In this document: in pieces, positions 1-40,454 of the stretch | How positions within the stretch are numbered: position 1 is the first letter of the stretch | Layout of the letters: the number at the start of each line of letters is the position of its first letter | From: Paludibacter sp. | GTDB taxonomy: Bacteria; Bacteroidota; Bacteroidia; Bacteroidales; Paludibacteraceae | Reading direction: 5' to 3' | NCBI GenBank assembly: GCA_017882285.1 | Contig: JADGPS010000025.1 | Location: 1 to 40,454 of the forward strand | Length of the DNA stretch: 40,454 nucleotides | Position numbers and translations under genes: made by a program | Notes under the pieces: model-generated | The model's input: the letters and a program-made list of their open reading frames with translations, nothing else | The model's database searches: none | Told to the model about the DNA's origin: nothing

Positions 1-65
1 TAAAATTCCCCATTTAATTTTTTTATTTTCCATCTCTACTTATTGTTTAATAGTCGTTTATAATT

Positions 66-590
66 TTAATTTTCGTTCGGATCTTCGGGCGTTTTTAAAA
101 TCAATTGATAGAAAGCTAAATCCAACCACTTTCCGAATTTATAACCTGCTTGTTTTATCAAACCGCAAAATTCAAACCCTTCTTTTTCGTGTAACAGGAT
201 GCTTACCGTATTGGAAGCATCAATTCCACCTATAAGTACATGATAATCTTGTTCTTCTGCCTTTTTGATAATTTCTTTGAGTAAAACTTTCCCAGTTCCA
301 TGTCCGCGTCTATCATGCCGAACATATATCGAATGTTCCACTGTATATTTGTATGCCGGACGTACGCGAAACTGACCATAGGTAGCAAATCCCAACAACA
401 TATCGTTCCAATCGAAAGCTCCTATAATCGGATAATTTCCTTTCTGTTTGTCGGCATACCAGGCATACATCATGTCCATTGTCCGCATTTTATAATCGTA
501 CAAAGCCGTTGAGTTCAGTATTGCCTCATTGAATATTGCCAGAATTTCAGGCAATTGCTTTTCTGTACAGGGTTTTATTTGTAATTCCAT
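66..590 (-). CDS. GNAT N-acetyltransferase, phosphinothricin acetyltransferase (Pat/YncA)-like
   Basis: A 174-residue single-domain Gcn5-related acetyltransferase, expected to move an acetyl group from acetyl-CoA to an amine. The acetyl-CoA pyrophosphate loop is visible as RRGHGTGK at about residues 94-101, preceded by the beta strand HSIYVRHD. The YHVLIGGIDASN strand and the LHEKEGFEFCG stretch are typical of the Pat/MnaT branch, whose members acetylate phosphinothricin, methionine sulfone or similar amino acid analogues. No signal peptide or membrane segment is present, so it is cytosolic. It lies 67 bases downstream of the DUF421 gene on the same strand and may be co-transcribed. The family is clear; the substrate cannot be read from the sequence. 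Confidence 0.8.
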   Translation of the reverse strand: MELQIKPCTEKQLPEILAIFNEAILNSTALYDYKMRTMDMMYAWYADKQKGNYPIIGAFDWNDMLLGFATYGQFRVRPAYKYTVEHSIYVRHDRRGHGTGKVLLKEIIKKAEEQDYHVLIGGIDASNTVSILLHEKEGFEFCGLIKQAGYKFGKWLDLAFYQLILKTPEDPNEN

Positions 591-657
591 AAATAATGGT
601 TAATTAGTTGATTGGTTAACAAGTGAAAATAGTAAAGGTTTAAATGGTAAATAATTT

Positions 658-1185
658 TCATCCTTCCTGTTTGGTAAGGACTTTATGCGCTTGGCGTCGT
701 TTTACAGTTTTTTTCTGATATTTACTGGAGAGGATACTTATACTTCCATCCACTTCCATAATGGCCAGATCAACATCTTTGACTGATGCTACTCCATGTT
801 CCCGCACCGCTTCCATGAGTTCATCTTCGCTGATTTTTACATTTTTCATGTGCGTTTTCAGCATTTTCCCTTGATAAATCAGCATCGTGGCATCGCCTTG
901 TACTATCTTCCCAAACTTTGGAAAGCGATACTGAAGATACTTGAGTATATAATTGACAATGAACAACGAAGAAGCAGCTACCAGTCCGCCACTAAGGGTG
1001 GAATCCGGTCCCACCATGGCATTTTGAACGGAGTTGCTTATAAGGAGTATGAAAACAAGGTCGACGACCGAAAGTTGCGCCAGTTCCTTTTTACCAAACA
1101 GCCGAATGGCAATGACAATAAACAGATAAACTGCCAGTGTACTGACAATAATGCGGACATAATTGTTGTTAAGTAGTTCGTGCAT
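658..1185 (-). CDS. DUF421 (YetF/YcaP-type) membrane protein
   Basis: A 175-residue protein with an N-terminal block of about three hydrophobic segments (roughly residues 10-30, 40-58 and 66-85), followed by a soluble alpha/beta domain of about 80 residues. The IRLFGKKELAQLSVVDLVF stretch and the later KISEDELMEAVREHGV and VDLAIMEVDGSISIL segments are characteristic of DUF421 proteins. These are inner-membrane proteins whose biochemical role is poorly defined; some Bacillus relatives are linked to spore germination or stress. The length is a little short for the family (often 200-230), mainly at the C-terminus. It probably heads a two-gene unit with the acetyltransferase. Confidence 0.8.
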   Translation of the reverse strand: MHELLNNNYVRIIVSTLAVYLFIVIAIRLFGKKELAQLSVVDLVFILLISNSVQNAMVGPDSTLSGGLVAASSLFIVNYILKYLQYRFPKFGKIVQGDATMLIYQGKMLKTHMKNVKISEDELMEAVREHGVASVKDVDLAIMEVDGSISILSSKYQKKTVKRRQAHKVLTKQEG

Positions 1186-1199
1186 AATATTCGAATTTA

Positions 1200-1231
1200 C
1201 AAATTTACAAATTTACGATGTTTTCCTCAAA
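1200..1231 (-). promoter_or_regulatory. Possible promoter for the DUF421 gene
   Basis: On the minus strand a TAAATTTG -7 box (1207-1200) is preceded after 20 bases by TTTG (1231-1228), matching the Bacteroidota TTTG-N19/20-TAnnTTTG pattern. An extra TAAATTTG copy lies at 1215-1208. The predicted transcript would begin only a few bases before the ATG, so it would be almost leaderless, which lowers confidence. Confidence 0.3.
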
Positions 1232-1450
1232 AAAACTCCTCATCAACTTCATTAAATGAATCCATCGTTATCGTTAATAATTGAATGGCAAATGTAAAGA
1301 AAATTTATTAAAAGCCATCCAAACACAATGCAAATCTACTTTTCAATTCTATAGAAGAAATTTATGTTTTATCTAAAAATGGAAATTGAATACGTATCAA
1401 ATAAAAACTAAAAAAAAAAGATTATTAAAAGTTTAAAAGGCATCAAAAAA

Positions 1451-1482
1451 AGGTTTCACTTTGAAAGTGAAACCTTTTTTTT
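1451..1482 (-). terminator. Terminator of tRNA-Val
   Basis: AGGTTTCACTTT at 1451-1462 is perfectly complementary to 1464-1475, and A and T runs flank both sides. It starts two bases beyond the tRNA 3' end on the minus strand and is followed there by a T run, so it reads as an intrinsic terminator. The symmetry would let it work in both directions. Confidence 0.8.
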
Positions 1483-1483
1483 G

Positions 1484-1558
1484 TGGGCGTTGAGGGATTC
1501 GAACCCCCGACCCTCTGCTTGTAAGGCAGATGCTCTGAACCAGCTGAGCTAAACGCCC
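1484..1558 (-). tRNA. tRNA-Val (anticodon UAC)
   Basis: The minus strand folds as a 75-nt cloverleaf. The acceptor stem GGGCGTT pairs with AACGCCC, followed by discriminator A. The anticodon stem TCTGC/GCAGA encloses the loop CTTACAA, giving anticodon TAC for valine GUA/GUG codons. The T arm contains GGTTCGAATCC. The 3' CCA is not encoded. A promoter lies upstream and a terminator directly downstream, so it is transcribed on its own. Family and anticodon are read directly from the sequence. Confidence 0.96.
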
Positions 1559-1599
1559 GAAATTTAATCGGTATATATTACTTTTCTTCAAAAGTGTTG

Positions 1600-1630
1600 C
1601 AAAGATACAGCTTTTTTTATATTCTGCAAG
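1600..1630 (-). promoter_or_regulatory. Promoter of tRNA-Val
   Basis: On the minus strand TATCTTTG (1607-1600) follows CTTG (1630-1627) after exactly 19 bases, a good match to the Bacteroidota primary sigma consensus. The predicted start at about 1592 gives a 5' leader of roughly 34 nt before the mature tRNA. Confidence 0.6.
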
Positions 1631-1747
1631 AATTGAAATGATATTTTTTTGAAAATGGATCGAAAATTATCGTTGATTTCAGAATTTATACTTTCTTCAT
1701 TTCAATCTTTCGCATTCTTTATCTGATAATTTGCTCATTAAACTTCA

Positions 1748-1779
1748 TTTTCGGCTTTCAACAAAAAACAGTACCTTTG
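1748..1779 (+). promoter_or_regulatory. Promoter of der
   Basis: A TACCTTTG -7 box is at 1772-1779, with a weaker TTTTC at the -33 distance (1748-1752). Transcription starting near 1786 would give a 5' leader of about 95 nt before the der ATG. Confidence 0.5.
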
Positions 1780-1879
1780 CAACCGAAATATTTGCACCCA
1801 AAGTACAGCTTTGCGAAAACCTGAACTGAATCAAAACAAATGGAATGTAAACATCTAACTTATTAGATATAAAATAAAT

Positions 1880-3193
1880 ATGGGAAATATTGTGGCAATT
1901 GTTGGTCGCCCGAACGTGGGAAAATCGACCCTTTTTAATAGGCTAACCAAAAGCCGCAGAGCCATAGTAGATGACGAAGCCGGCACAACACGTGATCGCC
2001 AGTACGGTAAAAGCGAATGGGAAGGTCGTGAGTTTTCAGTTATAGATACAGGTGGATGGGTCGTAAACTCGTCGGATGTCTTTGAAGATGAAATCAAACG
2101 ACACGTGGTTTTGGCTATTGAAGAAGCTGATGTTATTCTCTTTTTAGTTGATATTCAAAATGGTATCACTGATTATGATTTGGAAGTAGCACAAATTTTA
2201 CGTGGTCATACAAAACCTGTGATGTTGGTTTCAAACAAAGCAGATACGTTTGAGTGGCAGTATAACGCAGCCGAATTCTATAAACTCGGATTGGGTGAAC
2301 CGCATGTAATTTCTGCAATAAATGGCTTGGGAACGGGTGATTTGCTTGATAAATTACTCACACATTTTAATCCGGATGTAAATGAAGAAATTGAAGAAGA
2401 TTTGCCCCGATTTGCAGTTGTAGGTCGTCCGAATGCCGGGAAATCTTCAATTGTCAATGCTTTTGTTGGCGAAGAAAGAACGATTGTTACTGACATTGCC
2501 GGAACTACGCGCGACTCCATTTATACCCGTTTCAATAAATTTGGACACGATTTTTATCTGGTTGACACTGCAGGAATTCGCAAAAAAGCAAAGGTCAATG
2601 AAGATCTGGAATATTATTCAGTGGTTCGATCCATTCGCGCTATAGAAAATTGTGATGTTTGTATTCTACTGATCGATGCAACCCGTGGTATTGAAAGTCA
2701 GGATTTGAACATATTCTCACTAATACAGAAGAATAAAAAAGGTTTCGTTGTTTGCGTAAATAAATGGGATTTGATTGAAAATAAAGAATCGAACGACATT
2801 AAGAAATACGAGGTTACCATTCGCGAACGATTGGCACCGTTTGTTGATTTCCCAATTATTTTCACTTCTGCCATTACTAAACAACGCATTCTGAAAGTGT
2901 TGGAAACTGCTGTGCAAGTATATGAAAATAAACAACGTAAAGTACCGACAGCCAAATTAAACGAATACATGCTGCCGCTCATCGAAAATTATCCACCACC
3001 GGCTTTAAAAGGCAAATATATCAAGATTAAATACGTGACCCAATTGCCAAATACTCAAATTCCGACATTTTTGTTCTTTGCTAACTTGCCGCAATATGTA
3101 AAAGAGCCCTATAAAAGGTTTCTCGAAAACAAAATTCGTTCAAAATATGAATTTACCGGAACTCCTATTCAGCTATTTATCAGACAAAAATAG
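1880..3193 (+). CDS. der: Ribosome assembly GTPase Der (EngA)
   Basis: A 437-residue double GTPase needed for maturation of the 50S ribosomal subunit. The first G domain carries GRPNVGKST (residues 9-17), DTGG and NKAD. The second begins with GRPNAGKSS near residue 182, followed by [11 protein letters not shown] and NKWD. The C-terminal KH-like domain runs from about residue 350 and includes the [14 protein letters not shown] segment seen in this family. Length matches other Der proteins. It has its own promoter and a strong shared terminator downstream. Nothing is unusual. Confidence 0.97.
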
Positions 3194-3207
3194 TCATGAA
3201 AATTCAT

Positions 3208-3251
3208 AAAAAAATGCTGCATCAGAAAACTTTCTGATGCAGCATTTTTTT
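3208..3251. terminator. Bidirectional terminator between der and the DUF4270 gene
   Basis: A perfect 21-base inverted repeat (3208-3228 with 3231-3251, 2-base centre) has a GC-containing core ATGCTGCATCAG and A/T runs at both edges. It sits 14 bases past the der stop and 16 bases beyond the end of the convergent DUF4270 gene, so it can end both transcripts. Confidence 0.9.
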
Positions 3252-3267
3252 ATTGTAATCGAAACTT

Positions 3268-4632
3268 TTAAAAACCACTGTAAACCATATTAAGCTTCAT
3301 CGGTGATGATGAGTTTTTCCCACTTCGAATCGTTACGGCACTCATTAAATATTGCTGTTTTACTGAAGTAATTGAAGTTGTTGTAGAAGTTGTTGTTGTG
3401 CCTACAGCTACCGGAATTAAACGCAAATTTAACGGTGGAATTGAACTGTTTTTGGGGGCATTTTTCAATTCATTTGCAATGAGTTTTGCCACATTAAATG
3501 TGTAATATTGTTCGTAAACACCTGTTGTTCCTATTTGCGTAGAATAATATTGTGCCAGTACAGAACAAGTGTCGGAAGGCAGTTCTTTGTTGTTAAAAAA
3601 ACGATCAATTGCCGATTCTTTAACTAACAATACATATTTTACAATCGGATGTAAGACGGTATCTTGTTCGGTATTTGTCACTTCAACTTTAAGTAAAGCG
3701 CTGTTTATTGTAAGTTTTTTGTCGTTTATACCGTTATTCAATCGATTTTTGATATTATTCAAAGGCAAAGTTATTTGAGTCTGTAAATTAGCGGGTGAAG
3801 CCAAATAATTCACTTCGCTATTCTGTGGTATCACACTTGCTCTGTCAGGATGCTGTATTCGATTTACCTGACGAACTTCAGAATTTGCAGGAAAAGACAG
3901 ATAATCATTTACAGTTGCCGTCGAATCTCCACCATAGATATTTTTTGTTTGATAATTATAATGATAGTAATACCTTAAATTTATCAAACCAATATTTAAC
4001 AAAGTAGAAGCACCAAAATTGGCAGTAATATACATTCCTTTAAAAAATCCCAGAAAATCATCTGTTGATTTAAAATGTGTGTCATTAAAGAACCGTTGAA
4101 TAAAATCACTTTTTAATTTAAATTCAATAGTCTTAGGGACACTGGTTTTCGCACCAGCCCTTATAATTCGTTCTCCAAGTTTTAAAGAACGATCAGTATA
4201 ATCAGATGGATTTACATTTGATGGATAAAAACTTGTATATGTGAAAGTTTGTTTGTTAATTTCATATATATTTAAATCTAAAGGTGATAATGTATCACCA
4301 AAACAACCAGTATAATACAGTATAATTTTAGCTGAATCAGGCACTGAATTAGGCGGAAATTTGAAGCCTTCAGGGCAATTTACCTGAGCTAAAATATCTG
4401 CCTGAGTTGTTCCAAACTTAGTATCGTAAAAAGTACCCAGTAAAAACGAATCGGGGCGAGAGAAAATTGATTCAACAAAAATTGTCTTTGATGATAAATG
4501 AAAAGTGTCAGTGCCAATCGTTATCTGATCTGAAGAAGGTTGAACTCCTTTCCCAATATCAGTAATGTTATCGGTACATGAATACACGAAAAATGACAAC
4601 AAAAAAAGCAAGATAACAGGATAAGCTTTCAT
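3268..4632 (-). CDS. DUF4270 family lipoprotein
   Basis: A 454-residue exported protein. The N-terminus has a lysine, a hydrophobic stretch and a lipobox VYSC with Cys19 as the lipidation site, so it should be a membrane-anchored lipoprotein. The GKGVQPSSDQITIGTDTFHLSS opening, the FLLGTFYDTKFGTTQADILAQ block and the beta-rich remainder are typical of DUF4270, a Bacteroidota family of unknown function. It follows the glycogen-synthase-like gene by 66 bases on the same strand, and I infer an operon. I recall the pairing of these two genes beside panC from other Bacteroidales, but that needs a database check. Confidence 0.8.
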   Translation of the reverse strand: MKAYPVILLFLLSFFVYSCTDNITDIGKGVQPSSDQITIGTDTFHLSSKTIFVESIFSRPDSFLLGTFYDTKFGTTQADILAQVNCPEGFKFPPNSVPDSAKIILYYTGCFGDTLSPLDLNIYEINKQTFTYTSFYPSNVNPSDYTDRSLKLGERIIRAGAKTSVPKTIEFKLKSDFIQRFFNDTHFKSTDDFLGFFKGMYITANFGASTLLNIGLINLRYYYHYNYQTKNIYGGDSTATVNDYLSFPANSEVRQVNRIQHPDRASVIPQNSEVNYLASPANLQTQITLPLNNIKNRLNNGINDKKLTINSALLKVEVTNTEQDTVLHPIVKYVLLVKESAIDRFFNNKELPSDTCSVLAQYYSTQIGTTGVYEQYYTFNVAKLIANELKNAPKNSSIPPLNLRLIPVAVGTTTTSTTTSITSVKQQYLMSAVTIRSGKNSSSPMKLNMVYSGF

Positions 4633-4698
4633 GTAAAAAACGGGGGAAAAGATTGACTTAATAGAAAGTTAAAAACTAATTGCATGATATGTGTGAGT

Positions 4699-5508
4699 TT
4701 AAATACTGTCATAAAAATTCACATAATCATCAGCATAATCTTCATCGTACTTATAGGGTAAGAATTTCATCTTTTTAGAGGCTATATATTTCAAAACTTC
4801 TTCATTTACTACTGCGCTTGATTGAATTACAGCATCCGAATAATCAATCGCCAATTTAGATAGTGCCACAAAATCAATTACTTTATCTTTTACCTGAACT
4901 AAATGCCTTTTTTCAATTCCTTCAAGTAAAAGTCTTTCGGAAAATAAACTGCGAAATGGCTTCTTAAATTCATCATTAAATAGCGAATAAACAACTTTAG
5001 AATGTTTGAAAAACGGATCGTCGTTGTAAGCTTTCTTAATGTACAATGGTGCCAAAGCAGTCATCCAACCCTGACAATGAATGATATCGGGGGTCCAACG
5101 CAGTTTTTTTACAGTTTCCATCACGCCGCGAACAAAGAAAATGGTTCGTTCATCATTATCTTCGTATTCTTCACCGGTTTCATCAGCAACGGTATTTTTT
5201 CGGTGGAAATAATCATCATTATCGATAAAATATACCTGCATTCGTGCCGATTGAATTGATGCTACCTTTATAATCAGCGGGTGATCGGTATCGTCAATAA
5301 TCAGATTCATACCCGATAATCTGATAACTTCATGAAGTTGGTTACGACGCTCATTAACAGCACCAAATTTAGGCATAAATGTGCGGGTTTCACGTCCCCG
5401 GTCTTGTACTGCTTGAGGTAAATACCTCCCCATATTCGTTAACTCAGATTCTGGTAAATACGGAAATATCCCTTGCGAAATATACAAAACTTTTGAGATT
5501 TTTTTCAT
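4699..5508 (-). CDS. Glycogen/starch synthase N-terminal (GT5) domain protein, probably not an active synthase
   Basis: A 269-residue protein resembling only the N-terminal Rossmann domain of GT5 glycogen synthases: VLYISQGIFPYLPE at residues 8-20, then FFVRGVMETVKKLRWTPDIIHCQGWMTALAP, which matches the DVVHxHDWHT region. True GlgA proteins are about 470-480 residues with a second nucleotide-binding domain, absent here. The ADP-glucose motif KTGGL after FP is replaced by PESEL (residues 19-23). Both changes argue against normal catalysis. The stop codon is followed by a separate DUF4270 gene, and I see no remnant of the second domain, so this looks like a stable short form and not a recent truncation. 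Role unknown. Confidence 0.75.
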   Translation of the reverse strand: MKKISKVLYISQGIFPYLPESELTNMGRYLPQAVQDRGRETRTFMPKFGAVNERRNQLHEVIRLSGMNLIIDDTDHPLIIKVASIQSARMQVYFIDNDDYFHRKNTVADETGEEYEDNDERTIFFVRGVMETVKKLRWTPDIIHCQGWMTALAPLYIKKAYNDDPFFKHSKVVYSLFNDEFKKPFRSLFSERLLLEGIEKRHLVQVKDKVIDFVALSKLAIDYSDAVIQSSAVVNEEVLKYIASKKMKFLPYKYDEDYADDYVNFYDSI

Positions 5509-5548
5509 GCTTTTTTGTCCGGATACTTATGAGATAAATTTCGGTATG

Positions 5549-5582
5549 CAAAGATATATAAAAAAAATCGGATATAAACAAG
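5549..5582 (-). promoter_or_regulatory. Promoter of the GT5-like/DUF4270 unit
   Basis: On the minus strand TATCTTTG (5556-5549) follows CTTG (5582-5579) after 22 bases. The predicted start near 5541 leaves a leader of about 33 nt before the ATG at 5508. Confidence 0.5.
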
Positions 5583-5886
5583 ATGCGAAGCTCAAAATGT
5601 TAAGCGTACTTATTAGAAAATGAACTTCTATTAAAAGCCTAAACATTCAAGAACAATCTATTGCACACACTTTCAATAGTTTGACTAAACTTTAACTACT
5701 ATCATTTACATTTCACCAATCTTCTATTTATAAAAGTTTAACCAAGAATTATTTATCGACTGTATTTCTCGATTTAAAACCTAAATTCGGATTTAATTTT
5801 TCAAATACCGCGTACTGATATAGAATTGCTTAACTTCATAAGTATATTAGTATCTAAAATCGAATGATTATACAAATAAGTTTTAG

Positions 5887-5894
5887 TATTTTTG
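5887..5894 (+). promoter_or_regulatory. -7 box of the panC promoter
   Basis: TATTTTTG fits TAnnTTTG and lies about 60 bases before the panC start. No clear -33 TTTG is visible at the expected distance, so the call rests on the -7 box and position. Confidence 0.4.
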
Positions 5895-5954
5895 CACCCG
5901 ATTTTTATGAACTGAAAATGTTGATTTTTTGCCATTGGTTTTAACCTGAAAATT

Positions 5955-6803
5955 ATGAAATTAATTCGATCAAAATTTGAATTATTGACTGATATACAAT
6001 TGCTTAAGTTCTTAGGAAAAACAATTGGTTTTGTGCCGACAATGGGTGCATTGCATGCTGGTCACATAGCTTTGGTTAAACGTGCAGTAGCTGAAAATGA
6101 TATTTGCATTGTCAGCATTTTCGTTAATCCTACTCAGTTTAACAATATCACCGATTTGGAAAAATATCCCCGAAATTTAGAACGCGATGCCAAATTGCTC
6201 GAAAATGCAGGATGTGAATTGATTTTTGCTCCTGAATCGGATATGATTTACAATTCAGACGAAATTAGCAACCGTTTTGAATTTGACTTTGGAGGACTCG
6301 ACACCGTCATGGAAGGTAAATTTCGTCCGGGGCATTTCAATGGTGTTGTTCAGATTGTAAGCAAATTTTTCCAATTAATTCAGCCCAATAAAGCCTATTT
6401 TGGCGAAAAAGATTTTCAACAATTAGCTATTATTCACAACATGGTAAACATCCTAAATTTTGATGTCGAAATTGTTGACTGTCCTATTATTAGGGAATCA
6501 AGTGGATTGGCAATGAGCAGTAGAAATGAACGATTAACTGCCGAACAATGTAAAAAAGCAGTGGAAATCTCTAAAGTTCTGTTTGAAAGTCGTAACTTCG
6601 CAGCGCAATTGTCACCAAAAAAACTGACTCGTTGGGTTATAAATAGAATTAATTCTGTGCCCGAACTTGAAGTTGAGTATTTCGAAATTGTAAATTCAAA
6701 AACTTTACAAACTCTTGTTTCATGGTCGGAGCCTGCAGTTGGCTGTATAGCAGTTTATTGCGGAGAAGTACGATTGATTGATAATATCAGATATATTAAA
6801 TAA
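5955..6803 (+). CDS. panC: Pantothenate synthetase PanC
   Basis: A 282-residue ATP-dependent ligase joining pantoate and beta-alanine to make pantothenate, the precursor of coenzyme A. The nucleotidyl-transferase signature PTMGALHAGH is at residues 28-37, followed by VSIFVNPTQF, the pantoate-site segment RPGHFNGV, YFGEKDFQQ and the KMSKS-like loop AMSSRNERL. Length is normal. panD, which supplies the beta-alanine, starts 59 bases downstream on the same strand, so the two last enzymes of the pathway are together. It heads the panC-panD-hisH-tgt-lptF/G run. Confidence 0.97.
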   Translation: MKLIRSKFELLTDIQLLKFLGKTIGFVPTMGALHAGHIALVKRAVAENDICIVSIFVNPTQFNNITDLEKYPRNLERDAKLLENAGCELIFAPESDMIYNSDEISNRFEFDFGGLDTVMEGKFRPGHFNGVVQIVSKFFQLIQPNKAYFGEKDFQQLAIIHNMVNILNFDVEIVDCPIIRESSGLAMSSRNERLTAEQCKKAVEISKVLFESRNFAAQLSPKKLTRWVINRINSVPELEVEYFEIVNSKTLQTLVSWSEPAVGCIAVYCGEVRLIDNIRYIK

Positions 6804-6862
6804 TTCATAATTGACAATTCATGATTGAGAATTTAAAATTGAGAATTGAAAAATTATAGATT
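6804..6862 (+). repeat. AT-rich ATTCATAATT-type repeat between panC and panD
   Basis: Directly after the panC stop the spacer contains degenerate alternating blocks such as TTCATAATTGACAATTCATG and GAGAATT. Related blocks occur after spt (34195-34225) and at the htpG 3' end (15274-15300). Confidence 0.45.
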
Positions 6863-7213
6863 ATGTTAGTACATGTTTTAAAATCGAAAATTCATAGGGT
6901 ATCAGTAACCGAAGCCAATTTGAATTATATTGGAAGTATTACTATTGACGAGGACTTGATGAATGCTGCCAATATAATAGCGAATGAAAAAGTGAGTATT
7001 GTAAACAACAATAATGGCGAGCGTTTTGAAACCTATGTTATTCCGGGCAAACGCGGATCAGGTATAATATGTTTAAACGGTGCTGCTTCCCGTTTAGTAC
7101 AACCAGGTGATATTGTGATTATTATGGCTTATGCATTGATGGAAATGGAAGAAGCCAGAACATTCAAACCGACCATCATTTTCCCCGATACTTCAACTAA
7201 CAAACTAATTTAG
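6863..7213 (+). CDS. panD: Aspartate 1-decarboxylase proenzyme PanD
   Basis: A 116-residue pyruvoyl enzyme that decarboxylates aspartate to beta-alanine for pantothenate synthesis. The self-cleavage site Gly24-Ser25 is visible in NYIGSITID; cleavage turns Ser25 into the pyruvoyl group. [10 protein letters not shown] and [21 protein letters not shown] match the family core. Length is usual for the bacterial enzyme. It probably shares a transcript with panC. Confidence 0.97.
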
Positions 7214-7303
7214 AAAGTTTAAAAGTTCATTAAGTTAGAAAATTTTACTCTTTTCTTTCTACTTTACAAACTTTTTACTTTACAAACTTTTTACTTCTTA
7301 TTA
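7214..7303 (+). repeat. AT-rich imperfect hairpin with a 16-bp tandem duplication
   Basis: The panD-hisH spacer contains AAAGTTTAAAAGTT...AAGTTAGAAA, whose reverse-complement theme returns as TTTCTACTTTACAAACTTTTTAC. ACTTTACAAACTTTTT is duplicated exactly at 7261-7276 and 7277-7292. A similar arrangement sits between xseA and the S8 protease gene (37926-38020). Confidence 0.5.
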
Positions 7304-7891
7304 ATGAAAGTCGTAATCATCAAATACAATGCTGGTAATATTCGTTCCGTACTTTTTGCATTGGAGCGAATTGGCATAAATGCAATTGTTACAGACGATT
7401 ATGAAGAAATTCGTTCGGCTGATCGTGTGATTTTTCCAGGTGTTGGAGAAGCTTCTTCAGCAATGAAGTATTTGAAAAATAAAGGACTTGACAAACTCAT
7501 TTGCTCACTCACACAACCGGTATTGGGAATTTGTCTGGGGATGCAATTAATGTGTGCACACTCCGATGAAAATGATACTCAGTGTCTTGGAATTTTTGAT
7601 CAAAAAGTAAAACTCTTTCCAAAAGCCGGACTAAAAATTCCACAAATTGGTTGGAATAATATAACAGATTTAAAATCACCGTTATTCGAAGGGATAAGTG
7701 AGAATGCATATATGTATTTTGTTCATAGTTATTATGTTGAAAGTTGCGAAAATGCAATTGCCAAAACAAATTATATAATTGAATTCAGTTCTGCAGTTCA
7801 GAAAAATAATTTTTCAGCAGTTCAATTTCACCCTGAAAAATCCGGTGAAGTTGGTCAAAAAATTTTGGAAAATTTCATTAAAGGCTTTTAA
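7304..7891 (+). CDS. hisH: Imidazole glycerol phosphate synthase glutaminase subunit HisH
   Basis: A 195-residue class I glutamine amidotransferase. HisH hydrolyses glutamine and channels ammonia to HisF, which forms imidazole glycerol phosphate and AICAR in histidine synthesis. The nucleophile Cys77 lies in GICLGMQLM, and His176 and Glu178 lie in QFHPEKSG. The MKVVIIKYNAGNIRSV start and the PQIGWNNI and YFVHSYYV segments fit canonical HisH better than the paralogues used in sugar amination. No hisF, hisA or other histidine gene lies nearby; neighbours are panD and tgt. Its partner must be elsewhere in the genome. Confidence 0.9.
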   Translation: MKVVIIKYNAGNIRSVLFALERIGINAIVTDDYEEIRSADRVIFPGVGEASSAMKYLKNKGLDKLICSLTQPVLGICLGMQLMCAHSDENDTQCLGIFDQKVKLFPKAGLKIPQIGWNNITDLKSPLFEGISENAYMYFVHSYYVESCENAIAKTNYIIEFSSAVQKNNFSAVQFHPEKSGEVGQKILENFIKGF

Positions 7892-7953
7892 TTCAAGAAT
7901 ATAAAGCAAGAGTTAATGAATTCTTATTAAAACTCTCAACTCGTAACTAATTA

Positions 7954-9084
7954 ATGATTTTCGAACTACAAAATATCGATCCAAAATCGAATGCCCGGGT
8001 GGGAAAAATAACAACAGATCATGGCGTTATCGAAACGCCTATTTTTATGCCTGTTGGAACGGTTGCTTCGGTAAAAGCGGTGCATTTTCATGAGTTAAAG
8101 GAAGATATAAAAGCTCAGATAATTCTTGGAAATACCTATCATTTGTATCTTCGACCCGGAATTGACACGCTTGAACGTGCTGGTGGATTACATAAATTCA
8201 ATGGCTGGGACAGACCAATTTTGACTGATAGCGGTGGTTATCAGGTATTTTCGTTATCCGAAAATAGAAAATTAAAAGAAGAAGGTGCTACTTTTCGTTC
8301 ACATATTGATGGCAGCAAGCATCTTTTTACACCCGAAAACGTGGTTGATATTCAACGGACTATAGGTGCTGATATCATTATGGCTTTCGACGAATGTACA
8401 CCTGGAACTGCCGATTATCAATATGCAAAGAAATCGATGGAATTGACACATCGCTGGTTAGATCGTGGATTAAAACATTTTGACAAAACTGAACCAAGAT
8501 ACGGCTATTCACAAACTTATTTCCCTATCGTTCAGGGATGTATATATCCCGATTTGCGGCGTCAATCCGCTGAATTTATTGCTTCTCAGAATCGTGAAGG
8601 TTATGCTATCGGTGGTTTGGCAGTGGGAGAACCAACTGAGAAAATGTACGAAATGATTGAAATTGTTAACGAAATACTTCCGAAAGACAAACCACGTTAT
8701 TTAATGGGTGTTGGAACACCACAAAACATTCTGGAAGCAATTGAACGTGGCGTTGATATGTTCGATTGTGTGATGCCCACACGAAACGGTCGTAATGGCA
8801 TGCTTTTCACGTCGCAAGGGATTATGAACATGAAAAATGAAAAATGGAAAAATGATTTTTCTCCACTTGATGAATTTGGAACATCGTATGTAGATAATAC
8901 TTATTCCAAAGCCTATTTGCGACATTTATTTATCAGTAAAGAATTGTTAGCCATGCAGATAGCTTCCATTCACAATTTAGCATTTTATCTTTGGTTGGTT
9001 AGTGAAGCACGAAAGCATATTCAAAAAGGAGATTTTTCGGATTGGAAAAAAGGAATGATTGAACAACTTGGAAGAAGACTTTAA
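7954..9084 (+). CDS. tgt: Queuine tRNA-guanine transglycosylase Tgt
   Basis: A 376-residue TIM-barrel enzyme that swaps guanine 34 for preQ1 in tRNAs with GUN anticodons. Asp92 in TDSGGYQVFS is the expected general acid/base, and Asp271 in MFDCVMPTRNGRNG is the expected nucleophile; GGLAVGEP is the substrate loop. The three cysteines that normally bind zinc are absent: aligned to the E. coli ECDCYTC segment, this protein has FGTSYVD (G309, S311, D314), while the fourth ligand His340 (SIHNL) remains. The flanking SPLD and SKAYLRHL blocks are well conserved, so this is not a frameshift. Only three bases separate it from the next gene. Confidence 0.95.
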   Translation: MIFELQNIDPKSNARVGKITTDHGVIETPIFMPVGTVASVKAVHFHELKEDIKAQIILGNTYHLYLRPGIDTLERAGGLHKFNGWDRPILTDSGGYQVFSLSENRKLKEEGATFRSHIDGSKHLFTPENVVDIQRTIGADIIMAFDECTPGTADYQYAKKSMELTHRWLDRGLKHFDKTEPRYGYSQTYFPIVQGCIYPDLRRQSAEFIASQNREGYAIGGLAVGEPTEKMYEMIEIVNEILPKDKPRYLMGVGTPQNILEAIERGVDMFDCVMPTRNGRNGMLFTSQGIMNMKNEKWKNDFSPLDEFGTSYVDNTYSKAYLRHLFISKELLAMQIASIHNLAFYLWLVSEARKHIQKGDFSDWKKGMIEQLGRRL

Positions 9085-9087
9085 ACA

Positions 9088-10191
9088 ATGAAGAAACCCG
9101 ATTATCACAAATTTGGATTAAAACGCATTGATACTTATATTATCAACAAGTTTTTGGGGACCTATTTTTTCTCCATAACTCTTATTTTGAGCATTGCTGT
9201 GGTGTTTGATTTAACTGAAAAATTGGATAAATTTTTTGAAAATAATGCTCCTTTGAAAGCTATTATTTTTGATTATTATCTTAATTTCATACCCTATTAC
9301 ATGAACATGTTCAGTCCGTTGTTCACGTTCATCGCTGTTATTTTCTTTACATCGAAAATGGCAAATAATACCGAAATAATTGCTATACTTGCCAGTGGCG
9401 TTAGTTTCAGACGGTTAATGCTGCCTTATTTTATTTCTGCATCCGTCATAGCCATTATTTCATTCACAGTTGGTGGTTATATCATTCCGCCTGCAAATAA
9501 AAAAATGTTAACATTTGAAGATAAATATGTCCGCAAAATTAAACAGGATAATGCCCGAAACGTCCAAATGGAGGTCGAAAATGGAGTTATCATGTACATC
9601 GAACGCTACGAAGTTTCTAACAATACCGGCTATCGGTTTTCGCTTGAAAAATTTGATGGTAAATCGCTGGTTTCCAGACTAACGGCACAAACAATTACGT
9701 GGGATTCGGCTTATCAATGGAAAATAACGGATTACTTGCAACGAAATTTCAATGGAATGCGCGAGAATATTACAAAAGGTGCTTCCAAAGACACAACAAT
9801 CAGGGTCAAACCCGAGGAATTTTTTATCACCGCACAAGAAGCTCCACAATTGAACAATATTCAACTTGGAAGTTACCTTCGCAAGCAACGGAATCGAGGT
9901 GTTGGAAACATACAAGGTTTTGAAGATGAGTATTATAAACGTTTCTCAATGCCTTTGGCAGCTTTTATCATGACATTGATTGGCGTTTCTCTTTCTTCAC
10001 GAAAAGTTCGGGGTGGCATGGGACTTCATTTGGGTGTCGGACTCGCCTTAAGTTCGCTGTATATTTTATTCACTACATTATCAACTACTTTTTCAGTGAG
10101 TGGAACTATGTCGGCGTTTGCTGCAGTTTGGTTACCAAATTTAGTATTTTTTCTGGTTGGTGTTTATTTGTACAATACGGCTCCAAAATAA
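9088..10191 (+). CDS. LptF/LptG (YjgP/YjgQ) family permease
   Basis: A 367-residue inner-membrane protein of the lipopolysaccharide export permease family. LptF and LptG work with the LptB ATPase to pull LPS from the inner membrane into the periplasmic bridge. There are about three hydrophobic segments in the first 130 residues, beginning DTYIINKFLGTYFFSITLILSIAVVFDLTEK. A periplasmic beta-rich domain spans about residues 140-260, and further membrane segments lie from about 285 to the end. The RRLMLPYFISA coupling helix is visible. Its ATG lies three bases past the tgt stop, so the genes are surely co-transcribed. Whether it is LptF or LptG cannot be told here. Confidence 0.88.
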   Translation: MKKPDYHKFGLKRIDTYIINKFLGTYFFSITLILSIAVVFDLTEKLDKFFENNAPLKAIIFDYYLNFIPYYMNMFSPLFTFIAVIFFTSKMANNTEIIAILASGVSFRRLMLPYFISASVIAIISFTVGGYIIPPANKKMLTFEDKYVRKIKQDNARNVQMEVENGVIMYIERYEVSNNTGYRFSLEKFDGKSLVSRLTAQTITWDSAYQWKITDYLQRNFNGMRENITKGASKDTTIRVKPEEFFITAQEAPQLNNIQLGSYLRKQRNRGVGNIQGFEDEYYKRFSMPLAAFIMTLIGVSLSSRKVRGGMGLHLGVGLALSSLYILFTTLSTTFSVSGTMSAFAAVWLPNLVFFLVGVYLYNTAPK

Positions 10192-10272
10192 TTTCAGTTA
10201 TCAGTCAACAGTAACCAGCAATCAATTACAAAGCTGAGCAATGTATCATATTGTCAAGTCAAAACTAGTTAA

Positions 10273-10315
10273 TAAAGATAGGGCTAATCAGATTTTCTGA
10301 TTAGCCCTATCTTTA
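10273..10315. terminator. Perfect 20-bp hairpin between convergent lptF/G and rmlB
   Basis: 10273-10292 is an exact reverse complement of 10296-10315 with loop TTT. The core is GATAGGGCTAATCAGA. It lies between the 3' ends of two convergent genes and probably ends both. The T run after the stem is short (CTTTA), so it is stronger as a hairpin than as a textbook terminator. Confidence 0.8.
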
Positions 10316-10351
10316 AATTGTACATCGTAAATGTTTAAATGGGAAATTCTT

Positions 10352-11410
10352 CTATCTTTCCAAATACTGTTTTTCGTAATATTTCTGATAATCACCGTTG
10401 ATAATATTGTCCATCCAAGTCTGATTTGCAAGATACCAATCTACTGTTTTTTCCAAACCTTCTTCAAATTGAAGCGAAGGTTTCCAGCCCAATTCACGTT
10501 GAAGTTTTGTAGAATCGATTGCATAACGCAAATCGTGTCCGGCACGGTCTTTAACAAATGTGATCAGTTTTGCTGATTCTCCTTGTTCGCGCTGCAATTT
10601 GCGATCCATTATGTCACACAAAGCGCGAATCAAATCTATATTTGACCATTCGTTATTTCCGCCGATATTGTAGGTCTCTCCGTTTTTCCCATTATGAAAA
10701 ATTGTATCAATTGCGCGGACATGATCGTTTACCCACAACCAGTCACGAACGTTCTCACCTTTTCCGTAAATTGGAATCGGGCGATTGTTTTTTATATTAT
10801 TTATTGAAAGTGGAATCAATTTTTCGGGAAAATGGTTTGCACCGTAATTGTTTGAGCAATTTGAAATCACAACCGGCAATCCGTATGTATCGTGGTAAGC
10901 ACGGACAAAATGATCGGAAGAAGCTTTGCTGGCAGAATAGGGTGAATGCGGGTCATATTTGGTTGTTTCGGTGAAAAAAGTCCCGTCAAAATCCAGTGCA
11001 CCGTAAACTTCATCAGTCGAAACATGATAAAACCGTTTTCCTTCCATATTACCTTTCCATGCTTCTTTGGCGGCATTCAATAAGTTGCAGGTCCCAAAAA
11101 CATTGGTACGTATAAATGCAAACGGATCGGTAATGGATCGGTCAACGTGCGATTCGGCTGCCAAATGCACAACTCCATCAAATTGATAAGTTGAGAATAA
11201 ATGAGGAATAAATTTTTCGTCGGTAATATCACCTTTTACAAATTTATAATTTTGAGCATCGGCCACATCATTTAAGTTTTCCAAATTGCCTGCATAAGTT
11301 AATGCATCTAAATTAATAATTTGATAGTCAGGGTATTTTGTAACAAATAACCGAACAACATGTGAACCTATAAAACCGGCTCCTCCTGTTATTAAGATTG
11401 TTTTTTTCAT
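10352..11410 (-). CDS. rmlB: dTDP-glucose 4,6-dehydratase RmlB
   Basis: A 352-residue short-chain dehydrogenase/reductase that converts dTDP-glucose to dTDP-4-keto-6-deoxyglucose, an early step to dTDP-rhamnose and related sugars. The NAD fold opens with TGGAGFIGSH (residues 8-16). STDEVYG contains the Thr-Asp-Glu catalytic trio (132-134), and YSASK gives Tyr158 and Lys162. The SNNYGANHFPEKLIP and GENVRDWLWVNDHV segments are typical of RmlB. No rmlA, rmlC or rmlD is adjacent. A GT2 glycosyltransferase that might use a deoxysugar lies 2.3 kb away on the other strand. Confidence 0.95.
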   Translation of the reverse strand: MKKTILITGGAGFIGSHVVRLFVTKYPDYQIINLDALTYAGNLENLNDVADAQNYKFVKGDITDEKFIPHLFSTYQFDGVVHLAAESHVDRSITDPFAFIRTNVFGTCNLLNAAKEAWKGNMEGKRFYHVSTDEVYGALDFDGTFFTETTKYDPHSPYSASKASSDHFVRAYHDTYGLPVVISNCSNNYGANHFPEKLIPLSINNIKNNRPIPIYGKGENVRDWLWVNDHVRAIDTIFHNGKNGETYNIGGNNEWSNIDLIRALCDIMDRKLQREQGESAKLITFVKDRAGHDLRYAIDSTKLQRELGWKPSLQFEEGLEKTVDWYLANQTWMDNIINGDYQKYYEKQYLER

Positions 11411-11436
11411 CTTTTTTATAGTTTTGTGAAGTAGCG

Positions 11437-11444
11437 CAAAGATA
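11437..11444 (-). promoter_or_regulatory. -7 box of the rmlB promoter
   Basis: On the minus strand this reads TATCTTTG, 27 bases upstream of the rmlB ATG. The -33 region is AT-rich without a clear TTTG. Confidence 0.45.
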
Positions 11445-11502
11445 CATCGAATTTTTAAGTTTAAAAACTTGTTGAAAACTTTTTGATTTAAAAAATTTAG
11501 TT

Positions 11503-12432
11503 ATGCTGAATTTATCCTATTTTTGCGAGGTGGAAAAATTTTGTCAACATATCGAGAAACTATTAGCACAACACGATTACGTAGTTGTTCCAAACTTGGG
11601 TGGTTTTGTAGTTCAACAGCAATCAGCACAACTTTTATCTGATCAAATAACTCCTCCCGTTGCCATTGTTGGATTCAATCCGTTAATGCATCATGCCGAT
11701 GGATTATTGGCCATCGAAATCGCCAGATCTAAAAAAATAACGTACAGATTGGCAATGGAATATATTGAAAAAGAGGTAGATTGCGTTAAAACTCATCTCA
11801 ATTCTTTTGGCAACATCTCAATTGGAAATTTAGGAATTTTAACTCAAAATGAAGAAGGAATTTATCTGTTTTCACCAAACACAAAAGCAGATTTTCTTCC
11901 ACAAAATTTTGGTTTAACAAATTTATATATATCAATAAAAGATAAAACTTCGGTTACTCAAAACAAAAAAATAACTATCATACTACCGTCTTCGAAAATA
12001 TATAAATATGTTGCTGCTGCCATGTTAATTTTCGGCTTATTTTTTGTTTCACCACGATTGAGTGATATGCGTCAAACCGATTATGCCGGCTTAGCTACGA
12101 TGACTTTTGATAATACTACCGAACGTTCAACCACTTCCGAAACTTCGACCAAAGCCATTCTAAAAGATAAAGAAACAGAAGAAACAATTCCTCAAATCAC
12201 AAAAAATTTTCATGTAGTTGTTGCCAGTCTACGAACTCAAAAATCGGCTGGTAAATTTTGCGATGAACTGATTAAAAACAATTTCGATGAAGCGCATGTT
12301 TTACCGCCTATTAAAACCTACCGCATTGCTATTCAGTCTTTTTCTGACAAAGAAGAGGCAATTCGTTACATGGAAAACCTCCGAAAAACCGACAGCCGTT
12401 ATGAAACTGCCTGGGTTCTATGTAATAAGTGA
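11503..12432 (+). CDS. HU-CCDC81 and SPOR domain protein
   Basis: A 309-residue membrane protein. The N-terminal part (about residues 10-150) carries the paired HU-CCDC81 bacterial domains, with the typical IEKLLAQHDYVVVPNLGGFV opening. One membrane segment follows (YVAAAMLIFGLFFVSP, about 168-185), then a linker, then a C-terminal SPOR domain (about 230-309) of the kind that binds denuded septal peptidoglycan. I infer an inner-membrane protein with its SPOR domain in the periplasm, likely tied to division or wall remodelling. The first nine codons overlap a TATTTTTG box (11518-11525), and the family motif begins right after it, so GTG at 11530 is a possible alternative start. Confidence 0.82.
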   Translation: MLNLSYFCEVEKFCQHIEKLLAQHDYVVVPNLGGFVVQQQSAQLLSDQITPPVAIVGFNPLMHHADGLLAIEIARSKKITYRLAMEYIEKEVDCVKTHLNSFGNISIGNLGILTQNEEGIYLFSPNTKADFLPQNFGLTNLYISIKDKTSVTQNKKITIILPSSKIYKYVAAAMLIFGLFFVSPRLSDMRQTDYAGLATMTFDNTTERSTTSETSTKAILKDKETEETIPQITKNFHVVVASLRTQKSAGKFCDELIKNNFDEAHVLPPIKTYRIAIQSFSDKEEAIRYMENLRKTDSRYETAWVLCNK

Positions 12433-12496
12433 AAAGTAAAAATTTGAACGTGAAAGCACTTTTTTATATGTACTTTTTTATTTCAAATAAAAATAC

Positions 12497-12504
12497 TATC
12501 TTTG
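12497..12504 (+). promoter_or_regulatory. -7 box of the rpsP promoter
   Basis: TATCTTTG lies 52 bases before the rpsP ATG, with T-rich DNA at the -33 distance. A small hairpin (GCTTTT 12510-12515 with AAAAGC 12521-12526) falls at the predicted transcript 5' end. Confidence 0.5.
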
Positions 12505-12555
12505 CAACCGCTTTTCGAGAAAAAGCATTAGGTATAATCATTTAAAAATAAAAAA

Positions 12556-13176
12556 ATGCCCGTAAAAATCAGATTGCAACGTCACGGTCGTAAAGGATAT
12601 GCATACTATCATATCGTGATCGCCGACAGCAAAGCGCCACGTGATGGCAAATTTATCGAACGTATCGGTTCGTATAACCCAAACACCAATCCCGCCACTA
12701 TCGACCTTAAATTCGAACGTGCATTGTATTGGTTAACAACTGGTGCTCAACCAACCGACACCACCCGCACTATTCTCTCCAACGAAGGTGTTTTGTTGAA
12801 AAAACACTTACTCGAAGGAGCCAAAAAAGGTGCATTCGATGTTGAAGAAGCCGACAAACGCTTCGAAGCATGGAAAACCAGCAAAGAATCGAGCGTAACC
12901 AAAACCAAAGAACAATTAGCTGCCGAAAAACAAGCTGCTACTAAAGTTCGCTTAAAAGCGGAAGCCGATGTAAACAAAGCCAAAGCAGCTGAATTAGCAA
13001 AGAAAAAAGCTGAAGCAATAACCGCTACAGTTGAAGTTATCGCCGAAGAAGCACCAGTTGAAACTGCTGAAGAAGTTGTAGTTGAAGCTCCTGCTGCTAA
13101 AGCTACAGAAGAAACTACAGAAGAAGTTGTAGTTGAAACTCCTGCTGCTAAAGCTACAGAAGAAGCTGCTGAATAA
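12556..13176 (+). CDS. rpsP: 30S ribosomal protein bS16 with long Ala/Glu-rich tail
   Basis: The first 80 or so residues are a normal bS16: [20 protein letters not shown], the [19 protein letters not shown] stretch and the [19 protein letters not shown] block. E. coli bS16 is 82 residues; this one is 206. The extra 120 residues are first a Lys/Ala-rich, probably helical region, then an acidic Glu/Val/Ala/Pro region. The latter contains two tandem copies of a 17-residue unit (residues 172-188 and 189-205). Long bS16 tails are common in Bacteroidota, so the extension is expected, but the near-identical tandem copies look recent. It has its own promoter and terminator. Confidence 0.95.
13069..13170 (+). 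repeat. Two 51-bp tandem repeats inside rpsP
   Basis: Copies 13069-13119 and 13120-13170 differ at one position near the middle and in the final two codons. They encode [17 protein letters not shown] and [17 protein letters not shown]. The unit is 17 codons, so changes in copy number stay in frame and alter only the tail length. Confidence 0.95.
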
Positions 13177-13197
13177 ATTCGGCTATCTCAATATTAC

Positions 13198-13226
13198 AAA
13201 AACCCGAAATCAATTTTGGGTTTTTT
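13198..13226 (+). terminator. Terminator of rpsP
   Basis: AAAAACCC (13198-13205) pairs with GGGTTTTT (13218-13225), with further pairing inside (GAAA with TTTT, one G-T), followed by a T run. It lies 21 bases past the rpsP stop. Confidence 0.8.
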
Positions 13227-13332
13227 CGTTTAATAAACAGAGCACCTTTCAGTACTGCTAAATATTAAATATTGTCGAACTTATTGTACAATTTTTAATT
13301 CAATTCTGCGTTTATTTTTAAAATTATAAAAC

Positions 13333-13635
13333 ATGGATTATCAAATGAATAAAACAGTTAATATCGCTTTGCAAATTTTACCAAGTTCGAAATCAATTCA
13401 CCCATACACGCTTGTTGATAAAGCTATTGAAGTGATAGCCTCTTCTGGACTGAGATACAAAGTGACACCTTTCGAAACCGTTATGGAAGGCAGTTATGAT
13501 GAAATTATGAAAGTGGTAAAAAAAGCTCAGGAAGCATGTTACGACTCCGGTGCAGACAGTTTGATGACTTACGTGAAGATTCAAAGTTCCCGTAACGATG
13601 TGAGTATCGAGGATAAAATGGAGAAATACGAGTAA
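13333..13635 (+). CDS. Thiamine-binding protein, MTH1187/YkoF-type (PF01910)
   Basis: A 100-residue soluble protein of the small ferredoxin-like MTH1187/YkoF family, which binds thiamine or related hydroxymethylpyrimidine compounds. The pattern VNIALQILPSS...YTLVDKAIEVIASSGLRYKVTPFETVMEGSYDEIMKVVKKAQEACYDSGAD is characteristic. No transport or thi gene is nearby and no TPP riboswitch was found upstream, so the ligand is inferred only from the family. A second in-frame ATG at 13345 (MNKTVN) is an equally possible start. Confidence 0.8.
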   Translation: MDYQMNKTVNIALQILPSSKSIHPYTLVDKAIEVIASSGLRYKVTPFETVMEGSYDEIMKVVKKAQEACYDSGADSLMTYVKIQSSRNDVSIEDKMEKYE

Positions 13636-13692
13636 ATGGAGAAAAATGTATACAATATATCTTGAAAATAAGTTCTTATCTGCCTTGAAATT

Positions 13693-14499
13693 ATGTCTTT
13701 AAACGTTTCCTTAGTTCTATATAACCATTCTCTATCGGAAATTGCTCCATTAGTTGAAACTTTACGGAAATCAGAAACGGTTTCCGATATTTTTTTAATT
13801 GATAATTCTCCGAAAAGGAATCTTGAATTTGAATCACTCAAAGCATTTTATCATTTCAACGGTAAAAACATTGGTTACGGAGCGGCTCACAATATTGCAA
13901 TTCGTCAAACCATCGAACAAAACATTCCATTTCACCTCGTTATCAATCCTGACATTTCATTTGAACCTTCAATCTTAAAAAAAATTGAAAAATATATGAA
14001 TAATAATACAGATATTGGACAATTAATGCCCAAAGTGTATTATCCGAACGGAGAAATTCAGTATCTTTGTAAATTGCTTCCGACGCCTTTCGATTTAATT
14101 TTCAGACGCTTCTTGCCTCAGAAATGGACACAAAAACGAACGGAAAAATTTGAAATGCGTGCTTCAGGATACAATAAAATAATAGATGTTCCTTACCTTT
14201 CGGGTTGTTTTATGTTTTTGAGAACAAGTGCATTAAAAGAAGTCGGATTGTTTGATGAACGCTTTTTTATGTATCCTGAAGATGTTGATTTAACCAGACG
14301 AATTCACGGAAAATTTAGAACAGTTTTTTCTCCCGAAGTATCAGTTGTTCATCATCATGCTCAAGGTTCGTACTCGAACACAAAATTATTGATTATTCAT
14401 AGCATGAATATGATAAAATACTTCAATAAGTGGGGTTGGGTTTTTGACAAAGAACGGAGGAAAATCAATCGGGAAATCTCGAAACAATTGAATGATTGA
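13693..14499 (+). CDS. GT2 family glycosyltransferase (rhamnosyltransferase WbbL-like)
   Basis: A 268-residue GT-A fold glycosyltransferase for cell-surface polysaccharide. It opens with MSLNVSLVLYNHSL, has the metal-site motif NPDIS (replacing DXD) near residue 93, and carries the catalytic-side motifs YLSGCFMFLRTSALKEVGLFDERFFMYPEDVDLTRR. No membrane segment is clear, so it likely works at the inner face of the membrane. WbbL-type enzymes often transfer rhamnose, and rmlB on the opposite strand would fit, but donor and acceptor cannot be read from sequence. MarC follows 58 bases downstream. Confidence 0.85.
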   Translation: MSLNVSLVLYNHSLSEIAPLVETLRKSETVSDIFLIDNSPKRNLEFESLKAFYHFNGKNIGYGAAHNIAIRQTIEQNIPFHLVINPDISFEPSILKKIEKYMNNNTDIGQLMPKVYYPNGEIQYLCKLLPTPFDLIFRRFLPQKWTQKRTEKFEMRASGYNKIIDVPYLSGCFMFLRTSALKEVGLFDERFFMYPEDVDLTRRIHGKFRTVFSPEVSVVHHHAQGSYSNTKLLIIHSMNMIKYFNKWGWVFDKERRKINREISKQLND

Positions 14500-14557
14500 C
14501 ATTTGCTTAGCAATTCTAACCTTCAAAGATATTAATTGGAAATTGATTAATTGAATA

Positions 14558-15142
14558 TTGTCATTTATGAATTTCAACTTTATTCAAATAACGAGTGCTT
14601 TTATGGTTCTCTTTGCGATTATTGATATTTTGGGATCAATTCCAATTATTCTCAATATCAAACGCAAAGGACAGAATGTTCATGCACTTAGAGCAAGTGC
14701 TGTAGCTTTACTAATTTTGATTGTTTTTTTATTTTCAGGCGAAGTTGTATTAAAATTATTCAACGTTGACATTCAATCATTTGCTGTTGCCGGCTCATTT
14801 ATAATTTTCGTTTTTGCATTGGAAATGATTTTAGATGTAGAGATTTTTCGAAATCATGGACCTGAGGGCGGTTCTTCAATAATTCCAATTGCATTTCCAT
14901 TAGTTGCGGGTCCCGGATCGTTTACGACCTTACTTTCTTTAAGGGCTGAATATGCTGCTGAAAATATTATCATTGCGTTGGTTTTGAATATGATCTTTGT
15001 TTTTTTAGTATTAAAATCAACATCTAAAATTGAAAAAATTATTGGAGAAGGTGGAATTTATATTCTTCGTAAATTCTTTGGTATAATTCTTTTGGCTATT
15101 GCGGTTAAACTTTTTACGACCAATCTCGGCTCGTTGTTATAA
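14558..15142 (+). CDS. MarC family integral membrane protein
   Basis: A 194-residue protein with about six hydrophobic segments. The FIQITSAFMVLFAIIDILGSIPIIL start and the FPLVAGPGSFTTLLSL segment are hallmarks of the MarC/UPF0056 family. These proteins were once tied to multiple antibiotic resistance, but later work did not support that, and their function remains unclear. It probably shares a transcript with the glycosyltransferase and is followed by a strong terminator. Confidence 0.85.
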   Translation: MSFMNFNFIQITSAFMVLFAIIDILGSIPIILNIKRKGQNVHALRASAVALLILIVFLFSGEVVLKLFNVDIQSFAVAGSFIIFVFALEMILDVEIFRNHGPEGGSSIIPIAFPLVAGPGSFTTLLSLRAEYAAENIIIALVLNMIFVFLVLKSTSKIEKIIGEGGIYILRKFFGIILLAIAVKLFTTNLGSLL

Positions 15143-15172
15143 GTTTTTCGATTATAGACAATTGGACATAAT

Positions 15173-15207
15173 AAAGTTTATTGAAATTCTTTTCAATAAA
15201 CTTTTTT
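15173..15207 (+). terminator. Terminator of the GT2-marC unit
   Basis: A perfect 14-bp stem (15173-15186 with 15191-15204) has loop TTCT and leads into a T run at 15202-15207. It lies 31 bases after the marC stop. Confidence 0.88.
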
Positions 15208-15236
15208 GTTTAATATAATTTCTCGGTCTGTATTGC

Positions 15237-15273
15237 AAAAACCGGCGATATGACATTAAGCCATACCGCCGGT
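15237..15273 (-). terminator. Terminator of htpG
   Basis: On the minus strand ACCGGCGGTATG (15273-15262) pairs with CATATCGCCGGT (15252-15241), with one mismatch, followed by TTTTT. It lies 11 bases past the htpG stop. Confidence 0.85.
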
Positions 15274-15283
15274 TAATTATGCA

Positions 15284-17359
15284 TTATGAATTATGAATTA
15301 AAGTTAGTTCCACACTTCTTTTTACAAAGTTTGCCAACGCTTCTCCTTTCAGCATATTGCTTGCAAGGAGAGCCAAATCAATCAGTTGATGCACTTGTTT
15401 ATTTCCGGTTGCAAAATCCTTGAGAACCGCTTTTTTATTGTCGGTAAGTTTATCAATTTCCTTTTGCAAATCTTCCAATTCTGCTTTTTCAGCTGTTGGA
15501 ATTTCTTCATCTTTTTTGCCTTTATGGTTGTCTTTCAACTTATCGTGTTTGTTTTTTACTTCCGATAATTCGGCGGCAATTGGCGCAATTCCTAAACCGC
15601 AAGCAGCTTCTTCGTCCTTCAATAATTTTTCAATTACCGGATGAGCAGTGTTTACCACCAGGTTATAACTGTCGGGCATTTCGCCATAAAAACTCATCAT
15701 TCCGCCGCCACCCTGCAAAGCCGACATTTCTTTCATGCGGCGCATAAACTCGTTTTGCGTAACGAAAACCGGATTAGAAGTTGGGGCAAGTTGTTCAAAA
15801 GTAACGATAAAGTTGGTTTTATCTAAAGCTGGAATTTGCGAATCGAAAACGGTAATAAGCGCATCGCGTTGGTCGTTAGTGAGAGTCACTCTGGCAGTAT
15901 CGTCTTTTTGTATGATTTTGTCAATCACGTCACTGTCAACACGCACAAAACGCGTTTTTTCGAATTTTTGTTCCAGCTGGCTTACCACGTGAACGTCTAA
16001 TTGTCCATCCATAATCAATACATCATACCCTTTGTCTTTGGCATGTTGAATATAGCTGTACTGTTCGTCAATGTTGTTGGCATATAAGTAAATAACATCA
16101 CTGTTTTTATCTTTTTGATTTTCACCAACGAGCGATTTATATTCTTCGAAGGTGAAATATTTGCCCTCAATATTTTTGAGTAACGCAAATTTTTCTCCCC
16201 GTTCATAGAATTTTTCATCGCTGAGCATTCCGTATTGAATGAATATCTTCAGGTTGTCCCATTTTTCTTCAAACTGAGTACGGTCGGCTTTAAAGATTTC
16301 AGCTAAGCGGTCGGCAACTTTTTTAGTAATATGACTTGAAATCTTTTTCACGTTTGAGTCGCTTTGCAGATAACTGCGAGAAACATTTAATGGAATATCC
16401 GGTGAATCAATCACACCGTGCAGCAACGTCAGGTATTCAGGTACAATGTTTTCAACGTGATCGGTAACATACACCTGATTGCAATACAATTGAATTTTAT
16501 TGCGTTGCATGTCGATATTATTCTTTATTTTCGGGAAATAAAGAATTCCCGTAAGGTTGAAAGGATAATCAACGTTAAGATGAATGTGGAAAAGCGGATC
16601 TTCGCCCATCGGATTCAATTCACGATAAAAAGCGGCATAATCTTCTTCTTTCAGGTCGGCAGGTTTGCGGGTCCAGGCAGGATTGGTATTATTGATAATG
16701 TTATCTCGGTCGGTTTCCACGTTTTTGCCGTCTTTCCATTCTTTTTTCTTGCCAAAAGCAATTTCAATCGGAAGGAATTTGCAGTATTTGGTAAGCAATT
16801 CCTGAATTTTTGATTCTTCGAGGAAATCTTTGTTATCGTCGTCTATGTGAAGTACGATATCTGTTCCACGGTCGGCTTTAATGCTGTCTTCCAATGTGTA
16901 TTCGGGATCTCCTTTGCATGACCAATGTTGTGCTGTTGTGTTTTCAAGATACGATTGCGTAAAGATTTCTACTTTTTTCGAAACCATAAACGACGAATAG
17001 AAACCAAGTCCGAAATGGCCGATAATGGCACTTGCATCGTCTTTGTATTTTTCCAGAAACTCTTCAGCACCTGAAAAAGCAATCTGGTTGATGTACTTTT
17101 CAATTTCGTCGGCTGTCATTCCTATTCCGCGGTCGGAAATGGTTAGTGTTCCTTTCTTTTTGTCGATAGCTACCCGCACGGTGAGGTCACCCAGTTCCCC
17201 TTTATAATCACCCACAGCAGCCAGCGTTTTCAGCTTTTGAGTGGCATCCACGGCATTCGATATTAATTCACGCAGAAAAATCTCATGATCGCTGTACAAA
17301 AATTTCTTGATAACGGGGAAGATATTATCGCTCGTTACCCCAATGTTTCCTTTTGCCAT
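15284..17359 (-). CDS. htpG: Chaperone protein HtpG (Hsp90)
   Basis: A 691-residue bacterial Hsp90. The N-terminal GHKL ATPase shows RELISNAVDA (catalytic Glu31, Mg-binding Asn35), SDRGIGMT and IGHFGLGFYSSFMV. The middle domain carries LNVSRSYLQSD, including the ATP-sensing Arg in NVSR. The C-terminal dimerisation domain follows. The last residues after FVKRSVEL are TLIHNS, encoded by an ATTCATAATTCATAA stretch that belongs to an intergenic repeat family, so the native end was probably near VEL. It has its own terminator. No clear TAnnTTTG promoter was found upstream. Confidence 0.96.
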   Translation of the reverse strand: MAKGNIGVTSDNIFPVIKKFLYSDHEIFLRELISNAVDATQKLKTLAAVGDYKGELGDLTVRVAIDKKKGTLTISDRGIGMTADEIEKYINQIAFSGAEEFLEKYKDDASAIIGHFGLGFYSSFMVSKKVEIFTQSYLENTTAQHWSCKGDPEYTLEDSIKADRGTDIVLHIDDDNKDFLEESKIQELLTKYCKFLPIEIAFGKKKEWKDGKNVETDRDNIINNTNPAWTRKPADLKEEDYAAFYRELNPMGEDPLFHIHLNVDYPFNLTGILYFPKIKNNIDMQRNKIQLYCNQVYVTDHVENIVPEYLTLLHGVIDSPDIPLNVSRSYLQSDSNVKKISSHITKKVADRLAEIFKADRTQFEEKWDNLKIFIQYGMLSDEKFYERGEKFALLKNIEGKYFTFEEYKSLVGENQKDKNSDVIYLYANNIDEQYSYIQHAKDKGYDVLIMDGQLDVHVVSQLEQKFEKTRFVRVDSDVIDKIIQKDDTARVTLTNDQRDALITVFDSQIPALDKTNFIVTFEQLAPTSNPVFVTQNEFMRRMKEMSALQGGGGMMSFYGEMPDSYNLVVNTAHPVIEKLLKDEEAACGLGIAPIAAELSEVKNKHDKLKDNHKGKKDEEIPTAEKAELEDLQKEIDKLTDNKKAVLKDFATGNKQVHQLIDLALLASNMLKGEALANFVKRSVELTLIHNS

Positions 17360-17479
17360 TGTTTATTCGTTTATTTGGTTATATGATTAGTTGTTTTCTG
17401 GAAACTGCATAAGTCAAAAAAAGTGCCAAGGGATATTTGGTGACAGAATGGCAGGGATCAAAGAATAATATTATCGACG

Positions 17480-17537
17480 CTGACATGACTTCGACTATGT
17501 CAGGTCTCAAACCTGTCAGTCTGCTCATACTTGACAG
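17480..17537. repeat. Chain of overlapping TGACA inverted repeats
   Basis: CTGACAT (17480-17486) pairs with ATGTCAG (17497-17503), CAGGT (17501-17505) with ACCTG (17511-17515), and CTGTCA (17513-17518) with TGACAG (17532-17537). Neighbouring stems share bases, so they exclude each other. The site is about 80 bases upstream of the pnp -7 box. Confidence 0.55.
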
Positions 17538-17614
17538 CGTTTATAATCCACCAACCAATCCTCAAAAAATCACTATTTTACTCCTTATCTGGATGAATTT
17601 TGCAAAAAAAATCG

Positions 17615-17622
17615 TATCTTTG
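17615..17622 (+). promoter_or_regulatory. -7 box of the pnp promoter
   Basis: TATCTTTG lies 43 bases before the pnp ATG. No well-spaced TTTG is present at -33; the nearest candidates are at unusual distances. Confidence 0.45.
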
Positions 17623-17665
17623 TGCCCGAAAATAAGATGTTTAAAAAAAAGAAAAATGTAATTTT

Positions 17666-19795
17666 ATGAATGTAGTTACAAAAACTATCACATTGGGTGA
17701 TGGACGTACCATTTCTATTGAAACAGGCAAATTGGCTAAACAGGCTGATGGTTCTGTAATGGTTCGCATGGGTAACACCATGCTGTTGGCCACCGTTTGT
17801 TCGGCCAAAGACGCTGCTCCGGGAACGGATTTTATGCCACTTTCGGTGGATTATAAAGAAAAATTTGCCTCTTCAGGCCGTTTCCCCGGTGGTTTCCTTC
17901 GTCGCGAAGGCCGTGCCTCGGATTACGAAATTTTGATTTCACGCCTTGTTGACCGCGCTTTGCGCCCTTTGTTTCCGGATGATTTTCATGCCGAGACTTT
18001 CGTGACCGTAACGCTTTTTTCGTCGGATGGTGTTGATATGCCCGATGCATTGGCCGGTTTGGCTGCTTCGGCTGCTTTGGCTGTGTCGGATGTTCCTTTC
18101 AACGGACCAATTTCCGAAGTTCGTGTAGCCCGTATCAACGGCGAGTTCGTTATCAATCCTACTTTTGCTCAATTGAACGATGCCGATATGGAAATCATGG
18201 TGGCTGCCACATTGGACAACATCATGATGGTAGAAGGCGAAATGAAAGAAGTGAGCGAAGACGATTTGCTGAACGCTATGAAAGTAGCTCACGAAGCTAT
18301 CAAAATTCAATGCCAGGCACAATTGGAATTAATGGAAGCGGCAGGTAAAACCGTAAAACGTGTTTATTGTCACGAAGAAAACGACGAAGACCTGAAAAAA
18401 GATGTTTGGGCAAAAACCTACGATAAAGCGTATGCTGTTGCAACGGCTTGTAATCCTGACAAACATGCACGTTCGGATAATTTCGAAGCTGTTGTAAACG
18501 AATATATCGCCGGAGTTGCTCCCGAGGAAGTTGACGCTAAAAAACCGCTGATTGCAAAATATTATCACGAAGTGGAAAAAGAAGCTATGCGCCGTTCTAT
18601 TCTGGACGAAGGCAAACGCCTCGATGGACGTAAAACCACCGAAATCCGTCCGATCTGGTCGGAAGTGGATTATTTACCGGGAACTCATGGTTCAGCTATC
18701 TTTACTCGTGGTGAAACTCAATCGTTGACCACCGTAACTTTGGGAACCAAAATGGATGAGAAATTAGTTGACGAAGCTTTGATTCATGGAAAAGAACGTT
18801 TCTTGTTGCACTATAACTTTCCACCTTTCTCTACCGGCGAAGCCCGCGCTTCACGTGGTGTTGGTCGTCGCGAAGTGGGTCATGGTAACTTGGCTCTGCG
18901 TGCTCTCAAAAACATGATTCCTGAAAACTATCCGTATGTGATTCGTATTGTTTCCGATATTTTGGAATCGAACGGTTCGTCGTCGATGGCCACGGTTTGT
19001 GCTGGGACATTGGCGTTGATGGATGCCGGTGTGGAAATCAAAAAACCGGTTTCGGGTATTGCAATGGGATTGATTTCTGAAAATAAAGGTAAAAACTTTG
19101 CTGTATTGTCGGATATTTTAGGTGACGAAGATCACTTAGGTGATATGGACTTTAAGGTAACCGGAACAAAAGATGGTATCACTGCCACTCAAATGGATAT
19201 CAAAGTGGATGGACTTTCCTTCGAAATTCTTGAAAAAGCATTGAGTCAGGCAAAAGCAGGCCGTATGCATATTTTGGGTAAAATGCAGGAAACGTTGGAA
19301 GCACCTCGTCCGGATATGAAACCTAATGCACCTCGTATCGTGGTGATGTTCATTCCAAAAGAAATGATTGGTGCGATTATAGGACCTGGGGGAAAAATTA
19401 TTCAAAACATGCAGGCTGAAACAGGTGCCGCCATTACCATTGAAGAAATCGGTGATCAGGGACGTGTGGAAATTGCTGCCAATAATAAAACTGCCATCGA
19501 GGCTGCCATTGCCAAAATCAAAGGCATTGTTGCTATTCCAGAAGTAGGTGAAACCTATCCTTCGAAAGTGAAATCGGTAATGCCTTACGGTGCATTCGTT
19601 GAATTTATGCCGGGCAAGGAAGGTTTGTTACACATTTCGGAAATCGACTGGAAACGCATTGAAACGATGGATCAATCCGGTATTAAAGAAGGCGATGTGA
19701 TTGATGTGAAACTGTTGGATATCGATCAGAAAACAGGTAAATTCAAACTTTCGCGCAAAGCATTATTGCCTCGTCCTCCTCGTGAAGAAAAATAA
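17666..19795 (+). CDS. pnp: Polyribonucleotide nucleotidyltransferase (PNPase)
   Basis: A 709-residue 3'-5' phosphorolytic exoribonuclease acting as a trimer in mRNA decay. The first RNase PH domain shows [15 protein letters not shown] and [14 protein letters not shown]. The second carries [22 protein letters not shown] and [22 protein letters not shown]. The KH domain (about 560-620) has [12 protein letters not shown], and the S1 domain (about 628-700) has [22 protein letters not shown]. All expected parts are present. Codon use is richer in G+C than in its neighbours, as for a highly expressed gene. Confidence 0.97.
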
Positions 19796-19798
19796 AAG

Positions 19799-19821
19799 AA
19801 CACCTGACCCTGAAGGGGGAA
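19799..19821 (+). repeat. Degenerate copy of the CCCCTAAAGGGG repeat
   Basis: This 23-base segment begins three bases after the pnp stop and matches the arm at 32309-32331 in 17 of 23 positions. Its own core is CCCTGAAGGGG. It precedes the pnp terminator. Confidence 0.5.
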
Positions 19822-19825
19822 AAAG

Positions 19826-19860
19826 AAAAGCTGCAATCCAAATCGGGTTGCAGCTTTTTT
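19826..19860 (+). terminator. Terminator of pnp
   Basis: AAAAGCTGCAA (19826-19836) pairs exactly with TTGCAGCTTTT (19848-19858), followed by a T run. The A-rich left flank would also let it stop the convergent HIT gene transcript. Confidence 0.9.
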
Positions 19861-19868
19861 GTTAATTG

Positions 19869-20261
19869 TTATTCAATCTTTTTTCTGATTTCGGTCGCTA
19901 TTTCATTCATTTCTTCCGAACTAAGTTTTAGTTTTGGATTTTTAAAATTCATATCCGATTCTTTATTTATCGGAATCAGATGAATGTGAGCATGAAGCAC
20001 TTCCAAGCCAATCACAGCTACTCCAATCCGAACACAGGTAACGCTTTTTTGAATAGCTATGGCTATTTTTTTTGCAAACACCATCATGTCTGCCAATGTT
20101 TTATCATCCAGATTAAAAATATAATCTTCTTCCATTTTAGGAACAACCAACGTGTGACCCTTAGTCATAGGGTTTATATCCAAAAATGCAAAATAACGTT
20201 CGTCTTCTGCGATTTTGTAACACGGTATTTCACCTGCTATAATTCTGCTGAATATTGTCAT
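19869..20261 (-). CDS. HIT family (histidine triad) hydrolase
   Basis: A 130-residue protein of the Hint branch of the histidine triad superfamily, whose members hydrolyse purine nucleoside phosphoramidates and related AMP conjugates. CTIFSRIIAGEIPCYKI-like opening residues, the FLDINPMTKGHTLVVPK segment and the triad LHAHIHLIP (His90, His92, His94) are all visible. No signal peptide. It lies 187 bases downstream of greA on the same strand. The physiological substrate is unknown, as for most Hint proteins. Confidence 0.92.
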   Translation of the reverse strand: MTIFSRIIAGEIPCYKIAEDERYFAFLDINPMTKGHTLVVPKMEEDYIFNLDDKTLADMMVFAKKIAIAIQKSVTCVRIGVAVIGLEVLHAHIHLIPINKESDMNFKNPKLKLSSEEMNEIATEIRKKIE

Positions 20262-20281
20262 AGTTGGTTGAATAATATTTT

Positions 20282-20330
20282 TTTTGACTACCGACTGTCA
20301 ACTGCCGACTGCCACTGTAAACTATAAACT
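20282..20330. repeat. CTGCCGACTG-type short repeat
   Basis: The greA-HIT spacer contains alternating near copies: ACCGACTGTCAACTGCC, GACTGCC and ACTGTAAAC. It is a low-complexity block of a kind repeated in other gaps in the window with different core words. Confidence 0.4.
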
Positions 20331-20448
20331 CTTAAGTAACAAAAACCACAATAGAAACAATAGAGCATATTAATTCTCTCAAAATCATTTTATTGTACTT
20401 TTTTTTTGTTATATTTAATTTTTAGATTGGTATTTCCAATCTGTAATG

Positions 20449-20919
20449 CTATAAACTAATCTCAATAACTTCAAATTCCATAACTCCCGAAGGAACATTA
20501 ACAATAGCTTTTTCGCCGACTTTTTTGCCAAGTAAACCCTTAGCAATAGGTGTTGTAACGGACAGTTTTCCTTCTTTAAGGTTAGCTTCACTCTCTGATA
20601 CAATCATGTATGTCATGATTTGATTTGTTTGCGTGTTTTTAATTTTAACACGCGTCAAAATCTGCACTTCGTTTGTGTTTATTTTCGACTCGTCTATCAT
20701 TCTGGCAGAAGCAACGGTGTCTTTCAGAAGTGCTATTTTCATTTCCAACATACCCTGTGCATCTTTTGCAGCATCATATTCGGCATTTTCAGACAAATCG
20801 CCTTTATCACGGGCTTCCGCAATTGATTTCGAGATGGCAGGTCGTTGTATTCTTTCCAGTTCGTTCAGTTCATCTACCATTTTTTTATACCCTTCAGCGG
20901 TCATATAAATCACTCCCAT
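20449..20919 (-). CDS. greA: Transcription elongation factor GreA
   Basis: A 156-residue factor that rescues backtracked RNA polymerase by stimulating transcript cleavage. The N-terminal coiled coil includes LERIQRPAISKSIAEARDKGDLSENAEYDAAKDAQGM, with the acidic tip Asp-Glu residues at GDLSENAEYDAA. The C-terminal FKBP-like domain ends with LLGKKVGEKAIVNVPSGVMEFEVIEI. Length is normal. A second ATG at 20904 (MTAEGYKKM) is also a plausible start. Confidence 0.96.
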   Translation of the reverse strand: MGVIYMTAEGYKKMVDELNELERIQRPAISKSIAEARDKGDLSENAEYDAAKDAQGMLEMKIALLKDTVASARMIDESKINTNEVQILTRVKIKNTQTNQIMTYMIVSESEANLKEGKLSVTTPIAKGLLGKKVGEKAIVNVPSGVMEFEVIEISL

Positions 20920-21012
20920 AATTGTGTCACTTTTTAGATTTATAAAACAAAAAGAATTCCGACAATGAACGCCGGAACTCTAAATCTTTATTTGTTATTT
21001 TTAATTAATATG

Positions 21013-21042
21013 CAAATATACAAGCTTTTTTTCATTTACAAG
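21013..21042 (-). promoter_or_regulatory. Promoter of greA
   Basis: On the minus strand TATATTTG (21020-21013) follows CTTG (21042-21039) after 18 bases. The predicted leader is about 85-90 nt. Confidence 0.6.
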
Positions 21043-21137
21043 CTAATAGATTTGTGTTTAACAGCATTTTTCATTAAAATTTCAACTAAAATTTATAGAT
21101 GAATTCACTACTACTATTCATATTTTTCAATCTTCCA

Positions 21138-21169
21138 TTTGCTTATTTCGATAATAGTGTATAGTTTTG
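21138..21169 (+). promoter_or_regulatory. Promoter of ald
   Basis: TTTG (21138-21141), 20 bases, then TAGTTTTG (21162-21169). This is one of the best matches in the window to the Bacteroidota promoter pattern. The ATG follows 25 bases later. Confidence 0.65.
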
Positions 21170-21194
21170 TAGTCAATCTGAAAATTTAAATTCC

Positions 21195-22397
21195 ATGAAA
21201 CAGGATACAAAAGAACAACGTACACTTTTTCCGGAAGAGTGTTTGTTGCGCGAAATAGCACGTCAACCGAGACTATCTATTGGAATTCCGAAAGAAAACA
21301 CAGAAGTTGAAACCCGTCTGACACTTACACCCGAAGGAGTTGCAATTGTAACTGAAGAAGGTCACAGCATTTATATTCAGCGTGGTGCCGGTGAAGGAAT
21401 GTCCTATTCCGATTTGCAATTCAGTGAAGCCGGTGCATTTATGGTTGATGATGCTTCGGAAGTTTTTGGTACTGATATTGTATTGAAAATTGCTCCGCCA
21501 ACCATCGATGAACTAAATTTGATGCAGGATCGATCAAGCATTTTGTCCATGTTGCAACTGACAAACTTGTCGGCAGATTGCATTAAATTGATGATGAAGA
21601 AAAAGATGAATGCAATTGCTTATGAGTTTATTAGAGATGAACAAAAAGCTTTTCCGGTGGTAAGTTCAATTTCAGAAATTGAAGGAAATACTGCTATTGC
21701 AGTAGCGGCAGAATTGATGAGTAACGAGCGTGGTGGAAAGGGATTGTTGTTGGGAGGAATTGCAGGAATTACACCAACGGAAGTTTTGATTCTGGGAGCC
21801 GGAATTACAGGTTCAGTTGCAGCCAGAACAGCTTTGGCACTTGGTGCTCAAGTGAAAATATTTGATCATGACATTAATAAGCTTCGCAAAATACAACATT
21901 ATCTTGGGCAACAGGTTTTTACTTCAGTTATTCAACCCGCTGTTCTTTTCAGAGCACTTGCCACAGCCGATGCAGTGATCGGAAATCTTCGATATATTAG
22001 CGGTTCAGAACGATTTATGGTGTCGGAAGATTTGGTAAAAACCATGAAACCAGGAGCAATAATAATCGATATGAGTGTGGATCAGGGTGGTTGTTTTGAA
22101 ACATCGGAATGTCGCACGTTGAAGAATCCGGTTTATGAAAAACATGGGATAATTCATTATTGCGTCCCCAATATTTCAGCACGAGTGGCTCGTACATCGT
22201 CAATGGCATTGAGTAATATTTTTGCTCCTATTTTACTAAAAGTAGGTAATTCAGGTGGCGTTAAATCGGCTATCAGCGAAAGTTCAGGTTTCTGTCACGG
22301 AGCATATATTTTTGGTGGTGTGTTGGTAAATCATTTGATTGGTGATTATTACGGAATAACATCCAATGACATTGGATTATTATTAGCTGGATATTGA
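21195..22397 (+). CDS. ald: Alanine dehydrogenase
   Basis: A 400-residue member of the alanine dehydrogenase/transhydrogenase alpha-subunit family, which interconverts alanine and pyruvate plus ammonia with NAD. The substrate-side N-domain has SIGIPKENTEVETRLTLTPEGV and VLKIAPPTIDEL. SEIEGNTAIAVAAE and GGKGLLLGGIAGITPTEVLILGAGITGS (dinucleotide loop near 200) follow, then VDQGGCFETSECRT and VPNISARVARTSS. It is somewhat longer than typical Ald (about 370) because of an extra N-terminal 25 residues. It is a single-gene unit. A close alternative would be a lysine/saccharopine-type member of the superfamily, but the motifs fit Ald best. Confidence 0.9.
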   Translation: MKQDTKEQRTLFPEECLLREIARQPRLSIGIPKENTEVETRLTLTPEGVAIVTEEGHSIYIQRGAGEGMSYSDLQFSEAGAFMVDDASEVFGTDIVLKIAPPTIDELNLMQDRSSILSMLQLTNLSADCIKLMMKKKMNAIAYEFIRDEQKAFPVVSSISEIEGNTAIAVAAELMSNERGGKGLLLGGIAGITPTEVLILGAGITGSVAARTALALGAQVKIFDHDINKLRKIQHYLGQQVFTSVIQPAVLFRALATADAVIGNLRYISGSERFMVSEDLVKTMKPGAIIIDMSVDQGGCFETSECRTLKNPVYEKHGIIHYCVPNISARVARTSSMALSNIFAPILLKVGNSGGVKSAISESSGFCHGAYIFGGVLVNHLIGDYYGITSNDIGLLLAGY

Positions 22398-22439
22398 CAG
22401 TATTCAGATTCAATATTTCAAAAAACTAACCAAAAAGGA

Positions 22440-22552
22440 TGGAAGTTGGAGTCATAAAAACAGTTACAAATTAAAAAGTTACAGGTTTCAAGTTTTTGCG
22501 TTAAAGGCATGAAAATCACCTTTCTTACTCACTTGTAACTCGTAACTAAATA
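22440..22552. repeat. GTAACTCGTAACT-type repeat between ald and pfkA
   Basis: The spacer contains GTTACAAATTAAAAAGTTAC and, against the pfkA stop, CTTGTAACTCGTAACT. The two parts form a loose inverted pair. A related AACTCGTAACT word lies directly before tgt (7937-7950). Confidence 0.4.
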
Positions 22553-23536
22553 TTAGATCGATAAAATCTGAAGAACACCTAACAAATTTTCATTTACCGG
22601 TTTATCATCTTTAATTGCTTTGGTGAAAGGCACATGCACAATTACATCGTTTACAATTCCAATCATAATACTGCGTTGTTCATCGATTAAAGCATCAATG
22701 GCTGCCACGCCCATTCTGCTTGCCAAAATACGATCGTAAGCGGTAGGTGAACCGCCACGTTGAATGTGACCAAGAATTGTAACACGAACATCGTATTCGG
22801 GATGTTCAACCCGCATTCGTTCAGCTAATCCGTTAGCACCCCCAGTAATATCACTTTCAGTCACTATTACAATACTGCTATTTTTTGATTTACGGAAACC
22901 ATTTTTTATAAGTTCGTCCAATTGATCTACCTGAGTTTCACGTTCAGGAATTATGGCTGCTTCCGCTCCCGAAGCCAAAGCGCTGTTTAATGCCAGAAAT
23001 CCGGCATCACGTCCCATTACTTCAATAAAAAATAAGCGTTCGTGCGACGAAGCTGTATCGCGAATTTTATCTACTGCTTCGATAATTGTATTTAAAGCTG
23101 TATCGTAACCAATGGTAGAATCAGTTCCATAAAGGTCATTATCAATTGTTCCGGGGAGACCGACGATGGGCACATTAAATTCCTGAGCAAAAATGCGGGC
23201 TCCTGTAAAAGTTCCATCGCCACCAATCACTACTAAAGCATCAATTTCTTCCTTTTTCATCGTTTCGAAAGCCAATTTTCGACCTTCGGGTAAATGAAAT
23301 TCCACACAACGGGCAGTTTTCAAAATTGTTCCGCCCTGTTGAATTATATTACTGACATTTTGTGTTTGAAACTCTTTAATTTCGCCTGTAATTAAACCTT
23401 TATAACCTCTATAAATTGCTTTAACCCGAATGCCATTAAAAATAGCAGCACGCGTTACCGAGCGAATAGCTGCATTCATTCCCGGAGCATCACCTCCCGA
23501 TGTAAGTAAACCAATGCATTTAATTTCGTATTTCAT
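22553..23536 (-). CDS. pfkA: ATP-dependent 6-phosphofructokinase
   Basis: A 327-residue glycolytic kinase converting fructose 6-phosphate to fructose 1,6-bisphosphate. [16 protein letters not shown] binds ATP, GGDGT at 105-109 and PGTIDND at 128-134 carry the catalytic Asp, and GRDAGFLAL and [15 protein letters not shown] complete the family set. Glycine after the GGD motif and PGT instead of PKT favour ATP over pyrophosphate as donor. Last gene of the porQ-cmk-ispH-pfkA run. Confidence 0.95.
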
Positions 23537-23587
23537 CTTTCTTCTTTAAAATATGTGTTTTAAAGCTAAATTTATTCCCCGCCGAAC

Positions 23588-24460
23588 TTATTGATTTAAT
23601 GCTATTTCATTCAGTTTTTCAGCAACAGCTTCCATCAACCAACGTGGCGTTGAAGTTGCTCCACAAATACCTATTTTCTTTGTTAAGTCAAGTTTTAAAT
23701 TCACAACTTCTTCAGCCTCAGATACAAAATAAGTATTCGGATTTATTTGTTTGCTGTGTTCGAACAGCACTTTTCCATTTGAACTCTTTTTACCGCTTAC
23801 AAAAATTATGATATCATTTTGCTGTGCAAAGGTAGTAATATTTGGTATTCTGTTTGCAACCTGACGGCAAATAGTGTCGTAATATTCAAAATTATTCGTC
23901 TTATCTTTTTTTTCTGATAAAGTTTTAACTAAGTGATTAAAACCATCCAACGATTTAGTTGTTTGTGAAAACAATCGAATGGGTTTTGATAAATCGACTT
24001 TATCTAAATCGGCTTCACTTTCAATAACAATGGCCTTTTCATTCGTTTGACCGACCAAACCATTCACTTCGGCATGACCAATATGACCATAAATTACAAT
24101 CTGGGTATCTGGATTCTGAGCCGCGTCATAGGTTTTTTTAATGCGTGATTGAAGCTTCAAAACCACAGGACATGAAGCATCTATCAACGTTAAATTATTA
24201 TTTTTTGCTATTTCATAGATGCGTGGTGGTTCTCCGTGGGCCCTTAGTAAAACTTTGGCGTTACGAAGTTGAGCAAACTGATCATAGTCAATTGTTTGCA
24301 AACCCATTTTAGCAAGTCGTTCAACTTCTTGACCATTATGCACGATATCTCCCAAACAGTAGAGTGTTTCTCCTTTGGCTAATTCTTCTTCAGCTTTTGA
24401 TATGGCATTGACCACGCCAAAACAAAAACCTGATTTTTTATCAATCTCAATATTTAACAT
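23588..24460 (-). CDS. ispH: 4-hydroxy-3-methylbut-2-enyl diphosphate reductase IspH
   Basis: A 290-residue iron-sulfur enzyme catalysing the last step of the MEP isoprenoid pathway, giving IPP and DMAPP. The three cluster ligands are visible: Cys13 (GFCFGV), Cys97 (DASCPVV) and Cys198 (DTICRQV). Substrate-site residues appear in RAHGEPP, GHAEVNG (Glu131, matching the catalytic Glu126 of E. coli) and SGKKSSNGK. Length is close to the E. coli protein (316). It follows cmk by 105 bases and precedes pfkA by 51 bases. Confidence 0.95.
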   Translation of the reverse strand: MLNIEIDKKSGFCFGVVNAISKAEEELAKGETLYCLGDIVHNGQEVERLAKMGLQTIDYDQFAQLRNAKVLLRAHGEPPRIYEIAKNNNLTLIDASCPVVLKLQSRIKKTYDAAQNPDTQIVIYGHIGHAEVNGLVGQTNEKAIVIESEADLDKVDLSKPIRLFSQTTKSLDGFNHLVKTLSEKKDKTNNFEYYDTICRQVANRIPNITTFAQQNDIIIFVSGKKSSNGKVLFEHSKQINPNTYFVSEAEEVVNLKLDLTKKIGICGATSTPRWLMEAVAEKLNEIALNQ

Positions 24461-24565
24461 ACTATTTATTTACTATTTAAACATTTACTATTACCATTGA
24501 TTGAAACAATTTACTATATTAAAAATGACTTTAATAGTAATTATAAATCACCAAATTGTAAATGA

Positions 24566-25249
24566 TTAAAACGTTTTTTCAATAAATAAAGTTCGTAAAA
24601 TTTGTTGTTGTTCTTCAAGTGAAAGGTATGAATTATCAATAATTATCGCATCTTCTGCTTTACGCAATGGACTTTCATCACGGTTCTGATCACGTTCATC
24701 GCGTTCTTTTACATTGGCCAATACTTCTTCAAAATCAGCTTTTTCTCCCTTTAAAGCCATTTCGTCAAGTCGTCTTTGAGCTCGTATTTCAGGTGATGCA
24801 GTCAGAAATACTTTCAATTCTGCAGTCGGAAAAACCACAGTTCCAATATCGCGCCCGTCCATTACAATTCCTTTTTCTAAACCCATAATTTGCTGCTGAC
24901 GAACCAATTCCTGACGTACAAATCCTAAAGTACTCACACGGCTGGCGCCGCTTGCCACTTCGAGCGTTCTTATTTCATTTTCAACATTTTTGCCATTCAA
25001 ATATGTTTCAGATTTTCCTTCAGTATTTGTTTTAAATTCAATTCGAATAGACTCAATATTTTTTTCTAACTCTTTTGCATTAATTTCAGTTTCCGAAATC
25101 CAACCATTTTGAATACAAAAAAGGGAAACGGCGCGATACATTGCGCCTGAATCTACATAAATATAGCCTACTTCACGTGATAATTTTTTCGCCATGGTAC
25201 TTTTTCCACACGAAGAAAAACCATCAATAGCCACAATGATTTTTTTCAT
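24566..25249 (-). CDS. cmk: Cytidylate kinase
   Basis: A 227-residue nucleoside monophosphate kinase that phosphorylates CMP and dCMP. The P-loop GFSSCGKST is at residues 10-18, followed by YVDSGAMYRAV, the CMP-specific insert region (about 60-110), GIVMDGRDIGTVVFP, the LID segment RAQRRLDEM and ERDERDQNRDESPLRKA. Everything expected is present. It lies 31 bases downstream of porQ. Confidence 0.95.
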   Translation of the reverse strand: MKKIIVAIDGFSSCGKSTMAKKLSREVGYIYVDSGAMYRAVSLFCIQNGWISETEINAKELEKNIESIRIEFKTNTEGKSETYLNGKNVENEIRTLEVASGASRVSTLGFVRQELVRQQQIMGLEKGIVMDGRDIGTVVFPTAELKVFLTASPEIRAQRRLDEMALKGEKADFEEVLANVKERDERDQNRDESPLRKAEDAIIIDNSYLSLEEQQQILRTLFIEKTF

Positions 25250-25280
25250 TCTTGTTTGTATGTTTTTGAATTTGAGGAGT

Positions 25281-26336
25281 TTATAACCTAAATTCGTTTA
25301 GTGCGGTACTAATGGAAAATTGGTATGAATAATTTCCAACCTGAAATTGTGTCATTCCAAATCCAACATGAAATTTATATAATTTTATTCCACCACCAAA
25401 TGAAAAACCGGCCATACTTTTAAAACCTGACATGGTCATTTCTTGTTGACGACGATCGTTGTAAGCCATTGTCAGATAAAAGTTTTTAGAAGGAACAAAC
25501 TCTAAAGCTAAAATAGTGTGTCGGAAAGCCATATCTACAAATCCGATACTTTTTGTTGTTTGAGGAGTTGTATTTGAAAGATTATCAGTGGGTTGATTTG
25601 TAGATTCATAACTTAAATCCCAATGCTGCAGGTTTAGCAATGTCAACGAAAAACGGAGTGGCGCATAAGCCAGTTTTTTGCTAAAACCCAATTCTATATT
25701 AAATGGCAGTGGTTCAATATGTTGTCCGCCTTCATCAGAATAATAACCTTTAAATTGAGTTCCCATATTCCTGAAAACTAACCCGGCTGAAAAGAAATGA
25801 GCAGAATCATTGTAGCTTACACCGGCATCCATTGCCACTCCATAACTTGTATAAAGCTCATAAACGGAATAAATAGGTTTGAGAGTTGCACCAATAGTGA
25901 TTTGTTTTGTAAGCGGACGAGCATACATAATATTCAGAGCCATATCCTTGGCGGTAAAAAAATTGTCAACTGTTTGATCGTTCGTTTCTGTAGCATATTT
26001 AAATAAACCATAGTCAATATACTGAATTCCAAAGGCAAAGTAATTTTTAGAACCAAATGATCTTCCATAAACTGCTGAGCCGAATTTTATATCAGCAAGA
26101 TAAGTCGCCATATTGAGACCAATCACATTGTGAGTTTGCGAAGTCAATAATGCAGGATTTCCAAATGCAAAATTTATATCATTATCAAGTAATGAAATAT
26201 TTGTACTTCCAAGAGCAGCCAAGCGTGAAGAAACAGGTAAATCCAAAAATTGATAAACACCAGTTCCTGCCTGCGAAAAAGCATAAAATGAGGATGTTAT
26301 AAAAAATAATACACACAAAAATCTTTTAATCATCAA
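25281..26336 (-). CDS. porQ: Type IX secretion system protein PorQ
   Basis: A 351-residue outer-membrane beta-barrel protein with a signal peptide (about residues 1-21, cut before QAGTG). The GVYQFLDLPVSSRLAALGSTNISLLDNDINFAFGNPALL opening is typical of PorQ, a relative of FadL/PorV barrels. PorQ, with PorU, PorV and PorZ, is part of the attachment complex that cleaves the sorting signal of type IX cargo and links it to A-LPS at the cell surface. Its presence implies a working T9SS; a likely cargo is the S8 protease at 38021-39682. It leads the run with cmk, ispH and pfkA. Confidence 0.88.
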   Translation of the reverse strand: MMIKRFLCVLFFITSSFYAFSQAGTGVYQFLDLPVSSRLAALGSTNISLLDNDINFAFGNPALLTSQTHNVIGLNMATYLADIKFGSAVYGRSFGSKNYFAFGIQYIDYGLFKYATETNDQTVDNFFTAKDMALNIMYARPLTKQITIGATLKPIYSVYELYTSYGVAMDAGVSYNDSAHFFSAGLVFRNMGTQFKGYYSDEGGQHIEPLPFNIELGFSKKLAYAPLRFSLTLLNLQHWDLSYESTNQPTDNLSNTTPQTTKSIGFVDMAFRHTILALEFVPSKNFYLTMAYNDRRQQEMTMSGFKSMAGFSFGGGIKLYKFHVGFGMTQFQVGNYSYQFSISTALNEFRL

Positions 26337-26407
26337 AAATGAATTGTTGAAGTTACGGGTGAATTTGGTAGTTAATAATACCGAAATTCATTTTTCAAAA
26401 AAACAGT

Positions 26408-26415
26408 CAAAGATA
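26408..26415 (-). promoter_or_regulatory. -7 box of the porQ-cmk-ispH-pfkA promoter
   Basis: On the minus strand this reads TATCTTTG, 71 bases upstream of the porQ ATG. No clear -33 box is visible. Confidence 0.45.
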
Positions 26416-26591
26416 CATTAATTTTGTGGACTGAAAGTGTGAAAAAATAAAATTCTACCTGACTAAACGGTAAAAAAGTGAAAATTAATATCTTTCCTAT
26501 TGAAAAAAAGTTGAAATTCTAGAATTAAATCATTTGCGAGTGAAAAATTATTATTTTAACACCATAAAATAGACGATTGAAAAATAAATAG

Positions 26592-26599
26592 TACATTTG
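26592..26599 (+). promoter_or_regulatory. -7 box of the hflX promoter
   Basis: TACATTTG fits TAnnTTTG and lies 105 bases before the hflX start. The -33 region is AT-rich without an exact TTTG. Confidence 0.4.
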
Positions 26600-26704
26600 C
26601 TTGTCAGAAAAAGATATTTTATTGTCCTAAAATCTCTAAAAACAACATGGTTAATTTCAACTCAAATTAACTGAATATCACCTATTTTTCACAATAAAAC
26701 AAAA

Positions 26705-27910
26705 ATGGAAACAGAAATATACGAAGAAAAAGCAGTTTTGGTGGGAGTAATTACTCAAACTCAAAGCGAAGAAAAAGCGCGTGAATACCTTAACGAGTTA
26801 GCTTTTTTAGCTGAAACAGCCGGTGCTTCACCCGAAAAACTTTTCTTTCAACGAGTTGATTTTCCAAATCCTAAAACGTACGTCGGACCGGGGAAACTGA
26901 TTGAAATTAAATCTTTTGTGGACAAAAATGAAATAGGAGTAGTAATCTTCGACGATGAACTTTCGCCTAAACAACTTAGAAACATAGAGGCTGAATTACA
27001 AGTATTGATTTTGGATAGAACCAGTTTGATTTTAGATATTTTTGCCAAACGAGCTAAAACAGCAAGTGCTAAAACTCAGGTTGAACTGGCTCAATGTCAG
27101 TATATGTTGCCACGCCTTACTCGACTTTGGACGCATCTGGAGCGCCAACAGGGTGGTATCGGTATGCGAGGTCCGGGAGAATCACAGATTGAAACCGACC
27201 GCCGGATTATTCTTACTAAAATTTCCTTGTTGAAACAAAATCTCAAAGAAATTGACCAACAAATGACCACACAGCGTAAAAATCGTGGAAAAATGGTGCG
27301 GGTAGCTTTGGTCGGATATACGAATGTTGGGAAATCAACGTTAATGAATTTAATTAGCAAATCGGATATTTTCGCTGAAAATAAGCTGTTTGCAACGCTG
27401 GATACCACAGTTCGCAAAGTAATAATTGAAAATTTGCCTTTTTTGCTTTCTGATACGGTTGGTTTTATCCGTAAATTGCCACATCACTTGGTTCAATCTT
27501 TTAAATCGACTTTAGATGAGGTACGCGAAGCGGATTTGTTGCTTCATGTAGTTGATGTTTCGCATCCAAATTTTGAAGAACAACTGGAAGTTGTCAATCA
27601 AACCTTAAAGGAAATTGATCCTCGGGAAAAGCCTATGATATTGATATTTAACAAAATTGATGCATTTTCATATACACAAAAAGATAAAGATGATTTGGGT
27701 CCAACGAAACGTGAAAATATCAGTTTTGATGAGCTTAAAAAAACTTGGATGGGAAAAATGCACGACAATTGTATCTTTATTTCGGCTCGTGAAAAACTAA
27801 ACATTGATGATTTAAAGGAATTGATGTACGAAAAAATCAAAGCCATTCACGTTGAACGCTATCCTTACAATGACTTTTTATTTCAACGTTATACTGATAT
27901 TGAAGAATAA
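26705..27910 (+). CDS. hflX: Ribosome-splitting GTPase HflX
   Basis: A 401-residue GTPase that splits stalled 70S ribosomes under stress. The N-terminal HflX domain carries KTYVGPGKLIEIK and VIFDDELSPKQLRN. A helical linker contains GPGESQIETDRR. The G domain opens with GYTNVGKST near residue 204 and includes DTVGFIRKLPHHLVQSFKSTLDE and NKID. The C-terminal domain ends with a short acidic tail. Length is normal. It heads a four-gene run with the DUF4954 gene, an alcohol dehydrogenase and aroA. Confidence 0.95.
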   Translation: METEIYEEKAVLVGVITQTQSEEKAREYLNELAFLAETAGASPEKLFFQRVDFPNPKTYVGPGKLIEIKSFVDKNEIGVVIFDDELSPKQLRNIEAELQVLILDRTSLILDIFAKRAKTASAKTQVELAQCQYMLPRLTRLWTHLERQQGGIGMRGPGESQIETDRRIILTKISLLKQNLKEIDQQMTTQRKNRGKMVRVALVGYTNVGKSTLMNLISKSDIFAENKLFATLDTTVRKVIIENLPFLLSDTVGFIRKLPHHLVQSFKSTLDEVREADLLLHVVDVSHPNFEEQLEVVNQTLKEIDPREKPMILIFNKIDAFSYTQKDKDDLGPTKRENISFDELKKTWMGKMHDNCIFISAREKLNIDDLKELMYEKIKAIHVERYPYNDFLFQRYTDIEE

Positions 27911-27928
27911 GAATTGAAAAATATATTT

Positions 27929-29908
27929 ATGACAAATTACCGTTCGTTAAACGAGAGAGAAATTGCAACCTTAACAGTTTATGGTTGTTCATCTGAAAAC
28001 TGGAAAGATGTTCAGGTTGCTGAGAATTTTTCACCTTCTTTTTTTCAAAATGTTCATTTTTCCGGTAAAGTTTTCTTAGGAACTTACAATAAAATTTTTG
28101 AACTGGTCGGTGGTGTTAAAAAACATGCGGGAATTTATAACTGTATTTTGCATAATTGTGTGATTGAAAATGATGTTTTTATTGACAATATACATAATTA
28201 TATTGCTAATTATCAAATAGGTGAAGGTTCGTTTATTGAAAATGTTGACTTGTTGATGGTTGATGGATTTTCAAGTTTTGGAAATGGCGTAAAAGCTTCG
28301 GTAATGATTGAAAGTGGTGGTCGCGAAATGGAAATATTCGAAAACCTAAGTGCCCCATTCGCCTACATTTTCACATTTTATCGACACCGTCCGGAGTTAA
28401 TCCGTAGTATTCAATATCAAATAGAAAAATTTTGCAATTCTAAACAATCTGACAAAGGAACTATTGGCAAATATGTTCAAATTGTAAATTGTGGAAATAT
28501 TAAAAATGTATGTATCGGCGACTCTGCTAAACTGGAGGGAACCTCATTGCTCGAAAACGGTACAATTATCAGCAACCAGCAAGCTTCGGTTTATATCGGA
28601 CCCGGTGTACAATGTAAAAATTTTATTATCAATTCCGGATCAACAATCACAGAATCAGCTATGATTTTAAATTGTTTTGTTGGTCAGGGTTGTTTGATTG
28701 GGAAACAATTTTCGGCAATTGATTCACTATTTTTTGCCAACTTTCAGGGTTTACATGGTGAAGCAGTATCTATTTTTGCCGGTCCTTATACTGTTACGCA
28801 CCACAAATCAACCTTACTGCTGACGGCTTTGTTCTCGTTTATGAATGCCGGAAGTGGAACGAATCAAAGTAACCACATGTACAAACTTGGTCCTGTTCAT
28901 CAAGGAATTACCGAGCGAGGTGTGAAAACTTCGAGTGATTCCTATATTATGTGGCCAGCTAAAATCGGTGCATTTACGGTGGTTTTGGGTAGTCATAAAG
29001 GAAATCCTGATATTTCTGAATTACCATTCTCCTATCTTATCGAAAATGATGGAGAAAGCCATTTGTTGCCCGGAATTAACTTACATAGTGCCGGAACTAT
29101 TCGCGATGTGCAAAAATGGCCGAAACGCGACAATCGGGCTGATAACATAAAACTTGACCCAATCAATTTTGATTTTCTTTCGCCATATACTTTATCGAAA
29201 GCGATAAAAGGAATTGAGATTTTGAAAGGATTATTACAAAACATTGATGAAAGTTCCTCATTCGTTTGGTATCAAAATTGCAAAATCAAACGTTCTTCCA
29301 TTAAAAAAGGAATTGAATTGTATGAAATGGCAATAAATCAATTCATTGGAAATAAATTAGTTGAAAAATTAAACGGTCAGAAAATAGAATCGAAAAAAGA
29401 TATTATCAACATTTTTTCATCCGATTTTGAAATTGGTGTCGGTGATTGGGTAGATATGGTCGGATTATTAGCTCCCAAATCGGAAGTAGACAAATTGCTG
29501 GATCAGATTTCAATCGATAAATTATCAATCGAAACTATTCAAAACAAATTGAACGAAATACATTCAAATTATGCTGAATATTCTTGGAATTGGGCAAAAG
29601 GTGTATTGGGGAAAATGCTCGATAAATCATTGAATGACATTGAGATTTTAGATATCATTGGCATTTTGGAACAATGGAAGAAATCGGTTTTGACTTTTGA
29701 AGATTTGATTCTACGGGATGCAAAAAAAGAATTTAATTCCATTTCAAAAACAGGATTTGGAATAGATGGAGATGAAACTGACAAACAGCTCGATTTTATT
29801 GCAGTTCGTGGTACATTCGAGGAAAATTCTTTTGTAAAAGATATTAATAATCAAATAAATAGAACTGTTGAAATAGCAGATAAACTGATAGAAAATTTAA
29901 AATCATGA
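27929..29908 (+). CDS. DUF4954 family left-handed beta-helix protein
   Basis: About 659 residues from ATG 27929; a TTG at 27914 would add five residues but ATG is better. The protein resembles the Bacteroidota DUF4954 family: KHAGIYNCILHNCVIENDVFIDNIHNYIANYQIGEGSFIENVDLLMVDG shows the hexapeptide rhythm of a left-handed beta-helix, also seen in many acyl- and nucleotidyl-transferases. The core AGPYTVTHHKSTLLLTALFSFMNAGSGTNQSNHMYKLGP, with paired histidines, is highly conserved. The last 200 residues are helical. Function is not established; a sugar-nucleotide role is only a guess from the fold. It overlaps the next gene by four bases (ATGA), so translation is coupled to the alcohol dehydrogenase. 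Confidence 0.8.
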   Translation: MTNYRSLNEREIATLTVYGCSSENWKDVQVAENFSPSFFQNVHFSGKVFLGTYNKIFELVGGVKKHAGIYNCILHNCVIENDVFIDNIHNYIANYQIGEGSFIENVDLLMVDGFSSFGNGVKASVMIESGGREMEIFENLSAPFAYIFTFYRHRPELIRSIQYQIEKFCNSKQSDKGTIGKYVQIVNCGNIKNVCIGDSAKLEGTSLLENGTIISNQQASVYIGPGVQCKNFIINSGSTITESAMILNCFVGQGCLIGKQFSAIDSLFFANFQGLHGEAVSIFAGPYTVTHHKSTLLLTALFSFMNAGSGTNQSNHMYKLGPVHQGITERGVKTSSDSYIMWPAKIGAFTVVLGSHKGNPDISELPFSYLIENDGESHLLPGINLHSAGTIRDVQKWPKRDNRADNIKLDPINFDFLSPYTLSKAIKGIEILKGLLQNIDESSSFVWYQNCKIKRSSIKKGIELYEMAINQFIGNKLVEKLNGQKIESKKDIINIFSSDFEIGVGDWVDMVGLLAPKSEVDKLLDQISIDKLSIETIQNKLNEIHSNYAEYSWNWAKGVLGKMLDKSLNDIEILDIIGILEQWKKSVLTFEDLILRDAKKEFNSISKTGFGIDGDETDKQLDFIAVRGTFEENSFVKDINNQINRTVEIADKLIENLKS

Positions 29909-31071
29909 ACAACTTTAATTTTTTTAGTCCAACCTTTTTTGTGTTCGGAAAAGGACGGGAAAATGAAGCCGGAAAATACGTAAAGCGTTTCGGTGGAACC
30001 AAAGTGTTAATCCATTTCGGTAGTGGATCAGTGATAAAAAGTGGCTTGCTTGCCCGTGTCAAAGCTTCATTGAAAGCTGAAAATATTTATTTTACCGAGT
30101 TAGGTGGCGTTCAACCAAACCCACGCAGCGGACTGGTTTACAAAGGAATAGAAATCTGTAAAAAAGAAAATATTGATTTCGTTTTGGCTGTTGGCGGTGG
30201 AAGTGCCATTGACTCGGCTAAAGCCATTGCGCTCGGAGCCTTGTATGAAGGCGATTTCTGGGATTTTTACGAAGGAAAACAAATTGAAAAAGCATTGCCG
30301 GTAGCCACCATTCTGACTATTTCAGCTGCCGGAAGCGAAGGTTCGATGGGAACCGTGATTACACACGAGAACGGTATGTTGAAACGTGCTGCCAACGGTG
30401 AACCTTTACGCCCGGTTTTCTCCATTTTGAATCCGGAACTTACCTGCACGTTGCCAAATTATCAGACTGCATGCGGTGCTACAGACATGATGGCGCACGT
30501 TATGGAACGCTATTTTACCAATACGAAAAACGTTGAAATTACCGACCGGCTTTGCGAAGGCATTTTACTGACTATTATAAATGAAACGCCAAAAGCTTTG
30601 TCTAAACCAAATGATTATGAAGCCCGCGCCAATTTGATGTGGGCTGGTATGGTGGCTCATAATGATACTTGTGGAGTAGGACGAGAAGACGATTGGTCAT
30701 CGCACAACATGGAACATGAACTTTCGGGATTATACGATGTGACTCATGGTGCAGGTTTAGCGGTCATGTTTCCGGCTTGGATGAAATATGTGATGCACCA
30801 GAATGTGATGCTTTTTGCACAGTTTGCAGTTCGCGTTTGGGGTTGTGAAATGGATTTTGAAAATCCGGAAAATACAGCTCGTCAAGGCATTGAATGTTAT
30901 GAAAAATTCATGAATTCCATTGGTATGCCGATTCGTTTCTCCGAACTTGGGGCTAAATCCGAAGATATTCCTACATTGGTAAAAACTATGGGGTTAGGAA
31001 AAAATACCCTTGGCAGTTTTGTAAAACTTACGGAAGAAGATGTGGCAAAGATTTATGAGTTAGCGGTGTAG
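29905..31071 (+). CDS. Iron-containing (YqhD/BdhA-type) alcohol dehydrogenase
   Basis: A 388-residue group III metal-dependent alcohol dehydrogenase reducing aldehydes with NAD(P)H. The nucleotide site is AVGGGSAIDSAKAIA (about 96-109). Metal ligands fall at the positions known from E. coli YqhD: Asp194 and His198 (ATDMMAHVMERYF), His267 (SSHNMEHEL) and His281 (DVTHGAG). E. coli YqhD is 387 residues. Likely substrates are short-chain aldehydes. The start codon overlaps the DUF4954 stop. aroA begins 29 bases downstream. Confidence 0.92.
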   Translation: MNNFNFFSPTFFVFGKGRENEAGKYVKRFGGTKVLIHFGSGSVIKSGLLARVKASLKAENIYFTELGGVQPNPRSGLVYKGIEICKKENIDFVLAVGGGSAIDSAKAIALGALYEGDFWDFYEGKQIEKALPVATILTISAAGSEGSMGTVITHENGMLKRAANGEPLRPVFSILNPELTCTLPNYQTACGATDMMAHVMERYFTNTKNVEITDRLCEGILLTIINETPKALSKPNDYEARANLMWAGMVAHNDTCGVGREDDWSSHNMEHELSGLYDVTHGAGLAVMFPAWMKYVMHQNVMLFAQFAVRVWGCEMDFENPENTARQGIECYEKFMNSIGMPIRFSELGAKSEDIPTLVKTMGLGKNTLGSFVKLTEEDVAKIYELAV

Positions 31072-31100
31072 GTAATCAATAAATTAGATTAAACATTAAA

Positions 31101-32324
31101 ATGATTTCCAAAAAGATACAATTAAATATTAAAGCAGAGTCTTTAAATATCAGTATCAATTTGCCGGCTTCCAAAAGTATCAGCAATCGTGCGTTGATTT
31201 TGAATGCATTGGCTTATAGTCCATACGACATTCAGAATCTGTCGGATTGCGACGATACGCAGGTAACTATGAAAGCGTTGGATTCAAACGATAGAACTTT
31301 TGATATTGGAGCTGCCGGCACATCCATGCGTTTTCTTACAGCATTTTTGTCGAAAACGGTAGGCGAATGGGTTATTACCGGAAGTGAACGCATGAAACAA
31401 CGCCCGGTAAAGTTGTTGGTAGATGCACTAAATAGTTTGGGAGCACGGATTGAATACTTAGAAAAAGAAGGATTTCCTCCCTTGAGGATTTTTGGAAGTG
31501 TGCTTAAGGGAGGTGAAATTCGGGTGAATGGTGGTGTGAGCAGTCAGTATATTTCAGCATTGATGATGATTGCACCATTTATGCAAAATGGATTGAAAAT
31601 CATACTTGAAGGCAATGTTATTTCTGTTCCGTACATCCGCATGACCATTAGCATGATGAAAGAATATTGTGTGAAAGTGAATTTTGAAAATAACGTTATT
31701 GAAATTGAACCGCAAACTTATCAACCAATCAAATACAAAGTAGAATCGGATTGGTCGGCTGCTTCCTATTGGTATGAAATTTTATCAATCGCCGGAAAAG
31801 GTCAGATTTTCCTAAGCGGATTAAATCAAAACAGTTATCAGGGCGACAGCAAAGTGGCTGAACTTTTTATGCAATTGGGCGTAAAAACCGAATATCAAAA
31901 AGAAGGTGTTTTGCTTACTTCAACAGGAAATTATACCGGGAAATTTGAATATGATTTTGTAAATCAACCGGATCTGGCACAGACTTTTGCCGTAACTTGC
32001 TGTTTGAAAAATATTCCTTTTCATTTTAACGGAGTTGAAAGTCTGAAAATTAAAGAAACGAACCGCATAGCGGCTCTAACAAACGAACTTCATAAACTTG
32101 GTTACATTCTCAATGAACCCGTCGAAGGTCAGTTGGCATGGAATGGTGAACGTTGCGAACCAGCTAAAGAAATAAGCATTGCCACTTACGAAGACCATCG
32201 TATGGCAATGGCATTTGCCCCGACAGCAATGGTTACACCGATAACTATTGAACATCCCGAAGTGGTGAGCAAATCATATCCAAACTTTTGGGAAGACTTA
32301 GAACAGTTAACCCCTAGCCCCTAA
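31101..32324 (+). CDS. aroA: 3-phosphoshikimate 1-carboxyvinyltransferase (EPSP synthase)
   Basis: A 407-residue enzyme that joins phosphoenolpyruvate to shikimate 3-phosphate in the chorismate pathway. PASKSISNRALI gives Lys25, Ser26 and Arg30; DIGAAGTSMRFLTAF (68-82) matches the NAGTAMR loop in a divergent form; GSERMKQRPVKLLVDAL, VSSQYISALMM, the catalytic Asp in PDLAQTFA, KETNRIAAL and YEDHRMAMAFA are present. The PEP-site Gly-Ala-Ala-Gly-Thr-Ser variant is unlike E. coli. The last codons (LTPSP and stop) lie within the left arm of a 23-bp inverted repeat, so the original C-terminus may have been different. Confidence 0.94.
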   Translation: MISKKIQLNIKAESLNISINLPASKSISNRALILNALAYSPYDIQNLSDCDDTQVTMKALDSNDRTFDIGAAGTSMRFLTAFLSKTVGEWVITGSERMKQRPVKLLVDALNSLGARIEYLEKEGFPPLRIFGSVLKGGEIRVNGGVSSQYISALMMIAPFMQNGLKIILEGNVISVPYIRMTISMMKEYCVKVNFENNVIEIEPQTYQPIKYKVESDWSAASYWYEILSIAGKGQIFLSGLNQNSYQGDSKVAELFMQLGVKTEYQKEGVLLTSTGNYTGKFEYDFVNQPDLAQTFAVTCCLKNIPFHFNGVESLKIKETNRIAALTNELHKLGYILNEPVEGQLAWNGERCEPAKEISIATYEDHRMAMAFAPTAMVTPITIEHPEVVSKSYPNFWEDLEQLTPSP

Positions 32325-32394
32325 AGGGGAACTGGAATAGCACGGTCAATTATCAAACAATTGTTGCTTAATTCCCCTTTAGGGGTTGGGGGTT
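32309..32394. repeat. Inverted pair of a 23-nt CCCCTAAAGGGG element between convergent genes
   Basis: The arm at 32309-32331 is complementary to 32372-32394 in 21 of 23 positions. In plus-strand RNA the other two become G-U pairs, giving an unbroken 23-bp stem with a 40-nt loop. Each arm also contains the palindrome CCCCTAAAGGGG. The aroA stop lies in the left arm. The stop of the CxxCxxCC gene lies two bases inside the right arm, whose codons form its last eight residues. Confidence 0.9.
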
Positions 32395-32877
32395 CATTGT
32401 TATTTCTTGCATCACTTCATACACAATCGGGCAGGTATATGCATTTTTAATCGATAGATTATAAATCTGATAAAAGCGTTTTCGGTCGGTGTGTGGATAT
32501 TCACGACAGGCTTTCGGTCGGGATTCGTAAATGGCACAATAATTATCTGAACCCAGAAAAGGGCACGGCATCGATTGAAAAACTAAATCGCCATCTTCAT
32601 CAATCATTAAATATTTAGAAATAATATCAGATGCTTTCATTCGAAGCGCTTTTGCAATTCGTTCTACATCTTTATCGGTAGTGCGAGGTCCTAATGAGCG
32701 GCAACAATTGCCACAGCTTAAACAATCAGTTCGTTCTGAAATTTTATCGTGCAACGCATGAACTTGTAAGTCCATTTCCGCCAGTTTTTTCTTGTTCTTT
32801 GCTAAAAAACGTTTCCAGTCAGGTTCTGATTTTGTTGCTAAAATTGGCAATAATTTATAATCTAATTGTTTGTTCAT
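32368..32877 (-). CDS. YkgJ-type CxxCxxCC zinc/iron-chelating protein
   Basis: A 169-residue cytosolic protein of the YkgJ family, with the metal-binding cluster CLSCGNCC (Cys52, 55, 58, 59), followed by CPFLGSDNYCAIYESRPKACREYPH and a final CPIVYEV. These eight or so cysteines are expected to bind zinc or an iron-sulfur cluster; no reaction is established. The C-terminal NPQPLKGN is encoded by the arm of an intergenic repeat and is probably not part of the original protein. It is convergent with aroA and divergent from the serine palmitoyltransferase gene. Confidence 0.85.
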   Translation of the reverse strand: MNKQLDYKLLPILATKSEPDWKRFLAKNKKKLAEMDLQVHALHDKISERTDCLSCGNCCRSLGPRTTDKDVERIAKALRMKASDIISKYLMIDEDGDLVFQSMPCPFLGSDNYCAIYESRPKACREYPHTDRKRFYQIYNLSIKNAYTCPIVYEVMQEITMNPQPLKGN

Positions 32878-32966
32878 GTGTAATTTAATGATATATTTCA
32901 GAATACAAATGTATTCAATTATAGTTTAGGAATCAAAAAACATGCATATTTTCATAATAATTTTTG

Positions 32967-32974
32967 TATCTTTG
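32967..32974 (+). promoter_or_regulatory. -7 box of the spt promoter
   Basis: TATCTTTG lies 33 bases before the ATG, with TATTTTC-like sequence near the -33 position. Confidence 0.5.
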
Positions 32975-33006
32975 CAGTCGTTTTATTTACAAACACACAA
33001 AAATTT

Positions 33007-34194
33007 ATGAGTCAATTAAGTGATGTGTTGGGACAATACGATGCGCCCCAACAAGCTAAAGCAAACGGTCTATATCCCTATTTCCGTGCCATTGAATCAG
33101 ATCAGGATACAGTTGTAACAATAGCTGGAAAGCATGTTTTAATGTTTGGATCGAATAGCTATTTGGGATTGACTAATCATCCTCGGTTGAAAGAAGCAGC
33201 TATCAAAGCAGTAGAAAAATACGGGACCGGATGTGCTGGTTCTCGGTTTTTAAATGGAACTTTAGACATTCATCTTGAATTAGAAGACCGTTTGGCGAAA
33301 TTGGTTCACAAAGAATCTGCTTTGGTTTATTCCACAGGTTTTGCAGTAAATTCTGGTGTAGTTCCGTGTATTACTGGTCGTGAAGATTATTTGATATTCG
33401 ATGAGTATGACCACGCCTCAATAATCGAGGGCAAACGTTTGTCGTTTTCCAAACAGTTGAAATATCGCCACAACGATATGGATGCTTTGGAAAATTTTCT
33501 AAAGAAATGTGAACCCGACAAGTTAAAAATTATCGTTACTGACGGGGTTTTTAGCATGGAAGGTGATGTTGCCAAATTACCGGAAATTGTTGAATTATCA
33601 AAAAAATACAACGCTTCCATTTACGTGGACGAAGCACATTCATTGGGTGTGTTTGGAAAAACAGGCGCTGGAATTTGTGAACATTTCGGTTTATCGAACG
33701 ATGTAGATTTGATAATGGGAACATTCAGCAAATCGCTTGGAACCGTTGGAGGATTCATTGCTTCGGACGAGAATATTATCAATTATTTAAAACATAATTC
33801 TCGTACTTTGATTTTCAGTGCTTCTATTACACCCGCTTCTACTGGTTGCGTATTGGCAGCATTGGATGTAATGGCTGAAGAAACATGGAGAAAAGATGCC
33901 TTGTGGGCAAATACAAACCGAGCCAAAACAGGATTTTTAAAAGCCGGATTTGAAATAGGACCAACGGAAACACCCATTATTCCTCTTTTTGTGCGTGACA
34001 ATATAAATACATTTAAACTAACGCGTATGTTGATGGACGATGGAGTATTTGTAAATCCTGTAGTTTCTCCGGCTGTTCCTTCGGAAGATTCTCTTATTCG
34101 TTATTCATTGATGGCAACACACACTTTCGACCAAATTGACGAGTCGTTAGAAAAAATTTCCAGAGATGCACGCACATTAGGAATCATTAGATAA
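33007..34194 (+). CDS. Serine palmitoyltransferase / alpha-oxoamine synthase
   Basis: A 395-residue PLP enzyme of the alpha-oxoamine synthase family. DEAHSLGVFG (208-217), GTFSKSLGTVGGF with the PLP lysine Lys242, His135 in EYDHASI, and the GSNSYLGLTNHP start are seen. The YPYFRAIESDQDT N-terminus and GTGCAGSRFLNGTLDIHLELE segment resemble the Bacteroides sphingolipid enzyme Spt, which condenses serine with palmitoyl-CoA or -ACP to make 3-ketosphinganine. Alternatives in the same family are KBL (glycine C-acetyltransferase) and BioF. No biotin or threonine genes lie nearby, so Spt is my preferred call. Confidence 0.8.
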   Translation: MSQLSDVLGQYDAPQQAKANGLYPYFRAIESDQDTVVTIAGKHVLMFGSNSYLGLTNHPRLKEAAIKAVEKYGTGCAGSRFLNGTLDIHLELEDRLAKLVHKESALVYSTGFAVNSGVVPCITGREDYLIFDEYDHASIIEGKRLSFSKQLKYRHNDMDALENFLKKCEPDKLKIIVTDGVFSMEGDVAKLPEIVELSKKYNASIYVDEAHSLGVFGKTGAGICEHFGLSNDVDLIMGTFSKSLGTVGGFIASDENIINYLKHNSRTLIFSASITPASTGCVLAALDVMAEETWRKDALWANTNRAKTGFLKAGFEIGPTETPIIPLFVRDNINTFKLTRMLMDDGVFVNPVVSPAVPSEDSLIRYSLMATHTFDQIDESLEKISRDARTLGIIR

Positions 34195-34225
34195 TTTATA
34201 ATTCATAATTTTAATTAGATAATTA
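34195..34225 (+). repeat. ATTCATAATT-type repeat after spt
   Basis: Directly after the spt stop comes TTTATAATTCATAATTTTAA, a copy of the AT-rich word family seen after panC and at the htpG 3' end. Confidence 0.45.
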
Positions 34226-34270
34226 AGAATAGAACGGGTTTGGAAAACAAGCTGGTTCTATTCTTTGTTT
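34225..34270 (+). terminator. Terminator of spt
   Basis: AAGAATAGAAC (34225-34235) pairs exactly with GTTCTATTCTT (34255-34265), with a smaller inner stem GTTTG/CAAGC, followed by TTTGTTTT. Confidence 0.75.
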
Positions 34271-34286
34271 TAAAAAGACACAATAG

Positions 34287-35942
<1,656 letters not shown>

Positions 35943-35980
35943 TTTTTTTGTATTAAAGTACAGACTGAGAGCAATTTTTA

Positions 35981-35988
35981 TATCTTTG
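35981..35988 (+). promoter_or_regulatory. -7 box of the small membrane protein promoter
   Basis: TATCTTTG lies 25 bases before the ATG at 36013 and 39 bases after the ABC-F stop. Confidence 0.5.
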
Positions 35989-36012
35989 CTGCCATAAATA
36001 AAAAAAATCAGT

Positions 36013-36228
36013 ATGAACGAAGAAAAAAATTACGATTGCAAAAACAGAAACTACCACCATCAAGCAAATGCTTCAGGTGGAGCGGTTTATGGATTGGGAT
36101 TAATTGGTGCAGCTATTTATTTCATTTCGCATGTTACCACCTTTTGGCTGGGCGTTCTCGGATTCCTAAAAGCCATCGTTTGGCCGGCAATTCTTGTATA
36201 TTATGCCTTGAGATCGTTAGGTGTTTAA
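36013..36228 (+). CDS. Small two-segment membrane protein, unknown function
   Basis: A 71-residue protein. The first 25 residues are polar and charged (MNEEKNYDCKNRNYHHQANAS). Then come two hydrophobic segments, about residues 26-45 (AVYGLGLIGAAIYFISHVTT) and 46-68 (FWLGVLGFLKAIVWPAILVYYAL). I recall similar short GAVYGLG...IGA...YYALRSLG proteins in many bacteria, all unnamed. It has its own -7 box and a terminator just downstream, so it is an independent gene. I cannot assign a role. Confidence 0.7.
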   Translation: MNEEKNYDCKNRNYHHQANASGGAVYGLGLIGAAIYFISHVTTFWLGVLGFLKAIVWPAILVYYALRSLGV

Positions 36229-36245
36229 TGCTAAAAACTTATTGA

Positions 36246-36285
36246 AACAAATGCTTTTCCCGAATTGAGAAAGGCATTTGTTGTT
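36246..36285. terminator. Terminator between the small membrane protein gene and folB
   Basis: AACAAATGCTTTTC (36246-36259) pairs with GAAAGGCATTTGTT (36269-36282), with one mismatch that becomes G-U in plus RNA, then GTTT. It lies between convergent genes and could act both ways. Confidence 0.75.
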
Positions 36286-36293
36286 TAAGAAAA

Positions 36294-36650
36294 TCAGCGT
36301 TTCCGATCAAGTTCAATTGTCACCCGTTCTACCATATTACCAAGAGGAGGATTGAGTTTTGAAAGTTTGACTTCCAATCCATGAATTTGCGGGAATTCAT
36401 TAAAAACACTATCCAAAATCCGTTGTCCGACATGTTCAATCAGTTTCGACGGAATTTCCATTTCTCTTTTTACCACATCATAAACCAACTGATAATTAAG
36501 TGTATGATTCAAGTCATCTGTCTTTCCTGCAAGATTTGTTTTTAATTCCATGCTGACACTTACAATGAACCTATTTCCAAGCGTTTGTTCGTGTTCCAAA
36601 CAACCGTGAAAGGCGTGGAATTCCATATTTTCGAGTATAATTTTGCTCAT
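36294..36650 (-). CDS. folB: Dihydroneopterin aldolase FolB
   Basis: A 118-residue folate-pathway enzyme that cleaves 7,8-dihydroneopterin to 6-hydroxymethyl-dihydropterin and glycolaldehyde. The opening KIILENMEFHAFHGCLEHEQTLGNRFIVSVSM carries the pterin-site and the conserved FHGC/HE motif (FxGxxxxE). LNYQLVYDVVKREM and KLIEHVGQRILD match the tunnel-fold helices, and VKLSKLNPPL contains the conserved catalytic-side Lys. Length is normal. It lies 45 bases past xseA on the same strand. Confidence 0.93.
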   Translation of the reverse strand: MSKIILENMEFHAFHGCLEHEQTLGNRFIVSVSMELKTNLAGKTDDLNHTLNYQLVYDVVKREMEIPSKLIEHVGQRILDSVFNEFPQIHGLEVKLSKLNPPLGNMVERVTIELDRKR

Positions 36651-36695
36651 TTCTGTAAAATTTAAATTGAAAATTGGGAATTGAATAATCGGAAA

Positions 36696-37925
36696 TTAGT
36701 CTACTTCACTTCCAAATTCCCCGTTATGTACAAAAGTACGTATTTTATCGCCTGATTTTACTTGTCTTGCTGAAGTTATTCGTTTTCCGTTCAATGTCGT
36801 AATCGTATATCCGTGTTTAAGTAGAAAGTTCGGAGAATGCGTTTCAATATTTTTTCCCAGCAATGCAAGTTTATTATTTTCTTTTAACAATTGCATGCGC
36901 AGCGTTGATTTTAAGCGATTTTTCTGTCGGTCAAGCGAATGAGTTTTTTGTATTACCCAACTCCGTAAAGTTTGTTTTATTCGCATTTGAGTTTGAACAA
37001 TAAATCGAGATTCATTTTCGATGTTACTTTTGACCAAATTTTGAATATCTGCAATTATATTTACGACTTGATTTTCTGCATCTTGTAAACATGAAATCAA
37101 AAATTCCGCCACGGCCGTTGGTGTTTTTAAGTTGGTGTAAGCCACCATATCCAAAATGGAAATATCCCGCTGATGACCGATTCCGGCAATAATGGGCAAA
37201 GGAAATTGCGCACAATTCAATGCCAGTTCGTACGAATCAAAACAAGCCAAATCGGTTGTGGCACCACCACCACGAATTATCACCACTACATCAAACAAAT
37301 CGATATTTTCATATATTTTCTCCAATGCCGAGATAATGGATGATTCAGTTTGCTCACCTTGCATGACCGCAGGAAAAAGTTTAGTATAAAAAGTGAAATG
37401 AGATGAGTTGTTTTTCAATTGGTCGCAAAAATCGCCATAACCGGCGGCTGTGGGCGAAGAAATAATAGCCAGCCGTTGAGGGATTTCCGGAAATGGCAAT
37501 TGTTTGTTCATATCCACAATACCATCTTCTTCCAATTGTCGAATGATTTGTAACCGTCGAGTAGCCATTTCACCAATGGTGAAAGTCGGATCAATATCGC
37601 GGATGTTCAGACTGAAACCGTAAACACCGTGAAATTCAACAGTTACAGCTACCAAAACATTTAATCCCGATCGAAGTGTTTGTCCCGTGCTACTTTCGAA
37701 ATACGGTTTCATCATTCGGTAAGTGGAAGCCCAAATCGTAGCTTTTGTTTTTGCCAACAACATATCCGAATCGCTGTCTTTTTCAATCAATTCCAAATAA
37801 CAATGTCCACCCTGATTTTCGCGCAATTCACTAATCTCGGCACGAATCCAAATGGGAGTTTCGAAACTCAACCGTATGGTTTGCTGAATTTGATCAGTAA
37901 GTTCAGAAAGTGAGATTGAATTCAT
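36696..37925 (-). CDS. xseA: Exodeoxyribonuclease VII large subunit
   Basis: A 409-residue nuclease subunit. The N-terminal OB domain includes PIWIRAEISELRENQGGHCYLELIEKD. The catalytic domain carries LAIISSPTAAGYGDF, VVIIRGGGATTDLACFDSYELA and IAGIGHQRDISILDMVA. A helical region and a C-terminal strand with LKHGYTITTLNGKRITSARQV follow. It is shorter than E. coli XseA (456). The partner xseB, usually directly downstream, is not here: folB follows after 45 bases. Confidence 0.95.
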   Translation of the reverse strand: MNSISLSELTDQIQQTIRLSFETPIWIRAEISELRENQGGHCYLELIEKDSDSDMLLAKTKATIWASTYRMMKPYFESSTGQTLRSGLNVLVAVTVEFHGVYGFSLNIRDIDPTFTIGEMATRRLQIIRQLEEDGIVDMNKQLPFPEIPQRLAIISSPTAAGYGDFCDQLKNNSSHFTFYTKLFPAVMQGEQTESSIISALEKIYENIDLFDVVVIIRGGGATTDLACFDSYELALNCAQFPLPIIAGIGHQRDISILDMVAYTNLKTPTAVAEFLISCLQDAENQVVNIIADIQNLVKSNIENESRFIVQTQMRIKQTLRSWVIQKTHSLDRQKNRLKSTLRMQLLKENNKLALLGKNIETHSPNFLLKHGYTITTLNGKRITSARQVKSGDKIRTFVHNGEFGSEVD

Positions 37926-38020
37926 TTAATTAGTTTGAAAGTTAGTAAAGTTTTAAAAGTTCTTAAAGATTCTAAGTGGTCTATAATTTATAAACTTTCT
38001 ACTTTATGAACTTTATGAAT
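37926..38020. repeat. AT-rich imperfect hairpin between the S8 protease gene and xseA
   Basis: AAAGTTAGTAAAGTTTT...AAAGTTCTTAAAG on the left is answered by AAACTTTCTACTTTATGAAC on the right. It is the same word family as the panD-hisH spacer (7214-7303) and starts against the protease stop. Confidence 0.45.
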
Positions 38021-39682
38021 TTATTTTATCAGAATTTTTTTCGTCTCTGTTTTTTCATTTTCCGAAATACAAACTGCATAAATTCCGGGGGCGAAATTGA
38101 AGGTTCGTAGAACAATAGGAGAATCGGTAACAGGCTGATTGACCATCATTTTTCCTGTAATTGAATAGATTTTTACCGAAGTGTTTTGTGGCATGCTTCC
38201 ATCGGGAAGTCGGATAATCAATGTGTTAAACGTCGAGTTATAAGCCAGTACAAAATTATTTTTTTCAATCTGGCGTAAAGAATCGAAAATGAGTAAGTTC
38301 TGTTCAGCCTGCAAAAAATCCGGAATTCCATAACCCAGTTGTGCTGTCGGATTAGTAAATAGATTTCCGCTCTTAAAAACGGATTGAAGTAGTGCCCAAA
38401 TATTGGGATTTGGATTTATTGCTTTATATCGTTGCAATAAACAAGCCATCAATCCTGCCATTATTGGAGTAGCAAATGATGTTCCGTCACCATTAACAGT
38501 TGATCCATTTATATCAACTAATGCAGACCTACTTCCCATAGCGCAGATTTCCGGTTTTACGCGGCCATCGTAACTTGGACCATACGATGTAAAGTAGCTA
38601 GGTGTTCCGATTGAATCAACAGAACCAACAGAAATAATCCCATCGGCATCGGCCGGCGAACCGATATAATGCCAAGGATTGTTTGGGCTACCTTCGTTAC
38701 CTGCTGCAACCAATACTACGATTCCTTTTTTGCTTGCCAGATTGGCGGCACGACTGGCACGCGAAACTTTGCCGTTCATATCGGCATACGAAAAATTCAT
38801 GGTCGAATCATCGAAAGTATAATAACCCAATGAGGAAGTGGCAACATCAATTCCCACACTGTCGGCAAACTCAATCCCTGAACACCAAAAATCGGTTTCA
38901 ACTTTGTATTCCGTAGGTGAATATTCTGTGCGAATCAACCAGAAAGATGCATCCGGTGCCGTACCCAAAAACTGTCCGGGTAAATTCCCTGTCATGGCGG
39001 ATAAAACCATCGCTCCATGCGTATCTTCACTGTAAATATTTGAATTAGGATTGATAATATCTTTTGTCCCGAGCAATCGTCCCTGCAGGCGCAAGCTGTC
39101 GAAACACGGGTTTGTATCCACGTTTGTAAACCCTGCATCAATTACCCCGATTTGTATCCCTTTTCCCCGAAAACCTTCATTATGTAAAGACGCTCCGTTC
39201 AACTGATTGATTTGAGTTGCAGCCGTTCCGTAATCAAAGGTGATTTTCTTTGCAGCTTTTTGGGAGGGAGTTTGCACCGGTCCAATGAGTTCGCCGGTAT
39301 ATTCCACAAATTTCACAAAAGACAACACACGAACCTGACTCATTTTACTTGAATCGGTAAGCAAAACCGTTGCGCCATTCATCCATTTACTCGTGTTATG
39401 AACCGGAATTCCAAAATTTTCAATTTGCTGTAAATAAGAAGGATTTACAGGTAAATCGGTTGAATCACAAGCAATATTAAATGCCGCCCGACGGGCAATA
39501 GCCCTGGCAGACAAGAAAGCAGATGGATTTGACAAAGAGTACGGTGAATTATTTTTATTTGCAAACTGCACATAGAAATAATAACTTGTTGTCTGCGCTT
39601 TAATTGAAGCCGATACAACTAACAGAAATACAAAAAGTAAGCCAAGCACTTTGAAATTAATTGTTCGTTTCATTTCTTTCAA
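38021..39682 (-). CDS. S8 (subtilisin-like) serine protease with type IX sorting domain
   Basis: A 553-residue secreted protease. A signal peptide covers about residues 1-29 (cut after IKA). Residues 30-150 look like a propeptide. The subtilase domain has the triad Asp182 (GVIDAGF), His222 (DTHGAMV) and Ser402 (GTSFATPIMAG), with oxyanion Asn329 (AAGNEGS). The last 70 or so residues (VKIYSITGKMMVNQPV...FNFAPGIYAVCISENEKTETKKILIK) match the type A C-terminal sorting domain used by the type IX secretion system. PorQ, a part of that system, is also in this window. Expected location is the cell surface or the medium. Confidence 0.92.
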   Translation of the reverse strand: MKEMKRTINFKVLGLLFVFLLVVSASIKAQTTSYYFYVQFANKNNSPYSLSNPSAFLSARAIARRAAFNIACDSTDLPVNPSYLQQIENFGIPVHNTSKWMNGATVLLTDSSKMSQVRVLSFVKFVEYTGELIGPVQTPSQKAAKKITFDYGTAATQINQLNGASLHNEGFRGKGIQIGVIDAGFTNVDTNPCFDSLRLQGRLLGTKDIINPNSNIYSEDTHGAMVLSAMTGNLPGQFLGTAPDASFWLIRTEYSPTEYKVETDFWCSGIEFADSVGIDVATSSLGYYTFDDSTMNFSYADMNGKVSRASRAANLASKKGIVVLVAAGNEGSPNNPWHYIGSPADADGIISVGSVDSIGTPSYFTSYGPSYDGRVKPEICAMGSRSALVDINGSTVNGDGTSFATPIMAGLMACLLQRYKAINPNPNIWALLQSVFKSGNLFTNPTAQLGYGIPDFLQAEQNLLIFDSLRQIEKNNFVLAYNSTFNTLIIRLPDGSMPQNTSVKIYSITGKMMVNQPVTDSPIVLRTFNFAPGIYAVCISENEKTETKKILIK

Positions 39683-39695
39683 GTTATTATTGCTG

Positions 39696-39703
39696 CAAAA
39701 ATA
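39696..39703 (-). promoter_or_regulatory. -7 box of the S8 protease promoter
   Basis: On the minus strand this reads TATTTTTG, 13 bases upstream of the ATG. No good -33 box is visible. Confidence 0.4.
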
Positions 39704-39785
39704 CGATATTTTTTATAGAAGTGATTTCTATTCAAAAAATTAAAAAAATAATAATCTTAAAATTAAGGTTATTAAGAATCTTTCA

Positions 39786-39793
39786 TATCTTTG
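39786..39793 (+). promoter_or_regulatory. -7 box of the TonB-C protein promoter
   Basis: TATCTTTG lies 39 bases before the ATG. The -33 region is AT-rich. Confidence 0.5.
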
Positions 39794-39832
39794 TAACACA
39801 TTCTTTTGTGCTTAAATATTAGATAAATTATT

Positions 39833-40315
39833 ATGAAAAATCGACACAAAATACATTGGACAATAGGCAGAATGGCGATTATTCTTTCGGGTGTATTTTC
39901 ATTTCCCGTATATGCTCAAACTCCTAAGCTACCAAAATATGAACCGGACATTGTAGATTCTCTCCAAAAAAAGGTAACTCCAAATTATAAGGGAAAGCTT
40001 TATGACGAAGATGTTTATGAAAAAATGCCTGTATTTCCGGGAGGAAAGGATTCATTACTTAATTTTATTCGAAAGAATCTTCAGTTTGATCCAAAAATAG
40101 AGTATGGAAATGGCATTCCGGGAAAAGTAATTGTTAAATTTGTTGTGACAAAAACTGGCGAAGTTACCAACGTTGGAGTAGTAAGATCACTTAATCCAGC
40201 CTGTGATAAAGAAGCTATTCGGGTCGTAAAACTGCTTCCAAAATTTACTCCGGGTGAACAGAATGGCAAGAAAGTGGATGTTTGGTATACATTACCCGTT
40301 TTTTTTAAATTGTAA
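39833..40315 (+). CDS. TonB C-terminal domain protein, secreted form
   Basis: A 160-residue exported protein. A basic start, a hydrophobic run and PVYAQ suggest cleavage after residue 28. The rest is a TonB_C domain: MPVFPGGKDSLLNFIRKNL, the IPGKVIVKFVVTKTGEVTNVGVVRSLNPACDKEAIRVVKLLPKFTPGEQNGKKVDVWYTLPVFF block and an intact end. Classical TonB has an uncleaved membrane anchor and a Pro-rich spacer, both missing here, so it is probably a periplasmic TonB-like protein, common in Bacteroidota. The partner receptor is unknown. Confidence 0.85.
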   Translation: MKNRHKIHWTIGRMAIILSGVFSFPVYAQTPKLPKYEPDIVDSLQKKVTPNYKGKLYDEDVYEKMPVFPGGKDSLLNFIRKNLQFDPKIEYGNGIPGKVIVKFVVTKTGEVTNVGVVRSLNPACDKEAIRVVKLLPKFTPGEQNGKKVDVWYTLPVFFKL

Positions 40316-40369
40316 TAAGAACAAGCCCATTCAAAATCTTATTCGTATTTTTGTTTCCACATTTATTAA

Positions 40370-40402
40370 AGTGGGAGCACGACTTTAAGTCGTACCCCCA
40401 CT
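40370..40402. repeat. 16-bp inverted repeat with CGACTTTAAGTCG centre
   Basis: The arms 40370-40385 and 40387-40402 pair in 14 of 16 positions around one base. In minus-strand RNA the two mismatches become G-U pairs. It lies between the TonB-C gene and the probable recQ. There is no T run, so it is not a clear intrinsic terminator. Confidence 0.7.
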
Positions 40403-40414
40403 AAAAATAACTCC

Positions 40415-40454
40415 ATGCAGAAATACCTCCAAATACTCAAGCAATACTGGGGCT
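40415..40454 (+). CDS. recQ: Start of a probable RecQ family DNA helicase (cut by window end)
   Basis: Only the first 13 codons are inside the window: MQKYLQILKQYWG. This resembles the N-terminus of Bacteroidales RecQ helicases, which I recall beginning with a KYxxILKQYWGYDSFR segment. RecQ is a 3'-5' DNA helicase in recombination and replication repair. The call rests on 13 residues and memory of the family, so it is tentative. It starts 12 bases after the preceding inverted repeat. Confidence 0.5.
   Translation, partial: MQKYLQILKQYWG

Follow-up and report, generated by a model that had tools for sequence, protein, structure and literature searches.

The stretch of DNA analysed here (the window) comprises 40,454 nt of contig JADGPS010000025.1 from a Paludibacter sp. 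genome, in which two genes with facing 3' ends are separated by a short gap. On the plus strand, positions 31101–32324 form an open reading frame for the EPSP synthase AroA (Pfam PF00275 EPSP_synthase, E = 1e-81), and on the minus strand positions 32368–32877 encode a YkgJ-like CxxCxxCC protein (PF03692, E = 1.5e-15). Two inverted arms of 23 nt each, differing at two positions, lie at 32309–32331 and 32372–32394 around a spacer of 40 nt (32332–32371); they were the only arm matches in the window at up to three mismatches, and none of 100 shuffles reached two. The left arm, read on the plus strand, encodes T-P-S-P of AroA (32310–32321) and its stop codon (32322–32324), and the right arm, read on the minus strand, encodes N-P-Q-P-L-K-G-N (32394 down to 32371), the final eight residues of the CxxCxxCC protein, whose stop codon (32370–32368) falls in the spacer, one base beyond the inner end of the arm. 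Coordinates and translation thus bear out the original prediction that one 23-nt inverted repeat between the two genes supplies the C-termini of both.

The arms proved to be units of a large family. At up to two mismatches, 142 copies (70 + 72) were counted in this genome, while a reversed-pattern control gave none; the 23-mer is therefore not unique, and its proposed nature as a mobile or spreading repeat agrees with this high copy number and with the occurrence of the family across relatives. DNA around 100 of the 142 places contained 128 units in 71 clusters, and their profile gave a consensus near GACCCCTAACCCCTAAAGGGGAA of about 23 nt with the core CCCCTAAAGGGG. Among these 128 units, the exact left 23-mer, a TAG variant, occurs five times, and the exact right one, a CAA variant, once. 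Two units formed the cluster in 46 of 71 cases, with 21 single and four larger clusters, and all 46 two-unit clusters, like the aroA doublet, point their CCCC heads outward. Counted over all neighbours up to 300 nt apart, 51 were head-out, five on the same strand and one tail-out, this last case falling between two pairs. A strict doublet pattern searched over the genome contigs returned no stretch.

All 17 genomes of the same genus that were searched carry the unit, in 2 to 266 copies each, and so do three of 12 genomes of the same order; at up to one mismatch it was present in 14 of 395 genomes of the phylum, its own included. An exact 21-mer was found in at least 113 stretches, and the 80 titles among the matches listed all bore Bacteroidota names, 33 of them Paludibacter. 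At these 80 named loci, a head-out partner within 160 nt was seen for 80 of 119 seeds, a tail-out partner for none and a same-strand neighbour alone for two, with 37 seeds having no neighbour. A literature search by terms and by core sequence revealed no description of the family; the core matched only an unrelated E. coli paper and its complement none.

The relation of the units to gene ends is not confined to aroA. According to a simple ORF caller, whose start calls are less certain than its stops, 67 gene 3' ends are directed at a cluster; 56 of these ends meet a unit head and 11 a unit tail. Among the 56 head-facing ends, 31 stops overlap the unit, a further 18 lie 0 to 10 nt before it and seven are further away, so that 49 overlap it or fall within 10 nt. 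Of the overlapping stops, 17 have in common with the unit only its initial one or two bases, which are weakly conserved, 11 are placed at base 16 and three belong to frames running through. Fourteen genes take residues from a unit, and in 11 of them these residues are TPNP, APNP or TPSP. The reading frames of the 49 near stops are unevenly used (26, 16 and 7; p = 0.004). No gene was seen to stop at base 9 of the unit, despite the stop that the consensus has there in that frame.

Gene starts show a similar, less frequent contact: 62 starts face a unit head, and 11 of them lie 0 to 2 nt from the unit. In three related genomes (G016, G002 and G014; loci L171, L177 and L178, at about locus position 1500), a CAT-like gene lacks its usual ATG, and its frame leads from the doublet spacer through the unit (SPLGVGG or SPFGAGG in translation) and joins the conserved start, KHEID or KHAID. 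As these frames begin in the spacer, a repeat of this REP-like kind can, judged from the reading frames, create protein beginnings as well as ends.

Occupied and empty junctions were compared in related genomes. Between the genes for a flavin reductase and the CAT-like protein, seven of 14 genomes carry a doublet (the present one, G007, G016, G004, G005, G002 and G014), four have none (G015, G424, G017 and G001) and three have other DNA (G425, G009 and G013). Between rmlA and rmlC, the doublet is found in three of 16 genomes (the present one, G016 and G424) and is missing in eight (G001, G002, G003, G006, G011, G014, G015 and G017), three show GGTTAATTGG-like arrays (G007, G005 and, more weakly, G013), and the 16 include two that could not be classified (G010 and G004). 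At both junctions relatives have either both arms or neither. TAACTGA-like and GGTTAATTGG-like arrays were also observed at the same gene junctions as doublets in sister species (L037 in G015, L040 in G007, L154 in G005 and L176 in G009).

The aroA/ykgJ gap itself differs from one relative to the next. Genome G009 has no unit there, and its AroA and YkgJ end in FWKDFEKVVQ and EVLEEIIKL, respectively; in G015 and G007, TAACTGA-like arrays supply other tails, G012 holds a different palindromic repeat, and G005 contains several units of the REP-like family, with YkgJ ending on NP and a stop in one of them. Judged by eye, as automatic alignment of the gaps was poor, a near copy of our right flank CATTGTTATTTCTT stands directly behind the array in G015. 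None of the relatives' tails compared ends in TPSP (AroA) or NPQPLKGN (YkgJ), that is, no orthologue was found to share these residues. This result, together with the presence or absence of whole doublets at the two other junctions, supports the claim that a spreading repeat gave both genes their present ends. Across the sequences compared, unrelated repeats have repeatedly entered the gap, and the C-terminal residues of both proteins have drifted along.

The copy number is high, the pairing is fixed head-out, stops and starts lie flush with units, and both arms are present or absent together at two junctions. On this basis, we consider it likely that the element represents a REPIN-like doublet, non-coding and dispersed in many copies, that consists of two inverted units of about 23 nt with their heads outward around a variable spacer. 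The doublet would have entered the short gap between aroA and ykgJ as one unit. Read from the head, two of the three frames of the consensus unit contain a stop, against a single frame in the CAA variant; with stops in most frames, a gene running into a unit would usually end within a few codons. AroA would have gained TPSP and its stop from the left unit in this way, and the CxxCxxCC gene would have met the CAA variant, read through it and reached its stop codon in the spacer. The two mRNAs would then end in a long hairpin, which may have a mild effect on 3' ends or on ribosome exit, as has been suggested for REPs. E. coli REPs located within 15 nt of a stop codon were reported to stall ribosomes (PMC12306157). 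The re-ending of proteins itself is most likely a tolerated by-product.

A different role was suggested by the original prediction, namely selection on the plus-strand RNA, perhaps as a terminator or stability element of the aroA mRNA. In the corresponding rival explanation, the hairpin would serve aroA or both genes, and compensating G-U changes would preserve an unbroken stem in the plus transcript. A long hairpin is indeed predicted on both strands, stronger on the plus strand (-51.6 kcal/mol, z = -7.6) than on the minus strand (-44.3 kcal/mol, z = -5.9), where it is interrupted; the stem was correctly described as uninterrupted only in plus-strand RNA, both arm differences forming G-U pairs there and none on the other strand. 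Selection on the plus transcript was not supported when the 51 doublets were examined, as no sense-strand G-U bias emerged: in doublets between tandem genes, transition-type differences of the arms gave G-U pairs 18 times on the sense and 12 times on the antisense strand (p = 0.36), and stems whose closure on one strand depends on G-U pairs alone were sense in six cases, antisense in six and mixed in two. Where two transition-type differences occur, both fall on one strand in half of the cases.

As to termination, the 15 bases that follow the right arm on the plus strand include nine T, and a consensus scan placed two terminator-like sites on this arm on the same strand (six in the region; shuffled sequences gave 2.0 on average), which leaves room for a putative weak terminator of aroA. 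A strong or dedicated terminator is unlikely as the general role of the family, since convergent gaps are not enriched (three of 67 classified clusters against seven of the 35 junctions between ORFs in the window, p = 0.03) and junctions between tandem genes prevail (59 of 67). In the 40 two-unit doublets between tandem genes, DNA outside the element has a median of 9.5 nt, and a strong terminator there would leave the following gene cut off. Support for a dedicated terminator is weak at best; in its favor at this place are the T-rich stretch and the terminator-like sites. A search of Rfam 15 over positions 32100–32600 gave no match above threshold (MIR9486 with 42.9 of 100 bits, mir-BART17 with 25.1 of 70, Fluoride with 11.2 of 34). 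Taken as an explanation of the element, a selected RNA structure seems to us improbable.

Somewhat less probable still is the idea that single units insert one by one near gene ends in a fixed orientation, a doublet then being two independent insertions. The free combination of unit types between the arms would agree with it, as would the 21 of 71 clusters that are single: the arms of a doublet differ at 1.67 positions on average against 1.81 for shuffled arms (p = 0.08) and are hardly more alike. Spacers, too, are mostly dissimilar from doublet to doublet, and neither they nor the likeness of the arms lends direct support to a putative copying of whole doublets. Against independent insertion stand the 46 of 71 clusters with exactly two units, all head-out even between tandem genes, and the junctions of relatives with both arms or none.

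With respect to mobility, movement of the REPIN-like doublet by a single-strand (HUH, Y1) transposase may be envisaged by analogy. Five genes of the genome match Y1_Tnp, four of them above the curated cut-off. Altogether 58 of 106 Y1 loci were inspected, the five own ones and 53 of 101 in relatives, and in none of these 58 was a Y1 gene framed by the unit on both sides (a REPtron); a unit was present at four of the 53 relatives' loci (L123, L190, L198 and L202). Three own loci (C11, C61 and C109) have other repeats alongside, and C109 is also adjoined by a C-rich variant doublet of the REP-like family. The Y1 gene at C11, alone among the own ones in having a YIHQNP motif, is bordered by a different palindrome. 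Over 18 genomes, copy number correlates with the number of Y1 genes (rho = 0.72), which says little, as both follow genome size (0.78 and 0.82). Another of the own Y1 genes, IS200-like and with one in-frame TAG (L114, C142:35995-36477), adjoins ATCCCCTACGGGGAA-like repeats, and a Y1_Tnp match at L003 (C10:74840-75100) lies within a 1336-aa open frame, which on inspection by eye resembles a large methylase and includes a repetitive stretch of peptide.

A further rival, a DDE-transposon MITE bounded by terminal inverted repeats and target duplications, could draw on the inverted ends around a variable middle and on one doublet with a 9-nt direct end repeat. It is very improbable, as flank similarity over 51 doublets was as in shuffled flanks (1.94 against 1.78, with a fraction of 0.22 at least as high) and target-site duplication was not found, with one exception at C117. 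This exception, the doublet at C117:15973-16057 (L090) with the 9-nt direct repeat ATGAAAAGA at both ends, stands alone as a strong candidate target duplication, and it is not predicted by a Y1 mechanism. The general lack of target duplication fits a single-strand mechanism and is no proof of it.

Among known systems, the closest counterparts are the REPINs of Pseudomonas fluorescens SBW25, which are presented in PMC3116915 as inverted REP doublets forming hairpins, with 93% of 430 doublets inverted and singles seen as remnants. The present family resembles these in being high-copy, short and palindromic, in its position at gene junctions and mostly outside genes, and in the prevalence of inverted doublets with a variable spacer. 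It differs from them in sequence, in the lack of a linked RAYT in the 58 inspected Y1 loci and in arms that are not clearly more alike than shuffled ones. GTAG REPs often supply a stop codon and some REPs lie within ORFs, as stated in PMC3733652; GTAG and CGTC REPs likewise form dimers with units facing each other, near or overlapping genes, but neither end is seen here, a GT[AG]G or CGTC foot being absent at either end of the profile of 128 units. In the same phylum, the repeats of Bacteroidetes subclass 2.6 RAYTs are portrayed in PMC6006769 as atypical, without GT[AG]G and with copies elsewhere in the genome, features shared by our family, while the own YIHQNP gene at C11 is flanked by a different palindrome. 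The TAACTGA direct repeats described in PMC4679880 are also intergenic and overlap gene ends, and similar arrays occupy the aroA/ykgJ gap in G015 and G007, but those are tandem direct heptamers, whereas the present family is an inverted doublet.

The absent foot, the absence of a framed Y1 gene from the 58 inspected loci, the low likeness of the arms, the dissimilar spacers, the 21 clusters of a single unit and the 9-nt direct repeat of one doublet all count against the REPIN-like doublet that we favor. A bolder version of it, an orphan REPIN-like family of the Bacteroidota that depends for its movement on an enzyme distinct from a linked RAYT, prefers tight junctions such as stop/start overlaps of the ATGA kind, rewrites the last residues upstream and the first residues downstream, and provides starts from its own spacer, is rather unlikely as a whole. 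The family behaves as a REPIN would, but as it has no GT[AG]G foot and showed no linked RAYT in the inspected loci, both defining features of the GTAG type, it is filed as REP-like and is not a proven REPIN; it clearly exemplifies a type of genome repeat already known and is not new in principle.

What has been uncovered is a REP-like family with a mover still to be sought, and an example of a small spreading repeat that edits protein ends across a genome, stops and starts alike. For annotators, this means that TPNP, APNP and TPSP tails in these genomes are derived from the repeat and uninformative about the enzyme that carries them.
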